Shown here piece after piece: positions 1 to 64,000 of a DNA stretch of 64,000 bases. Within the stretch, counting starts at the first letter, position 1, and every line of letters starts with the position of its first letter. The position numbers and the translations under genes were made by a program. Origin of the DNA: a bacterium (lineage in GTDB: Bacteria; CSSED10-310; JAFGSJ01); NCBI GenBank assembly GCA_016934675.1, contig JAFGSJ010000088.1, forward strand, positions 24,724 to 88,723, written 5' to 3'. Below the pieces are notes generated by a model. That model saw only the letters and a list, made by a program, of their open reading frames with translations, was not told the origin of the DNA and did no database searches.

Positions 1-2
1 CA

Positions 3-86
3 CCTATCGAAACTGACTCATACACTGAAAAGACAATGCCTGATCTGATCGAGCGAGTCCGTCAGGTAATCGAGGCAAAGTTATAA
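3..86 (+). CDS. C-terminal end of a probable 1-acyl-sn-glycerol-3-phosphate acyltransferase (PlsC-like), truncated by window start
   Basis: Frame 3 reads PIETDSYTEKTMPDLIERVRQVIEAKL* ending TAA at 84-86; resembles the C-terminal tail of PlsC proteins; convergent with plsY. Confidence 0.4.
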   Translation, partial: PIETDSYTEKTMPDLIERVRQVIEAKL

Positions 87-117
87 GCTGATAAGTTCGA
101 CTCATGCTGGCTCTATT

Positions 118-708
118 TTATGAAATTTTGCCGATGACTGGCTCTTCGCCCCGGTACAGTCTACCGATGTTCTCACGGTGACTCCAGAATATCAGTACCA
201 ACAATGCCATACTAATGGACCAGGCGGATTGTGTCGAAGCGAACACAACGAGGAGTAGGGCCAGGCATGAAACAGCCGACAATGACGCAAGTGAGACACG
301 GCGGGTCATTACGAGCATGATTACCCAGACAATAAAGGAAATGAAGGTGGCCAGTGGTGCCAATATCATAAAAACACCAAGACTGGTAGCGATACCTTTA
401 CCGCCTTTAAATTGTAAATAGACCGGATAGATGTGCCCGATTATGCAGGCAAGACCGGTAATCCAAGGTGTCAGGTTCGTCGGATTTGCTGCCAATCCTA
501 ATGAAACTGAAATCGCGCCTTTGGCTATGTCCAAGATCAGCGTCAGAAGACCCGGTCCGAGACCGAGATGACGGTACACATTGGTGGCCCCAATGTTACC
601 GCTTCCGGACTGACGGATATCCGACAGTCCCCAGATTCGAGCGATAAATACACCGGATGGAACTGAACCAAGTAAATAGCTGATCAGGATGGCAGTAAAA
701 GTGATCAT
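118..708 (-). CDS. plsY: Acyl-phosphate glycerol-3-phosphate acyltransferase PlsY
   Basis: LLGSVPSGVFIAR, SGNIGATNVYR and FKGGKGIATSLG motifs, multi-TM, about 196 aa. Confidence 0.95.
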   Translation of the reverse strand: MITFTAILISYLLGSVPSGVFIARIWGLSDIRQSGSGNIGATNVYRHLGLGPGLLTLILDIAKGAISVSLGLAANPTNLTPWITGLACIIGHIYPVYLQFKGGKGIATSLGVFMILAPLATFISFIVWVIMLVMTRRVSLASLSAVSCLALLLVVFASTQSAWSISMALLVLIFWSHRENIGRLYRGEEPVIGKIS

Positions 709-719
709 GATTTCCCCGT

Positions 720-1385
720 TCAGGATAAACCGGTAAAAAGACGAAACAATACCTGAATCAGCGGAAAAACCGTTTCCCCAAGAACACCTGATACGAGCAG
801 AACAATCAGTATAATCATACCATACGATTCGATCCGAATAAAGTATGATTCATAGCGGGCAGGCAGAAACCCCTGCAGGATTTTCGAGCCATCCAGTGGT
901 GGGACCGGGATCAGATTGAAAACAAACAGAACGATATTGATCTGGATGAAAATTATGAAGAAGAAAAAGAGAGCCTTAGCGAGAACAGTGGGCAGGGTGA
1001 TCATATCAAAAAGAAATAGAATCAATCGTAACACAAGTGAACCGACAAGTGCCAACCCCAGATTGGACAGTGGTCCTGCCGCCGAAACCTTGATCATAGA
1101 ACGACGCGGATCACGCAAGTAATAGGGATTCACCGGAACGGGTTTTGCCCCACCGAAAACGAAACCCGCGCTCAGATAAAATATTATCGGCATGATGATC
1201 GACAGAAAAGGATCGATATGGGCCAGCGGATTCAGAGTCAAGCGGTTTTGCATCCGAGCGGTCGGGTCTCCTTCACGCCAAGCAACCCAACCATGGGAAA
1301 CTTCATGCACCGTGGCCGCAAACATGACCACCAGGATTATGACGATTATCTCGACCAGAGACTGCAAACTGAAGTCAGCGCCCAT
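720..1385 (-). CDS. Site-2 protease family (M50) membrane metalloprotease
   Basis: HEVSHGW zinc motif, NPLAHIDPF, NLIPVPPLDGSKIL. Confidence 0.93.
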   Translation of the reverse strand: MGADFSLQSLVEIIVIILVVMFAATVHEVSHGWVAWREGDPTARMQNRLTLNPLAHIDPFLSIIMPIIFYLSAGFVFGGAKPVPVNPYYLRDPRRSMIKVSAAGPLSNLGLALVGSLVLRLILFLFDMITLPTVLAKALFFFFIIFIQINIVLFVFNLIPVPPLDGSKILQGFLPARYESYFIRIESYGMIILIVLLVSGVLGETVFPLIQVLFRLFTGLS

Positions 1386-1463
1386 TTTTAACCTTTCTCC
1401 GGAAATTACTCATTAGAATAGAACACGGACCAACGAAAATCACGGTCGATTGTGATGACATGG

Positions 1464-2324
1464 TTATCCCAGTTTTGGCTTGTTACCATGGACCCGGACT
1501 GGTATTGATGCAACAATGTTGCTTATCTCTCGCAGGTCTTGGATTTCATAGTCCGGTTTGTACTCGCTTATATTTATTGTGCCGGTCCGATTAAGCCAAA
1601 TCGACTTGATTCCGGCGTGTTGGGCCCCGGCTATATCGCTTTCCAGGCTATTTCCGATCATGATAAAAACGCTGTCATTTTCCGGAAAAAAGCTGAACGC
1701 TGACTGAAAGATCATCAGGTCCGGCTTTCCGAACCCGATATTACCTGAAATGATAATTGGATGAAAATACTCTGCCAGTTTTCCGCCACGGATTTTGGAC
1801 CATTGTAGATCAGGTGCGCCATTGGTAATCAAAGCTAATCGATATCTTTCAGCGAGGTCCTGCAAGACCTCGATTGTTTCAGGGAACAGCATATGCCTTT
1901 TCCGTCTTTCCTCGATATATTTTCTGGAAAGATGGTCCGCCAATTTCACATCATGAAGACCATATGCCTGCAAGGCATTGTTCCATACCATAAACCGATA
2001 AGATTCCTTGAGTTGTCGTAACCGCTCGATTTGTGGATCGTCACCATCGAATTCACCCCACAGTCCTTCCCAGGATGCTATCTGTATTCTGTGGCAGTAA
2101 GGATAGGTTGGGAGTGATCGCCATGCTTCACGTGCCTTGACTTTAATAGTATCCGCAAAGTCTTTCGGAGAAATGCCATAATGGGCAACTGCCTTTGATG
2201 TTTCGAGAAACGCAGCCATCTCGGATTCACATTCTTGAATTAGGGTATCGTCAAGATCGAAGAGAAGTACAAGCCCTGATTTCAGCTTAGATTTTTCCTT
2301 TTTCTTCTTCACAATTTTGCCCAA
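1464..2324 (-). CDS. HAD family hydrolase
   Basis: LLFDLDDTLI (motif I), ALITNGAPDLQ (motif II), FGKPD and IGNSLESDIAGAQHAG (motifs III/IV). Confidence 0.92.
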   Translation of the reverse strand: MGKIVKKKKEKSKLKSGLVLLFDLDDTLIQECESEMAAFLETSKAVAHYGISPKDFADTIKVKAREAWRSLPTYPYCHRIQIASWEGLWGEFDGDDPQIERLRQLKESYRFMVWNNALQAYGLHDVKLADHLSRKYIEERRKRHMLFPETIEVLQDLAERYRLALITNGAPDLQWSKIRGGKLAEYFHPIIISGNIGFGKPDLMIFQSAFSFFPENDSVFIMIGNSLESDIAGAQHAGIKSIWLNRTGTINISEYKPDYEIQDLREISNIVASIPVRVHGNKPKLG

Positions 2325-2640
2325 CGGACAGATGATGTTTCCACCAGATCATTCTGCCCGAGTGTAGCACAAAATTCAACCTAAAAACACAATGAGTTTT
2401 ATTGACGCTCCACGTTTCGATGCAGGCCTTTAGGATGCACATTCACTTTTTGATCCTGTCTTGTATTCCAGATCAGTCTCTATTCCAATGTCCATTCGAG
2501 GAATATCGAGTATCCCCCGATTATGGCCTTGACTTTATTACTACCCGACCATATTTTGTGCATATTGGTTTCGGGAGAACTGTTAATATGTCTCAACATT
2601 TTGCCATAGTGTTCCCAGTACGTTTGGTACTGTTATCATC

Positions 2641-5600
2641 ATGATTGGTCCTCAACATCTGGAAAAAATACTGGAATTGGCCGAGCAAAAAGGTTTGATC
2701 AGTAGTCAGGACCGAATCCGGATGATCAGGTCTGTTACCATGAACAGGACCAGTAAGAGTGAACGCTCTTCCACTTCAGTCTGGGACCTGGTGCTCGAGT
2801 CCGGTTTTCTCGATCAGGCGACTATGATTGCTCTGGCTGGGGAACTCGGCCTGGATATTGATCATGGTCGAGAATATCTGCGCGGAGCAACTGACGAGTG
2901 GAATACTGCTGAAACGAAGGCTGGTGGACACTCACAACCCATTCATGATCATGGCACGCTCTCTCTTGCCGAAGCTTTGTCTGGCATTGCCACAGGCGAG
3001 GAATTGCACCGGATCAAGCATTATGAAATACTGTCTTGCCTGGGACAGGGCGGTATGGGCCGGGTTTACAAGGCCTGGGACACTGAGCTGAAACGGATGG
3101 TAGCCATAAAAGTCATCCGGGGTGACAGTCCTGAGCTGAGCAAACGTTTTCTCCAGGAAGCATATTCCCAGGCCCGGATCGATCATCCGCATGTCTGTAA
3201 AATCTATGAACGGGGTTTAGAAGGGACCCAATCATATATAGCCATGCCCTTTATCGAGGGCAGTAATCTGTCGACATTACAAGCCGAGTTGAATCTTGAG
3301 CAGAAGGTTAAAATCATCAAGGAAGTAGCTGAAGGATTACAGGCGGCCCACCGTTTGGGATTGATTCATCGTGACATCAAGCCGGGTAACATCATGGTCG
3401 AACAGACGGATACCGGTTATTTCCCGTATCTCATGGATTTTGGTTTAGCCAAGGAGTTAGCCCAGGACGGCATGACCATGTCCGGAACGATTGTGGGCAC
3501 GCCCTGGTATATGTCACCGGAACAGGCCCGAGGCGACATACGATCATTGGATCGTCGGACCGATATATATAGTCTTGGGGCGACTTTTTATCATCTGATC
3601 GTGGGCAATCCTCCCTTTCCGGATAAGACCGGCCTCGAGGTGATCGCCAAGGTCCTGTCAGATGATCCGGTCCCGCCCCGGCAAATCATCCCACATTTAC
3701 CGATAGACATCGAGACGATCATCATGAAATGCATGGAGAAGGACCCGCTCGCTCGTTACGAATCTGCTCAGCAATTGGCATTGGATTTACACCATTATCT
3801 CGAAGGCGAGCCGATTTCAGCGCATCGTCCCAGCCTGGTCTATCGGATCCGGAAAAAAGTGATCAAACACAAACCTCTGGTCACTGCGGCTCTGATCGTA
3901 TTCTGTGCTTTAATTGTATTTGGTGGCTTTGCTTTGCGGACCAGCCTGCGTGCGCGCGAACAGGCCCATTATCTGATCCAGTTCAATCAGGAGGTCCGTT
4001 TCATCGATGAAGTGATGCGTTTTGCCAGTGCTGCCCCATTACACGATCTGACTCGAGAGAAGAACATGATACGGGAGAGGTTGGAATCGCTGAAACGAAG
4101 CCTGACGAGTTACCCTGATGCAGCCCTTGCTCCTGGCTACTATGCTTTGGGCAGAGGTTACATGGCCTTACATGAATATGAACAGGCAAACGATTATTTA
4201 CAGAAGGCCTGGAACAGCGGCTTTCAAGGCGATGAAGTCGCATATGCACTGGGATTCTCGCTTGGGAAACTCTATCAAGCCGCATTGACCAGAATACATC
4301 GTATCGATCAGGAGGATAAACGACAGTCAGAAGAATTGCGTGCCCGGGAACAGTATCGCACACCCGCTTTACAGTATCTGATGAACAGCCGGACCTATCA
4401 GGTCGAATCGCCGGATTATGCTGAAGCTTTAATCGCCCGTTACGAAGGTCGGGTGGAGGATGCCTTATTGAAAGCCAAACAGGCCCTTGCTCAAAAACCC
4501 TGGTTGATCGAGGCCCAAAAACTGATCGCTGATATGTATCTCGAGCAATATCTTCAAGCTATTTTCAATAATGACCGGGACCAGTTGCGCACCCTCTTTC
4601 AGAAATCACAGGAGGCATACCTGGCAGCTCTTGCCGCTGGTCCCAGTGATACGGAGACCTATCTTGGGTTGGCCGATCTCTACCGGGAGCAGATTGATAT
4701 TTCCATGCTCGGGGTTTTGGATTACAGCGAGGAGGCATTTCAGAAGGGCCTTGAAGCCTGCTCTCATGCCCTGATTACCGACCCGGAGAACCAGTTGGCT
4801 CTTGTGAAAAAGGCCTATCTCTTTCTTAAATGGGGCCGTATCGTTTATGAAGTCCAGGGGCAAGACCCTTTACCGATCTATTCTCAGGCCATCGAAACCG
4901 CTCAAGAAGCAGTCCGTTTGCAATCCGACGATCCCTTCGCCAATTATGTTCTGGGAGCAAGTTATTGGGGGAAATCGATCTATGAACTTGACCGGGGTTT
5001 GGACCCGCGTCCGAGCATCGATCAGGCCATACTCGTTCTAGAAAAAACAGTGACGCTGGACCAGAATGATATGACTATTCGCCAACTGCTCGGAACATCC
5101 TACTTTTTTAAGGCCCAATATGAGTATAAAATCGCCCTCGATCCCTTTCCTTCGTTTGATCGGGCCATCAATTGGCTGACCGAGGCGATTGAACATGATC
5201 CGGAGCGGCCACATTGCTATATCGATCTGTCTTTTATTTATAATAAAAAAGGAACAATCGAGTTCCAACTCGGTCTTGATCCCAGCGCATCGCTCGAGAC
5301 AGCCCTCGAGATGAGCCAAAAAGCTCATTCGATCAATCCCCATCTGATGCCCGTTTCCATGAGTTATATTTTAGCAGCTTCGATGAAAGCGAAATATGTG
5401 ATCAGCGTTGGAGACGATGCAAGCCCGATACTCGAAAGTATAAAAGAACGCTGTGCTTCGACTTTAGAACAAACCGACTATTATTATGTCGCGTGTTATT
5501 CATGTGGTTATGCTTATCTGCTTGAAGGAATCTGGTTGGCCCGTCAGAATCAGGACCCATGTTTATCCTTTCAAGAAGCCAGAACACTGCTGGAACAATC

Positions 5601-6060
5601 AGTCACACCTGCACCTCAAGATAAAGCTCCTTTTTACCATCTGGGCTGTCTTGAATATGCGGAAGGGTCTTGGCTGATCAGTCAAGGCCAGTCCGCCACC
5701 TCCCATTTTCAAAATGCACTCGAGAGATTTCAGCATGCATTATCTCTTGACCCGACCCATATCGAATCCTATATCGCGCTCGCCCAGACTTATCGTCTCT
5801 CGGCGGAATGGCTCCTGTCCAAGCATCACAGCCCAGAGAACCACCTCGAGAACGGACTTTCTGTCCTAAAAACCCTGTTCGAATTTAACCAGACCATACC
5901 CGAAGCACAAGCCGAGTGGGCCATTCTCAATCTGCTCAAAGGCCCATTGACCCAAACAACTTCGCCTGAAACGGTCTCCGAAGCTGATGCATTGTTCAGA
6001 TTATGGGACGCTGCTTCCCGTAATCCCTGGCTTCAGGCTGAATACAAGCAGTATTTGTAA
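2641..6060 (+). CDS. Serine/threonine protein kinase with C-terminal TPR repeats (TM in the middle)
   Basis: GQGGMGRVYKAWD, VAIKVI, HRDIKPGN, DFGLAKE, SPEQARG; TM VTAALIVFCALIVFGGFAL; long TPR-like region. Confidence 0.95.
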   Translation: MIGPQHLEKILELAEQKGLISSQDRIRMIRSVTMNRTSKSERSSTSVWDLVLESGFLDQATMIALAGELGLDIDHGREYLRGATDEWNTAETKAGGHSQPIHDHGTLSLAEALSGIATGEELHRIKHYEILSCLGQGGMGRVYKAWDTELKRMVAIKVIRGDSPELSKRFLQEAYSQARIDHPHVCKIYERGLEGTQSYIAMPFIEGSNLSTLQAELNLEQKVKIIKEVAEGLQAAHRLGLIHRDIKPGNIMVEQTDTGYFPYLMDFGLAKELAQDGMTMSGTIVGTPWYMSPEQARGDIRSLDRRTDIYSLGATFYHLIVGNPPFPDKTGLEVIAKVLSDDPVPPRQIIPHLPIDIETIIMKCMEKDPLARYESAQQLALDLHHYLEGEPISAHRPSLVYRIRKKVIKHKPLVTAALIVFCALIVFGGFALRTSLRAREQAHYLIQFNQEVRFIDEVMRFASAAPLHDLTREKNMIRERLESLKRSLTSYPDAALAPGYYALGRGYMALHEYEQANDYLQKAWNSGFQGDEVAYALGFSLGKLYQAALTRIHRIDQEDKRQSEELRAREQYRTPALQYLMNSRTYQVESPDYAEALIARYEGRVEDALLKAKQALAQKPWLIEAQKLIADMYLEQYLQAIFNNDRDQLRTLFQKSQEAYLAALAAGPSDTETYLGLADLYREQIDISMLGVLDYSEEAFQKGLEACSHALITDPENQLALVKKAYLFLKWGRIVYEVQGQDPLPIYSQAIETAQEAVRLQSDDPFANYVLGASYWGKSIYELDRGLDPRPSIDQAILVLEKTVTLDQNDMTIRQLLGTSYFFKAQYEYKIALDPFPSFDRAINWLTEAIEHDPERPHCYIDLSFIYNKKGTIEFQLGLDPSASLETALEMSQKAHSINPHLMPVSMSYILAASMKAKYVISVGDDASPILESIKERCASTLEQTDYYYVACYSCGYAYLLEGIWLARQNQDPCLSFQEARTLLEQSVTPAPQDKAPFYHLGCLEYAEGSWLISQGQSATSHFQNALERFQHALSLDPTHIESYIALAQTYRLSAEWLLSKHHSPENHLENGLSVLKTLFEFNQTIPEAQAEWAILNLLKGPLTQTTSPETVSEADALFRLWDAASRNPWLQAEYKQYL

Positions 6061-6256
6061 ATCATGATGATAAGTGGTTTCAGACATTGCATACATTATA
6101 TCGAGGCATTATTACCACAGCCTGTTCTAAGACCACATCTCTTTTCAGTCTTGACTATTCTTACAAAGAGACCTAAACCAGTCAATTAATCTGCACATAA
6201 CCACGCAAAAAGACTCGGCAAATTATATTCCATGAGATCATACATAGGAGGATCTG

Positions 6257-6559
6257 ATGAATGCACGTGAAATTGAAAAAATGACTGTGGTCAAGCTCAG
6301 GGAAGAATGCTTAAAAATTCCCAATATCGTCGGTGTTCACGGCATGAACAAGGAACAACTGATTAATGCTTTGAAAGAATTCAACAATATTCCTATCGAA
6401 GTTCGTAAAAAACCAAAAGCTTCAGTGAAGGGTTTGAAAACAAAGATCACCACCATGCGCGAACAGCTTGCCACTGCCCGCACGGAAAAGAACAAACAAC
6501 GAGCCGCATACCTGAAAAAAAGAATCAGCAGTTTAAAGAAAAAGACCCGACTCGATTAA
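6257..6559 (+). CDS. Small basic protein with Rho N-terminal-like helix-extended-loop-helix domain
   Basis: EKMTVVKLREECLKIPNIVGVHGMNKEQLINAL pattern plus Lys/Arg-rich helical tail; RBS AGGAGG just upstream. Confidence 0.7.
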   Translation: MNAREIEKMTVVKLREECLKIPNIVGVHGMNKEQLINALKEFNNIPIEVRKKPKASVKGLKTKITTMREQLATARTEKNKQRAAYLKKRISSLKKKTRLD

Positions 6560-6647
6560 TACACATATCATTTTCAAGAACAGGCTGAGTCAGGTTAGGG
6601 GCGAGGCTCCGTTCGATTCAGTCAGGACTATCGTCTATCTGATTGCT

Positions 6648-7340
6648 TTATTCGATGAAATCAGAGAAACGGTCGCGTAAATCGATGTACTTCAGCAGGT
6701 CCTGGAACCGTTTTTTCTGGGTAATGACGATCTTACCATCCTTAAAATTAATAAAACCGCCTTTGACCAGCCTGTCCATTATCTTGTTTACGGAGGACAG
6801 GCTGATACCCACCATCCCGGCAAATTCGATCGGAGAATAGTTGTAATCAATCCGCAGCCAATCTCGCGTTTCGATACCATGGTCCTGGATCAATTGCTTG
6901 ATGTAATAAACCACCCGTTGCATCTCGTCCCGAATCAAGAGAATCTCGATCTGATCATCGGACTGCTGTAAACGATTGGCCATCTTTTTGATCATGCGCA
7001 GAGCTATCTCGACGTTATTTCTGATCATGGTCTCGAAGGTTTTGCGGTCGATGACCAGGAGATGCCCCTCTTCGATGACTTCAACGGTGGCTGAACGTGG
7101 CTTATTATTCAGGATCGACATTTCACCGAAGAATTCACCTTTATCGAGTATGGCCAGTGTTTTTTGCACATCACCGATCCGTTTGGATATTTTCACTTTC
7201 CCGGAATGAATGATAAACATTTCTTCACCGCGGTCGCCTTCGGAAAAAATGACCTGGCCCCGCTCGAATTTACGGGCAAAACGGTTGAAAAGTTGGTTTT
7301 CGCGTTCCTGCTCATTCAAAACGGTTTTATCTTCACTCAT
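6648..7340 (-). CDS. Crp/Fnr family transcriptional regulator (cyclic-nucleotide-binding domain plus HTH)
   Basis: IFSEGDRGEEMFIIHSGKVKI, GEFFGEMSILNNKPRSATV, C-terminal HTH EFAGMVGISLSSVNKIMDRLVKGGFI; ORF open to 7415 but internal Met at 7340 preferred. Confidence 0.93.
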   Translation of the reverse strand: MSEDKTVLNEQERENQLFNRFARKFERGQVIFSEGDRGEEMFIIHSGKVKISKRIGDVQKTLAILDKGEFFGEMSILNNKPRSATVEVIEEGHLLVIDRKTFETMIRNNVEIALRMIKKMANRLQQSDDQIEILLIRDEMQRVVYYIKQLIQDHGIETRDWLRIDYNYSPIEFAGMVGISLSSVNKIMDRLVKGGFINFKDGKIVITQKKRFQDLLKYIDLRDRFSDFIE

Positions 7341-7543
7341 CTGATTTTTAGCCTTTCTGCCTGATTGAATACAGATTATGGTTATAATGTAAGCACATCG
7401 GCTATGATCTGTCAAGAAAAGATTTGCCCGGATAGTCGATCATGATCTTGAAATCAGCAGGAATGAAACGTGAAGATTTCAACCAAGAGTATCAATTCGG
7501 GATGATCCAATCGCAGACCCGCTTGCAATCAGGGTTGGCCCCA

Positions 7544-8755
7544 TCATTCGAAGTATTTATCTTTCAAATCCACCGTATAGGCCAATTTGGCAATGGGGCC
7601 TGAAGAGAGGACTAGCGATTGTGTGAAGATGTATTGTTTGCCCGGTGTGGGTATGGTCATGGAAAAGTTGTCCTTTAATTGAGGTAGTTTATGAGCCAGG
7701 GCCAGGCTGCCTCCATCGAGCTCATAATTATACGTTGAGGGGAGAAAGGCCTCGAGATAGTACTCGTTGATGGGCCAGTCAATCATGGGTAATCTGAATT
7801 CAAGATGACCCGCCAGATAGAGATTGCCGATATCCTGTTGAAGGACAAATTCGAGGGTGGCACCTTTATCACCTGCACGGGACGGCTTGACGGGAATAGT
7901 AACCATCCCTTCCTGCACAGTAAAAGGGATAGCATTCCGATTCAAGAAAATCTTGAGTAAACTCTGATCTTGGGGGAGAGTGACCGTGATTGTTTGCAGA
8001 CCTTCAAAGTGGAGTGCATGCAGTATCCTGGTCAAACAAATACCCTCGCGGGTTGTAACCAGTGAGGCCATTGTCTGACTGATATAGGGCTCTATGGTCG
8101 GGCGAGGCTCGTTTTCCAGTTTGGTCTCGGGAATACTATCCAATGAACGCCAGGTAACCAGAAAAGTATTCCCTTCCGGGAACAGAATATACTGGTCCCG
8201 CTCTTTATGGGCGGGAGTGTTGAGCAAGGTAAAGAGATGCTCATCGATCTCAAGATGAAGATTCTTCAGCGTAGCTTGTTCGCAGGTGATCCGGGCTTGT
8301 CTCTGTCGACCTTGCTGGTGGGCTCTGACCAGAAATTTGAGCGTGAATTCATATGTTCCCGATGTACGAGTCAGAAAGGAGAGGTGCCCCTCATTGATGT
8401 GCAAAGCAGCATCAGTCAGGATGGGCAGATCATAAAAGCAGATCGAATCGTCAACCCTGATCAGGGCGATTTGGGCCCAGTTATTGCCATCCAGAACGAC
8501 GATTTTAAAGGAGGCTTGGACATCGAGTCGATCTTCGAGGATGCGGCTGTTCAGGTCGATCCGGTCGACCAGGGCTGGGACCGGTGGGGCTAGTTCCTGA
8601 GTCTGGTTGAGTTGATCGACCTGTCGATAGAGTTCGAGCACTTTTTCAAGGGGGAGCTGAGCTGTGGCTTCTTTTGTCTTCGATAGCTCCTGGGTTACAC
8701 TTGAACGAGGCAGGGCCAGGGCTGTCAGGAGCATGATCATCACCAGGTTTTTCAT
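7544..8755 (-). CDS. Hypothetical secreted beta-rich protein, operon partner of the upstream membrane protein
   Basis: Signal-peptide-like N-terminus MKNLVMIMLLTALALPRSSV; 4-nt ATGA overlap with upstream ORF. Confidence 0.7.
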   Translation of the reverse strand: MKNLVMIMLLTALALPRSSVTQELSKTKEATAQLPLEKVLELYRQVDQLNQTQELAPPVPALVDRIDLNSRILEDRLDVQASFKIVVLDGNNWAQIALIRVDDSICFYDLPILTDAALHINEGHLSFLTRTSGTYEFTLKFLVRAHQQGRQRQARITCEQATLKNLHLEIDEHLFTLLNTPAHKERDQYILFPEGNTFLVTWRSLDSIPETKLENEPRPTIEPYISQTMASLVTTREGICLTRILHALHFEGLQTITVTLPQDQSLLKIFLNRNAIPFTVQEGMVTIPVKPSRAGDKGATLEFVLQQDIGNLYLAGHLEFRLPMIDWPINEYYLEAFLPSTYNYELDGGSLALAHKLPQLKDNFSMTIPTPGKQYIFTQSLVLSSGPIAKLAYTVDLKDKYFE

Positions 8756-10044
8756 GCTTGACCTCCTTCAGTTCTGGGTGTAGGTAACAGGGTTTGATCG
8801 AGTCCTTCTCGAAATGATGCTTTAGTTGTCAGGAACATCAATCCCATGAGTCCGGCCAGGATTTCCAGACAATAGATCAAACCAGTATAGCCCTGGAGAA
8901 TGACAGCTAGGGTGGGTATGAACAGGAAAGCCAATAACAGACCGATGACATAGGGCATACTGTCAGTCGAGATGATGCGATACAGATAAAAGACAAGCAG
9001 GATACTGATGATGGATAACGAAAGCAGATAAGCCAGGTAGAAGTGCATGAAAGCTGCCAGATAGGCCGGTAATACGTAAAAGAAACCGTATCCGCAGGCG
9101 ATGAGACAACTTTCATAAATCCTGGGTTTTTTATCTGCCCGTAACCAGAGTATGATCAGTCCGGATAGGAATAGTAGAAAGGGGATATAGGTTCTCCGGA
9201 CCATAATGGTGATGATCGTATCAAATGACTTTTCAGAAGGGAGAATAACGCCCAGGGGGACACCGGATTCAAGCGAATCGTAAGCCCAGGCCAGTTTGAT
9301 CCGTTCGTTCTCGATTATGGGGGCTGGTGCCGAGAGAACACCGGCTGGGTAATCGAAATTATCACCTCCGGTTATCGTAACGAGCAAGCGAAAATTATAG
9401 ACGGGCAGATCGGGATTCAGACGATAGATGAATGAGTCGAGCCCCCGACCGGTATAGGTAATAGTAAAGCGGGTTTCCTGCCCCTGTTCGAGACGGCCCG
9501 TCCAGAGGAGCTTATCTCCCTCATCAACCAGATCGATCCGCGTGGGTTCACCATTTATCGAAAAGTTCAGATCAGATAGAAGGACTTTATTCTTTTCGAG
9601 AGCGATCGGGAAAATAAAGGCTAAATCCTGATCAAAACCATTCTCATTCCGGATGAGATATGAGCCTGAAAAGGAAAACTCGAAACCTGAAAAAAAGACT
9701 AAACCACGTTTTCGATAATTCATGGCCGCAGTGATAATGACTTCTTGATCTGCTGGGACGAGTGGACTCAATTCAGTGAATACAGTCCCACTGGGAACAG
9801 CGAGGACAGTGGGGGCAGCCTGGGAGATCGGTGCCCCCCAGCGGCGGGCGACCTCGTCGTGCAATTCACAGTTGGCAAAAGTCGAACGATTATTGATCTG
9901 GGCCGAAATCACCAGACTCATAGCCAAGACAATAAGCAACCCTGCCCAAACATGAAAAATACCGCCCATTTTGAACATGCGACCAACAATATCGAACCCA
10001 TACGTCTGTTTTAGTCTTGCATTATTCTGCGTCTGTTTCAGCAT
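8752..10044 (-). CDS. Inner-membrane protein, distantly CreD-like topology
   Basis: N-terminal TM, periplasmic beta-rich region, C-terminal multi-TM; start at 10044 has RBS GGAGG; ORF open to 10098. Confidence 0.7.
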   Translation of the reverse strand: MLKQTQNNARLKQTYGFDIVGRMFKMGGIFHVWAGLLIVLAMSLVISAQINNRSTFANCELHDEVARRWGAPISQAAPTVLAVPSGTVFTELSPLVPADQEVIITAAMNYRKRGLVFFSGFEFSFSGSYLIRNENGFDQDLAFIFPIALEKNKVLLSDLNFSINGEPTRIDLVDEGDKLLWTGRLEQGQETRFTITYTGRGLDSFIYRLNPDLPVYNFRLLVTITGGDNFDYPAGVLSAPAPIIENERIKLAWAYDSLESGVPLGVILPSEKSFDTIITIMVRRTYIPFLLFLSGLIILWLRADKKPRIYESCLIACGYGFFYVLPAYLAAFMHFYLAYLLSLSIISILLVFYLYRIISTDSMPYVIGLLLAFLFIPTLAVILQGYTGLIYCLEILAGLMGLMFLTTKASFREGLDQTLLPTPRTEGGQA

Positions 10045-10201
10045 AACCGCCTCCTGTTCTGGTCTGATTGACTTGAGTAATAGCAAGGAGCATGCCATTA
10101 CACAGAATGATTGACCATTATGCTTTCAGACGTTTTGTACTCTTTTGTGTGGGCGATTTTGTGTCAAATAACCAACAGCTTGTTTGCTATCGGACGCACA
10201 C

Positions 10202-10984
10202 TCAGTCGCTTTTCGGTTTCAATTGATATGAGCCTTTTGACGTAATGGTGACCGAGGGTATGACTTCGTGCTGATCAAAGGAGAAAAAGACCGGGGCGAG
10301 GCTTGACCAAAAATCGAGCAATTCTGGATTGTCCTTATATTGTCCTGTAACTTTTTCCTGCCAATTCTCAGTGAAGCGAAAAGGGAAAATATGGACCGGG
10401 ACTGAAATCTGACCATGAGTCCGAGCCTCAACAGCCAGAAGATACAGCTCTTTGATTTTGTCATCCGTAATCGGAATGCAACCGATAGTGACCCGATTAC
10501 CGTGTATGAAGATGGCCCCACCGGGGTCATGAGCTCCAGCCCGTTTCCGGTCAGCCTTATTGGGATAATCGAGTCCGAGTGACAGATAAAAATTGCTCTC
10601 AGGATTAAAACGATTGATATGGTAAAATCCTTCGGGGACCTGGCCATCGCCTTGTTTCATTTTGGGTCCGAGTCGACCGGAATAACCGGCAAATGGGTAG
10701 GTAATGAGGAGCATGAACCTGGAAGATGATGGGGGCTTGGCCCAGACTTCAATGAGTTGTTCAGCTTTGATGATACGGAGAAAGAGTTCGATCTCGAATG
10801 ATCCGATCCCTTTATCTGCCAAGAGTTGGGCTAGTATTTTCTCCTTGTCGGCATAAGCGGTCCGGACCCGGCGAAATTTTTTCTGTTGGCTCCTGAAATC
10901 CTGTTGAGCCATAACAGTGACTCCACAACATTGGGCTATCAAAAACATATAGAAACACGTCAGTGCAATTTTGGACATCAGCAT
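10202..10984 (-). CDS. L,D-transpeptidase (YkuD/YafK-like)
   Basis: FIHGNRVTIGCIPI catalytic HG...GC motif, signal peptide-like N-terminus. Confidence 0.88.
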   Translation of the reverse strand: MLMSKIALTCFYMFLIAQCCGVTVMAQQDFRSQQKKFRRVRTAYADKEKILAQLLADKGIGSFEIELFLRIIKAEQLIEVWAKPPSSSRFMLLITYPFAGYSGRLGPKMKQGDGQVPEGFYHINRFNPESNFYLSLGLDYPNKADRKRAGAHDPGGAIFIHGNRVTIGCIPITDDKIKELYLLAVEARTHGQISVPVHIFPFRFTENWQEKVTGQYKDNPELLDFWSSLAPVFFSFDQHEVIPSVTITSKGSYQLKPKSD

Positions 10985-11179
10985 CTCGTTCTGAGAATAG
11001 ATGTATTTCCCTTTCAGTATTTCGGGTCTATGATCTCAAGGTTTATGGGCACTATTGTTAGCATATGTTATCTGAACGGAAGGATTCTTGTCAAGTTCGT
11101 TGCAGGCATTGAGAGGATGTCCTAGAAATAGGATGCAACACGATTCATTAGTATCAGCACAAGCCAAGGACCATAGATC

Positions 11180-11842
11180 ATGGAAACCTGGAGTCAAGGC
11201 ATTCATTTGTTGGGCCGATTCAATGCATTTCAAGCCGGTTGCTGGCTACTCGAACATGGTGGTCAGGCCGCCCTGGTCGAGGTCCCTCCTTACGGCAGGA
11301 CTGAAATGTCACCGGCTTTTTTGGCCCAGGAAGCGGCTGACATGTTGAATGTGCAGATCAAGTATTGCCTGTGTTCACATTGCCATGCCGATCATTTTTC
11401 CTGGTTTACGCTGGGCCAATTCACTAAAGCTTTTCCGCAAGCCAGCTTTATCCTGCAACGGCACTTTCCGAAAGTACAAAACATGGACCGGACCTTTATC
11501 TATTTCGATCGGATCCAAAGGCTAGCGCTGGGAGGTGAACCTCTTTTTTTAATCCATGCCCCCAAACATTCCTGGTCGGACACCATGATCATTTTTCGTG
11601 GAGTGATAATCAGTGGTGACTGGGAATTGAATACAATCAGGTCCGTGCATGACGGACGTTGGCCTGGTCAGAATGTACCCTTTGCCCAACGCCGTCAATC
11701 CATTCGACGGTTGATCACTTTTACCGAAAAAAACAATTACATTATCCATAAGGTATTTTCAGTCCATGCCAACGATCGTCGTGAACAGGTCAATTTCAGA
11801 GAATTAATGCTCGATACCGCCACAAACAGGAAATTGTGGTGA
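11180..11842 (+). CDS. MBL-fold metallo-hydrolase
   Basis: CSHCHADHFSWF (HxHxDH motif), ISGDWELN. Confidence 0.85.
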   Translation: METWSQGIHLLGRFNAFQAGCWLLEHGGQAALVEVPPYGRTEMSPAFLAQEAADMLNVQIKYCLCSHCHADHFSWFTLGQFTKAFPQASFILQRHFPKVQNMDRTFIYFDRIQRLALGGEPLFLIHAPKHSWSDTMIIFRGVIISGDWELNTIRSVHDGRWPGQNVPFAQRRQSIRRLITFTEKNNYIIHKVFSVHANDRREQVNFRELMLDTATNRKLW

Positions 11843-12033
11843 GGTTATTTTCGCCCAGCACGCAGATGCCTTGTTTCGTTGAAAAAGTTGGTAGCTCCGA
11901 AAAAGATTGTCATTTCTATCTGAATTGATATAATAAGCTTCAATAATTGAACAGGGACTAAAACTCAGATAACACAGGGGCAGATCGAGACGGTCCGCTC
12001 CGGAAAACCGAGTAAGGGAGAAATCACGAGATC

Positions 12034-12663
12034 ATGTTTCGTAAGATTCTGCCCCAGAATGATAGTTTTTTCGACCTATTCGAAAAGCATGCGGCTTTGG
12101 TCTGTGAAGCGGCGGCATGCTTAAGCCAGATCACGCATAGTAACATGTTCGATCTGGAGAAGAGTGCTTACGTGCTGGAGCTCGAACATCAGTGTGATGT
12201 GATTCTGCATCAGACGATCGATTTGTTGAGAAGGAGTTTCATCACTCCCTTCGAGCGAGAAGAGATACGCAAACTTATCTGTACCATGGATGATATTATG
12301 GATTTTATCGAGGGAACGGCCAATCGTCTGTCTCTGTTTGAGCTCGAAATACTGCCCGAGGAGTTGAAACAGGCCAGTGATGTCTTGGTCCAAACTGTCG
12401 AGAAGGTCAAAATCCTGGTGAGTCAATTACGTCATCTCAAAAAGGATAACTCTCTTGTTGATTTACTCAAGGAGATTCATCGCCTCGAAAATGAAGGGGA
12501 CCGGCTTCATAGGATTGGTTTGGCGGTCCTGTTCAAGAACGAAACCAATCCGATCAGAGTGATCAAGCTTAAGGAAATCAACGAAAAGATCGAGCAAGCC
12601 ATAGACCGGTGCGAGGATGTCGCGAATCTGGTCGAGGGTATTGTTATCGAGCACCAGGGTTAA
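12034..12663 (+). CDS. DUF47 / PhoU-like phosphate transport regulator
   Basis: FFDLFEKHA, CDVILHQTIDLLRRSFITPFEREEIRKLICTMDDIMDFIEG; adjacent to Pit permease. Confidence 0.93.
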   Translation: MFRKILPQNDSFFDLFEKHAALVCEAAACLSQITHSNMFDLEKSAYVLELEHQCDVILHQTIDLLRRSFITPFEREEIRKLICTMDDIMDFIEGTANRLSLFELEILPEELKQASDVLVQTVEKVKILVSQLRHLKKDNSLVDLLKEIHRLENEGDRLHRIGLAVLFKNETNPIRVIKLKEINEKIEQAIDRCEDVANLVEGIVIEHQG

Positions 12664-12668
12664 GGATT

Positions 12669-13667
12669 ATGCTCACGATCGTCGTGATCGGTGTCGTTCT
12701 AGCTCTTGTCTTCGATTTCTTGAACGGGATGAACGATGCCGCCAATTCCATCGCAACCATTGTCTCGACCCGTGTTTTACCGCCGCGTTTTGCCGTGGCC
12801 TGGGCCGCTTTTTTCAATTTTGTGGCCGTATTTACATTTGGGGTGGGTGTGGCGACGACGATCGGCAAAGGCATTGTCCGGGCTGAGATCGTCACCCCGA
12901 TCTTAGTGGTCGGGGCCCTGATCGGAGCCAATATCTGGGTCTATATCTGCACGCATTGGGGCTTGCCTATCAGTGTTTCGCACGCTTTGATCGGCGGATT
13001 GGCCGGGGCAGGCATTGCTCAAGGCGGCTTTCAAAACCTCATTACCAGCGGTATCATCAAAGTTTCACTGTTTATTGTTATCTCGCCTGTAATCGGTATG
13101 ATCATTTCCGTACTGCTCATGATCATCATGACCTGGTTGGCAAGTTCCTGGACCAAAGTAAAAGCGGATAAAATATTCAGAAGACTCCAACTTGTTTCTT
13201 CAGCAATATATTCGCTCAGTCATGGGACCAACGATGCCCAGAAAACCATGGGTATCATCGCAGTTCTCCTTTATTCTGCCGGATTACTGGGCGATACGTT
13301 CTACATCCCCTGGGTTGTCATTATCACATGTTATTCTGTCATCGCACTGGGGACATTGACCGGGGGCTGGAAAGTCATCCGGACCATGGGCACGAAACTC
13401 ACAAAACTGCGTCCATTCGGTGGCTTTGTCGCTGAAACATCGGGCGGTATCGCTATTTTTATTGCTTCATTTCTTGGTATACCGGTCAGTACTACCCATA
13501 CCATTACCGGCAGTATTGCCGGTGTCGGCATTGTCCAAAATATCGGTACAGTTCGTTGGGGGGTCATTATCCACATTGTCTGGGCCTGGATTTTCACTAT
13601 TCCTGCTTCAGCCCTGATCGGCGGTTTGATTTATTATACCTTTAAGGTCCTGTTTGGTGTTTCATGA
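12669..13667 (+). CDS. pit: Inorganic phosphate (Pit family) transporter
   Basis: FDFLNGMNDAANSIATIVSTRVL and SHGTNDAQKTMGII repeats typical of PHO4/Pit; start corrected to internal Met after the upstream stop. Confidence 0.95.
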   Translation: MLTIVVIGVVLALVFDFLNGMNDAANSIATIVSTRVLPPRFAVAWAAFFNFVAVFTFGVGVATTIGKGIVRAEIVTPILVVGALIGANIWVYICTHWGLPISVSHALIGGLAGAGIAQGGFQNLITSGIIKVSLFIVISPVIGMIISVLLMIIMTWLASSWTKVKADKIFRRLQLVSSAIYSLSHGTNDAQKTMGIIAVLLYSAGLLGDTFYIPWVVIITCYSVIALGTLTGGWKVIRTMGTKLTKLRPFGGFVAETSGGIAIFIASFLGIPVSTTHTITGSIAGVGIVQNIGTVRWGVIIHIVWAWIFTIPASALIGGLIYYTFKVLFGVS

Positions 13668-14598
13668 AACACTCTTGTATGAGCAGACCGGGTTGAAAAC
13701 TGTCCCAGAAGTGCCAGGTATCAGGCTGTTCGAGTATCCGGGTTTCGAGAAAAAACGAGAATTTTCGGGCAAGGTCGAACAGGGCTGCTTGACCCGTTTC
13801 GCTTGTTCGCAGAGCGGGTAAAATGGTGATCCTGAACCGGGTCCCATCAAAAGCAACCTGGGTCGGTAGCAGTGGGGAACCGATTTTCAAAGCCAGATTA
13901 TACGGACCCAAAGGGAAGAGGGTTTGTTCATCCAGAAAGGTCAATGGTTCATAGCGACCGACGAATTCACGACCCCCGATACCATCGCCGTTGAGCATGA
14001 GGACATTATTGTCCTGTAACCATTTCATGACTGGCCTTTGAAAGCCATCTACCGCGAACAATCGCACATTTAAACGTTGTTCCATGCGTTCCCGGTAGCG
14101 TAGTTGGACCTTCTGACCGACCCAACTGAGCCCCTGTGTATGACGATAAAAAATCTGTCCCAGGTTGTAGCCAAGTGCATTTAAATAATACAGGGGAAAC
14201 TGGACGATACCGACGTGTCCCTGGATCAGAATACAACCATGCCCTTCGGCCAGGGCCCGGTCGATATTCTCACGGCCTTGAATCTCAACTCTGTCATCTA
14301 AAAAAGCCTGGTCCAACTTGGGAACAATAAAAGGGAAAAGCGTATTCAGCATGTGTTGCCGAAAAAAACCACGGACCAGACTCTTGAGTTCTCGCTCGGA
14401 ATATTCCCCCTTCAGGTGTTTGCCCATAATTTGAATGAGTGACTGTCTTTTTGTCCGTGCAAAAAGATACTGCAGGTCGCCCATGACCTTGAACACAAGC
14501 AGAGACAGACTCACAGGTTGATAAGCCGCGCTCCAGCGCAGGGGAAACCAGACCAGTAAACGCAAAAAGTCACGAATAAAGCTTTCATTGATGATCAT
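13642..14598 (-). CDS. LPLAT superfamily acyltransferase (HtrB/LpxL-like), with HX4Q at the active-site position
   Basis: EGHGCILIQGHVGIVQFPLYYLNALGY; WHFWDSF C-terminal motif; ATGA overlap with upstream radical SAM gene. Confidence 0.8.
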   Translation of the reverse strand: MIINESFIRDFLRLLVWFPLRWSAAYQPVSLSLLVFKVMGDLQYLFARTKRQSLIQIMGKHLKGEYSERELKSLVRGFFRQHMLNTLFPFIVPKLDQAFLDDRVEIQGRENIDRALAEGHGCILIQGHVGIVQFPLYYLNALGYNLGQIFYRHTQGLSWVGQKVQLRYRERMEQRLNVRLFAVDGFQRPVMKWLQDNNVLMLNGDGIGGREFVGRYEPLTFLDEQTLFPLGPYNLALKIGSPLLPTQVAFDGTRFRITILPALRTSETGQAALFDLARKFSFFLETRILEQPDTWHFWDSFQPGLLIQECFMKHQTGP

Positions 14599-16088
14599 TG
14601 CTTTTTGCCCAAAAGGTGACTCACCAGAGCTTTTACTCTTTTAAATATCCAATATGTTCCGGCGATCAACTGATGAAAAGGAGGAATGCTGAGCAGATAG
14701 ACGAGCGGACGCCAGGACAATGCTCCTACAAGACCCAAGGGCACGCCATGATGATACATGAGTAGCAGAATATTACAATAGGAAGAACTGTACGCATTGA
14801 AGGGACGATGATATCCTTCGAGCAGATGAGGACCGATCTGCTCCTTGGCCTTTTCGGCCAATTCAGTTCCGGGAAAGAGAACCAGTGAGAAAAGTTGGAG
14901 GAAATATGGACGTGGCAGCTTTCGGACCAGTTTGACCGTGGCCAGGCAATCAGCGATCGTTTCAAAGGGATTATCCAGAATGAAGTCATACAACGGTGGT
15001 TCCATTCTATGTTTATATTCTGCCAGCAATTGCGCCGCGTCAAGTATTTTGGTCGTGGCAATCGAGCGGCGATAGAGTTTTTTGGTCCTCTCGCTGCCCG
15101 TCTGAATACCCATTTGCACACTGAACAAACCACAATCGAGCAGTGTTTCCAGTTTTTCACGGGTCAGGGTCAAGGGACTGGTCAAGCACCTGAAAGGCAA
15201 CCCGACCCGCTCATGGTAGAGTTGAGCAAAGTGCTTTAACTGGTCGAGTGGATAAGCAAAGAATGAATCATCTGAAAGGACCACGGCAGTGATAAACGAG
15301 AATGTTTCACGGGCGTAGTGCAACTCGGTGACCAGATGTTCCGGACTCCGGTGTCTGACCTGCCAATCTCCGCCGTACAGCTTGCGAAGGGCATTGTTGC
15401 AGCAATATGAGCAGTTATAGGGACAGCCACGGCTGGCCATGGTCTGATAATATATGTGTGTGCCCATCTTCCAGATTGGATTGTGTGTAAACGCCTTTTT
15501 CAACAGACCGCTGTCCACCTCAACCAGTGTGTCTTTTTCTGGCCCCAGGAAAAACTGCTTCTCAGGGAAATAATCCGGAAACGGTATATCATCGAGGTCC
15601 ACCACAGGCGCTGGTAATGGATTTTTGATCAGAACGTCTTCTTTTTTGAACCAGAAGCCCGGAGTAGTAGTGAAATCGAAGCCCTGTTCAAGATTATCGA
15701 GTAATGCCGGCAGAGATAAATCAGCTTCGCCCAAAGCGACACCATCAGCCCACTGCAGGCACTCTTCGGGTCGAATAGTCGGATGAATTCCCCCCCAGAC
15801 AATCGGAGTGGCAAGATTGTTCCTCAGAAACTGGGTAAGTTGGACCATGCGGTCATAGTAGAGGGTCATCAACGACATACCGATCAAATCAGCCCTGGTG
15901 ACGGCAGCATATATTTGTTCGAGTAACAACTGCGGGTATTGATAATCCGGTTTTGGACTGGTTTCAGAATCGCTGTCATTCAGGATGATCAGAGTGACTG
16001 AATGGCCATGTTTCCGAACAATCGAAACCAGGGTGCGTATTCCAAAAGAGGTAATGTCCGAATACGGTGCAATCAGAGCTATTTCCAT
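14595..16088 (-). CDS. B12-binding-domain radical SAM protein
   Basis: MEIALIAPYSDITSFGIRTL, VWGGIHPTIRPEECL, RGCPYNCSYCCNN (CxxxCxxC). Confidence 0.92.
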   Translation of the reverse strand: MEIALIAPYSDITSFGIRTLVSIVRKHGHSVTLIILNDSDSETSPKPDYQYPQLLLEQIYAAVTRADLIGMSLMTLYYDRMVQLTQFLRNNLATPIVWGGIHPTIRPEECLQWADGVALGEADLSLPALLDNLEQGFDFTTTPGFWFKKEDVLIKNPLPAPVVDLDDIPFPDYFPEKQFFLGPEKDTLVEVDSGLLKKAFTHNPIWKMGTHIYYQTMASRGCPYNCSYCCNNALRKLYGGDWQVRHRSPEHLVTELHYARETFSFITAVVLSDDSFFAYPLDQLKHFAQLYHERVGLPFRCLTSPLTLTREKLETLLDCGLFSVQMGIQTGSERTKKLYRRSIATTKILDAAQLLAEYKHRMEPPLYDFILDNPFETIADCLATVKLVRKLPRPYFLQLFSLVLFPGTELAEKAKEQIGPHLLEGYHRPFNAYSSSYCNILLLMYHHGVPLGLVGALSWRPLVYLLSIPPFHQLIAGTYWIFKRVKALVSHLLGKKQ

Positions 16089-16092
16089 AGGT

Positions 16093-17649
16093 TTACCGGG
16101 TCCTGAAAAGGTAACGATTAATCCGTTTGAAATCGCCTCGAATCATGGCCTTTAATCCCTTACCCATGAGAACAATCGTGTCTCCGAGTCGCATCAGGAA
16201 TTTGTAAATGGAATTGTCGGTAGGTCGATGCAGTCGTGAAACCAGTTTCATTGAAGCCAACCATCTGATGAAACGACGAGGTATCAGCGCCCAATCGCTT
16301 AAATAGAAAAGAAAATTTAGATAATTTCCATACGGAGTGTGCAAGTGTTTACGATAGATCTGATTGTGTGCGTCTTGAATCAAACCTTCTTCATTGGCTT
16401 TATGAAAGAGGGCCGTCCCCGGATAAAGAACGAGCGAAGCTCTTTTCAGCCAGAAGGGCCGGGGTAAAGTCAGGACCAATTCGAGTGTCTCCACAAGTTC
16501 CGATGCGGTTTCCCAGGGATTGTCCAGGATAACGTGGTAACAAGGCTCCAGAATACGGTCCCGAGTCGTATTGATCAAGGCCGTTGCCGTGCGGACGTCT
16601 TCATTCGATGATGTCCGATTGTAAAGCTGCCTGATCCGTTCGTTGCCTGTTTGTATGCCCATCTCGACAAAGATCATACCCGCTTCGAGCAGTAAGTGCC
16701 ATTTTTCCGGCGAGATCGTGGTTGGACTGACCTGTCCATGAAAGGGCAACCCGATCTCGAGCGGAAACCGCTCTGCGAACTCCTTCAGTTCTTCAAGAGG
16801 TCGAGCAGCCAGCGTATCGTCAAAAAAAATAATGGTTTTGACAAAGGGGAAGCGGTCACAGATACTCTTCAATTCTCCCAGGACATGGCTGATTGAGCGG
16901 CGGCGCAAGTATTTCTGAGAACCGGCCATCTGGCGAAGTTGATTGTTGATACAATAGGTGCAACTGAAGGGGCAACCACGCTCGGTCATGATATAGTAAC
17001 CACGATCGAAACCACCTTCGAGATTTGGCCTGATCGGGAAAACCTGTTCGAGAAAACGACTGTCCTGAGGCACAATTTCCTGGCTGCGCAGGTCCAGGCT
17101 GTAATTGTCCTCGGTTGCGAAATCTAAAAAGGGCAAGGAATCAAGATCATGGATCAATGGCGTCTGGCTGTTGCGTTTCACCTGACCGTTCGTGCGGACC
17201 CAGAAATTCGGTGTGTCTTGAACTGCTTGATCAGAGCCTAATCGCTCGATGAACTCGCTGAAGGCCAATTCGCCCTCGCCGATACAAAGATAATCCACAT
17301 ATTCGATACATTCCTCCGGACAAACGGTCGGATGAACGCCACCCCAGACCAGAGGAATGTCCAGTTGCTGCTGGATAGCCCGGGTAATCTGGACCGCCCG
17401 GTCGAAGTAATTGGTCATGAATGACAGACCGATAATGTCTGCGTTGTGAATATGATTGATTAATGAAGATAAAGTCTGGGGCGAATATCGGTAAACATGT
17501 CCTGCTTTATAGCGGGTCTGCTCGACGCCGCCGGGCAGCAAGTACGTCTGGACTTCATGGCCCTGCTTCTTGAGATAGGCGGCCAGGCTTCGGACCCCAA
17601 GAGCACTGATTTCAGGTGGTGTCGGACTTATGAGTGCGATAACAGCCAC
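16093..17649 (-). CDS. B12-binding-domain radical SAM protein (paralog)
   Basis: VWGGVHPTVCPEECIEY, RGCPFSCTYCINN. Confidence 0.92.
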   Translation of the reverse strand: MAVIALISPTPPEISALGVRSLAAYLKKQGHEVQTYLLPGGVEQTRYKAGHVYRYSPQTLSSLINHIHNADIIGLSFMTNYFDRAVQITRAIQQQLDIPLVWGGVHPTVCPEECIEYVDYLCIGEGELAFSEFIERLGSDQAVQDTPNFWVRTNGQVKRNSQTPLIHDLDSLPFLDFATEDNYSLDLRSQEIVPQDSRFLEQVFPIRPNLEGGFDRGYYIMTERGCPFSCTYCINNQLRQMAGSQKYLRRRSISHVLGELKSICDRFPFVKTIIFFDDTLAARPLEELKEFAERFPLEIGLPFHGQVSPTTISPEKWHLLLEAGMIFVEMGIQTGNERIRQLYNRTSSNEDVRTATALINTTRDRILEPCYHVILDNPWETASELVETLELVLTLPRPFWLKRASLVLYPGTALFHKANEEGLIQDAHNQIYRKHLHTPYGNYLNFLFYLSDWALIPRRFIRWLASMKLVSRLHRPTDNSIYKFLMRLGDTIVLMGKGLKAMIRGDFKRINRYLFRTR

Positions 17650-17660
17650 ACCGTATTCCT

Positions 17661-20003
17661 TTATTTTTTTCGGGGAGGCCGCCGCCCCCTTTTAGGTTTC
17701 TCCAGAATTTCCAGGCATTGCTCTGCAGTTAATTGTTCCGGATTTGCAACTGATTTCGGGATTTTAGCGTTTTTGTGTCCATCGGTAATATAGGCCCCCC
17801 ACCGACCGTTCAGGATCGAGAGGTTCGTCTCGGGAAATTGCTTGATGATTTTTTGACGATCAGCGTCCCTTTTTTCGAGAAGTTTGGTCCGGGCTTGTTC
17901 GAGTGTTATCTCGAAGGGTGAGAGAGGGGCAATGGACACAATGGTTTTATGGGCCTTGACATAAGGACCATAGGGCCCTTGATGAGCGATGATCTCATGC
18001 CCATCCTCATCCTGGCCCAGCTTGCGCGGGAGGCTAAATAGGGCCAGAGCGGCTTCAAATGTTATGCTGTTCAGATCATATTCAGCGGGAAGACTGGCAA
18101 ATTTGGGCTTTTCACTGTCATTTTTGTCACCCAATTGCACATAGAGCCCATAGGGTCCCATTTTGACGGAGACAGGTTTACCCGTTTTTGGATCAGTGCC
18201 TAACAAACGTGAAGGCAGCATTTCCGCACGGGAGACAGTCGCCTTTTTCTCGATGATACTCGTATGGAAAGGTACATAAAAATCAGCGATCATTTTTTTC
18301 CAGTTTTGTTTACCGGCGGCAATTTCATCGAATTGCTTCTCGATCCTGGCCGTGAATTGATAATCGACGATATCGGGAAAGTGTTTGACCAGAAAATCAT
18401 TGACCACGGTCCCAATCAGGGTGGGGACCAGTTTTGATTTTTCGGAACCGACGATTTCATCCTTGATTTCTTCGGTTATGGTTTGGTCAACCAAGGTCAG
18501 TTGCCGTAACGAGATCGGCCGACCGGGTTTATTTTCGATCACAACATACTCGCGTTCAATGATGGTAGAAATGGTCGGAGCATAGGTCGAGGGCCGTCCG
18601 ATCCCGAGCTCTTCCAGCTTTCTGACCAGGGCTGCCTCCGAATAGCGGAAAGGTGGCCGGCTATACCGTTCAAAAGCTGTCATCACTGAACGTGAAAGGG
18701 CATCACCCACATGCAATATCGGCAATTCTGCATCCTTTTGGTCCTCATCACCGTTATCCGTACTCTCTCGATAGGTTTTTAGAAAGCCGTCAAACACGAT
18801 GATTTCTCCCCTGGCGATAAAGTGAAGTGACTGGTTCGATACAGCGATAGTGGCTGTGGTCCGGTCCAGAATAGCGTCGCTCATTTGGGAAGCGATTGCC
18901 CGTTTCCAGATCAGTTCATATAAACGTTCTTCGTTTCGATTTTCGCCGGCTTTTAAGACGGTAAAATCAGTCGGACGAATGGCTTCATGGGCCTCCTGGG
19001 CTGAGGCTGATTTGGTTTTATATTGCCGGGTCTGGGCATATTTCTGACCGAATTTCTGCTCGATCTCCTGACGGGCACCGTCGAGAGCTGATTGGGCCAT
19101 CTGGACCGAATCGGTCCGCATATAGGTTATTTTTCCCGTTTCATAAAGACGTTGGGCAATAACCATGGTTTTTTTGACGGTAAAACCCAGCTTTCGAGCA
19201 GCTTCCTGCTGCAGGGTCGATGTGGTAAAGGGAGGGGCCGGACTTCGCTTGCTTGTTTTTTTCTGCAAGTCTTTGATCGAAAACGAAGCCGATCGGCACG
19301 ATTCCAAAAAAACCCTGACCGCATCAAGGTCTGAGAATTTCTTAGACAGCTCGGCTTGAAATGATCGGCCCTGGGGGGACTTGAATTCTGCATTCAGCAC
19401 ATATGATACTTCAGGATTGAATGCGTTGATCTCATTTTCCCGGTCAGCGATCAAACGTAGAGCGACCGATTGGACCCGACCGGCAGAGAGGCCGCGTCGA
19501 ACTGTTTTCCAGAGCACCGGGGACAATTCATAGCCAACCAGTCGATCGAGTACTCGACGGGCTTGTTGAGCATCGACCAGGTCCATGTTTAACACGCGGG
19601 GTTTTTCAAATGCCCGGAGAATAGCCTCTTTGGTAATCTCATGGAATACCACCCGCTGGACCTTCTTAGCCTTGGTTGGTTGTAAAATCTCCATGATATG
19701 CCAACCGATGGATTCGCCTTCACGGTCCTCGTCAGTTGCAAGATATAATTGGGTATTGTCCCGATCATAGAGCGTTTCTATTTCCTTCAAAGCACGAATG
19801 GTTTGCTTATTCAGGGAAACCAGATAATCCGGTTCGAATCCCTTCTTGACATCAACCCCGATCTTGGTTTTGGGTAAATCCCGAACGTGACCATAGGAGG
19901 CCCGCACCGTAAAATCATCGCCGATTATTCGGGCAATCGTGGTTGCCTTGGCTGGGGACTCAACAATTACCAAACTCTTTGTCGCTTTTTTATGTGAAAC
20001 CAT
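17661..20003 (-). CDS. topA: DNA topoisomerase I
   Basis: LVIVESPAKATTIARI, DEDREGESIGWHI, TYMRTDS active-site Tyr; C-terminal topo repeats GPYGLYV/GPYGPYV/GRWGAYI. Confidence 0.97.
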   Translation of the reverse strand: MVSHKKATKSLVIVESPAKATTIARIIGDDFTVRASYGHVRDLPKTKIGVDVKKGFEPDYLVSLNKQTIRALKEIETLYDRDNTQLYLATDEDREGESIGWHIMEILQPTKAKKVQRVVFHEITKEAILRAFEKPRVLNMDLVDAQQARRVLDRLVGYELSPVLWKTVRRGLSAGRVQSVALRLIADRENEINAFNPEVSYVLNAEFKSPQGRSFQAELSKKFSDLDAVRVFLESCRSASFSIKDLQKKTSKRSPAPPFTTSTLQQEAARKLGFTVKKTMVIAQRLYETGKITYMRTDSVQMAQSALDGARQEIEQKFGQKYAQTRQYKTKSASAQEAHEAIRPTDFTVLKAGENRNEERLYELIWKRAIASQMSDAILDRTTATIAVSNQSLHFIARGEIIVFDGFLKTYRESTDNGDEDQKDAELPILHVGDALSRSVMTAFERYSRPPFRYSEAALVRKLEELGIGRPSTYAPTISTIIEREYVVIENKPGRPISLRQLTLVDQTITEEIKDEIVGSEKSKLVPTLIGTVVNDFLVKHFPDIVDYQFTARIEKQFDEIAAGKQNWKKMIADFYVPFHTSIIEKKATVSRAEMLPSRLLGTDPKTGKPVSVKMGPYGLYVQLGDKNDSEKPKFASLPAEYDLNSITFEAALALFSLPRKLGQDEDGHEIIAHQGPYGPYVKAHKTIVSIAPLSPFEITLEQARTKLLEKRDADRQKIIKQFPETNLSILNGRWGAYITDGHKNAKIPKSVANPEQLTAEQCLEILEKPKRGRRPPRKK

Positions 20004-20141
20004 GAGCTGTTTCCTTCTGTTTTATGTTTATACTCGTGAAACAGCAATCATAGAATGTCTGAACAGGATTTTCAAGTTTGTTCAGAACAGGTCGTTGATT
20101 TAGTATCTGGTTTCACAATCTGGCACGTTGACTGGAACAGA

Positions 20142-21371
20142 TCATTTCAACGCTTTTTTTAGTTTGGTTATAATCGTCTCGGTCTCATTCTTGTCCCCGG
20201 CATCTGGGGCCATTTCGAGATATTTATTCAAAAAAGTGATGGCCTCTGTGGGCTCGTTCAATTTGATATAACAGAAACCGATCTGTTTATAAGCCAGGAC
20301 CAGGTTTGGATCGATCATGATCGCTCTCTGAAAAGCATTCAAAGCCAGGTTGTAATTCTGGGCGTTCCATTCCGCCACACCTTGATTGTAAAAAGCAGAA
20401 GCATCAAGCACACCCTGTTGTTCGAGTGTTGCCAGGATTTCTTTGGCTTTGTCGGCTTGCCCCGTGGCTTGATACAGGTCAGCCAGCTCGAGCTTCATGA
20501 TCGTCTCATTCGGCTTGATTGACAGAAATTTCTGACAGTTGGCGATAGCCTGTTCGTAGTTTTTGGTTTCTTTATAGAGCAGGGTCAACGCTGCGAGAAT
20601 AGCGGTATTTTCGGCATTGAGCTGCAATTCTTTCGAGAAATACTCGATGGCCAGACTCGTATTGCCCCTTTTCTGGGCAATCTCACCGAGATAAAAATTC
20701 GCATCGATCTGATTGGGATCCAATTCGAGTGATCGTGAAAATGAACCGGTGGCGCCGTCCAAATCGTCCTTCTTGTAAAGGACCAAGCCTTTTAGGTAAT
20801 GCAGAGCAGGTTCATCCGGGAATTTTTTCATCTTGTCATCCAGCTCGTGAAGCATATCATCATATTTCTCAAGTTGATAGAGATTCTTGACCTCTTCCAG
20901 AAAGGCTCTTAATTTTCGCGGGGCCGTGAATTCATCCAACTCTTCCTGTTCGGACTGAATGACCTGATGCGAGAGTAAAAAATGAAAATAAAGAACACGA
21001 TCAGCTTGAAAACGAACTTCCGGGATTGAATCCTTCGGACCGAGATTCCTGGTCTCATCCATCTCGATTTCAGCATTTGCATTTTTTATTTTGATCGAGA
21101 ACTGTGACAGGTAATAACCTTCTTTTTCAACAGTCAGATTGTATTCTCCGACATCGATGAAGGGCGAAAAGATTTTCCCCTTTGTATTTGTTTCGAAAGT
21201 ACGGCCTTGTCCGCCGCGCGAAAAGACCAGGGTTAGCTTGGCTCCATCGACCGGATTACCCTGATCGTCGACAACGAGTGCATGCATTTTAGCAGTTATT
21301 GCCGCTGGTGATTGAGGCACTATTATCCAGAAAAGAATAAGAACAAGTGCACATTGGTAGGTTATTTTCAT
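20142..21371 (-). CDS. TPR-repeat protein with N-terminal carboxypeptidase-regulatory-like domain, secreted
   Basis: Signal peptide, VDDQGNPVDGAKLTLVFS, repeated TPR units. Confidence 0.87.
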   Translation of the reverse strand: MKITYQCALVLILFWIIVPQSPAAITAKMHALVVDDQGNPVDGAKLTLVFSRGGQGRTFETNTKGKIFSPFIDVGEYNLTVEKEGYYLSQFSIKIKNANAEIEMDETRNLGPKDSIPEVRFQADRVLYFHFLLSHQVIQSEQEELDEFTAPRKLRAFLEEVKNLYQLEKYDDMLHELDDKMKKFPDEPALHYLKGLVLYKKDDLDGATGSFSRSLELDPNQIDANFYLGEIAQKRGNTSLAIEYFSKELQLNAENTAILAALTLLYKETKNYEQAIANCQKFLSIKPNETIMKLELADLYQATGQADKAKEILATLEQQGVLDASAFYNQGVAEWNAQNYNLALNAFQRAIMIDPNLVLAYKQIGFCYIKLNEPTEAITFLNKYLEMAPDAGDKNETETIITKLKKALK

Positions 21372-21392
21372 TTTTATCTCCCGTGAAACGGT

Positions 21393-21430
21393 ACAAAGAA
21401 AAGGGGGACAGCGCTTTCCCTGTCCCCCTT
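21393..21430 (-). terminator. Rho-independent terminator downstream of the TonB-dependent receptor
   Basis: Perfect 11-bp stem AAGGGGGACAG / CTGTCCCCCTT, 8-nt loop, followed on the minus strand by TTTTCTTT; starts 17 nt after the stop codon. Confidence 0.9.
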
Positions 21431-21446
21431 GATATAATTGTCCTCT

Positions 21447-24311
21447 CTAGAAAGCGAAGCGCAAGGTCATTCGAATACTTCGTGGGTCCTGGGTCTTCAG
21501 GACTTCACCGAAAATTTCGCTATCCTGTTCATTATAGGATATGGGCGTATCTTCGTTGGTAATATTGAAGATATCCAATTTCAGGGCCAAGGCATAATTG
21601 TCCTTTATTTTAAATGTATATTCCGCGGAGGCATCCCAATAATAAATATCAGGCATTTCGCGTGAACCTCGGCCTTCAGGGAAGGAGCTATATTCATAAG
21701 CCGGGATCAGGCCGCGTTTTGACCAGTGATAACCCGAATTCCACTCGAGAGAAGTCCCGAGTGTGACCCCGACCGGGGTTTGCCAGAAACCCCTGACTTT
21801 GACCATATGGTCAACACTGTAGGGCAGATATCCGTACCAGCCTTCATCACCGTAAGCCGGGCCACCCAGACCGGTATAGTCATCATTACCTTCGAAATGG
21901 TCCCCGAAGACCCCGACTTCGTTACCTGATCCCCAATCGGACATAAAACCGCCCCGCTCGAACTGACCGGGATTCGTGCCTTTGGCTTCCGAATTAACAT
22001 AGGAAAAATAGAACATGGTTGTGTCCGTGGGACGACCGTTAAACTCGAATTCATAGGACTTGTAATCCCGTCGTTTTTCGTCCCAGTTCTCCACGACAAA
22101 ATAGGATTGGCCCTCTTCATCAACGTAAGCCACATCCTCGATCAGATCACGGGTATGACTTTCCACATAGCGCACCTTGGCCGCATAACGATCGGTCAGC
22201 TTGCGATTGTATTCGAGTAACCATTCGTCCTTGTAATAAGGTTTCAGGTCGGGATCATAATCGATCGGGGTGGCTTCACCAGATTGTTCCGACCAATATT
22301 CATTCGGATCACCGGTATTGCCATCCTGATCACCCCAGTTGTTGGGATTATGAAGAGCAGCATATCGCTCTTCTTCAGTCATGTTGGCCCATTCTTCACC
22401 CGTGGGACCCCACCAACCAAACTTACGATAGGAAAAAGCACTCTGGGTATTGCCCCACTCCGCCAATGACGTACTGACTTCATCATAAAAACGACCGATG
22501 CCCATTTTGGCGATATTGACGCCGTCAGAGGTTATATCCCAGGTCACGGTCATTCTCGGTGAGAAAAAGTCAGTCATCGGGATATAAAACAGGGTCCGAC
22601 CCTCATTGTTCTTGACATCCTGTGTATCCATCCTGAAACCGAGCATGATATTGACGTTTTCCAGGGGGGAATAGGTGTCTTGGACGTAAAAGTTCAAGCC
22701 CTCCGTCTCGTTTTCGACTGACATGTCGATACCCTCGAAGTAGTATCTGGGTTGAGACAAATAGGTCGCACCGGCTTCATTCTCTTGAAATTGATACCAG
22801 GTCCCACCATCGAAACCGTCACCGAGAAAAACATCCTCATCCTCGCCATACCAATCGATTTCACGTGATGATTTGGTCTGGTACACTCCAAAACCTACTT
22901 TCAATTCATGGCTGCCAGCCGCTTCGAAATACTGGGTCCCCTGCAGCAGTAGATCCATTCTCTCGCTGACGTTCTGGTCGGAATTATCGATATTGTTGCT
23001 GAATATCCCGGTCGAGATATTTTGATACTGGGCAGCGCCTGTGTCGCCGCTCTCGGATTCCTGACCGCGCGAACGGTCCAGCCATCCGAATTTAAATTCA
23101 AGCACAGTGCTCTCGGTCACAATTGACTTATAATCAAAGCGGGCCCGATATTGATCCGAAGCGCGTGAGTAGCGGGCAGAGGGTTCTCGAAGTTCATCAA
23201 TACCCTGGTTACCCAGATCGGAATCATAATACGTTCCTGACAAGGCAAACAGGTTGTTGGGATTGACCTGATAAGAGAACTTCAAAAATAAATTGTTCTC
23301 CCCAGTATCGGATTCTCCGCCTTCCAGAAAAGCTATCTGGTTCCCATCATCATCGGTTACCGTCTTGTTATCCATTTTTTCGGTCATGATTCTCTTGGTA
23401 TACGATGTAAAGAACCAGAGTTGGTCAGGGATAATCGGACCACCAAGATTGAAATACGGGTTTTGGTCGGTGTATTCCCGCTGCGTATCCCACTCGCCAT
23501 CGCCCTCGTCCTCTGTCAGAGCATCTGATTCGTAAATCCAGGCCGCTTCACCGGAGTATGTATTTCCTCCACTCTTGGTAACAACATTGACGATTCCGCC
23601 CAAAGCCATCCCATATTCCGGATTAAAACCATCGGTAATAATCTGGACTTCATCGATCGCATCGAAGTTCAGGGGAACACCGGTGGTCCTGACATCCGGA
23701 TCACGGACCGAAAGGCCATCAATCAGATAGTTGTTCCCATACTGACCCTCACCACGAACGCTGGGAAGACCATCACCCGAAGTCCCATCGACCGTATTAC
23801 TCCGAACACCGGTGATGCCCGGGTCGAATTTCATGATATCACGGAACGAGCGTCCTGAGGGCAGCGATTCCAATTGGCTATTATCGATAAAAGTAGCGAC
23901 ATTTGCAGTTTTGGTATCGATCAAGGGAACAATATCAGCGACGACGACAATTTCCTCTTTCAGTTCTGTGGCCAGTTCTAATGTGGCCGGAACATCGGTT
24001 TCCACACCCAGAACGACCGTAATTTTTTCCATTTTGAGTGGACGATAGCCGGCCATATCGAAATTGACCGTATAGACACCAACCGGCAGAATCGGCACGC
24101 GATACTTACCATTCTCATCAGTAGCAGCGGATCGGGTACCGATCAGACTGGTGCTGGTAACGGTAATAGATACTCCCGGTATTCCCGTCCCGGAACTGTC
24201 CACGACCTTGCCACCAATATTACCGGTTTCAGCTGCCTGGACCAACGCGGTGCCGATCAGGCTAAGACTTGCACACAGAAATAATACAAGCACTTTCTTA
24301 ACCATACACAC
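21447..24311 (-). CDS. TonB-dependent receptor with N-terminal carboxypeptidase-regulatory-like domain (Oar-like)
   Basis: GNIGGKVVDSSGTGIPGVSITV, plug YLIDGLSVRDPDVRTTGVPLNFDAIDEVQIITDGFNPEYGMALGGIVNVVTKSGGN, C-terminal ...MTLRFAF. Confidence 0.95.
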   Translation of the reverse strand: MCMVKKVLVLFLCASLSLIGTALVQAAETGNIGGKVVDSSGTGIPGVSITVTSTSLIGTRSAATDENGKYRVPILPVGVYTVNFDMAGYRPLKMEKITVVLGVETDVPATLELATELKEEIVVVADIVPLIDTKTANVATFIDNSQLESLPSGRSFRDIMKFDPGITGVRSNTVDGTSGDGLPSVRGEGQYGNNYLIDGLSVRDPDVRTTGVPLNFDAIDEVQIITDGFNPEYGMALGGIVNVVTKSGGNTYSGEAAWIYESDALTEDEGDGEWDTQREYTDQNPYFNLGGPIIPDQLWFFTSYTKRIMTEKMDNKTVTDDDGNQIAFLEGGESDTGENNLFLKFSYQVNPNNLFALSGTYYDSDLGNQGIDELREPSARYSRASDQYRARFDYKSIVTESTVLEFKFGWLDRSRGQESESGDTGAAQYQNISTGIFSNNIDNSDQNVSERMDLLLQGTQYFEAAGSHELKVGFGVYQTKSSREIDWYGEDEDVFLGDGFDGGTWYQFQENEAGATYLSQPRYYFEGIDMSVENETEGLNFYVQDTYSPLENVNIMLGFRMDTQDVKNNEGRTLFYIPMTDFFSPRMTVTWDITSDGVNIAKMGIGRFYDEVSTSLAEWGNTQSAFSYRKFGWWGPTGEEWANMTEEERYAALHNPNNWGDQDGNTGDPNEYWSEQSGEATPIDYDPDLKPYYKDEWLLEYNRKLTDRYAAKVRYVESHTRDLIEDVAYVDEEGQSYFVVENWDEKRRDYKSYEFEFNGRPTDTTMFYFSYVNSEAKGTNPGQFERGGFMSDWGSGNEVGVFGDHFEGNDDYTGLGGPAYGDEGWYGYLPYSVDHMVKVRGFWQTPVGVTLGTSLEWNSGYHWSKRGLIPAYEYSSFPEGRGSREMPDIYYWDASAEYTFKIKDNYALALKLDIFNITNEDTPISYNEQDSEIFGEVLKTQDPRSIRMTLRFAF

Positions 24312-24326
24312 TCTCCTTTGGTTTTA

Positions 24327-24352
24327 GAAAAGGTTTTCCCCAAAACCTTCTC
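24327..24352 (-). promoter_or_regulatory. 5'-UTR hairpin immediately upstream of the TonB receptor ribosome-binding site
   Basis: GAAAAGGTTTT-CCCC-AAAACCTTCTC inverted repeat (10 of 11 paired, 4-nt loop), about 6 nt from AAAGGAG. Confidence 0.55.
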
Positions 24353-24514
24353 TGGATAATAAATCCTCATATCCCCTCTTGACTTATAAAGGAATTCTTC
24401 AAACGAGTCAAGTCTTTTGTGAGTGCCCTGCTATGAGTGATTCCAGATAAAGCAATCACCATAAGGGTCGGCATCCCCCCCTTCCTCAAGCTCGATCGTA
24501 TTCCCGTCCAATTG

Positions 24515-24706
24515 TCACGAAATTGGTTTTGGTGTTATGAAATAAATGATCCAGGCAAGCACAATCATTGCCAGGACCAAGCCGACAAACAATACAAAAC
24601 CTTGAACGAAGGTCGTTTTGATCGAATCATCCTCGTTGCTGACCGCACTGTAAACAAGCGTTACCAGATACGCCAATATCAGAAAAAAAACCTGATTCAT
24701 AGCCAC
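24515..24706 (-). CDS. Small two-TM membrane protein
   Basis: 63-aa hydrophobic ORF co-oriented with the following genes. Confidence 0.6.
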   Translation of the reverse strand: MAMNQVFFLILAYLVTLVYSAVSNEDDSIKTTFVQGFVLFVGLVLAMIVLAWIIYFITPKPIS

Positions 24707-24717
24707 AATCCATTTGT

Positions 24718-25134
24718 TTATTTTTTTCTGCCTCGATAGATATCAAGGGCATCAACCATGATCAAATAATTGAAGACACCGGCTACCAGAGTGTACAACA
24801 TACCGGTTTCATAAAAACGATACGTGATTTCACCCTGGATCGGATAGAAAAGAAGACAGAGAATATAATATAAAACAAGTCCAAGATCAGCCACTGTCCC
24901 AAAAAGCGAGATGAAAAAAGTCTGAGTATCCTCACCGCCCGGAACGAAGATGATCCCTTTCATCAACAATCCTCCAATAAAAATTGAAGTCAAACTCAGG
25001 AAAAAAAGAAGGCTTTTCCAAACCTTGCCGAGCAGGAGATGACCGGCTCCCGGAACTAACCAGGCTAAAAGGATTATTTGATAAAGAGGGAATCGTGCTC
25101 TTACACGTGTATTTTCACTACTCGCTGTTGTCAT
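24718..25134 (-). CDS. DUF6677-like membrane protein
   Basis: LLAWLVPGAGHLLLGKVWKSLLFFLSL, multi-TM. Confidence 0.75.
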   Translation of the reverse strand: MTTASSENTRVRARFPLYQIILLAWLVPGAGHLLLGKVWKSLLFFLSLTSIFIGGLLMKGIIFVPGGEDTQTFFISLFGTVADLGLVLYYILCLLFYPIQGEITYRFYETGMLYTLVAGVFNYLIMVDALDIYRGRKK

Positions 25135-25135
25135 G

Positions 25136-25489
25136 CTAGAGTGCGCTCCGTTTCGTGTATTGAAAATGTAAGGCTATCTTTGTAAAATACAAATCAACCT
25201 CTCGGGTATAAGCGATTTCAACGACCAGGTCGCGATCGCGTTCTGCGATATTGAATTTCTGCGGATCGAGCCTGATACCAAGTTGTTGAGCGGCGAATTC
25301 AATATGTTCCCTGACTACATACATATCGGGTGGTTCCGGGTACACGTCCTTGTTATAGTTGATCAAACCTTGGATTTTGTTCTCGAAACGGGCGTTCTGA
25401 AGATACGGTACCCCGAATTTAAAGGCAAGAAACAATACGACGAAAGCAACGAGATAGACCGGTATCATTGCTCGCTTTTCAACCGACAT
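25136..25489 (-). CDS. Hypothetical single-TM protein
   Basis: N-terminal TM IPVYLVAFVVLFLAFKFGV; RBS GAGG before Met at 25489; abuts the DUF6677-like gene. Confidence 0.7.
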   Translation of the reverse strand: MSVEKRAMIPVYLVAFVVLFLAFKFGVPYLQNARFENKIQGLINYNKDVYPEPPDMYVVREHIEFAAQQLGIRLDPQKFNIAERDRDLVVEIAYTREVDLYFTKIALHFQYTKRSAL

Positions 25490-25619
25490 AATAACCTCGA
25501 ACAGTCTGCATTGTGCCACCCCGTTTTTTTAGGATAAGTATCAGGATCAATGTTAATGGTTTTACCTTACTCTATTTATCGAGTGTTGACAACAAAAAAA
25601 TTGTCTACCTGAAATTCCT

Positions 25620-28115
25620 TCATGGACACTCTTCTTCATGCAATGCCATAATGAAGCCATCGTTCGAGGGGATAACCAGGGTCCGTTCTGCCAGGACCGG
25701 CGATATGCGATAGTGCCCAGGAAGTGATATTTCGCCGTTTTTTTGCCCTGTAAGAGCATAAAATGAACTGAGTTTTCCTGATTCGGTGATGATGATAAGG
25801 TCTGAACCGGCCACCAGGGGAGTTGCATAAACCGGTTCATCCAATTGAAGTGTATAAAGCAGTAGTCCGTTGGTCGCATCAAGTGCGGCCACCATACCGT
25901 GAGCGGAAACCACGAAAACAAGGCCATGATAACAGGCTGGTGAAGCATAGATTTCCGTTTGTAGATCATGGACCCAGATTTGCGTACCGGTTTGGGCTTC
26001 CAGACCAAAAACCGACCCGTTCGAAGTCACTGCCAAGACTGTTGATCCGCAAACACATGGTGAAGGTCCGTTAGTATCATCTCCAACCAATCTGATAGTA
26101 CTATCCAGGCCGAATTGGGTTGTATCGTCCCTGAATATGAATTGCCAGATAAGTTGACCATTGTTCAGATCCAAGGCAAAAACGCTGTTTTCGCCCTGGA
26201 CTATGGCGAGTGTATCTTCGAACAAAGCGGGTGATGATGTGATCCGTTGACCCGAATCAAAGAGCCAACGCCTTATAAAGTGGACCTTTTTCAGAATTTT
26301 CTGTTCAAATCCGAGAGCCATGACCGATCCGATCATTGAGGCAGTCACGATCGTATTACCGCCCAAAACGGGAGAAGCGCTGAACGATGATTGGGTTGAC
26401 TCGCAGCCCCGTTCCTTCAGTTTGTTCAGATCAAAGGCCCGAATTTTGCCATCTTTTCCTGTTATGATGACATACTCATCCGTCAGTAAAGGTGTTGTTA
26501 ATGCTCCCTGATCCAGAATTACAGAACCCCGTTCTTGGCCAGTCTTCAGATCAAGTACTGTGAGATAGCTTTGGGGCGAGGTCAGGAAGATTTGGCCCTG
26601 ATGAATGGACACGGGCGAAACCGTTCCTGCGGTGATTGACGCTTTCCAGAGCACTGATAAAGGGAAAGCGATTGATTGGGCACAATAATTCGAATGTTGA
26701 GCATCGAAGCCATAACATGGCCTTGATGGGCCCTGTCCCTGTGGATAGCGAATAGTGTTCCGATCAGCCTCAAGCTCTATTCTCTGAGTTCCGGTCTGAT
26801 TTGGTTGAATAGTGATCTCTCTCGTTATGAAGCCCGGTGCATGTACTCTATATGTATATGTTCCAGGTGGCAAAGTATCGAAAGCCAAAGGTGTCGTCCC
26901 TCGATAGCTCGCATTTTCAAAAACATTAAAAGCAGCCTCTTGCGCCGTAAATGACAGATCGAGTTGCGTTTTCGAGTGGCTTCTCGACTGCTGTTGTTTC
27001 GGTTCGACTGGACCGCGATGTTGCTCAGGTCCATACTTGCTCGGAATGGTAATGATTTTGTCAGGTCCAGGCTTGAAAATATAATCTTTCAGCGTTGAGG
27101 GCATGATCCAGAAAGAGACAAAGGCTAAAGCCAATATACCAAGAACGGTATAAATCAGTTTCATTGGCCAATGTTTCCGGCTCCCATACTCCTGAGCCAG
27201 AAGCTCTTCGATCGACTCATCAAGCTCATCATCGCAGTGGTCCGTATCGATCACGGGTTTCGGAATTGTATGATTGATTGATGACTTCCGATCGAGATTT
27301 TGAAGTGCCTCAGCAAGATCGGGATAAGTGGTGAACCGGTCTGCTGGCTCGAGTGCAAACGCTTTTGTGAAGAAGTCGTCATAACACTCTGAAAGATTGA
27401 TTTTGAGCTTTGTTGGTGGATTGAAGTTCAACTGACCCGGCAGAAAATGGACCTGTTCACCAAAAGGATAACGGTCGACCAAGGCCCGGTACATCAGGAC
27501 ACAGACAGTGAAAATATCATCCGGTGGCGTAGTGGGTTGACCCGCCAACTGTTCAGGTGAAAGATAGCGAGTATCGCGGATATCGCCATAGCCCTTCTGG
27601 AGCATGAAATCATAAAGAGCTGTCATTTCAGCATCTGTCAGAATCGGTTCTAATTCAGGCGTCAACAAAACATTCGTTACCCTGATATTACCGTGGACAA
27701 AACGGGCAGAAGAAAGATGCTCCAAAACCCGGACTATTTTCAGGAACACTTCGATCAGGTGGTCTTGGATCAAACGGGGTTGGTCCGAGAGGAATTCGAG
27801 CATCGGTCGAGCGTGCAACTCTTTCGTTTCGATGAAGAAGCCCAGGTCAGTCAGGCCGGCCTGGACAGTAACGGCATAATGAATTTCATCAAGTGCGCGG
27901 GAGGAAAGACAACGTTCAAAGAAAAGTCGCTTGACCAAATCCCGGTGCTCAGGCAGAAGATCAGGGAGTCCGGAGATCAGTTTGAGTCGAACGACCTCCT
28001 GGTTATCCGTTCGAACCGCCCTGAAAACACGTCCTACCGGACCTTGCCCTATGAAAGCAATGTTATGATAGCCGTCTTGTTTCAAAGCGTGACTCGATTT
28101 ACCTGCCGCATTCAC
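25620..28115 (-). CDS. Protein-kinase-like (predicted pseudokinase) with TM, PEGA domain and PQQ beta-propeller
   Basis: GQGPVGRVF loop, HGNIRVTN in place of HRDxKxxN, DAE in place of DFG; PEGA-like AAFNVFENASYRGTTPLAFDTLPPGTYTYRVHAPGF; PQQ repeats VLDLKTGQERG, ALDLNNGQLIWQF, GLEAQTGTQIWVHDL. Confidence 0.9.
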   Translation of the reverse strand: MNAAGKSSHALKQDGYHNIAFIGQGPVGRVFRAVRTDNQEVVRLKLISGLPDLLPEHRDLVKRLFFERCLSSRALDEIHYAVTVQAGLTDLGFFIETKELHARPMLEFLSDQPRLIQDHLIEVFLKIVRVLEHLSSARFVHGNIRVTNVLLTPELEPILTDAEMTALYDFMLQKGYGDIRDTRYLSPEQLAGQPTTPPDDIFTVCVLMYRALVDRYPFGEQVHFLPGQLNFNPPTKLKINLSECYDDFFTKAFALEPADRFTTYPDLAEALQNLDRKSSINHTIPKPVIDTDHCDDELDESIEELLAQEYGSRKHWPMKLIYTVLGILALAFVSFWIMPSTLKDYIFKPGPDKIITIPSKYGPEQHRGPVEPKQQQSRSHSKTQLDLSFTAQEAAFNVFENASYRGTTPLAFDTLPPGTYTYRVHAPGFITREITIQPNQTGTQRIELEADRNTIRYPQGQGPSRPCYGFDAQHSNYCAQSIAFPLSVLWKASITAGTVSPVSIHQGQIFLTSPQSYLTVLDLKTGQERGSVILDQGALTTPLLTDEYVIITGKDGKIRAFDLNKLKERGCESTQSSFSASPVLGGNTIVTASMIGSVMALGFEQKILKKVHFIRRWLFDSGQRITSSPALFEDTLAIVQGENSVFALDLNNGQLIWQFIFRDDTTQFGLDSTIRLVGDDTNGPSPCVCGSTVLAVTSNGSVFGLEAQTGTQIWVHDLQTEIYASPACYHGLVFVVSAHGMVAALDATNGLLLYTLQLDEPVYATPLVAGSDLIIITESGKLSSFYALTGQKNGEISLPGHYRISPVLAERTLVIPSNDGFIMALHEEECP

Positions 28116-28166
28116 TGGTTTCGATTAGCCAAGGCGGAACTGCTCTTTTCCGGCGAAAAACACGGC

Positions 28167-28904
28167 TTACCGAATGATTTTAAAAAACCTGTTCCACCTG
28201 ATTTTTGTCCAGAGCGGGCCTCGATTATCATTTATGGATAGATAAATCAAAAAAGCTTTACCCTTGATCAAATCCTGATCGAGTAATCCCCAATATCTGC
28301 TGTCCTGGCTGTTATATCGGTTATCGCCCATCATGAAATACTTGTGCTCAGGTATTTTTCGGGGACCGTATCGATTATAAATTTGGGAAAGGTTTCGCCC
28401 CATGGACGATTGGAGCTGCCTCTCGTCTTTTTTCACAAACGGCTCATCCCGGATAACATTATTGATTTTGACTTCATCACCCCTGATATACAGAGTATCA
28501 TCTCCCTTGGCAATGCAACGCTTGATAAAATCGCGATTGGGTTCTTTGGGATACTTGAAGACAATAATATCATTTCGTTCAGGGGCATGATGCGGAAAGA
28601 GTGAAAAACCGACATAGGGCAGACCTGTTTCATAAATGAATTTATTGACCAGAATGTGGTCTCCCACTAAAAGCGTATCTTTCATCGAGCCGGATGGGAT
28701 TTTAAAAGCTTGAAAAATGAAAGTACGAACGAGTAAGGCCAGTATCAGAGCGACCACAATAGCTTCTACATTCTCACGCAAGGCCGTTTTAGGATGATGG
28801 TCCGATGGAGACCGTTTCCGACCCGAATCAGCCTGCTTTTTGAATTGATCACGTGGCGTAGGTTTTTCCAGTGAGACTGCTTCATGCGACTGTTGTCCTG
28901 TCAT
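28167..28904 (-). CDS. lepB: Signal peptidase I
   Basis: IPSGSMKDTLLVGDHILVNKF, FIKRCIAKGDD, FMMGDNRYNSQDSRYWG. Confidence 0.97.
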   Translation of the reverse strand: MTGQQSHEAVSLEKPTPRDQFKKQADSGRKRSPSDHHPKTALRENVEAIVVALILALLVRTFIFQAFKIPSGSMKDTLLVGDHILVNKFIYETGLPYVGFSLFPHHAPERNDIIVFKYPKEPNRDFIKRCIAKGDDTLYIRGDEVKINNVIRDEPFVKKDERQLQSSMGRNLSQIYNRYGPRKIPEHKYFMMGDNRYNSQDSRYWGLLDQDLIKGKAFLIYLSINDNRGPLWTKIRWNRFFKIIR

Positions 28905-28926
28905 GCGTTCCACCTCGTTTGGTCTG

Positions 28927-28956
28927 ATTTTATCTCAAGTTACACCCACATGTCAA
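28927..28956 (-). promoter_or_regulatory. Putative sigma-70 promoter for lepB
   Basis: Minus strand TTGACA - 18 nt - TAAAAT just upstream of lepB. Confidence 0.55.
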
Positions 28957-29001
28957 TACTAACTTTACCATTACATTCTGACTGATGATCTGATTGGCTT
29001 A

Positions 29002-30456
29002 TTACGATTTGTATAATGATTCGATTAAAGAAAGGGCCGATTTATCACTCGAATTCATTTTATCAAGTAAATGGGCAGTGATGAGTGCCATCCCTCCCAA
29101 TTTGCTGAGTATCTCAAGTAATTGAAGCGTTACATCGCTCATCTTGGTGATCTGAGGCAGAAACGAAAATATCACAATGACGCCAAGCAAATCATTGTTC
29201 AGCATCAAGGGGACAGCAATAACAGGTTCCTGATCGAGACGAGACTTGATCTGGTCCATGTCCGTAAGATACAATTCCCCTTTATGGAGCTGTTCAGTTA
29301 TGGCTTGAGCAAATGTGTGTTTTTTAGTCTGGTCAGGCGAGAGTAATGATTTGAAAGTCCCCGTCTCAGGTATATATAAAAAGAGTTCGAATTTCTCAGC
29401 ACCGACCAGATTTTCAATGATATCACACAAAACATTTGAAAAACCCGATACGGTATTCCTGGTAAAAAGCTGATACACAGCCACAAACAAGTTTGAAAGG
29501 GACAAATAGTCCTCTTCGCGTTGACTGTAACGTTGGCCGAGTTCATTGAAATCGAGCTGTACTTCCTTCAAATGGTTCTTCAATAAATCATATTTGCTGA
29601 GAAATTGGCTTTTAATGCTTTCGATATAATAAAATTCATCGAGTAAACTGTCGAGTTCATTGATCAAAATCTGTTTAGAAGGTTGACGGTTTTGGGCGAC
29701 CGTGTTGTGATAATCCTGACGTTGACTTGGGCTTGTGAACAGAAAAGAGGCCAGAGAATGCGTGTCTTTATTGATCAGATTCTCGATAAAAAAGAGGGCT
29801 TCACGGTTCAAATTGATGAATTGAACACGTAGATCATAAGTCTCCTGCTCACCAGTACTGCTTTTTGCTTTATAAATAATCTTGCCCATGGTTCTAATAG
29901 GTCGATAACCACCTTCAAAAGGAACACTGAAGACAAATTCGTACTGTTCCAATTTTTTGACATTCTCGCTGGTGACAATATGGGCACCGCCGATGCTCAG
30001 GTCCTTGATGATACCGGTGAAGTGATCATCTGCCTTGCCAAAATCGATCTCGATATCGAGCGGAATCCGAGGCGTTGAACGCTTTTTGACGTGGTCTGAA
30101 AGCGAGGCAACTTTCCAAATCAGAGTCCGATTGTCAATCGGTTTGGTGATATAATCATCGGCCCCGAGTTTCAGAGCATATTCCACATCTGTTTCACGTC
30201 CTCTCGTCGTCACGACTATGACCGGGATATTCCGGAGACGATCATCATTTTTTAGCAAGACCAGAAGTTCGAATCCATTCATGACCGGCATATTGATATC
30301 GAGCAAAATCAAATCCGGATGGTGTGTCTTTGCCAATTCAAGGGCAACTTTCCCATTTCTGGCCTCGAAAATCGTGTATTCCTGATCGCTGAGTATGTTC
30401 TTTTCAAGCTCAAGAAAAACCTTGGAATCGTCAACGAGTAAAATAACACTTTTCAA
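29002..30456 (-). CDS. Response regulator with REC, PilZ and GAF-like domains
   Basis: ILLVDDSKVFLELEK, DLILLDINMPVMNGFELL, KLGADDYITKPI; PilZ RSTPR...DLSIGG; C-terminal GAF-like region. Confidence 0.9.
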   Translation of the reverse strand: MKSVILLVDDSKVFLELEKNILSDQEYTIFEARNGKVALELAKTHHPDLILLDINMPVMNGFELLVLLKNDDRLRNIPVIVVTTRGRETDVEYALKLGADDYITKPIDNRTLIWKVASLSDHVKKRSTPRIPLDIEIDFGKADDHFTGIIKDLSIGGAHIVTSENVKKLEQYEFVFSVPFEGGYRPIRTMGKIIYKAKSSTGEQETYDLRVQFINLNREALFFIENLINKDTHSLASFLFTSPSQRQDYHNTVAQNRQPSKQILINELDSLLDEFYYIESIKSQFLSKYDLLKNHLKEVQLDFNELGQRYSQREEDYLSLSNLFVAVYQLFTRNTVSGFSNVLCDIIENLVGAEKFELFLYIPETGTFKSLLSPDQTKKHTFAQAITEQLHKGELYLTDMDQIKSRLDQEPVIAVPLMLNNDLLGVIVIFSFLPQITKMSDVTLQLLEILSKLGGMALITAHLLDKMNSSDKSALSLIESLYKS

Positions 30457-30690
30457 TGTCAGCCCCTCACTCTCTCCACGTGCTTGTGGACCGGATCAGT
30501 CTAACAAAAGTACATTATCACCTATATAGTAAAACGGCCAAGGAAAGTAAACATGTTTGTGCGAATTCAGGCAGAATACACCTGGAATCGTGTGGGCCGT
30601 ACGATTTACTCCGATTTAGCCGGACTGATTGAAATTCATGAGAAAATAGTGTATTTTCCATACAGAATATCCATTGCTAACTCGAGAAGC

Positions 30691-31827
30691 ATGATGATCA
30701 AAAAAACTTCGAAACGTGAAGATTCAATTCGAATGGGAGAGCCCAGGATTTACTATATTGGCTTGCTCCATTTTTCCAGTGAACCGGGAGCGGAAGTCGA
30801 GCATGTCCTGAATGGATTGGGACCTTTTTACAATAGTCGGCAGGAACTGATTAAGATCAGGGCTGAACATATCAGGATCCATGAGATTCCTGTCGATTAT
30901 CAGACCAGATATAATTTGATAATCGATCGTTCTTCACATCGTCTGTCATCAGCCGTGGGCATTCTAAAGATGTTTGCGTTTCGCGGTGTTTCCATCGTCA
31001 ATAACCCGCTGAGTTTCTGGTGGTTTGTCGATAACAAGGATGCAGCCTACGGCATGATGAGAGATCTTGGACTTCGTGTCCCGGTAACATATCTTTTACC
31101 CCAGCATACAACACCCTATCTTCAGGAAAAGGAATTCGTGTATCACGAATTTTTCGATTGGAACAAGATGATGAGCGATATCGGTTTCCCTTGTTTCATT
31201 AAACCCGCAAACGGGAGAGGTGCTTTCGGATGCAATCGAGCTGAGAACATGGACAAACTCCTCCAGTTTTATAATAATAGCGGCAGTCGGGTTATGATGG
31301 TTCAGCAGGCGATTTCGTCCCCATTTCCTTGGCATCTTCGCTGCCTATGCATCGGTCGGAAAATAACACCTATGAAATTCGTTTTTCGGAAATACGATCT
31401 TGCAGAATATATTTATGATCGAGATTTCCTTGAACCCTCAACGGAAAAACTGGTGATCGAACAGGCCCAGATAATAAACCGTGCTTTCGGCTACGAAATC
31501 AATACGGTTGAATTCATCATCGATCATGAAGGTATTCCTTGGGCTATCGATTTTAACAATCCAGTACCTGACGGACGCCGTGATAAACTCGGTGATGCTT
31601 ATTTTTCCGATTATGTTGATGGCTTGGTTTCGCTCAGCCTCGATAAGGCTTTCCAAGATGAACCCTCTCCCTTCTTACCACCACTGAACGAATATGCCGA
31701 AATTGCTCGGCGTCCCATTCCGCATGAGCACCGATATCTTTTAGCCCTCGAACAAGCACAGACATACTATGATTTCAAGCGGCCCATGGCCTTTCAGCAT
31801 GATTTGAACAATCCTGATCAGGGCTGA
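30691..31827 (+). CDS. ATP-grasp domain protein (RimK-like)
   Basis: DIGFPCFIKPANGRGAFGCNRAENMDKL, VEFIIDHEGIPWAIDFNNP; ORF open from 30553, internal Met at 30691 preferred. Confidence 0.78.
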   Translation: MMIKKTSKREDSIRMGEPRIYYIGLLHFSSEPGAEVEHVLNGLGPFYNSRQELIKIRAEHIRIHEIPVDYQTRYNLIIDRSSHRLSSAVGILKMFAFRGVSIVNNPLSFWWFVDNKDAAYGMMRDLGLRVPVTYLLPQHTTPYLQEKEFVYHEFFDWNKMMSDIGFPCFIKPANGRGAFGCNRAENMDKLLQFYNNSGSRVMMVQQAISSPFPWHLRCLCIGRKITPMKFVFRKYDLAEYIYDRDFLEPSTEKLVIEQAQIINRAFGYEINTVEFIIDHEGIPWAIDFNNPVPDGRRDKLGDAYFSDYVDGLVSLSLDKAFQDEPSPFLPPLNEYAEIARRPIPHEHRYLLALEQAQTYYDFKRPMAFQHDLNNPDQG

Positions 31828-31913
31828 TTGATCAAGCCGTTTTCTGCCATCAGGACCGGTATGCTTGACAAGAAGAATGACATTGAATACATGCATAAAG
31901 TGCAAAAAAAAAG

Positions 31914-33134
31914 ATGAATCCGCGGGCCTTAAGATATAGTGAAAAGTGTATGGAATCGATGAAAATACAACTCAATTTCGTGTCTTGGATCAGATGGCTC
32001 ATACAAAAGCTGATTCTGATTATCGTTCAGCTTTCGCGTTTTATCAATCGTCGCAAAATCGTGTCGAATCCCGGTAAAATCCTACTGGTCAAAACACATG
32101 CAATCGGTGATGTCCTATTGACAACTCCATCCATAGTCGCTTTACGTCATTTGTTTCCCGAAGCCCAGATTTATGCACTTGTCGGTAATTGGTCGCGACC
32201 GGTCCTGGAATACAATCCCCATCTGACGGGATTGATCAGTTTCGATGACAGCATCCTGTTTCATTATAAGATACTAGCTATTTTTAAATTAATCAGACGC
32301 ATCAAAAAGGAGAAATTCGATTGGGCCTTTATTTTTCAGCCATCAACCATGGTCCACTTGTTAATCATGTTTTCGGGTATACCGTATCGGATCGGCTTCG
32401 ATAACCAGGGTAGCGGTAAAACGTTGAATAAGGCAGTAGCTTGGGACATACGCGACCATACCTACATAGCCGAAAAATTCTTGGAATTGATCCAGGTCGT
32501 GGGTAGCAGAGAAACACGAGTAAAACTCGAGTTTTTTCTTTCGCCTCAGGATATCGAGTTTTCGAAGAATTTTTATCGGGAACACAAACGTGTCCTCGAA
32601 CAGAGTGGGGCAATCATCGGTTTGTGTCCGGGCGGTGGTGTCAATCCACGGGACCGAGTCATGGCCAAATTGTGGCCGATTGATCGGTACGTTTCTCTTC
32701 TGGAACATCTCTCCAAACAGACTGAGGCCTGTTTTATCGTTTTCGGCCTGGCTGAGGACCAGATTTATCTTAAAAGACTCATCCGCAATTGCCAACCTTT
32801 TGCTGACAGGATCATCGATGCATGTATGAAAACGACCCTCCATCAGTTGGGTGCTCTCTTTATGAAATGTGACCTGATCATTACCAACGATTCAGCCCCG
32901 TTGCATGTGGCCGTAGCTCTCGGGGTACCGACTGTATCGATTTTCGGCCCGACGAATCATCGCGTGTTGTTACCAGCCCATACGCGACACCAAGCCATTC
33001 AAAGCACATTGAATTGCAGTCCATGCTATCATAACAGCCCCTTTCCAGGCTGTATTCATGTTCGTTGCATGGAAGATATCTCAGTGCAAACTGTGGTGGA
33101 GCGTACATTGTCACATCTGAGAAAGACCTCATGA
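31914..33134 (+). CDS. Glycosyltransferase family 9 (heptosyltransferase-like)
   Basis: ILLVKTHAIGDVLLTTPSIVALRHLFP, LGALFMKCDLIITNDSAPLHVAVALGVPTVSIFGPT. Confidence 0.93.
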   Translation: MNPRALRYSEKCMESMKIQLNFVSWIRWLIQKLILIIVQLSRFINRRKIVSNPGKILLVKTHAIGDVLLTTPSIVALRHLFPEAQIYALVGNWSRPVLEYNPHLTGLISFDDSILFHYKILAIFKLIRRIKKEKFDWAFIFQPSTMVHLLIMFSGIPYRIGFDNQGSGKTLNKAVAWDIRDHTYIAEKFLELIQVVGSRETRVKLEFFLSPQDIEFSKNFYREHKRVLEQSGAIIGLCPGGGVNPRDRVMAKLWPIDRYVSLLEHLSKQTEACFIVFGLAEDQIYLKRLIRNCQPFADRIIDACMKTTLHQLGALFMKCDLIITNDSAPLHVAVALGVPTVSIFGPTNHRVLLPAHTRHQAIQSTLNCSPCYHNSPFPGCIHVRCMEDISVQTVVERTLSHLRKTS

Positions 33135-34099
33135 TCAGCGTCATTATTCCAGCATATAACGCCGAGGGCCATATCAGCCAATGCCTGAGCGCAATTGCAG
33201 CTCAATGGCAGACCTTGATTCCCCGTGAGGTCATCGTTGTCAGTGACGGTTCAACCGATCAGACAGTCTCGATTGCCCGCGAACTCGGGGCCCGTGTTTT
33301 CGAAATAGCGCATCAGGGACCTGCTGCAGCCAGAAATTTCGGGGCGGAACAGGCCCAAGGCGACATTCTCATTTTTACCGATGCTGACTGTAGACCAGAT
33401 GTCGGATGGGTCGATCACATGACCCGGCCTTTTGACGATCCTGATGTGGTCGGGGTTATGGGAAGATACAAAACCAATCAGACCGGTTTGACGGCCCGCT
33501 TTGCCCAGGCTGAATTCGAGGACCGCTATCACCGTATGGTCAGACTTCCCCGGATCGACCTGATCGCGACATACTCCGCTGCCTTTCGACGATCGGTTTT
33601 TTTGTCGGAGGGCGGTTTTAATACTTCCTTTGCACGAGCCGATAATGAAGATGTCGAGTTTTCCTATCGTCTGGCTCGTAAAGGCCATAAACTTGTTTTT
33701 ACACCGGAAGCCTGTGTGTTTCATCCTCATCCTGCCCGTTTGACCAAATATCTGAGGCAAAAATTCGGACGAGCAGCCTGGCGGATGGTTGTATATTCAT
33801 TTCATCCCACCAAGGCGATCAAGGATACCTATACCCCCTTGTCACTTAAAATCCAGATAATTTTGGCTTGGCCTCTGCTGGTCCTGGCCGTGATGGCAGT
33901 TATCTGGCCCTTCTGGAGACTGTTTTTCGCTTTAACCCTCCTCTTGTTTCTGAGTACTTGTCTGCCCTTTATCAGAAATATCTGGCATCTGAATTACCTC
34001 GTGGCGGTTGTGTCACCCCTTTTCCTTTTTCTGCGCTCACTTGCTTTTGGCTTGGGAATCGTCAGGGGACTGTACATGGTTTGGAGAGGTAGACCATGA
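33131..34099 (+). CDS. Glycosyltransferase family 2
   Basis: MISVIIPAYNAEGHISQCLSAI, VSDGSTDQT, FTDADCRPD; ATGA overlap with upstream gene. Confidence 0.95.
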   Translation: MISVIIPAYNAEGHISQCLSAIAAQWQTLIPREVIVVSDGSTDQTVSIARELGARVFEIAHQGPAAARNFGAEQAQGDILIFTDADCRPDVGWVDHMTRPFDDPDVVGVMGRYKTNQTGLTARFAQAEFEDRYHRMVRLPRIDLIATYSAAFRRSVFLSEGGFNTSFARADNEDVEFSYRLARKGHKLVFTPEACVFHPHPARLTKYLRQKFGRAAWRMVVYSFHPTKAIKDTYTPLSLKIQIILAWPLLVLAVMAVIWPFWRLFFALTLLLFLSTCLPFIRNIWHLNYLVAVVSPLFLFLRSLAFGLGIVRGLYMVWRGRP

Positions 34100-35541
34100 A
34101 GAAAATAAAGGACTCCAGCCAGATAAACAATTTTCATGCTCTCATATCCGCACTTCTTCTGACCGCGGATATCGGTTGTCTCTTTCTCAGTATGGCCCTG
34201 GCTTACGCGATTCGCTTCAAAACGACCCTCTTTACCGATTTACCCTATCATCTGATGACCCTTGAACCAGCTCAATTTTTTCCAGGTGAACTCGGTGGAC
34301 CTATATCGCATGAGAAAATTTATGTTCTGACTGCTTTTATTATTGTGCCATTATGGCTTTTTTTGTTTAAATATTATGGCCTCTATCGCGAAAAGAGGAG
34401 CGCAGATCGTATCGAAAATTGGCTTCTTATCAGCAAGACCATTACCATCGGGACCTTGGTCCTTTTGGTAGCATCATTTTTCATTCGAGCATTCATCTAT
34501 TCGCGAATTGTGGTCCTCATATTCTGGATACTCAATATCGTTTTAACGACAACTGCTCGGGTCATCATTAGGAATTATGAAGCCCAACTGCGCAAGAAAG
34601 GTTACGATATTCGGAAAGTCATCCTCTATGGTCACAGTCCGATCGGGGATGTTCTTTACAATGATATTACCTCAATCCCGAACCTGGGCTATCGTTTTAT
34701 AGGTTGGGTCGATGATGACCCACCCAGGGAACGTGAAATTCTCGGGTCCTTCCGCGAATTACCTCAACTGGTCAAGCACCACAGTCCCCTTGATGTTTTT
34801 GTAGTCGATCCAAACATTCCACGGGCCAGAATAATGGAAGCGATTTCCGAATGTGAAGGTTTACATGCTCGGTTTAAAATTGTCTCGAATCTTTTTGATA
34901 TGATGACTTCAAAGAATATAGAAACCATCAGTGGTTTTCCCGTCCTGGAATTCGGTGAGGGCGAATTTTCACCATGGAAATGCAAGTTCAAACGCATCTT
35001 TGATATTACTCTTTCAATCTTTGCCCTGATTATCCTATCACCACTTTTTTTAGCAATTATGCTCCTTATTCGCATAACCGGGAATGGACCTATCATTTTC
35101 AAACAGACCCGGATCGGTCAAGCAGGAGTATCTTTTACCATATATAAGTTTCCCTCGATGTATCCTGATACGGATCCGTATCTCCCCTCACCTACTTCCC
35201 TGAAAGATTCGCGGATTACACCACTCGGTCGGTTTTTACGCCGGACTTCGCTCGATGAATTACCCCAATTTATTAATGTTCTGAAGGGAGAGATGAGTAT
35301 CGTCGGCCCGAGACCGGAGATGCCTTTTCTCGTCGCGCAGCAGACATCATGGCAGCGGAAGAGAATGCAGGTCAGGCCAGGCATGACCGGCGTCTGGCAA
35401 ACCATGGGTCGGAGCGATTTACCGCTTCAGGACCATCTCGAATTCGACCTTTATTATCTGAGAAATCAATCTCTGTTTTATGATATCCAGATCATTTTAC
35501 GCACGATTCTGGTCGTCATTTTCGGGAAAGGGGCGTATTGA
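34096..35541 (+). CDS. Polyprenyl-phosphate sugar transferase (WcaJ/WbaP-type initiating glycosyltransferase)
   Basis: Multi-TM N-terminus; KRIFDITLSIFALIILSPLFLAIMLLI, FKQTRIGQAGVSFTIYKFPSM, RRTSLDELPQFINVLKGEMSIVGPRPEMP. Confidence 0.96.
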   Translation: MKKIKDSSQINNFHALISALLLTADIGCLFLSMALAYAIRFKTTLFTDLPYHLMTLEPAQFFPGELGGPISHEKIYVLTAFIIVPLWLFLFKYYGLYREKRSADRIENWLLISKTITIGTLVLLVASFFIRAFIYSRIVVLIFWILNIVLTTTARVIIRNYEAQLRKKGYDIRKVILYGHSPIGDVLYNDITSIPNLGYRFIGWVDDDPPREREILGSFRELPQLVKHHSPLDVFVVDPNIPRARIMEAISECEGLHARFKIVSNLFDMMTSKNIETISGFPVLEFGEGEFSPWKCKFKRIFDITLSIFALIILSPLFLAIMLLIRITGNGPIIFKQTRIGQAGVSFTIYKFPSMYPDTDPYLPSPTSLKDSRITPLGRFLRRTSLDELPQFINVLKGEMSIVGPRPEMPFLVAQQTSWQRKRMQVRPGMTGVWQTMGRSDLPLQDHLEFDLYYLRNQSLFYDIQIILRTILVVIFGKGAY

Positions 35542-38169
35542 TCAGGTCCTGTATTTGGGAGAGTTGAGATACTTTTCCTGGACCAGAAGCAGGGCATCGT
35601 GCCTGGAATGGAGCAGACCGTCAAGTTGAAGATCGAGGATATGAGCGATGATTTCCTGGTAGATCGGACCACGCGGAATGCCCAGTTTTATCAGGTCTTT
35701 TCCAGAAATGAAGCAGGTTTGCCAGCGCAAATAAGTGATGTAGTGCGAAATGTGACGCTTGATTTTTTCGGTTTCAGATTTGGCCATGAAAAACAGGACT
35801 GCTTCAAGGGCATAGGGTTTGAGCAGCCGGTAAAGTGCGCTCGGTAAGCTTTCAGGTTGGTCCTCGAGCGTTCCCAACACGATTCTTTCCGCATTCTTCG
35901 CTTGATCGATCAGAACACGAAGCCGTTTGGGAATTTCCAGACTATGGCTGAGTTCCTGAATTTCTAAAACCGAACAATCGTGGACAAGACCGATAAAATA
36001 GACCATCCAGCCTTCGAGCGGAGAATCGCTGTAGAGTAGATTGTACCAGAGCAGGACCTCCTGGATCCTTTTGAAGAGCGGCTTGATCCGATCGAGAATG
36101 ATCCCGGGCAAAACAAAACGCAGCACATCGAATTCTTTCATCCGCAGCAATGGCTTCAAAGGTTCTACTTCCAGCAACATCAGTTTGAGTTCGTGCATCA
36201 TCCTTTTGCCTGACAGGTCTTTGATCAAATGATGCGAGACCGCCGTTTCAATGAAATGCAGGGTCTGTTTTCCGATCGTGCAATCGAAACGACTTTCAAA
36301 ACGAATAGCCCGGAAAATCCTGGAGGGGTCTTCGATGAAACTCAAACCATGTAAGACCCGGATGGTTTTTTCTTTGATGTCTCGCTGACTCCCAAAGAAA
36401 TCGAGCAGATCGCCGAAAGAATGACGATTGAGACACATGGCCAGAGTATTGATCGTAAAATCCCGACGATAAAGGTCCTGCTTGAGTGAACTGATCTGGA
36501 TTTTCGGCAAAGCGGCTGGTTTGGGATAAAACTCTGTCCGGGCTGTGGCAACATCGAATTTGTAACCGTCAGGACAGATAATAACCGCCGTTTCAAACTT
36601 CTTGTGAACTTTAACGCGTGCTCCCAGAGCTGCAGCGAGCTGTCTGGTGAATTCAACGACTTCCCCCTCAATGACAATATCGATATCAGAATTCTCTACG
36701 CGGAGAAACAGATCACGGACAAAGCCACCGACCACGTAAACATTGATCGAACATTTATCGCCTATTTCACCGATTTTGATCAGAAGTTGCAGGATTTCCT
36801 CGGAAATCCGCTCTCGCAGAAGTGAACGGATATTCTTGCGGGTCTTCACTTCAGCGACCGAATTGGTCGTGTTCTCAGGCACATTCTCATCATATATTCT
36901 GCGTAAAATATCGGTCCGGGTAATGACCCCGACCACCTTCTTTTCTTCAACAACAGGTAAAAACCGGGTGTTATTGGCAATCATCAGCTGTTGCGCAATA
37001 ATGGCCAGAGCAGTATGCTCAACCGGGTAGATTTCGGTCGACATGTAATCACGAACCAGGTGGTCCGAAAGCTTATGATAAATTGCTTTATCCACAATCT
37101 GACGTGAAATGAGTCCAACCAGATAATCGTTGTCTTCGACAGGTAAGGTATTGATAGAATACTGATTCATCAGCACCGCCGCATGGGCCAGGCTATCATC
37201 GGCGAACACCGTCCAAACTGGCGAACTCATAATATCCCGGGCAGTCAACTGGTGAGGAATGTTTTCACTCAACAATCGTAGGAGTTGCTGTCGGGCTTCA
37301 ATGAGTGTCAGGTCCCTGATCGAGGCTGAAGCCGCTGAAGGATGTCCGCCTCCGCCAAAGGCCTTGGCGTAGTAACTGACATCGACATGACTGACCCGGG
37401 AGCGGGCAATAAAACTCATCCTGTCGCCTAAACGCACGATCAGAAACAAGACCGATATAGTAAACATGGCATCAAGTTTATGGGCCAGAACGGCCAGATC
37501 GCTGAAATAGTCCTCGATCGAAGCTGTGGCAATGGTGATTGCCTGACCGTTGATGACAATGTTTTCCAGACCATCGATCAACTTATTCAATATCCTGATA
37601 TGTTCGGGCGTCATATCTTTTTGAGTAAACTGGGCGATACAAGCCAGATCGGCACCCTGTTCGATCAGGAATGAAGCTGCTTGCAGGTCACGAGGCCGGG
37701 TCGAGCTGAAGATGAAATTGCCCGTGTCTTCATAGATGGCCAGGGCCATTGCCGTTGCCTCGTCCGGTGTTATGGCTATTGCGCGTTCACGCAATAGCTC
37801 AGTAAAGAGTGTGGTCGTAGCACCGATTTCCTCGATATGCTCAAGCTTACCCGACACATCATCACTGGAAGGTGGGTGATGATCATAAATATGCAATTCC
37901 ATTCGTCCCGCTTTAATGAAACTGGAGACTTCACCAAGACGGGTCAGACTTCGCGTATCGACAATGATCAATTGTTTGACTTGTGACCAGTCCACCGCTT
38001 TGATCTTCAAAAAGGGCAGTTCAAGTGGACTATGAGCCAGAAAGTCACGGACATTCTTCTCCTGAGAACCACTGAAAAGGAGCCGGGCTTTCGGATACAA
38101 TTTCAAAGCCGCAATCATGGAACCGAGGCTGTCAAAATCAGCATTGATATGAGTCGTAATAATTTGCAT
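35542..38169 (-). CDS. DHH phosphoesterase - CBS - CBS - CCA/polyA polymerase fusion (tRNA nucleotidyltransferase-like)
   Basis: ITTHINADFDSLGSM and YDHHPPSSDD (DHH/DHHA1), tandem CBS, VYVVGGFVRDLFLRVENSDIDIVIEG, RRDFTINTLAMCL. Confidence 0.94.
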   Translation of the reverse strand: MQIITTHINADFDSLGSMIAALKLYPKARLLFSGSQEKNVRDFLAHSPLELPFLKIKAVDWSQVKQLIIVDTRSLTRLGEVSSFIKAGRMELHIYDHHPPSSDDVSGKLEHIEEIGATTTLFTELLRERAIAITPDEATAMALAIYEDTGNFIFSSTRPRDLQAASFLIEQGADLACIAQFTQKDMTPEHIRILNKLIDGLENIVINGQAITIATASIEDYFSDLAVLAHKLDAMFTISVLFLIVRLGDRMSFIARSRVSHVDVSYYAKAFGGGGHPSAASASIRDLTLIEARQQLLRLLSENIPHQLTARDIMSSPVWTVFADDSLAHAAVLMNQYSINTLPVEDNDYLVGLISRQIVDKAIYHKLSDHLVRDYMSTEIYPVEHTALAIIAQQLMIANNTRFLPVVEEKKVVGVITRTDILRRIYDENVPENTTNSVAEVKTRKNIRSLLRERISEEILQLLIKIGEIGDKCSINVYVVGGFVRDLFLRVENSDIDIVIEGEVVEFTRQLAAALGARVKVHKKFETAVIICPDGYKFDVATARTEFYPKPAALPKIQISSLKQDLYRRDFTINTLAMCLNRHSFGDLLDFFGSQRDIKEKTIRVLHGLSFIEDPSRIFRAIRFESRFDCTIGKQTLHFIETAVSHHLIKDLSGKRMMHELKLMLLEVEPLKPLLRMKEFDVLRFVLPGIILDRIKPLFKRIQEVLLWYNLLYSDSPLEGWMVYFIGLVHDCSVLEIQELSHSLEIPKRLRVLIDQAKNAERIVLGTLEDQPESLPSALYRLLKPYALEAVLFFMAKSETEKIKRHISHYITYLRWQTCFISGKDLIKLGIPRGPIYQEIIAHILDLQLDGLLHSRHDALLLVQEKYLNSPKYRT

Positions 38170-38211
38170 CGTTCAGATACCATTGACGTAATGGTTGAGT
38201 CCCGTTATTGT

Positions 38212-39111
38212 CTACTGAAATGGATGATATTTGGCATAAATCTCTTGTAGTCTTTCTTGAGCAATATGGGTATAGAGCTCAGTCGTCGTAATATCGGCAT
38301 GGCCAAGCAGCATTTGGACCGACCTCAGGTCTGCACCTCTTTCAAGCAGATGGGTCGCAAACGAATGACGTAAAATATGTGGTGATATCTTTTTGTTGAG
38401 ACCAAGGTCCCGGGCATATTTCTTGATGATTTTCCAGAAAGCTTGTCGGGTCATGGCCCGGCCCTGATGACTCAAATAGAGATCGTCGGAGAGACGACGA
38501 TTGGTCAAAAAACCGCGTGCCTCCTGAAGGTAACGATCCAACCAATCAAGAGCGTGAGCACCCAGAGGCACAATTCGCTCTTTGGCCCCTTTACCGAAGC
38601 AACGGACAAAGCCAACTTCGAGATTGACCTCGGACAGCTTGAGCGAAACAAGTTCGCTTACCCGCAAGCCTGTCGCGTACAATGTCTCGAGCATACTCTT
38701 GTCCCGGAGACCAAGTCGTGTCCCCACATCAGGCGCCGAGAGCAGACGATCGACTTCAGCAATATCGAGTACATCCGGCAGTTTCCGGGCAAGTCGAGGT
38801 GCTTCTATGGTTTCAGCAGGATCATCTGCAATAAGCCGCTCGAACTGACCGAAACGGAAAAAACTTTTGATGACAGAAATCCGTCGGGCTATGCTTCGTG
38901 CTGAAATACCCTGTTTACGCTCGGATAACAGAAACTCGAGCAAGTCTGTCTTCTTGACCTGTTCACATTCCCGGACTCCCCGCGATTCAAGAAAGACAAT
39001 CAGTTTCTTCAGATCGGAATGATATGCAGAACTGGATTGAGCCGACAGGCCCTTCTCGACACGAAGATAATCCAGATACAACTCGATGAAATGAATCAAT
39101 GAAACCATCAT
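38212..39111 (-). CDS. xerD: Site-specific tyrosine recombinase XerD/XerC
   Basis: [66 protein letters not shown]. Confidence 0.93.
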
Positions 39112-39548
39112 GGTGACTCGACTATCAGGGTAACAGGACCATCATTTACCAGGGCTACAGCCATCATCGCTCCAAAAACACCTTCAGCGGTCGTGACCCC
39201 ATGGGCCTGAACGGATTCGATAAAATAATGATATAATGGAATGGCCCGCCCCGGTTCCGCAGCCTTGACGAAACTGGGACGGCGACCCTTGCGACAGTCC
39301 CCATGAAGCGTGAATTGCGATACAATCAGCATCTCTCCGGAAACATCCAGGAGTGATCTGTTCATTTTGTTGTCCGTATCGTTGAAGATGCGTAAATTGA
39401 CCAGTTTATCAGCCAACCAGGCGGCTTGTTCGGTTGTATCATCACGGGCGATACCCAACAACACCACCAATCCCGGTCCGATCCGACCGACACATTCACG
39501 CTCGATCGTGACCGACCCTTCACAAACACGTTGGACCACTGCCAGCAT
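39108..39548 (-). CDS. dtd: D-aminoacyl-tRNA deacylase
   Basis: [35 protein letters not shown] motif, [12 protein letters not shown]. Confidence 0.96.
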
Positions 39549-39586
39549 CTAAGCATCCTCTCTTGAAATACTCATATATTCAACAA

Positions 39587-40300
39587 TCAAAATGGCTTAT
39601 CGGGATTGTCCGATTCGATTGGCACCTTGCCGGACACTCGTATGGCCTTTGAAAAGAAGAATAGCAGCCCCATAACTGACAGGATTGACCAGAGCAAGCC
39701 CCAAACAATAGCCGGAATTCCCGTCTGTGAAGCCAGTATATCAGCATCACTCCCTCGAGATTCTAAAGTCAATAAATCCTGTTTGATATCCAGGACCGCG
39801 TAAAGAACACTAGTCAGACCAATGAACATCATGACCAGTTGATTGAGTTGCTGAGAAGCATAGAGGGCCAGCACGATCAAAACCGCGGCAAAAGGAACGG
39901 AAAAGAGCCAGCCGGACCCGATCGGGATATAAAAGAGCATTACCAGGATGACCATGAGCCCGAGACAAAAAGAAACAATGTGACTGAATCGGGTCCGGGC
40001 CGTCAGGACTAAAATCAGACCGCCCAGAACCAGGCTGCCCAGATAACCGGCACTGGCCACCAGAAACCGATTACCTCCGCGAGTGGTACATAATCCGCCG
40101 ATCCTGTAATCAAGTTCAATGGACTCAATACTTCCGCCGGTCAATGCCGCCATCAGCCCGTGAGACAACTCATGCAGCAAAACGACGAATAACTTGACCG
40201 GATAAACCAGTACGCTGTTCCAAAAGAAAAACACAAAGACCAGGAACAGACCTAAAATTGCGATCCTCTTCCAATCAAGGAGCATAGCTTCCCGGGTCAT
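39587..40300 (-). CDS. M50 family membrane metallopeptidase
   Basis: LHELSHGLMAALTGG, multi-TM; internal Met at 40300 preferred. Confidence 0.85.
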   Translation of the reverse strand: MTREAMLLDWKRIAILGLFLVFVFFFWNSVLVYPVKLFVVLLHELSHGLMAALTGGSIESIELDYRIGGLCTTRGGNRFLVASAGYLGSLVLGGLILVLTARTRFSHIVSFCLGLMVILVMLFYIPIGSGWLFSVPFAAVLIVLALYASQQLNQLVMMFIGLTSVLYAVLDIKQDLLTLESRGSDADILASQTGIPAIVWGLLWSILSVMGLLFFFSKAIRVSGKVPIESDNPDKPF

Positions 40301-40375
40301 CTCATTCTCCTCGAGAAATGAGCAATTGTCCACACTCGGGTGCAGAACAACTACTCTGGATTGTATGCCTGGATT

Positions 40376-41893
40376 TCAGCCCGATCTGTTCGTTCTTTTC
40401 CTTTTCTTATAGCATCCATACAGAGATTCAAAGATACGGGTCGGTCCGGGACGGCTCATGAACATGACCACACAACGCAGGGTTAAAATCCGTAAGAGAA
40501 AAAGCGGTGCGTTTCGAGCAAAAAGAGCAAAGACTAGGTTGATATATGTCCCGCGACGATGATGATACTCCTTGATCGGCTCCAATTCACCAGCTTCAGC
40601 CAAGAATCTGTCCCGGATCGCCTGTTTGTACAATTCCGTCTCCGGAAAAAGCACCAATGAAAATACCTGGATATGATGTGGACGCGGTAACTCGAGCAGA
40701 AGTCTGAAAGTATCGTGGAAATCTTCAGGGCGTTCGTAAGGATTGTCAATAATTATATCATAGGTTGGCGGGATCATGTCCTCCTGAAACGAATGAAGGA
40801 TACGGGCTGCGCTGATGATCTTCTCGTTCCTGATCTTTCGTTGATAGAGCCGCTGAGTCCGCTCTGATCCTGTCTGAATACCCATCTGAATACCATATAA
40901 ACCGCTACCAGTCAAAGCCTCCATCTTCTCCGGGGTGATCGTCGTCGGACTGCCTAAACAGAAAAAAGGAAGATGGACCTTCTCACGGTATAAAGTAGCA
41001 AAATCGTTGATCTCATGTATATTGGCCGCAAAAAAAGAATCATCGGAAAAACCAATCTCTTGAATGAAAGGATAGCGACTACAAATCGTTTCAAGCTCAG
41101 CAACAATATGCGTATTGCTCCGACGACGCAAATAATTCTTGCCACCGTAGAGCTCACGTAAACTATTGTTGCAGCAGTAGGTGCAATTATGAGGACAGCC
41201 ACGGGTCGCAATCGTCTGATAGGCGATCCTGTTCCGTATTCCCGAAATATAACCCCGGAGCATATGCACCGCAAGCAAATCCTGGTCCATCTTCTGAAAT
41301 CGACCCTGCTCAAAAGAGAAAATATGATCATCATTCAGGGTATAATCGGGGAAGGGCAGCGTATCCAGTTCACGAATAAGCGGTCTGACAGGGTTTCTTA
41401 TGGTTGAATTGCCTTGACGAAAGCAGAAATTGGCAACCTGATGATAATCACGACCCTGATGCATGACCTGGACAAAATCGAGCAAGGCATGCTCACCTTC
41501 ACCCAGACAAACAGCATCAGCATAGTCCAGACATTGTTCAGGTCGAATAGTCGGGTGAATCCCACCCCAGATAATGAGTGTGTCTGACCGTATCTTTCTC
41601 CTGAGCCCCTCAGTCAACGTCACGGCCCGGACCCGATAATTTGACATGAGTGATATCCCAACCAGATCAGTGTCCCTGAGCAGTTCTGAACACTGATCGA
41701 TAATCGCAGCTTCATCAGCACCCCAGGAGTCACCGAGCGTGGACAATTCCGGTCGGTTTTCCGGAATAAAGACCAATCGAACGGCGAAACCATTGCTCTT
41801 CATTGTCGCCGCTAATGAACGGACACCTAACGAAGTAATATCTGAATATGGCGAAATAAGTGTTAAATGCATCTTTTTCCCCTCGAAGTGCAT
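40376..41893 (-). CDS. B12-binding-domain radical SAM protein (third paralog)
   Basis: LTLISPYSDITSLGVRSLAA, IWGGIHPTIRPEQCLDY, RGCPHNCTYCCNN. Confidence 0.92.
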   Translation of the reverse strand: MHFEGKKMHLTLISPYSDITSLGVRSLAATMKSNGFAVRLVFIPENRPELSTLGDSWGADEAAIIDQCSELLRDTDLVGISLMSNYRVRAVTLTEGLRRKIRSDTLIIWGGIHPTIRPEQCLDYADAVCLGEGEHALLDFVQVMHQGRDYHQVANFCFRQGNSTIRNPVRPLIRELDTLPFPDYTLNDDHIFSFEQGRFQKMDQDLLAVHMLRGYISGIRNRIAYQTIATRGCPHNCTYCCNNSLRELYGGKNYLRRRSNTHIVAELETICSRYPFIQEIGFSDDSFFAANIHEINDFATLYREKVHLPFFCLGSPTTITPEKMEALTGSGLYGIQMGIQTGSERTQRLYQRKIRNEKIISAARILHSFQEDMIPPTYDIIIDNPYERPEDFHDTFRLLLELPRPHHIQVFSLVLFPETELYKQAIRDRFLAEAGELEPIKEYHHRRGTYINLVFALFARNAPLFLLRILTLRCVVMFMSRPGPTRIFESLYGCYKKRKRTNRSG

Positions 41894-41950
41894 TATCCGG
41901 ATGGACCATTTCCGAACTGGATATCTCCTTTTCTATATATCAGTGGTTAG

Positions 41951-43384
41951 TCAGACTAAGTGGGACAGAAATATTGAGGCCAAGCCCAGATATGTAAAAA
42001 AGCCTACCAGATCAGTTGTGGCTGTCACAAAAATGTTTGAGGCAATTGCCGGGTCAAAACCGAGATATTTCAAGGTCATGGGCACGATAGAACCGATCAG
42101 TGCCGCAATAATGAAATTGAAAACCATAGCTAAACCAACGATCAATCCCAGGGCCAACGGCCCCTGCCAGAAGACTGCCACCAAAGCTACCACTAAACCC
42201 ACGGCCAAGCCATTGGTCAAACCAACGAGACTCTCCTTGAGAATGACGCGCCTGGCGGAACTTATTTGGACCTCACCCAAAGCAATACCGCGAACGATAA
42301 CCGTCAAGGTCTGTGCACCGGTATTGCCGCTGAGACCCGCAATGACCGGCATAAAAAAAGCCAAAGCGACCATCTGATCTATGACCTCACTGAAAAAACT
42401 GATGACCAGTGCACCTGCCATAGCGGTACAGATATTGATCGACATCCAGGGTAAACGTTTCCGGACAGATTGGAGTGGTTTGACAAAAACCCGGTCCGCA
42501 ACATCCAGGCCGGCTATTTTGTACATCTCTTCAGTCGTCTCATCCTGCAGGACCTCGATGATACTATCGATCGACACAACTCCCCGTAAAACGTTCAAAT
42601 CGTCAACAACGGGAATGGATAAAAGATTATAACGGGTTATCACCTCAGCTATTTCCTGTTTCGAGGCTTCGAGCAGGACGCTTATGACATCTCGGTCCAT
42701 TATTTCGGCTAATGTTCGCCCCGGGTCCACGAGCAATAATTGGTGAATCGGAACGACACCAACCAACTTAGCCAGCTCATCGATGACATAAACATAAAAT
42801 GCGGATACTTCACCACCCATCTGACGCGGATACTCGAGGGCCACCTTGACTTTTGTTTCACTCGGTAACGCGAAAAAATCCGTTGACATCAAATCAGCAG
42901 CACTGTCTTCAGGGTGAAGCAAAAGATCAGATAAATGCGTTGATTTTTCCCGCTCGATTAATGATAATAACCGCTGGCTCCGTTCTTCAGGGATAAACCT
43001 CAATAATGACTTGGATTCCTGCTCGCTCATCCGCCGAATGAGCGTGATCAGTTTTGTATCCTCAAAACGCTTCAGTAAATCCTGGGCCAAATATTTCGGT
43101 AATCCAATCAAGGTCTTACCGGCCTTCTTCAGCTCGAACAATACTTCCAGAAAATCGCATTGCTCCGCCGGCAGTAAATTCATCATTATCATTTCAATGT
43201 CGGCACTATGCAGCCTGTTCACCATCTTCATCAGCTTTTTACGATCGCCAGAACGCAATAACTTAGCCACAATGAAATTCAACTGGGTCCCTGAAAACAT
43301 CCCGACCTCTTTCAGCTCTGATACATAATGCTCTGTTAACCCCGATGTTACATCCCCGAATAGCCGACGCTCATAAAGTAACAC
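41951..43384 (-). CDS. mgtE: Magnesium transporter MgtE
   Basis: MgtE N-domain, CBS pair, MPVIAGLSGNTGAQTLTVIVRGIALGEV transmembrane signature. Confidence 0.95.
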   Translation of the reverse strand: MLLYERRLFGDVTSGLTEHYVSELKEVGMFSGTQLNFIVAKLLRSGDRKKLMKMVNRLHSADIEMIMMNLLPAEQCDFLEVLFELKKAGKTLIGLPKYLAQDLLKRFEDTKLITLIRRMSEQESKSLLRFIPEERSQRLLSLIEREKSTHLSDLLLHPEDSAADLMSTDFFALPSETKVKVALEYPRQMGGEVSAFYVYVIDELAKLVGVVPIHQLLLVDPGRTLAEIMDRDVISVLLEASKQEIAEVITRYNLLSIPVVDDLNVLRGVVSIDSIIEVLQDETTEEMYKIAGLDVADRVFVKPLQSVRKRLPWMSINICTAMAGALVISFFSEVIDQMVALAFFMPVIAGLSGNTGAQTLTVIVRGIALGEVQISSARRVILKESLVGLTNGLAVGLVVALVAVFWQGPLALGLIVGLAMVFNFIIAALIGSIVPMTLKYLGFDPAIASNIFVTATTDLVGFFTYLGLASIFLSHLV

Positions 43385-43689
43385 AGGTGATAGAAGAACT
43401 TCAACCTCAAAGAGAATATTCTTGGTGCATGATCATTATCTCTTCGAGCATTCCTGTCTTCAAAAGAACGCTTCATGTGACTGGAACCAAAGCGTGCTAT
43501 GGCCTTTTTATTATATGTTTTACTCGTTTACCAGGGCAGTGCTGGCACACGCTGAGGGAAACTGGATATTAGGAATACCCATGTTATTCGGGAACAGGAA
43601 GAGGAAATCGATGTATTCGATCGAATTGCAACCTAAGTCTCGCTCAAAAAACTGAACGGCAGACCATGGAAATTTTGGGGTTACTTGCC

Positions 43690-44193
43690 TTACTCAATCA
43701 CCGGTGCTGTCTCATCAAGCGGAATACCACCGTTATCACTCATGCGGATCACACCCGTTTCATCGATATAATAACTGCGTATTCCAGTTGACTTATAGAC
43801 AAGCGGCCAGGCTGTCGCACTCCAACCATAATACTGACTATTCCCACCAATACAGCCTGCTTCTAATTGAAAAGTATAACCACCTTTTACACCCAGCGCT
43901 ATATCGGGATTCAAAAAACCAACTTGACCAGCTCCGTTTCCATCCCCTAGATTGTCAAGGTTTGTAGAATACGTGTGCGGTGAAGAATTGATAAAATAAT
44001 CAGTCTGGGCCGTCGCAATGGATTTGATGCTGGCTGCCGCCGAAGTCTCGTATGCCGATATTCTCGAACGGATCAAATTGGGGATCGCGAGTGCAGCAAT
44101 GATGCCTATTATTGCCACGACGACCAATAACTCGATCAAGGTAAAACCTTTCGGCCCTGTAAGGCTTCCTCGAAATGGCTTTTTACATTGCAT
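43690..44193 (-). CDS. Type IV pilin / prepilin-like protein
   Basis: GFTLIELLVVVAIIGIIAALAIPNL prepilin peptidase motif; RBS GAGGGAGCAGG before Met at 44193. Confidence 0.92.
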   Translation of the reverse strand: MQCKKPFRGSLTGPKGFTLIELLVVVAIIGIIAALAIPNLIRSRISAYETSAAASIKSIATAQTDYFINSSPHTYSTNLDNLGDGNGAGQVGFLNPDIALGVKGGYTFQLEAGCIGGNSQYYGWSATAWPLVYKSTGIRSYYIDETGVIRMSDNGGIPLDETAPVIE

Positions 44194-44242
44194 GACCTGC
44201 TCCCTCTTTTCATTTGTGTTCTTGGTCCTCATCCTCAAATCT

Positions 44243-44257
44243 GCAAAACATATGCCA
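44243..44257 (-). promoter_or_regulatory. Putative sigma-54 (-24/-12) promoter for the pilin gene
   Basis: Minus strand TGGCATATGTTTTGC; GG-N10-GC spacing exact. Confidence 0.6.
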
Positions 44258-44415
44258 CATTATGCATGATCGCGGTCCTGGGACCATCAGGTTGAGGCTG
44301 TTTTTAGTTTATCTTATAAATGAATGAGTTAGGCGACAAGAGCCTTTTCAGCGAAGCCTGGTCCAACCGGAGCATTTTGTCCGATTAGGCTATTTTTGTT
44401 CCCCATTTTGTTCCG

Positions 44416-44434
44416 ACTGACAAAAATTGTCAGT
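44416..44434. promoter_or_regulatory. Perfect palindrome, possible enhancer-binding site upstream of pilin sigma-54 promoter
   Basis: ACTGACAA AAA TTGTCAGT (8-bp arms), about 160-190 bp upstream of the -12/-24 element. Confidence 0.45.
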
Positions 44435-44489
44435 TGAAAGGTGGCCACTGTGCTGAGGACGAATCAAGGCAGCAACATGTGTCAATAGA

Positions 44490-45380
44490 TCAAGGTTGGG
44501 TTTGAGTGTAATCGAGTTCGGAGCCGAGCAGGCTGTGGGGGATGAGGTAGATGATAAGCATGAGTCCGGCAGCTACCAGTATCCAGCCTGGTCTTTTTTT
44601 GTTCTTGAGGTTGAGAGCCAGGGCCGCGATCCAACCAAAGAAGGCGATTATGGTTTTGTTGTCAGTCAGATCATGGCCGAAAGGCAGGCCGGTCCAGAAA
44701 TCGCCGAAGGCATATTTTTGAATGATCGGACCGAGAAACATGCCCCCAATGCAAAAAAAGACGATAGTCCATATCATCAGATTGAAGGCGTGTGGGCGTT
44801 TACAGAGGACTTCCAGGGCAGTTCGATTGGATACAATCATAGCCAGAAACATGAACAGGATGTGAGGCAAGAGCACGGCGAGCGGGACATCGCCCTTGTA
44901 CCGGAGTATTACTGGATCATCACCGGACAGGGAATAGGTCTGCTGGCCATTGTTCAGGAGGACATAGTAGCTGAGTTTGCCAGCCGGCGGTTGTCGGGGC
45001 AGATTTGCGGACAGGGTGCTCCCCTTTCGTTCGAGTGGAACGATTGACCATGAGTCATAGGATTTGAACCGGCGGAATTTGATCCAACCGGTAATGCTTT
45101 GATCGGGAACAGAGATATTGACCGCCATGTCATGGGAGACTGATTCACTTCGCAGCAGAGAGAACGATACCGTTGCGCCATTGATCGTCATATTTCCCTT
45201 GAAGGGATAGGTCGGTCCGGTGCGACGCTGGTAGATGGCCGAACCGAGTGCGATCATCAGGGCGAGGGACCAGAGCAGAACTGTAGTGAGTCTGCTTTTC
45301 CAGCGAGGTTTCGCGGCGGGTAGCAAGGTATGATTGATTGCATTGAAAGCAGATTGATCGTCCTGTTTATATTGGTGCAT
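44490..45380 (-). CDS. Hypothetical multi-TM membrane protein
   Basis: N-terminal TM, extracytoplasmic domain, several C-terminal TMs. Confidence 0.75.
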   Translation of the reverse strand: MHQYKQDDQSAFNAINHTLLPAAKPRWKSRLTTVLLWSLALMIALGSAIYQRRTGPTYPFKGNMTINGATVSFSLLRSESVSHDMAVNISVPDQSITGWIKFRRFKSYDSWSIVPLERKGSTLSANLPRQPPAGKLSYYVLLNNGQQTYSLSGDDPVILRYKGDVPLAVLLPHILFMFLAMIVSNRTALEVLCKRPHAFNLMIWTIVFFCIGGMFLGPIIQKYAFGDFWTGLPFGHDLTDNKTIIAFFGWIAALALNLKNKKRPGWILVAAGLMLIIYLIPHSLLGSELDYTQTQP

Positions 45381-45426
45381 GTTGCCTCCTGAGCGCTATA
45401 TCTGTGAGACAATAGGACTGAATTCT

Positions 45427-46725
45427 TCATGAAGCAATTTTTCCCGTTTGAAAATATTCTATGAGACCAAGAGACAAGCGTTCTTGGGTTTGCCACTGCC
45501 CGAACAACTGACCATGTGATGCTTTCAGGTTCAGGTATTGTCTGACCCGGTCAGGGAGCAGTCGTGGTGGGTTCTGGACATAGATCGTCTGCGGGAGCGG
45601 GATCAGAAAATGGGCGTGTATTCGGGCCCCCGCCTTCAGCAGATTTTCCATACAGGTCCTGGTTTCATTCCAGTCGGTTTCGGTCTCATCCGGAAAGCCT
45701 ACAATAAAATCGACATTGGCCTTCAAACCTGCCTCCCGGATCCACCTGACCGCTTGCACGACCTGTTCGACCGTATGATGCCTATGGGCCAGATCGAGTA
45801 TTCGCTGGCTGCCCGATTGTGCTCCAATGATCAGATTATCGTTGTCGATATATTTCTTAAGCATCCTGATCACTCCGGGTGAGATCAATTCAGGTCTTAT
45901 TTCTGACGGGAAAGAGCCATAGTAGAGTTTTTTGACAGGCCCAATGATTTCACGCGTTTTGGCTAACAGCATTTCGACCGTTTCAATATTCGGAGTTCGA
46001 CCATCCGTCGAACCATAAGTCAGGGCATTGGGCGTCAAAAAACGATAGGTGCCCAGACCCCGCTTATGCAAAAAGAGAACATGGTCCAGGACCAGATCAA
46101 GGGTGCGATGACGTTGTCTGGTCCCAAACACTCGTGGCGTTTGACAGTAGGAACACCCATGCGGGCAACCCCGACTTATTTCGATGTAACCATACAGTCT
46201 TAAATCGGCCGCAAAAGGCGGATAGTCATCCAGACAGACAGGAACACTAAAACCCGTGTCCCTGATTTCTGAGCCGACACGATAGACAATCCCCTGAATG
46301 TGCTCGGGAGCTCTGCCGTTTAGTAATGATTCAATGAGGAGCGATAAGGTCTGTTCAGCTTCACCCCTGACTAAGTAATCAAAACCGAGTTCGAGTGTTC
46401 GGTGCGGGTCGCCTGATGCCTGCGGACCACCACCTATAGCCATAAAAGTCCGGCCGTGACGAGCCCGTAATTGTGCAAGTAACCGTGCTGTTTCCCTTAT
46501 TTGGATTGTATGTAAAGAGATCAGCAGGAATACGGGGGCTTGACCATGAATCAGCCCCCCCAAACCGTTGACCAGGTCCGTTTTCGTGTCATATAAGACT
46601 ATGCGGGACTTTTGGTATAGCTCCGATCTCTCGAATGCACCCAGAAGTATCCGGAGACTGTTTTTATTCTTTTTGTGATTATAGGCGACTAATGTAAACA
46701 GCGACCTGGTTTTGTTTGAGATCAT
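45427..46725 (-). CDS. B12-binding domain / radical SAM protein (TIGR04013-like)
   Basis: AIGGGPQASGDPHRTLELGFDYLVRGEAEQTL, SRGCPHGCSYCQTPRVFG. Confidence 0.9.
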   Translation of the reverse strand: MISNKTRSLFTLVAYNHKKNKNSLRILLGAFERSELYQKSRIVLYDTKTDLVNGLGGLIHGQAPVFLLISLHTIQIRETARLLAQLRARHGRTFMAIGGGPQASGDPHRTLELGFDYLVRGEAEQTLSLLIESLLNGRAPEHIQGIVYRVGSEIRDTGFSVPVCLDDYPPFAADLRLYGYIEISRGCPHGCSYCQTPRVFGTRQRHRTLDLVLDHVLFLHKRGLGTYRFLTPNALTYGSTDGRTPNIETVEMLLAKTREIIGPVKKLYYGSFPSEIRPELISPGVIRMLKKYIDNDNLIIGAQSGSQRILDLAHRHHTVEQVVQAVRWIREAGLKANVDFIVGFPDETETDWNETRTCMENLLKAGARIHAHFLIPLPQTIYVQNPPRLLPDRVRQYLNLKASHGQLFGQWQTQERLSLGLIEYFQTGKIAS

Positions 46726-46887
46726 TACACATCCTATCCGAACTGATTCTTTTCACTCCCGACCATCAGGAGTTTCCCTCCACTTTCTGTTCTGTTGTAG
46801 TCCATCGACGACTTGAAATCACTGCTGAGACAGATTACTGTAAATCCAATTGTGTCAATGCAGAAAAACATGTATTGGAGCAGCATT

Positions 46888-47856
46888 ATGTCTGAAAATA
46901 CCGCTCAACTCGAACAGGTAGATTGTATTCTCTGCCAGCAGATGAACAGCCGGACATTACCTTACTTTCACCATGAGTCTCCGATCGGCAACCTTGAACT
47001 GCATCAATGTCGGACCTGTGGCCTGATCTATCAAAACCCGCGTTTACCCGAACGAATGTTAGACCGACTCTACGATCAAGATTACTTCGAACATGGAGAA
47101 TTCGGAGGAAAGGATAAAACTCGCAGTTATTTCAATCCACGAGAACAAAAAGATCTGCTGCGTTTTTATCAGAGGGTCCTCAGCCGCATCGCACGAATAA
47201 AGCCCACACCGGCAACTCTGCTCGAAATAGGATGCGCCGGCGGACACTTCCTGCTGCAAGCTCGACAACTCGGCTACTCGGTCCACGGTATTGAAATATC
47301 GGAATATGCCTCGGAACAAGCCCGCTCACGTTATGGATTGGATGTTCTCACCGGAACGCTCGAAACAACAGCCATGCCCGAAAAGAGCTGTGATATCATC
47401 TATCTCAAAGATGTACTCGAACATGTTCGCAATCCGCTGACTTTCCTCGAAGAATGCCGCAGGATTCTCAAACCGGATGGTCTGATCGTCATCCTGGTTC
47501 CCAGTTACATCAATAGTCCGATCATGAGACTCTATATTACAATCTGGAACAGGTCGCCCCGTCTGCGTGCCCTGATCTGGTCTAATCGAGGGAAATTTTT
47601 ACTCGATAAACCCTTTCATCTGTTCGAATTTACCGAGAAGACCTTGAGTATGATCGTGGTCAAGGCTGGTTATTCAATCCTATCAGTGGAGAATTACACC
47701 AGACCGCCACTCTATTCCCATCAGGGCTTCCTCATTACAAATCTGGTCCGCTTTTTTGTCCGTTGGCTCTATTTTTTCATGGTCTCACTCTCGATTGTCG
47801 AGGGCGACCGACTCGAATTGTACTGCCAACCTCGCGATCCAAAAGCAACCGTCTAG
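46888..47856 (+). CDS. Class I SAM-dependent methyltransferase with N-terminal Cys-rich segment
   Basis: CILC...CRTCGLIY, LLEIGCAGGHFLLQARQLGYSVHGIEIS, IYLKDVLEHV; ORF open from 46813. Confidence 0.9.
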   Translation: MSENTAQLEQVDCILCQQMNSRTLPYFHHESPIGNLELHQCRTCGLIYQNPRLPERMLDRLYDQDYFEHGEFGGKDKTRSYFNPREQKDLLRFYQRVLSRIARIKPTPATLLEIGCAGGHFLLQARQLGYSVHGIEISEYASEQARSRYGLDVLTGTLETTAMPEKSCDIIYLKDVLEHVRNPLTFLEECRRILKPDGLIVILVPSYINSPIMRLYITIWNRSPRLRALIWSNRGKFLLDKPFHLFEFTEKTLSMIVVKAGYSILSVENYTRPPLYSHQGFLITNLVRFFVRWLYFFMVSLSIVEGDRLELYCQPRDPKATV

Positions 47857-47929
47857 GCGGGATGGCTTTATGACTGCTTTTCAAGGTCAGTATCCAATCA
47901 GGACAGGACCACTTTGCACCAATTAACAC

Positions 47930-48838
47930 TTATTTCGCCTTTAGATATCCCAACAGCCGGGCCCTGTTTTTGTCCCGTTGATAGTCCTCTTCACTGACCC
48001 GGGTGAGCCCGTCAACTTTAAACATCATCAGCAATTGCTGACCTTCGCTGGTCCGAACATACTTGAGTATTTCCTCGATTAAGGTGTCCTTGAGTTCCCG
48101 ATCAAGATTGGCTCGATAGAAGAAAGGCGCGAACATCAAACCGTCCAGCGATGCCAGAACATGAAGATTGCGGACCAGACCAGGCGAATTAATCGCCAGT
48201 ATATCCAAGGTGGCATGAGAGATGGAACATGATTTGATACTACCGGTCAAAAGATCACGAATCGCAGTAATATCAGAGTAATAGGGCTTTACTTCCGAAA
48301 AAAATTTCTCCAGATCACTGCCCAACCCTTTTTCAAATAACAGAGTCTGAGGAAAGAGCCCGCCGGTTACCTTATGAAAAGAAGTATAACCGAAGGGAGT
48401 CCCTCTCAAAGATTCGATCGTCATTTCCTTGTTGTTACTGTGTACTACCAGACAAGCCGTATAAGAACTCGCACCATTCTTGACTATGGTCACCATCGGT
48501 TTGATCGGATACTGCTGCTCGATGCTAAAATAGTCAATGATACCCGTATAACCCAGGTCCACTTCACCCTTTTTCAAGGCCGTTACTGTTTGCTCGATAT
48601 CAGGCAGTATGACTAAATCGATCTTGTGCTTGACCCGGTCACTCATCCATTTCATTAATGGTTTGAACGATGATAACACCGTCTCAGGGCTGCCAATCTC
48701 AGGATTGACGACGACAAACCTGAGCGTTGATCCATCATCGACTGCATTCTCCGATTGAGCAGGCCCTGGGGGATTTCCCCAAGCCATGTTACCAAGGAGA
48801 AAAAAAGAAATGAGCACTACTTTTACGGTCTTACTCAT
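47930..48838 (-). CDS. PhnD-like phosphate/phosphonate substrate-binding protein
   Basis: Signal peptide, VDLGYTGIIDYFSIEQQYPIKPMVTIVKNG, FGYTSFHKVTGGLFPQTLLFEKGL. Confidence 0.85.
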   Translation of the reverse strand: MSKTVKVVLISFFLLGNMAWGNPPGPAQSENAVDDGSTLRFVVVNPEIGSPETVLSSFKPLMKWMSDRVKHKIDLVILPDIEQTVTALKKGEVDLGYTGIIDYFSIEQQYPIKPMVTIVKNGASSYTACLVVHSNNKEMTIESLRGTPFGYTSFHKVTGGLFPQTLLFEKGLGSDLEKFFSEVKPYYSDITAIRDLLTGSIKSCSISHATLDILAINSPGLVRNLHVLASLDGLMFAPFFYRANLDRELKDTLIEEILKYVRTSEGQQLLMMFKVDGLTRVSEEDYQRDKNRARLLGYLKAK

Positions 48839-50423
48839 GCTGTCTGCTCCCGCTATTGTACCTCGATCGGGCTAGATAAATATCAACGTTACTGTTAAAA
48901 TAACCCAATTCCGGATACTGTTTGATCCTGACATAATTGCTTTCGAGTATTGTCAGGAAAGTATCACGCATTTGTGGTTCGTTTGGATTGTAAAACTCGG
49001 GAAAACGACCGATAAAGGAATTCTCAGCTATGGCAACCAGGGCAATTTCCTGATTCTGTAATCGTGACTCGAGCTGCTTCTGCGTTACTATCCGGAACCT
49101 GCGACATCGTTCCTCATCCCAGTTCGGATCATTGGTGGCCACATGCATCTCATATCCGGGCACGATTCGACGGTCCGCAAGCACAACCAAAGCGTTATTG
49201 TACGATAATATCTCATCACCAGGACGGGTTTGTGATTGAATATATGACGCAGCTTCCTGTAAATAAGAAGTCGGACTCTTTCCGGCAGTCAGGCTCAGGG
49301 AAGTCCGACCATATGCCGCCAGATTTAAAAGACACAGCATCATGAAGATCACAAATGCCCAGGTCCGAATGACTTGTCCGAACAGAGCCCGATAAAGATT
49401 GTTGATTTCTATTGCTATCAGACTCGCTGCCAGAGGGAAAAAGGGCGTCAAATATTCATCCACAACACCACTTTTGGACACTGCCTGAAAACTACTCACT
49501 CCAGCCAGTATCAACAAGAGTAACCAACGTTCCCCATCAATCCTGCGGATCAAAGCAACGCCTGTCGTAACATCTCGGACATGGTGCTGAACGATCAGAT
49601 AAACAGTACCAACGATTAAGGTGATTAACATGGCCAGAAAAAGAAAAAATTCATGGGCCATCTTGCAAATGACATCAAATCTGAGCATGATCGTCATCCA
49701 GAGCGGATGAACATCTTTATGGAAATTGTAGAGAAATACCGAATACACGAACTGCTCGAAATAATGCACTAAAAAGGGACCCAGAATACTACTCGTCACC
49801 ACTGTCACACCGAAGAAAACTGCCCAAAAAAGACGCGACACAACCCCATGACGGATTACCACCCAGATGAGTAGGATCGCCAAAGCCGGAAATACTGATA
49901 TCCGAACACATGTCGCGAGACTCAGAAAAATCGATCCCAGTAAATAATTCGTCCAACGCTGACCCCCGACAACGATCGTCCATACTCCCAGTGTGAATAA
50001 AAAGGCTGTCAAAGGATAGAGCTTGTTCATGGAAAAAAAATAACTCAAAAAACCGTTGTAACAAAGCAAACCTGTGGCTAGCGCAGCCGCAACCCAACCA
50101 GATTTCCGACGACTGATATCCATACCAAGGAGAACCGCGCCCAATCCAAAAAGAAACGAGATAATCCTCATCACTACAAAATCAGGCCTCAATATCACCT
50201 GATACATCAGAGAATAGATATAACTGTGGAGAGGCGCCTGGGTATATATGAAATCCCGATACGGTATCTGCCCCTGATACACCAGATACGGCGTGACAAA
50301 ATAAAAACCCTCATCAACATGGATCCGCCCATAAAGGACATTAACCAAGGAAAAAAGAATATAAAAGCCCACTGAGCATATAATCCATATCCGATAGCCT
50401 GACCCGTCTCGTGCCATGTTCAT
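48831..50423 (-). CDS. Membrane glycosyltransferase (GT39/GT-C-like)
   Basis: HVDEGFYFVTPYLVYQGQIPYRDFIYTQAPLHSYIYSLMYQV, multi-TM; RBS GGGAG before Met at 50423. Confidence 0.82.
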   Translation of the reverse strand: MNMARDGSGYRIWIICSVGFYILFSLVNVLYGRIHVDEGFYFVTPYLVYQGQIPYRDFIYTQAPLHSYIYSLMYQVILRPDFVVMRIISFLFGLGAVLLGMDISRRKSGWVAAALATGLLCYNGFLSYFFSMNKLYPLTAFLFTLGVWTIVVGGQRWTNYLLGSIFLSLATCVRISVFPALAILLIWVVIRHGVVSRLFWAVFFGVTVVTSSILGPFLVHYFEQFVYSVFLYNFHKDVHPLWMTIMLRFDVICKMAHEFFLFLAMLITLIVGTVYLIVQHHVRDVTTGVALIRRIDGERWLLLLILAGVSSFQAVSKSGVVDEYLTPFFPLAASLIAIEINNLYRALFGQVIRTWAFVIFMMLCLLNLAAYGRTSLSLTAGKSPTSYLQEAASYIQSQTRPGDEILSYNNALVVLADRRIVPGYEMHVATNDPNWDEERCRRFRIVTQKQLESRLQNQEIALVAIAENSFIGRFPEFYNPNEPQMRDTFLTILESNYVRIKQYPELGYFNSNVDIYLARSRYNSGSRQHE

Positions 50424-50464
50424 GTCTCGACTCCCTGGCCCCATGTCCTAATTTTTACTACAAT

Positions 50465-50494
50465 AGTATACTAGCATCGAAAATCAATTTCCAA
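50465..50494 (-). promoter_or_regulatory. Putative sigma-70 promoter for the GT39-like gene
   Basis: Minus strand TTGGAA - 18 nt - TATACT. Confidence 0.4.
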
Positions 50495-50766
50495 CACAAA
50501 CCTCAAACACCAGATCCATAAACTTTCACTATCATTGGTGTCGATTAACCTCGCATTGCCCTGATGAATATGGCTCAATTCCTGCATTATAGCATTTCTT
50601 GAAGCCAATCGGCCTGGAAAAGGGAACATTGTAGTAAAAAAGCCACAACTTCTGCCCTAAAAGCATAACACTTTCAACGGGAGATCAAGGGCATGTTCAG
50701 GTTTTCTTTGGGCCATTATCCTTTTGATTTGGGCATTCAAGCCCCGATCAACGCGTCGATTATTTT

Positions 50767-50783
50767 TTGGCACCGAATTTGCA
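50767..50783 (+). promoter_or_regulatory. Near-consensus sigma-54 promoter upstream of lpxC
   Basis: TTGGCACCGAATTTGCA versus YTGGCACGRNNNTTGCW, one mismatch, GG-N10-GC spacing exact; 57 nt before the ATG. Confidence 0.8.
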
Positions 50784-50840
50784 TATCTAAAGGCAAACCG
50801 AATGCGGTTGCAGTATGAAGACTCATAAGGATGGTGCTGT

Positions 50841-51812
50841 ATGAAACAGAGAACTCACAATAAGAAAACAATTGCCCAGTCGGTCAGTTATACAGGAATC
50901 GGTTTGCACTCTGGTCAGCACGTGACCATGACCTTAAAACCAATCACGACGAATGCGGGGATCATTTTTCAGAGGACTGATATGCCCGCTGGAGTTTCAT
51001 CATCAATTCTAAGCACATTTGGCAATGTTGTCGAAGTCGATCATTCGACGAATCTTGGGGACCACTCTCGGGAGTGTGTCATTCGGACGGTAGAGCATTT
51101 GTTGGCGGTTTTACACGTCTATGAGATTGACAATGTATTGGTTCAGTTGGATGGCCCCGAGGTGCCGATAACTGATGGTAGTTCCAAGCCACTGGTCGAT
51201 TTGATCGAGCGGGCCGGGATTCGTGAGTTGCCTTATCATCAGGAGCGGATGATCATTCGCAAGGCGATCGAATATAGTGAAGGTGATAAATATATTCGTA
51301 TTTCCCCCTTTAACAGGTTGAAGGTGACCTATCATATTGATTTTCCTAATAATTTGATTGGTCAACAGACCTATTCGGTTGTTTTGAACAAGTCTAATTT
51401 TATCAAAAAGATTGCACCGGCCCGGACCTTTTGTCTGTTAAAGGAAGTTGAATATTTAAAACAGAATGGTTTAGCCCAGGGCGGCAGTTTGGAGAATGCA
51501 GTCGTCGTGGCTGAAAACAGGGTTCTCAACGGTGGTTTACGGTTCGATGATGAGTTTGTTCGTCACAAAGTCCTGGATGTGATCGGCGATCTCTATCTGC
51601 TTGGCAAACCTGTTTCGGGTCATGTCGAGGTGAACAAGGGTGGCCACCATTTACATACAAAATTACTTCAGGCCATTCTTACTCAGCCAGACTGCTATAC
51701 GATCGATCAGGACCCAGTATCAGTTACAATTCAAAGCTTACCCGATCGTAATCGGCTCAGGTCATATAAAGACAGAGTGGACTTGTATCCGGTCTCTAAT
51801 ATGGCTCTATGA
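50841..51812 (+). CDS. lpxC: UDP-3-O-acyl-N-acetylglucosamine deacetylase
   Basis: GIGLHSGQHVTMTLKP, TVEHLLAVLHVYEIDNV, PEVPITDGSSKPLVDLI, HKVLDVIGDLYLLGKPVSGHVEVNKGGHHLHTKLL. Confidence 0.97.
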   Translation: MKQRTHNKKTIAQSVSYTGIGLHSGQHVTMTLKPITTNAGIIFQRTDMPAGVSSSILSTFGNVVEVDHSTNLGDHSRECVIRTVEHLLAVLHVYEIDNVLVQLDGPEVPITDGSSKPLVDLIERAGIRELPYHQERMIIRKAIEYSEGDKYIRISPFNRLKVTYHIDFPNNLIGQQTYSVVLNKSNFIKKIAPARTFCLLKEVEYLKQNGLAQGGSLENAVVVAENRVLNGGLRFDDEFVRHKVLDVIGDLYLLGKPVSGHVEVNKGGHHLHTKLLQAILTQPDCYTIDQDPVSVTIQSLPDRNRLRSYKDRVDLYPVSNMAL

Positions 51813-54798
51813 GGTCCTGATTAGACTCTGACGGGTTGAACGGCACAATTTTCCTGACAGTAGCTTTTGGGGTGGAGTGTTTTTTCTTTTGTTTCTTCGG
51901 TAACGAGGTCCTCGTGGTGGATTGTGCCGTGGGACTCAACTCGGGCAGGAAAGAGAATGCTTCACCCCAGGCCAAGACAGAGGCAGGGACATCACTCTCA
52001 GAGAGAATCTGGAAAGCGTTTTCGTAGCCGATGCGACCGCCTTTGACCGGGTGTCCCAATTCATTGATATGCCCCGCGATGATGTGTTGAAATCTGATAT
52101 GTCTGGTCAGTTTTTTGAAAGCCTGCACATCATTGAAATCGGGCGAAATGCTGCCCAATTTTACAAAACCAAGGTGACAGGGAGCTAGATCGAGTTGAGT
52201 ACTGGCATAATCGTGATCACCGAGATGAAGCAGGCGATATTTTTGAGCAGTTTCGATCTCGTACACGCGGTGAGGAATTTTTCGTCCCTGATCATAGACA
52301 TGCTGACCCTGGTGGGCCATTACTTTCAGTGTTTCATCCTGTTTGGTCGGGAAAGTAAAGGAACGGTGCTCATCTGGTTTCAATCCGATTGCGCCGCGCG
52401 GTAGCAGCGTGATGAACTCATGGGGGATGATGACCCGTTTGCCTCGGCTGATCAATGTATTGATCAACTCGAGATCAAAATGATCGGGGTGACGATGTGT
52501 GACAAAGAGAATATCGATGAGATCGGCGAGTGTTGAGACAATGGTCGGTTCAAGGTTCCAGAAGACATTGTAGACATGACGGGTCGTGACCAGATCGAAA
52601 GCCAGCGTGAGTCCTGAAGTTTTGACAATATAACCCTGATTGTAGAATTGCCATACCTTGAGATGATCGGTTTCGATCATTTGTTCCTGTTCGATTTCCT
52701 CGAATGCGATGGTCATGCACCGGGCAAAGAACTGCCTGACGCGATAACTGCGATTACTGAGAGGTAACTGCAGAATCTGGTCAATTTCCTGAAAAGCATT
52801 TCGTCGAATTTCAATCTGTTCGGGTGTCGTCAAGCGTATTGTTTTCAGGAATCTTTCAAAGATTTCCTCGGCATTTCCCGGAGAATGAATATAAAAAATC
52901 GAATTATGGCCGTTATAACCATCGTTTTCTTGACGCGAGTTCAGGGGATCATGGAGCCAATGTCTGCCATCGACTATGAATTTATAACGATAACGTCCGG
53001 GTAGTAAGAACTCGTGAGTGATATGCCAGGTCCCGGATTGGTCGGGGACCATTGGCGTCACTCCTTCCTGCCACTGATTGAAATCACCGACGAGATCGAC
53101 GCTGGTTGCTTGTGGGTTTGTATAGTGAAACGTCACCTTATTTTTATATATTCGTGGGTGGCTTGAAGGGACATCCTCTTGAGGAATATTGTTCATCAAG
53201 GCGGCCTCGACCGCCTCGAAAGGTGAGATAACGCCATATCCCTGAACGAACGGCGATATACCGTCCAGATGACGAGCGGTCGCTATAAGGATCTTTTTGA
53301 TATTTTCAGGCGACAATTCGGGATTGACTTGAAGCATCTGGGCAATGACTGATGCCGTGATCGGGGCTGCAAATGAGGTCCCATCAACATGCTGGTAATG
53401 CGTCGCAATCAATTTTTCCGATTTGGTCCTCTGTTCAGCCCATTGTCTGATTTGTTCGACCTTAAGCTGCTTTTTCGCGACCGGCAACTCTCTGAGACTG
53501 GCCCGGTTTTCTTTAAAGAGAGGGATGAGTTCATGATCGAGTGCTTTCATCAGTTTTTGAATTGCCAATGATTCATAATACAGGGCAGAACCAGGCAATA
53601 TCGGTGCGGCGATCCAGATAGCCGGAGCGATGATCTCCGGTTTGACAACGCCCTCAATTGTTGAACCATAGGAAGAATGATACATACGCAAGGTATCCTG
53701 AAAAAGCGTGTTCTGATCATCTGTTCCTCCAACCGTAATAGCTGAAAGAGCATTGGCCGGTGGGACGGGGGGCTTATGCGGATCATTTCCGGCGGCCACC
53801 ACGACCACAATCCCCGCAGCAACTGCCTCCGCAACCGCTTTATTGACAGGGTTATCCATACTGTCACTGGGTAAACCGGTCCCAAGCGAAATATTGATTA
53901 TGCGGATATTGTATTGAGTTTTGTGCTCGATGGCCCATTCAAGTCCGGCACTGATCAAATCCCGTTTGGAGTTTTGTCCGCTTGAAGCCTTGATCAAAAC
54001 CACATTCGCTTCGGAGGCAATGCCGCGATAAAGACCTTGTGAGAGAAAGCCATTGCCGCAGGCTGATACCGAGGTTTGCATGCCATGCCAGCTTGTCTGG
54101 ACAGGCTCCGCTAGTTCACTCCAACCTGAATTCAGGTCCGACATATCCACATAGGCCAGGATCCTGTTCACAGGCTTGACCAGATCGGGATGAGGATAAA
54201 AGCCCGAATCGATAAAAGCGATGGTAATGCCTTGACCCGTATAACGCGGATTGGCATTCAGACGTAAGGGCGTCGGAATCACCGCAAAATCATCTGCTGA
54301 CAGGGAAAAATAAGGAGCAAGTGTGCCATGAGCCGGGCGCTCTGAAAATCGCTCGACTAACTGCAGCACATCGTGTTCATGAAACGATCCTCCCGACCGA
54401 CTCCGGAAGAGAAAACCGTCGCTTTCACGATCTGTGGTTAGCGCAATCAGACATGCTTCCAGAACAGATGAAAGTTCATTCTCGACCGAAACAACATACC
54501 ACTCGTCTTTGAGGGGAGACCTGATCCTCCACAAACCGTTTTCATCCCGGTCAATATCGGCTCGCCGTAAACTGACCAATTCCTTCGGGCTCAATTCAGT
54601 GCCATGATATAACATGAGAACAGTCAGGTCCTGCAACCAGCACGGACCGTACATCTCACTGCCGCGACGCAGCCGAAGCAAATTGGTCGAGGTACCTCGA
54701 CGCAATTTCTGTTCAAGCTCACGGTGCTCACGAAACTTCATCAGGACTTCGAAAAGAAGTTGTTCTGATTCGACAGACCGGTTTTTATGATTGTTCAT
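51796..54798 (-). CDS. Multidomain fusion: degenerate tyrosine-recombinase-like domain - subtilisin (S8) - E-set/CBM48-like - metallo-beta-lactamase fold
   Basis: FIDSGFYPHPDL (Asp197), WHGMQTSV (His238), AAGND (Asn338), DGTSFAAP (Ser475); VDLVGDFNQWQEGVTPM...GRYRYKFIVDGRHWLHDP; FVTHRHPDHFD and LHLGDHDYAS; N-terminal LMLYHGTELSPKELVSLRRADIDRDENG. Confidence 0.92.
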   Translation of the reverse strand: MNNHKNRSVESEQLLFEVLMKFREHRELEQKLRRGTSTNLLRLRRGSEMYGPCWLQDLTVLMLYHGTELSPKELVSLRRADIDRDENGLWRIRSPLKDEWYVVSVENELSSVLEACLIALTTDRESDGFLFRSRSGGSFHEHDVLQLVERFSERPAHGTLAPYFSLSADDFAVIPTPLRLNANPRYTGQGITIAFIDSGFYPHPDLVKPVNRILAYVDMSDLNSGWSELAEPVQTSWHGMQTSVSACGNGFLSQGLYRGIASEANVVLIKASSGQNSKRDLISAGLEWAIEHKTQYNIRIINISLGTGLPSDSMDNPVNKAVAEAVAAGIVVVVAAGNDPHKPPVPPANALSAITVGGTDDQNTLFQDTLRMYHSSYGSTIEGVVKPEIIAPAIWIAAPILPGSALYYESLAIQKLMKALDHELIPLFKENRASLRELPVAKKQLKVEQIRQWAEQRTKSEKLIATHYQHVDGTSFAAPITASVIAQMLQVNPELSPENIKKILIATARHLDGISPFVQGYGVISPFEAVEAALMNNIPQEDVPSSHPRIYKNKVTFHYTNPQATSVDLVGDFNQWQEGVTPMVPDQSGTWHITHEFLLPGRYRYKFIVDGRHWLHDPLNSRQENDGYNGHNSIFYIHSPGNAEEIFERFLKTIRLTTPEQIEIRRNAFQEIDQILQLPLSNRSYRVRQFFARCMTIAFEEIEQEQMIETDHLKVWQFYNQGYIVKTSGLTLAFDLVTTRHVYNVFWNLEPTIVSTLADLIDILFVTHRHPDHFDLELINTLISRGKRVIIPHEFITLLPRGAIGLKPDEHRSFTFPTKQDETLKVMAHQGQHVYDQGRKIPHRVYEIETAQKYRLLHLGDHDYASTQLDLAPCHLGFVKLGSISPDFNDVQAFKKLTRHIRFQHIIAGHINELGHPVKGGRIGYENAFQILSESDVPASVLAWGEAFSFLPELSPTAQSTTRTSLPKKQKKKHSTPKATVRKIVPFNPSESNQDLIEPY

Positions 54799-54805
54799 TC
54801 GTTAC

Positions 54806-57337
54806 TCAGGTCCTTGCCCGAAGGATCAAATAGAGGCCAATGACGATAAATAAGAGGTTCGGTCCCCAGGCAGCTAAAAACGGTGGCAACTGGTTCCCAT
54901 GACCCAGTGAGATTCCCATCCGATACGCCACAAAATAGACCATACCGATAAATATACTGAAACCAATACCAACCAAGGTCCCACTCCGTTGAAAAGTGAT
55001 GGCGAACGGTATGCCGAACAAAGCAATCACAAAACTGATGAAGGGCATGGAGAGTTTCGCTAAGAGATCAGTCTGATACAGGGTCGTATCGATTCCTTTG
55101 TCTCGGAGAGAGGCAACATATGACTGCAACTCACGATAGTTCATCTTGTCGGAATCCTTGATCTCACGCCTGAAATCGGAAATCTTTTCGGTCAAATCGG
55201 CCTTGAGACTACTGAAAATCGTTCTATCTGAAGGAGTACCGTCTCTCTTGTAATGGGTCACTTCCCCATTATGATAATACCAGGACCGTTCGGCATCATT
55301 CCAGTGTACCTGCTGGGCTTCAACTTTCTGAATGGGCTGAAAATGCTCATCCAGTGTGTACAGCAGAAAACCGTTCAGGACATTACGACCTTCCCGCTGA
55401 TCAAATGAGGCAAATGAATAAATGCTGTTATTAGAACCACGATACCAATTCTTGTTATGGGTAAACAGGCTTGGTTTCGAACGCTTTTTTATCTTGTAAT
55501 CGGAGATCTCTTCAGCCATGGCATTGGTTTTGGGAACAACGCGCTCATTAAAAAACAGGACCCCGAGCGAAATCAGAAAGGATAGAATAAATATGGGCAT
55601 GGCTGCTCGATAGAGAGACACACCACAGGCTTTCATGGCCGTCAACTCGTTATTCCGCGAAAAAATGTTTATGGTCAGAATAGTCGTGATCAGCACGGCC
55701 ATATGTACACTCAATACGAGAAAAAAAGGAATGCGTAACAGTATATAGGTGATAAAATCGACAAAGGCTGCGTCATATCTGATATAATCACGTATTTCCG
55801 TGATAAATTCGAGGATTATGGTAATCACGATAATGATTCCGCAGAGCAGCAGGAATTTCTTCAGAAACTCACGACCGATATAAAAATCCAGTAAACGAGG
55901 AAAAGAATGATTGAAAAAGAAGGTCTTCCGGGACCGCTCGACTGCTTGTTCCTTGGGACGATGTCTCGATTTATACCAATGGATGGCCTGTTGGCTGAAC
56001 TCCGCTGTCTTCCATTGCAAGTACTGCAGGAATAGAAAAGGTTTCTCACGGGCGACTTTATAAAAAACATAGAAACCGATCAGGGTCAGAAAAATGTTTG
56101 CGGCCCAGATTCCGATCCAGGCAGGTGTTTCACCCTCCCGGGCCATACCCTCTCCGGTCATAATTATAATGTAATACACAAGGATGAGGACCAGGCTCAA
56201 AGAAAAACCCGTTGATTTACCACGACTCTTATAGCGAATCCCCAACGGAATGCCGATAATACTGAATACAAAGCAGGCTATCGGATAGGCAAACTTGGTA
56301 TGCAGCACAATCTCGAATTTGCGAATCTGACGTTGTAACGATGCAATCGCATTATTCTCTTCATCAATTTTTAGCTTCATTTTCTTAATGAGGGGACGAT
56401 CATGTTTGGCTTTTTTGGCTGGCCTCTCGGGAGTTTGTTCTACGACACTCTGCTTGAATGACGGTTTCATCCTGGTGATTTTTGACTCTTCCTTGAATCT
56501 AACCATTTCTCGACGGTAAATCTCTCGTTTATATGCCTCCATCTCTTGTAAAAGTTCCGAAACATACATCTCTTGATCGCTTTTCTGGACCTTATTCTGC
56601 TCCTTTTCGTTATTTTCATTCTGCACCAAAGGTATGATAATGTCCTTTCGCTTGAAATGCGTGAATGAAAAACTGGCCGTATCATCGGTGAGTTCATGAA
56701 TAATGCCATCCTGTAGCGATAAAAGTATCTTTTTCTCCTCGGCAAAACTCCGGACCAATCCTCTTTCAGCGAAAATATAATCAGTATTTGCCGGTGATTG
56801 CTGACGATAGATGAAAATCTTCTCCATATCGTTGGTCCTTGAGTCCAAATCCTCGGAATACAGGACCAGATTGCTGAATTTATCATAAAACACATGAGGT
56901 TTTAATCCGATATTCAGGTTGCTTTCCAGGATTTTATAGGTGATGTTTTGGCGATATTCAGCCGTCTTGGGAATTCCAATCAAGGTAATATACTGACACG
57001 CTGCCCATGTCATACCCGCAACCAGAAAAACAGGAACACTCATACGTAACAGACTGATGCCATTTGCCCGCAATGCAGTGATCTCGCTGTCACCTGAGAG
57101 ACGACCAAAAGCTATGAGTATGCCTGTCAAAACGGACATCGGGATGGTAATCTGCAAAATCGGCGGCAGGGAAGTCGCCAAAAGCTGCAGAATTAAAAAG
57201 ATACTCACTTGATTGGTTATGAATATTTCTACAGATCGGATTATAACCTCGGTCAGTAGAATGAGGATAAAGACAAACAAGGCCAAAAAGAAAGGAGTAA
57301 CCAGTTCACGTGTGAGGTATCGATCGATAATTTTCAT
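54806..57337 (-). CDS. Single-chain LptF-LptG fusion, LPS export ABC transporter permease
   Basis: Two YjgP/YjgQ units: IDRYLTRELVTPFFLAL...GDSEITALRANGISLLRM and LDFYIGREFLKKFLLL...NNELTAMKACGVSLYRA. Confidence 0.92.
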   Translation of the reverse strand: MKIIDRYLTRELVTPFFLALFVFILILLTEVIIRSVEIFITNQVSIFLILQLLATSLPPILQITIPMSVLTGILIAFGRLSGDSEITALRANGISLLRMSVPVFLVAGMTWAACQYITLIGIPKTAEYRQNITYKILESNLNIGLKPHVFYDKFSNLVLYSEDLDSRTNDMEKIFIYRQQSPANTDYIFAERGLVRSFAEEKKILLSLQDGIIHELTDDTASFSFTHFKRKDIIIPLVQNENNEKEQNKVQKSDQEMYVSELLQEMEAYKREIYRREMVRFKEESKITRMKPSFKQSVVEQTPERPAKKAKHDRPLIKKMKLKIDEENNAIASLQRQIRKFEIVLHTKFAYPIACFVFSIIGIPLGIRYKSRGKSTGFSLSLVLILVYYIIIMTGEGMAREGETPAWIGIWAANIFLTLIGFYVFYKVAREKPFLFLQYLQWKTAEFSQQAIHWYKSRHRPKEQAVERSRKTFFFNHSFPRLLDFYIGREFLKKFLLLCGIIIVITIILEFITEIRDYIRYDAAFVDFITYILLRIPFFLVLSVHMAVLITTILTINIFSRNNELTAMKACGVSLYRAAMPIFILSFLISLGVLFFNERVVPKTNAMAEEISDYKIKKRSKPSLFTHNKNWYRGSNNSIYSFASFDQREGRNVLNGFLLYTLDEHFQPIQKVEAQQVHWNDAERSWYYHNGEVTHYKRDGTPSDRTIFSSLKADLTEKISDFRREIKDSDKMNYRELQSYVASLRDKGIDTTLYQTDLLAKLSMPFISFVIALFGIPFAITFQRSGTLVGIGFSIFIGMVYFVAYRMGISLGHGNQLPPFLAAWGPNLLFIVIGLYLILRART

Positions 57338-57421
57338 GATTCTTGTATGACTACAACAATTTCATTGGAATAGCAAGAGCCACCCTCTGTTACACACTCG
57401 AATGCAAATGATTTGTTTCTC

Positions 57422-57856
57422 TCAAATCACGGGATTCGTTTGACCCGCTGCATTGTCTTGAACTGGCCCCTTGACTGTAGATTCCGGTTTGGCAGCAGAC
57501 CGAATGTTCTGGAGTTCATTCTCGGTTTTCACAAGTCTCTTTTTAAGACGTCGAAGTTGAGTCCGTGTTCTGATCGAATCCTGAAGCATAATCAAATATG
57601 CCATCAGAAAACCTATGGTAAAACATAAAAATAAGACGACCCATAAGGGGAGTTTACGCGGGACTTGAACGGGAGCGGTGATACTCTGAGTTTCACCTTC
57701 GACGGCAATCGCGGTGTTTGCAGGCTGAATCGTCTCATAACCCAGTAATGGTTTCCCCATCCAATAATTGATCGAGACCTTCTCATTATTTGAAGTGCCA
57801 AAGATAATAACGACAAATAAAAACAACATGGCTATCAAAAATTTAATTGCTTTCAT
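57422..57856 (-). CDS. lapA: LapA domain-containing membrane protein
   Basis: IKFLIAMLFLFVVIIFGTSNNEKVSINYWMG and second TM followed by basic coiled coil; internal Met at 57856 preferred. Confidence 0.8.
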   Translation of the reverse strand: MKAIKFLIAMLFLFVVIIFGTSNNEKVSINYWMGKPLLGYETIQPANTAIAVEGETQSITAPVQVPRKLPLWVVLFLCFTIGFLMAYLIMLQDSIRTRTQLRRLKKRLVKTENELQNIRSAAKPESTVKGPVQDNAAGQTNPVI

Positions 57857-58359
57857 CTCCCTGCTCTCCTTCTCTCCACTTCCATTTGTAGCTCTATCTC
57901 GCCAATCGTAACAGAACCTCTTCTCTTCATTCTCAGTCCCGATATAATCCAGCACTATTTCTTAATACATGAGTCAAAAACAATCGGAAGCGGCACATTT
58001 TGATTAAGGATAGCATAAATATTCCTAACTATCAAGCATTGCGTCAGAACACATACATTCTCAGTCGGTCACTGTTGTACTGCATGCCTGACATGATTTC
58101 ATTGAAGGATTCATGATCAGGGTCCGTTTCACAGAAGTCACTATCAGCATATTTCGTTTTGTATACAACGGTGAGAATGTCCCTGCATTGGGAACTTGTG
58201 ATGTCATCGGTTGTTATGATAGAAAGAATGAAACACTATTATTTACTTGATTGAAATATAGAAAAGCAATATGTCGCTATAGAAAATGACGATATATTTG
58301 TTCGGAGTTGCCACATCGGACTCATGACCTTGGCGAATCTCAGGAGAGAGCGTGCTTAG

Positions 58360-59295
58360 ATGATCAGTTCCAAATACAGGCATTATATATCTTTCATGTT
58401 TGAGTCTCGGTTCATCATCAGGCTCGCCAATCTTGTCCTGATCATTCTGCTGGCTTATTTCGTGGTAAACATGATCATGATCAAGTTTGAACACAGCCTG
58501 CAGACACCTTCGACTAAGCAGGTTCGTGCCGTATCCACGTATACTTCTCAGAAGAATCGACAACCTTTGAGTCTTTTCAATCAGATTCTCGAGAGGAACC
58601 TGTTCAATTCGGACGGTAGTATTGCCTTGTTCTTCGATGAACATGACGAACGAAGAACCGGTGCGAGTGAGGTTGATACGAGCGCAGGAGCGTCCGAAGC
58701 GACTACAATCGCGGATATCATCCTTCGAGGGACTTTATATACCGGGGATGACGATGGCATGGCCATCGTTGAGTTGAAGTCCAGTAAGAAGCAGAATGTC
58801 ATCCAGGTCGGGGAAGAAATGGGCCCCGGTATTGTTTTGGTCAGTGTTCATCCAGCCTCGGTCACGATAAAGCGGAACGGCAGGACCGAGCGACTGCCTC
58901 TCTATATCAGCAAGAGAAGCGAAACAATGCCTTTAACGGCCGGGAATAAGAAAGATGGTATTCGCCAAAGCGATACCAATCGTTATGAGATCGATCAGGA
59001 TGTGCTCAACAAGAATCTGGAGAATGTCAATCAGATCATCTCCCAGATTGCGATGCGGCCCAAGCTCGAAGATGGCGTTTGCGTTGGCTATGAAATACGA
59101 CGAATCAAGGAGGGAAGTATATTCGAGGATATTGGCCTGCTCAAAGCTGATGTATTACAAAAAGTGAATGGCATGGACCTGAGTAATCCCGAGGATGCCT
59201 TTCGGGTATATAAAAGTCTGATCGGGGAGACGAGTTTCAATATCGACCTTATCCGCGACGGTCAGCCAACATCAATCAATTATGAAATCAGATGA
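58360..59295 (+). CDS. gspC: Type II secretion system protein GspC (PDZ-containing)
   Basis: Single N-terminal TM, LFNQILERNLFNSDGS, C-terminal PDZ GYEIRRIKEGSIFEDIGLLKADVLQKVNGMDL; followed by gspD-E-F. Confidence 0.9.
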   Translation: MISSKYRHYISFMFESRFIIRLANLVLIILLAYFVVNMIMIKFEHSLQTPSTKQVRAVSTYTSQKNRQPLSLFNQILERNLFNSDGSIALFFDEHDERRTGASEVDTSAGASEATTIADIILRGTLYTGDDDGMAIVELKSSKKQNVIQVGEEMGPGIVLVSVHPASVTIKRNGRTERLPLYISKRSETMPLTAGNKKDGIRQSDTNRYEIDQDVLNKNLENVNQIISQIAMRPKLEDGVCVGYEIRRIKEGSIFEDIGLLKADVLQKVNGMDLSNPEDAFRVYKSLIGETSFNIDLIRDGQPTSINYEIR

Positions 59296-59336
59296 TCCAG
59301 ACAGACCACCGACATCATACACAAGTGGGGAGTCCT

Positions 59337-61493
59337 ATGAAAAAAACTGTGGTAGTCGCTAGTATTCTTATCATATTCAGTTCCGCAGGTCTTTGGGGCC
59401 AGGATGCCGGAACGCAAGCCACGGAGCAACCCGCGCTTATCACCGAAGCACATAATAACAAATTGAATATCAATATGGAAGAGGTTGAGCTCAAAGAGTT
59501 TGTCAGGTCTATGAGTGAAATTTTGCAGAAAAATTTTGTAATCCCGAGCAAGCTCAAAGGTGAAGTGACCATCATCTCACCGTATCCCATCTCGCGTGAG
59601 GTCGCGTATTCGATCTTGGAATCCGTTCTGGATGTTCATGGTTATTCCATAGTGAGGTCTGGTCCGATTTATAAGATTGTCGAGTCAGCCCTGAGTAAGA
59701 CCGAGGGCTTGGACACCCGGTTCGGGGTCGATGTCGAGTATCTTTCGGGCGACAAGATGATCACTCAGGTCATTCCCTTGCATTTCATTACCGCTAGGGA
59801 TGTTCAGACCATGTTTCAACCACTCGTGTCCAAAGAAGGTTATCTGGTCGCTCACGAATCGAGTAATACGATTATTCTGACGGACCGGGTCAATAATGTC
59901 AATCGCTTGAAAAAAATTCTGGCGACCATAGATGAAGAGGGGTCTAAGGCTCAGATTTATCATTTCCGCTTGCAACATGCATCGGTCGAAGACCTGGTCT
60001 ATGAGTTGTCACCACTGTTCAGTACATCGAGTATTCGAAGTCAAATTCGCAGCCCCGAGCGGAAGCCGACACCCTATGTTCCGTCACTGACTGACTCTGA
60101 TGAAACCATGATGGTGGCCGATATCAGGACCAATACGCTCCTGGTGCTGTGCAGTCCAGAAACATATCTCCAGCTGACTAACCTGGTCACTCTTCTTGAT
60201 GTACCGACTCCGCGGGTCAGGGACAGTATCCATGTGATCTATCTGAATAATGCCAATGCGGAGGAGTTGGCGGAGGTCCTGATGAAGCAGGCGACTGCAA
60301 CAACAACGGCCTCGAATACTAAAAGGGAACAGGAGGGTCAGCCTTTACTGCAGTACATTAAGATTACGGCTGATAAAGCCACCAATTCGTTGGTCATCAC
60401 AGCTTCACCCGAGGATTTCCTGACTTTGGCGGAGGTCATCGAGAAGCTTGATGTTCGTCGTTCACAGGTCCTGGTCGAAGCGCTCATCATCGAAACATCA
60501 TTGGATAAAACCAATGAAATGGGCATCGAATGGAATGTGTTGGATCCTGAAAGCGATTATTACAAGGCGTTCGGCGGGACCAATCTGCCGATTGGGACTG
60601 AATCGAGCGGTGCACTCAACCAACTCGGTTCCGATGCAAGTCCTTATTCGGCGAATAATCCAGCCGGCCTTATCCTGGGCGCTATCAAGGGACCAGTCTA
60701 TTGGGGCAAAAAGGCATATTTCAGTATCGCTGCCCTGGCACGGGCCCTGCAAGCCGATACCGACACCAACATCCTCCTCACTCCCCATATCGTGACCTAC
60801 GACAATCAGGAGTCGGAAATCATCGTCGGTGAAGAACGCCCCTATCTAAAAAGCTCGCAGACTTCAACAGAAGGCTCGGTCATTCGAACATTCGAGTTCA
60901 AGGATGTCGGGACCACACTCAGACTGACCCCCCATATCAGCCAGGGAAACAGCATCAGACTCGAAATTTTCACTGAGATCAAGAATTTTGTGGAGCAGGT
61001 TGATATTGGAGCGATTACGACCACCAAGCGTCAGGTAAAGACAGCGGTCCAGGTCGAGGATGGTCAGACCATAGTCCTGGGAGGTTTGATCAAGGAAGAC
61101 AAACGGAAATCACGGTCCATGGTCCCGTGTCTGGGCAATATCTGGGGGCTGGGCTGGCTGTTCAAATCGCAAAAAGACCAGAATCAGAAAACGAACCTGC
61201 TCATTTTTCTCAAACCCAATGTGATCAAGTCAACCGACGATATACAGCGGATAACCCAAGATAAGGCCGAGGAACATAGAAACACCCAACTCGACACCCC
61301 CAGCGGTCGCTCATTTATTGATACGCAAGCTCAAGGCTTGGACTCAGCCGAATCGGGGGCTGAGAGTAAGCCGGTCGAGCAGTCCAATCCCGGACCCGAT
61401 GACGAGATTATCCGGTCAGATGAACTCGAGCCACACGATAATGCCACTGACTCCAGTGAACAATCGTCCGCTTCTGACGGTTTTCCTGAATGA
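59337..61493 (+). CDS. gspD: Type II secretion secretin GspD
   Basis: N-domain repeats, VLVEALIIETSLDKTNEMGIEW, VEDGQTIVLGGLIKEDKRKS, signal peptide MKKTVVVASILIIFSSAGLWG. Confidence 0.96.
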   Translation: MKKTVVVASILIIFSSAGLWGQDAGTQATEQPALITEAHNNKLNINMEEVELKEFVRSMSEILQKNFVIPSKLKGEVTIISPYPISREVAYSILESVLDVHGYSIVRSGPIYKIVESALSKTEGLDTRFGVDVEYLSGDKMITQVIPLHFITARDVQTMFQPLVSKEGYLVAHESSNTIILTDRVNNVNRLKKILATIDEEGSKAQIYHFRLQHASVEDLVYELSPLFSTSSIRSQIRSPERKPTPYVPSLTDSDETMMVADIRTNTLLVLCSPETYLQLTNLVTLLDVPTPRVRDSIHVIYLNNANAEELAEVLMKQATATTTASNTKREQEGQPLLQYIKITADKATNSLVITASPEDFLTLAEVIEKLDVRRSQVLVEALIIETSLDKTNEMGIEWNVLDPESDYYKAFGGTNLPIGTESSGALNQLGSDASPYSANNPAGLILGAIKGPVYWGKKAYFSIAALARALQADTDTNILLTPHIVTYDNQESEIIVGEERPYLKSSQTSTEGSVIRTFEFKDVGTTLRLTPHISQGNSIRLEIFTEIKNFVEQVDIGAITTTKRQVKTAVQVEDGQTIVLGGLIKEDKRKSRSMVPCLGNIWGLGWLFKSQKDQNQKTNLLIFLKPNVIKSTDDIQRITQDKAEEHRNTQLDTPSGRSFIDTQAQGLDSAESGAESKPVEQSNPGPDDEIIRSDELEPHDNATDSSEQSSASDGFPE

Positions 61494-61496
61494 GTT

Positions 61497-63212
61497 GTGA
61501 GAGGGATCGACAAGGCAGTGCTGAAAAAAATTGGCGAGATTTTACAAGAGAAGACGGGACTGACTGAAGAACAACTTCAGACGGCACTTGAGATTCAATG
61601 CCGAAAATCAATGCGACTGGGGGAGATACTGGTCCAGGAGGGGAGTATCACCGAAGCCCAGCTCAGGGAAGCACTCTCTGTTCAATTCAATATCCCGGTT
61701 TTTACCGATGCACTCGACCAGAAACTTGAACTGAACCTGTTTCGTGAAATCCCGATCGCTTTTATGAAAAAACATAAAATCATACCCTTGAGTGTCGAGA
61801 ATGGTGCCGTATTGATCGGCCTGGCTGACCCGACCGACCTGACCTCGCTCGATGAAATGGCGGGTTTGCTCGATGCGAAGACTATCCCGGTCATCTGCAG
61901 TGAAACAGCTATTCTCAAAACGATCAATCGATTTCAGGAAGAGACGGCCTCGACCCCCGAGAGTATGATGCATGATCTGGCTGATGATGATCTCCACCAG
62001 TTTACTATCAGCAGTGATGAACCGGAGAATTTACTCGATTCGGTTGATGATGCTCCGATCATCAAATTGGTCAACCTGATTTTTTCGCAAGCAGTCAGAG
62101 ACAGGGCCAGCGATATTCATATCGAGCCGTATGAGCGGGAACTCAAAGTCCGATACCGGATCGATGGCTTTTTGTATGATCGGATCAGTCCGCCTCGGCA
62201 TTTGCATTCTGCCATCATCTCGAGGATAAAAGTGTTGTCGAGCCTTGACATTGCTGAAAAACGGTTACCGCAGGACGGTCGGATCAGGATCAAAATCGGT
62301 GAGAAGGACATTGACGTCCGGGTTTCGATCATCCCCACTTCACACGGTGAGCGGGTGGCCATGCGTCTGCTCGATCGGACTTCGATCATGCTTGGACTTG
62401 ACGAGATCGGGCTCGATGATCATGAATTAAAAAGTATTGCACGCCTCATCAGACAGTCACATGGCATCCTGCTCGTGACCGGACCGACCGGCAGTGGCAA
62501 AACCACGACCCTCTATGCGGCCCTCAACGAGATCAATTCGGTCGAGAAGAATATCATCACGGTCGAGGACCCGATCGAATATCAGTTGGGTGGTATCGGT
62601 CAGATTCAGGTCAATCCAAAGATCGGCCTGACCTTTGCCCGGGGCCTGCGTTCGATCCTTCGTCAGGACCCTGACGTGATCATGATCGGTGAAATCCGTG
62701 ACCTCGAAACAGCCGAAATCGCCATTCAAGCTTCACTGACCGGACACCTGGTTTTCTCGACTCTGCACACCAATGACTCGGCTTCGGCCTTCACCCGGCT
62801 GATCGATATGGGCATCGAACCCTTTCTGGTCTCGTCTTCACTGATCGCCATCATTGCTCAACGATTGGTCAGGCTCATCTGCCCTCATTGTAAACAACCT
62901 GTTTCAGTCAACGAGGGCTTCCTGCGCGATGCCGGACTCGATCAGAAGATTATCCAGAAAGTGACCCGGTTTTATCAAGCTTCGACCTGTGACGCATGTT
63001 TTCAAACCGGTTATGTCGGGCGAACAGGTATCTATGAAATTCTGATTGTCTCGAACGCTATTCAGCACGAAATAATGAATCAAAGTGATGCCAATACCAT
63101 TAAACGGGTCGCTCTCACAGAGCATATGCACTCATTGAAAATGAGTGGGGCCAGAAAAGTGGCCCAGGGAATGACATCGATGGAGGAGGTCCTGAGGGTC
63201 GTCAGTGATTGA
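61497..63212 (+). CDS. gspE: Type II secretion ATPase GspE
   Basis: MshEN domain, GILLVTGPTGSGKTTTLYAAL Walker A, CPHCKQPV...CDACFQTGYVGRTGIYEIL zinc motif. Confidence 0.97.
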   Translation: MRGIDKAVLKKIGEILQEKTGLTEEQLQTALEIQCRKSMRLGEILVQEGSITEAQLREALSVQFNIPVFTDALDQKLELNLFREIPIAFMKKHKIIPLSVENGAVLIGLADPTDLTSLDEMAGLLDAKTIPVICSETAILKTINRFQEETASTPESMMHDLADDDLHQFTISSDEPENLLDSVDDAPIIKLVNLIFSQAVRDRASDIHIEPYERELKVRYRIDGFLYDRISPPRHLHSAIISRIKVLSSLDIAEKRLPQDGRIRIKIGEKDIDVRVSIIPTSHGERVAMRLLDRTSIMLGLDEIGLDDHELKSIARLIRQSHGILLVTGPTGSGKTTTLYAALNEINSVEKNIITVEDPIEYQLGGIGQIQVNPKIGLTFARGLRSILRQDPDVIMIGEIRDLETAEIAIQASLTGHLVFSTLHTNDSASAFTRLIDMGIEPFLVSSSLIAIIAQRLVRLICPHCKQPVSVNEGFLRDAGLDQKIIQKVTRFYQASTCDACFQTGYVGRTGIYEILIVSNAIQHEIMNQSDANTIKRVALTEHMHSLKMSGARKVAQGMTSMEEVLRVVSD

Positions 63213-63265
63213 ACCGAACGAATGTTTCGATCACGGGACTGACTTCCGGAAAATGAGGACTCACA

Positions 63266-64000
63266 GTGCCTGTCTATGTTTATAAGGCCCTGGATGCAGC
63301 AGGGAAGAACATCAAGGGTAGTATTGATGCGGATTCCTCGGCATCTGCCAAAAAGAAACTCCGCGATATGGGCCTCTTTATTACCCAGATTGCCGAGACC
63401 GTCATCAGCACCAGAAGCAGGACTTCCCCGCTTACAATATTCCTGTTCCAGCGAGAAAAAACAGCTTTCCTGGCCTCGTTCAACCGCCAGTTAGCCACAT
63501 TGCTCACCGCCGGTCTCCCCTTGATCAGGGCCTTTGACGCCATGATCGAACAACAGGATGTCCCCGAGGTCAAAGACATGACCTCAGCCGTCAGAAATGC
63601 CGTCAAAGAGGGGGACACGCTGGCCCGGGCCATGAACAAATTCCCCGACTATTTCCCGGACTTGATGATCAATATGATCGATGCCGGTGAAAACAGTGGC
63701 GCGCTCGAGATTACCCTAGCCCGGCTGGCCGATTATTATGAAGGCAAGATCAAACTCAGAAACCAGATCAGATCGACGATGGCCTATCCGATTTTCATGT
63801 CAGTCGTTGGCTTGGCTGTCCTGATTTTTCTGTTTATTTTCCTTATCCCACGCGTGACGGCGATCTTTGATCAAATGGAAACGACCTTGCCACTCCCAAC
63901 CCGTTTCCTGATTTTCGTGTCCTCACTTGTTCAGACTTACTGGTGGTGCGTCATTCTCCTCTTGATCGTGATCGGGTTTGTCCTTTTCAGGATCACTCAA
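63266..64000 (+). CDS. gspF: Type II secretion inner-membrane protein GspF, truncated by window end
   Basis: GTG start; MPVYVYKALDAAGKNIKGSIDADSSASAKKKLRDMGL..., FNRQLATLLTAGLPLIRAFDAM, YPIFMSVVGLAVLIFLFIFLIPRV; absent from the supplied ORF track because it is open at the window edge. Confidence 0.95.
   Translation, partial: MPVYVYKALDAAGKNIKGSIDADSSASAKKKLRDMGLFITQIAETVISTRSRTSPLTIFLFQREKTAFLASFNRQLATLLTAGLPLIRAFDAMIEQQDVPEVKDMTSAVRNAVKEGDTLARAMNKFPDYFPDLMINMIDAGENSGALEITLARLADYYEGKIKLRNQIRSTMAYPIFMSVVGLAVLIFLFIFLIPRVTAIFDQMETTLPLPTRFLIFVSSLVQTYWWCVILLLIVIGFVLFRITQ

Follow-up and report, generated by a model that had tools for sequence, protein, structure and literature searches.

A single polypeptide chain of 1000 amino acid residues, P0001, joins the N-terminal half of a tyrosine recombinase catalytic domain, a subtilase, a CBM48 domain and a metallo-beta-lactamase (MBL) fold domain, in that order. 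Its gene lies at 51796..54798 on the minus strand of the window, the whole 64,000-nucleotide stretch of DNA that was analysed. The gene is complete from ATG to stop; the frame from 54798 to 51796 is uninterrupted, and many stops interrupt the plus strand. The initial annotation, which had proposed the same coordinates and the same order of four parts, proved right on both, and the strand can now be added. One copy of the gene is present in the genome, and no Rfam elements were found around it. Each domain is already known; as far as we found, what is new is their joining in one chain. The PMC literature that was searched contained no published description of this architecture, in agreement with the initial impression that none had been described.

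The oddity of the architecture, together with a genome bin rated 5.7% contaminated, could point to an assembly misjoin, a frameshift or a decaying gene, a concern that was raised along with the initial annotation. However, the frame is intact, GC3 is alike over all domains, and the recurrence of this four-part order in G332 and G200, both from a different phylum, excludes a misjoin. We consider an artefactual or decaying gene scarcely credible.

Domain composition of the fusion protein

Residues 52-151 (54346..54645, minus strand) correspond to the first half of a tyrosine recombinase catalytic domain. When searched alone, residues 1-177 match Phage_integrase (PF00589) weakly (E=0.013). The same stretch, searched as part of whole P0001, matches models of XerA (E 0.0011) and XerC (E 0.05) and, over part of its length, phrog_1 (E 0.036). 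Two four-part relatives, P0002 and P0003, exceed the Pfam cut-off for Phage_integrase (40.8 and 27.4 bits versus 27.1). The profile of all three N-termini matches XerA (4A8E) at E=1.9e-9, and recombinases (XerA, Cre, XerD) fill the top of its list. A profile built without P0001 recovers the N-terminus of P0001 at 2.2e-15, and none of the shuffled controls matched. Similarly, the predicted structure is recombinase-like at these residues, and all 50 Foldseek matches listed for the N-terminal model are tyrosine recombinases, with a model of moderate confidence (pLDDT 70-87 across most of the core, 59 overall). Thus, the suspected resemblance of residues 50-150 to the start of this catalytic domain is real, as judged by the relatives' profiles and by fold.

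Of the 172 profile positions, the segment covers ~22-118 and ends short of both HxxR and Tyr, which had been correctly reported as absent. The claim that Arg-I is replaced by Glu turned out to be wrong: the Arg-I column (“TGLRxSEL”) holds Ser70 in P0001 and Asp in P0002 and P0003, and Glu68 sits opposite the Gly of “TGLR”. Judged from these residues, the half-recombinase is catalytically dead yet conserved, and it should be unable to recombine DNA. The label “degenerate”, originally given to this domain, is appropriate to the loss of catalysis; the domain is better read as dead but conserved. Among the 17 genomes searched with the half-recombinase profile, no free-standing half was seen, because the remaining matches are all to open frames as long as whole recombinases (296-400 aa). 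An intact Xer-type tyrosine recombinase is encoded 13 kb from the fusion gene (38212-39111, minus strand; Phage_integrase 4.5e-48). The origin of the N-terminus as a recent copy of this gene was considered and rejected, the BLASTP match being weak (E 0.033). Elsewhere in the window, an 875-aa protein fusing DHH, CBS and poly(A)-polymerase-head domains is encoded at 35542-38169 (minus strand).

The subtilase domain (residues 181-540; 53179..54258, minus strand) matches Pfam Peptidase_S8 (PF00082) over the entire profile (residues 188-522, profile positions 1-288 of 288, 4.9e-41, above cut-off). The triad of Asp197 (FIDSG), His238 (WHGMQ) and Ser475 (GTSFAAP) and the oxyanion Asn338 (AAGND) were all found where the initial annotation had placed them, and they are invariant in 12 of 12 aligned subfamily members. 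Alignment and structure prediction reveal an insert, predicted to be helical, before the catalytic Ser (residues 403-463; 53410..53592, minus strand), which is common to the whole S8 subfamily and absent from its nearest outgroups. Extra residues had indeed been noticed here; they number about 60 and not about 70. An N-terminal propeptide of the I9 type is common, although not universal, in S8 subtilases. In P0001 it gave no Pfam match at E<=1, and the N-terminus is recombinase-like instead. As first noted, no signal peptide is visible there by eye, and P0001 is probably cytosolic. The 50 matches listed in a Foldseek search with the full P0001 model are to S8 only; this search is therefore uninformative on the MBL domain and the N-terminus.

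The subtilase is followed by a CBM48/AMPK-type glycogen-binding domain (residues 548-638; 52885..53157, minus strand). A glycogen-binding or E-set-type segment had been proposed at about residues 553-640, and matches above cut-off to both CBM_48 (PF02922; residues 553-617, 4.2e-11, 43.5 bits versus 22.4) and AMPK1_CBM (PF16561; 5.4e-9, 36.6 bits versus 26.8) confirm it, in keeping with an all-beta predicted structure at this position. Four residues, W576, K606, W614 and N632, correspond to the contacts W100, K126, W133 and N150 of AMPK beta1 in columns matched by eye on the motif. The AMPK residues have been shown to bind carbohydrate (PMC4032982). Of the protease-linked CBM48 domains aligned, a single one departs from the W, K, W, N set, and the K and second W are lost in two proteins composed of CBM48 and MBL.

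The MBL-fold domain (residues 711-952; 51943..52668, minus strand) carries the putative metal ligands H768, H770, D772, H773, H833, D861 and H910; the HxHxDH motif described in the initial annotation is present as HRHPDH at 768-773. Matches to Lactamase_B_2 and Lactamase_B_3, from residue ~747, are sub-threshold in P0001 (0.0015 and 0.0056); in P0003, Lactamase_B_3 is over its cut-off (32.5 bits versus 24). Among solved structures, UPF0173-type hydrolases and UlaG come closest, with profile matches at E 2.5e-5 to 5e-3. The ligand set (HxHxDH, H, D, H) is complete in P0001 and in four CBM48+MBL proteins, and two of the ligands are lost in P0002 and P0003, from G332 and G200. At L055 and L056, both encoding four-part relatives, HxHxDH is changed to QxLxDH and the later ligands are kept; these MBL domains are possibly pseudo-metallohydrolases.

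Relatives and distribution

G332 and G200, both from a single family in a different phylum, encode end-to-end four-part proteins (full-length phmmer E ~1e-188 to 1e-194). Other relatives are shorter. A protein from G568, of a third phylum, comprises the half-recombinase, S8 and CBM48 without MBL; the G058 family and G109 encode S8+CBM48 proteins; S8 alone is found in G250, of the same phylum as G568, and in seven further genomes of that phylum; CBM48+MBL proteins occur in G073, G213, G035 and G316. These shorter relatives suggest a stepwise assembly of the four-part protein. The ladder also delimits an S8 subfamily that spans at least four phyla; its members have the pre-Ser insert and lack a visible signal peptide. 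Unlike the other relatives, a protein from G159 (L070:1340-2452), an MBL domain alone without CBM48, has a signal-peptide-like start (MMKKGVLFAALIVISAFANDSYAQG).

Genomes with such relatives are scattered (9 of 237 in the G250 phylum, 1 of 71 in the G568 class). All seven other searched genomes from the phylum of P0001 lack the fusion and gave generic S8 or CBM48 matches only. A scan of genome contigs returned short matches only, mostly to the CBM48 part, a plasmid search returned matches to the S8 domain alone, none spanning more than a third of P0001, and no relatives were found in IMG/VR. The MBL tree groups the three four-part proteins, with weak support (53/63); for CBM48 and S8, the AU test does not reject a single clade of them (p 0.345 and 0.424, respectively). 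None of the S8, CBM48 and MBL trees resolves the three as one clade, so the trees are compatible with both a single and a repeated fusion.

Between P0002 and P0003, non-synonymous change is well below synonymous change in all domains, with synonymous sites near saturation (pN 0.35 versus pS 0.73 in the half-recombinase; pN 0.15 versus pS 0.64 in S8); the half-recombinase is among the fastest-changing parts in this pair. Across relatives, the protease is constant, CBM48 is its commonest addition, MBL is dispensable, and the half-recombinase is dead but kept. Since some relatives lack CBM48, MBL or the N-terminus, none of these is essential to the protease. The triad never varies while MBL ligands are lost in the other phylum, which suggests that proteolysis is probably the constant function of the family.

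Possible functions of P0001 and its gene neighbourhood

The reading that we favour, tentatively and with slightly less than even confidence, is that P0001 works in the cytosol as a glycogen-docked protease, regulated through the recombinase remnant at its N-terminus. The constant protease, the common CBM48 with its retained glucan contacts and the kept dead half-recombinase speak for it. So do GlgB-like and GlgX-like genes elsewhere in this genome, which make the presence of glycogen likely. Through CBM48 the protein would dock on glycogen or a different alpha-glucan, and its subtilase would there cut particular glycogen-associated or client proteins. The pre-Ser helical insert and the half-recombinase may replace the control exerted by the I9 propeptide in other subtilases, with the half-recombinase serving as a folded interaction or gating module. 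The MBL domain of P0001 may be a second, metal-dependent hydrolase, and in the G332 and G200 relatives it may have become a non-canonical or regulatory domain. It is doubtful whether the composite account holds, namely that of a two-enzyme protein, assembled stepwise and shared between phyla, where a half-recombinase replaces the propeptide in a glycogen-docked subtilase and metallohydrolase. If glycogen docking is true, bacteria have a protease that acts at the glycogen surface, and if the N-terminal role is true, one half of a recombinase fold has been turned into a module that serves a purpose other than recombination. The natural shorter versions make the contribution of each part directly testable by comparison.

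The gene neighbourhood speaks against glycogen docking, because the neighbours of P0001 are LPS genes and not glycogen genes; the genes surrounding the relatives also vary between all the lineages that were compared. A gene for an 843-aa LptF-LptG fusion (54806..57337, minus strand) lies 7 bp upstream; each half of this single chain is a full-length PF03739 match (4.9e-79 and 1.5e-79), and the two genes are probably co-transcribed. A LapA-domain protein is encoded further upstream (57422..57955, minus strand), and the convergent gene for LpxC (50841..51812, plus strand) overlaps the 3' end of the P0001 gene by 17 bp at its own 3' end. Beyond these, a 537-aa ORF with no Pfam match (48831-50444, minus strand) adjoins a gene for a phosphonate-binding-type periplasmic protein (47930-48838). 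In E. coli, LpxC is controlled by regulated proteolysis. This precedent and the tight spacing of the LapA, LptF-LptG and LpxC genes would suit a stress or quality-control protease acting on, for example, LapA, LptFG or LpxC, with the E-set domain as a protein-protein or structural adaptor. However, the neighbourhood was not found in G332, G200, the G058 family, G568 or G109, and the retention of all four AMPK-type glucan residues speaks against it too; we regard this explanation as unlikely.

Some S8 proteases belong to anti-phage systems (IetAS, further candidate subtilases), and a role of P0001 in defence or conflict would agree with its patchy distribution and with matches of the PADLOC “subtilase” and IetS models to its S8 domain. 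These matches are confined to the generic S8 fold, however, and no defence-type partner genes were noticed beside P0001 or its relatives at the loci examined, which makes such a role improbable. A DNA-directed protease, tethered to DNA or a nucleoid protein by a half-recombinase that has kept its DNA binding, is distinctly improbable: the fold of the segment is that of a recombinase catalytic domain, but one half of the C-shaped clamp is gone, Ser or Asp stands in place of Arg-I, HxxR and Tyr are missing, no complete core-binding domain is seen at the N-terminus, and the segment changes fast.

Comparison with known systems

The glycogen-docked protease that we favour can be compared with known systems domain by domain. 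The closest solved structure is Tk-SP from Thermococcus kodakarensis (3AFG), the top match by both sequence and structure. P0001 shares the complete triad, the oxyanion Asn and the full-length Pfam match with Tk-SP and the S8 family, and differs from them in having no I9 match or visible signal peptide, in the ~60-aa helical pre-Ser insert and in the fusion of the protease to three other domains. Both its sequence profile and its fold link it to XerA, XerC and XerD (PF00589; 4A8E, 5HXY, 5DCF) over the first half of their catalytic domain, whereas HxxR and Tyr are lacking and Arg-I is Ser70 (Asp in relatives). As in CBM48/AMPK beta domains (PF02922, PF16561), the glucan-contact W, K, W and N are kept; CBM48 is usually part of a glycan-active enzyme or a kinase subunit, whereas in P0001 it is joined to a protease and a metallohydrolase-type domain. 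Finally, HxHxDH and the later His, Asp and His are shared with UPF0173/TM1162 and UlaG-like hydrolases (3KL7, 3X2Z, 2WYL). In contrast to these hydrolases, the MBL domain of P0001 follows CBM48 and a helical linker, its profile similarity to the solved members is weak, and the ligand set is partly lost in the G332 and G200 relatives.
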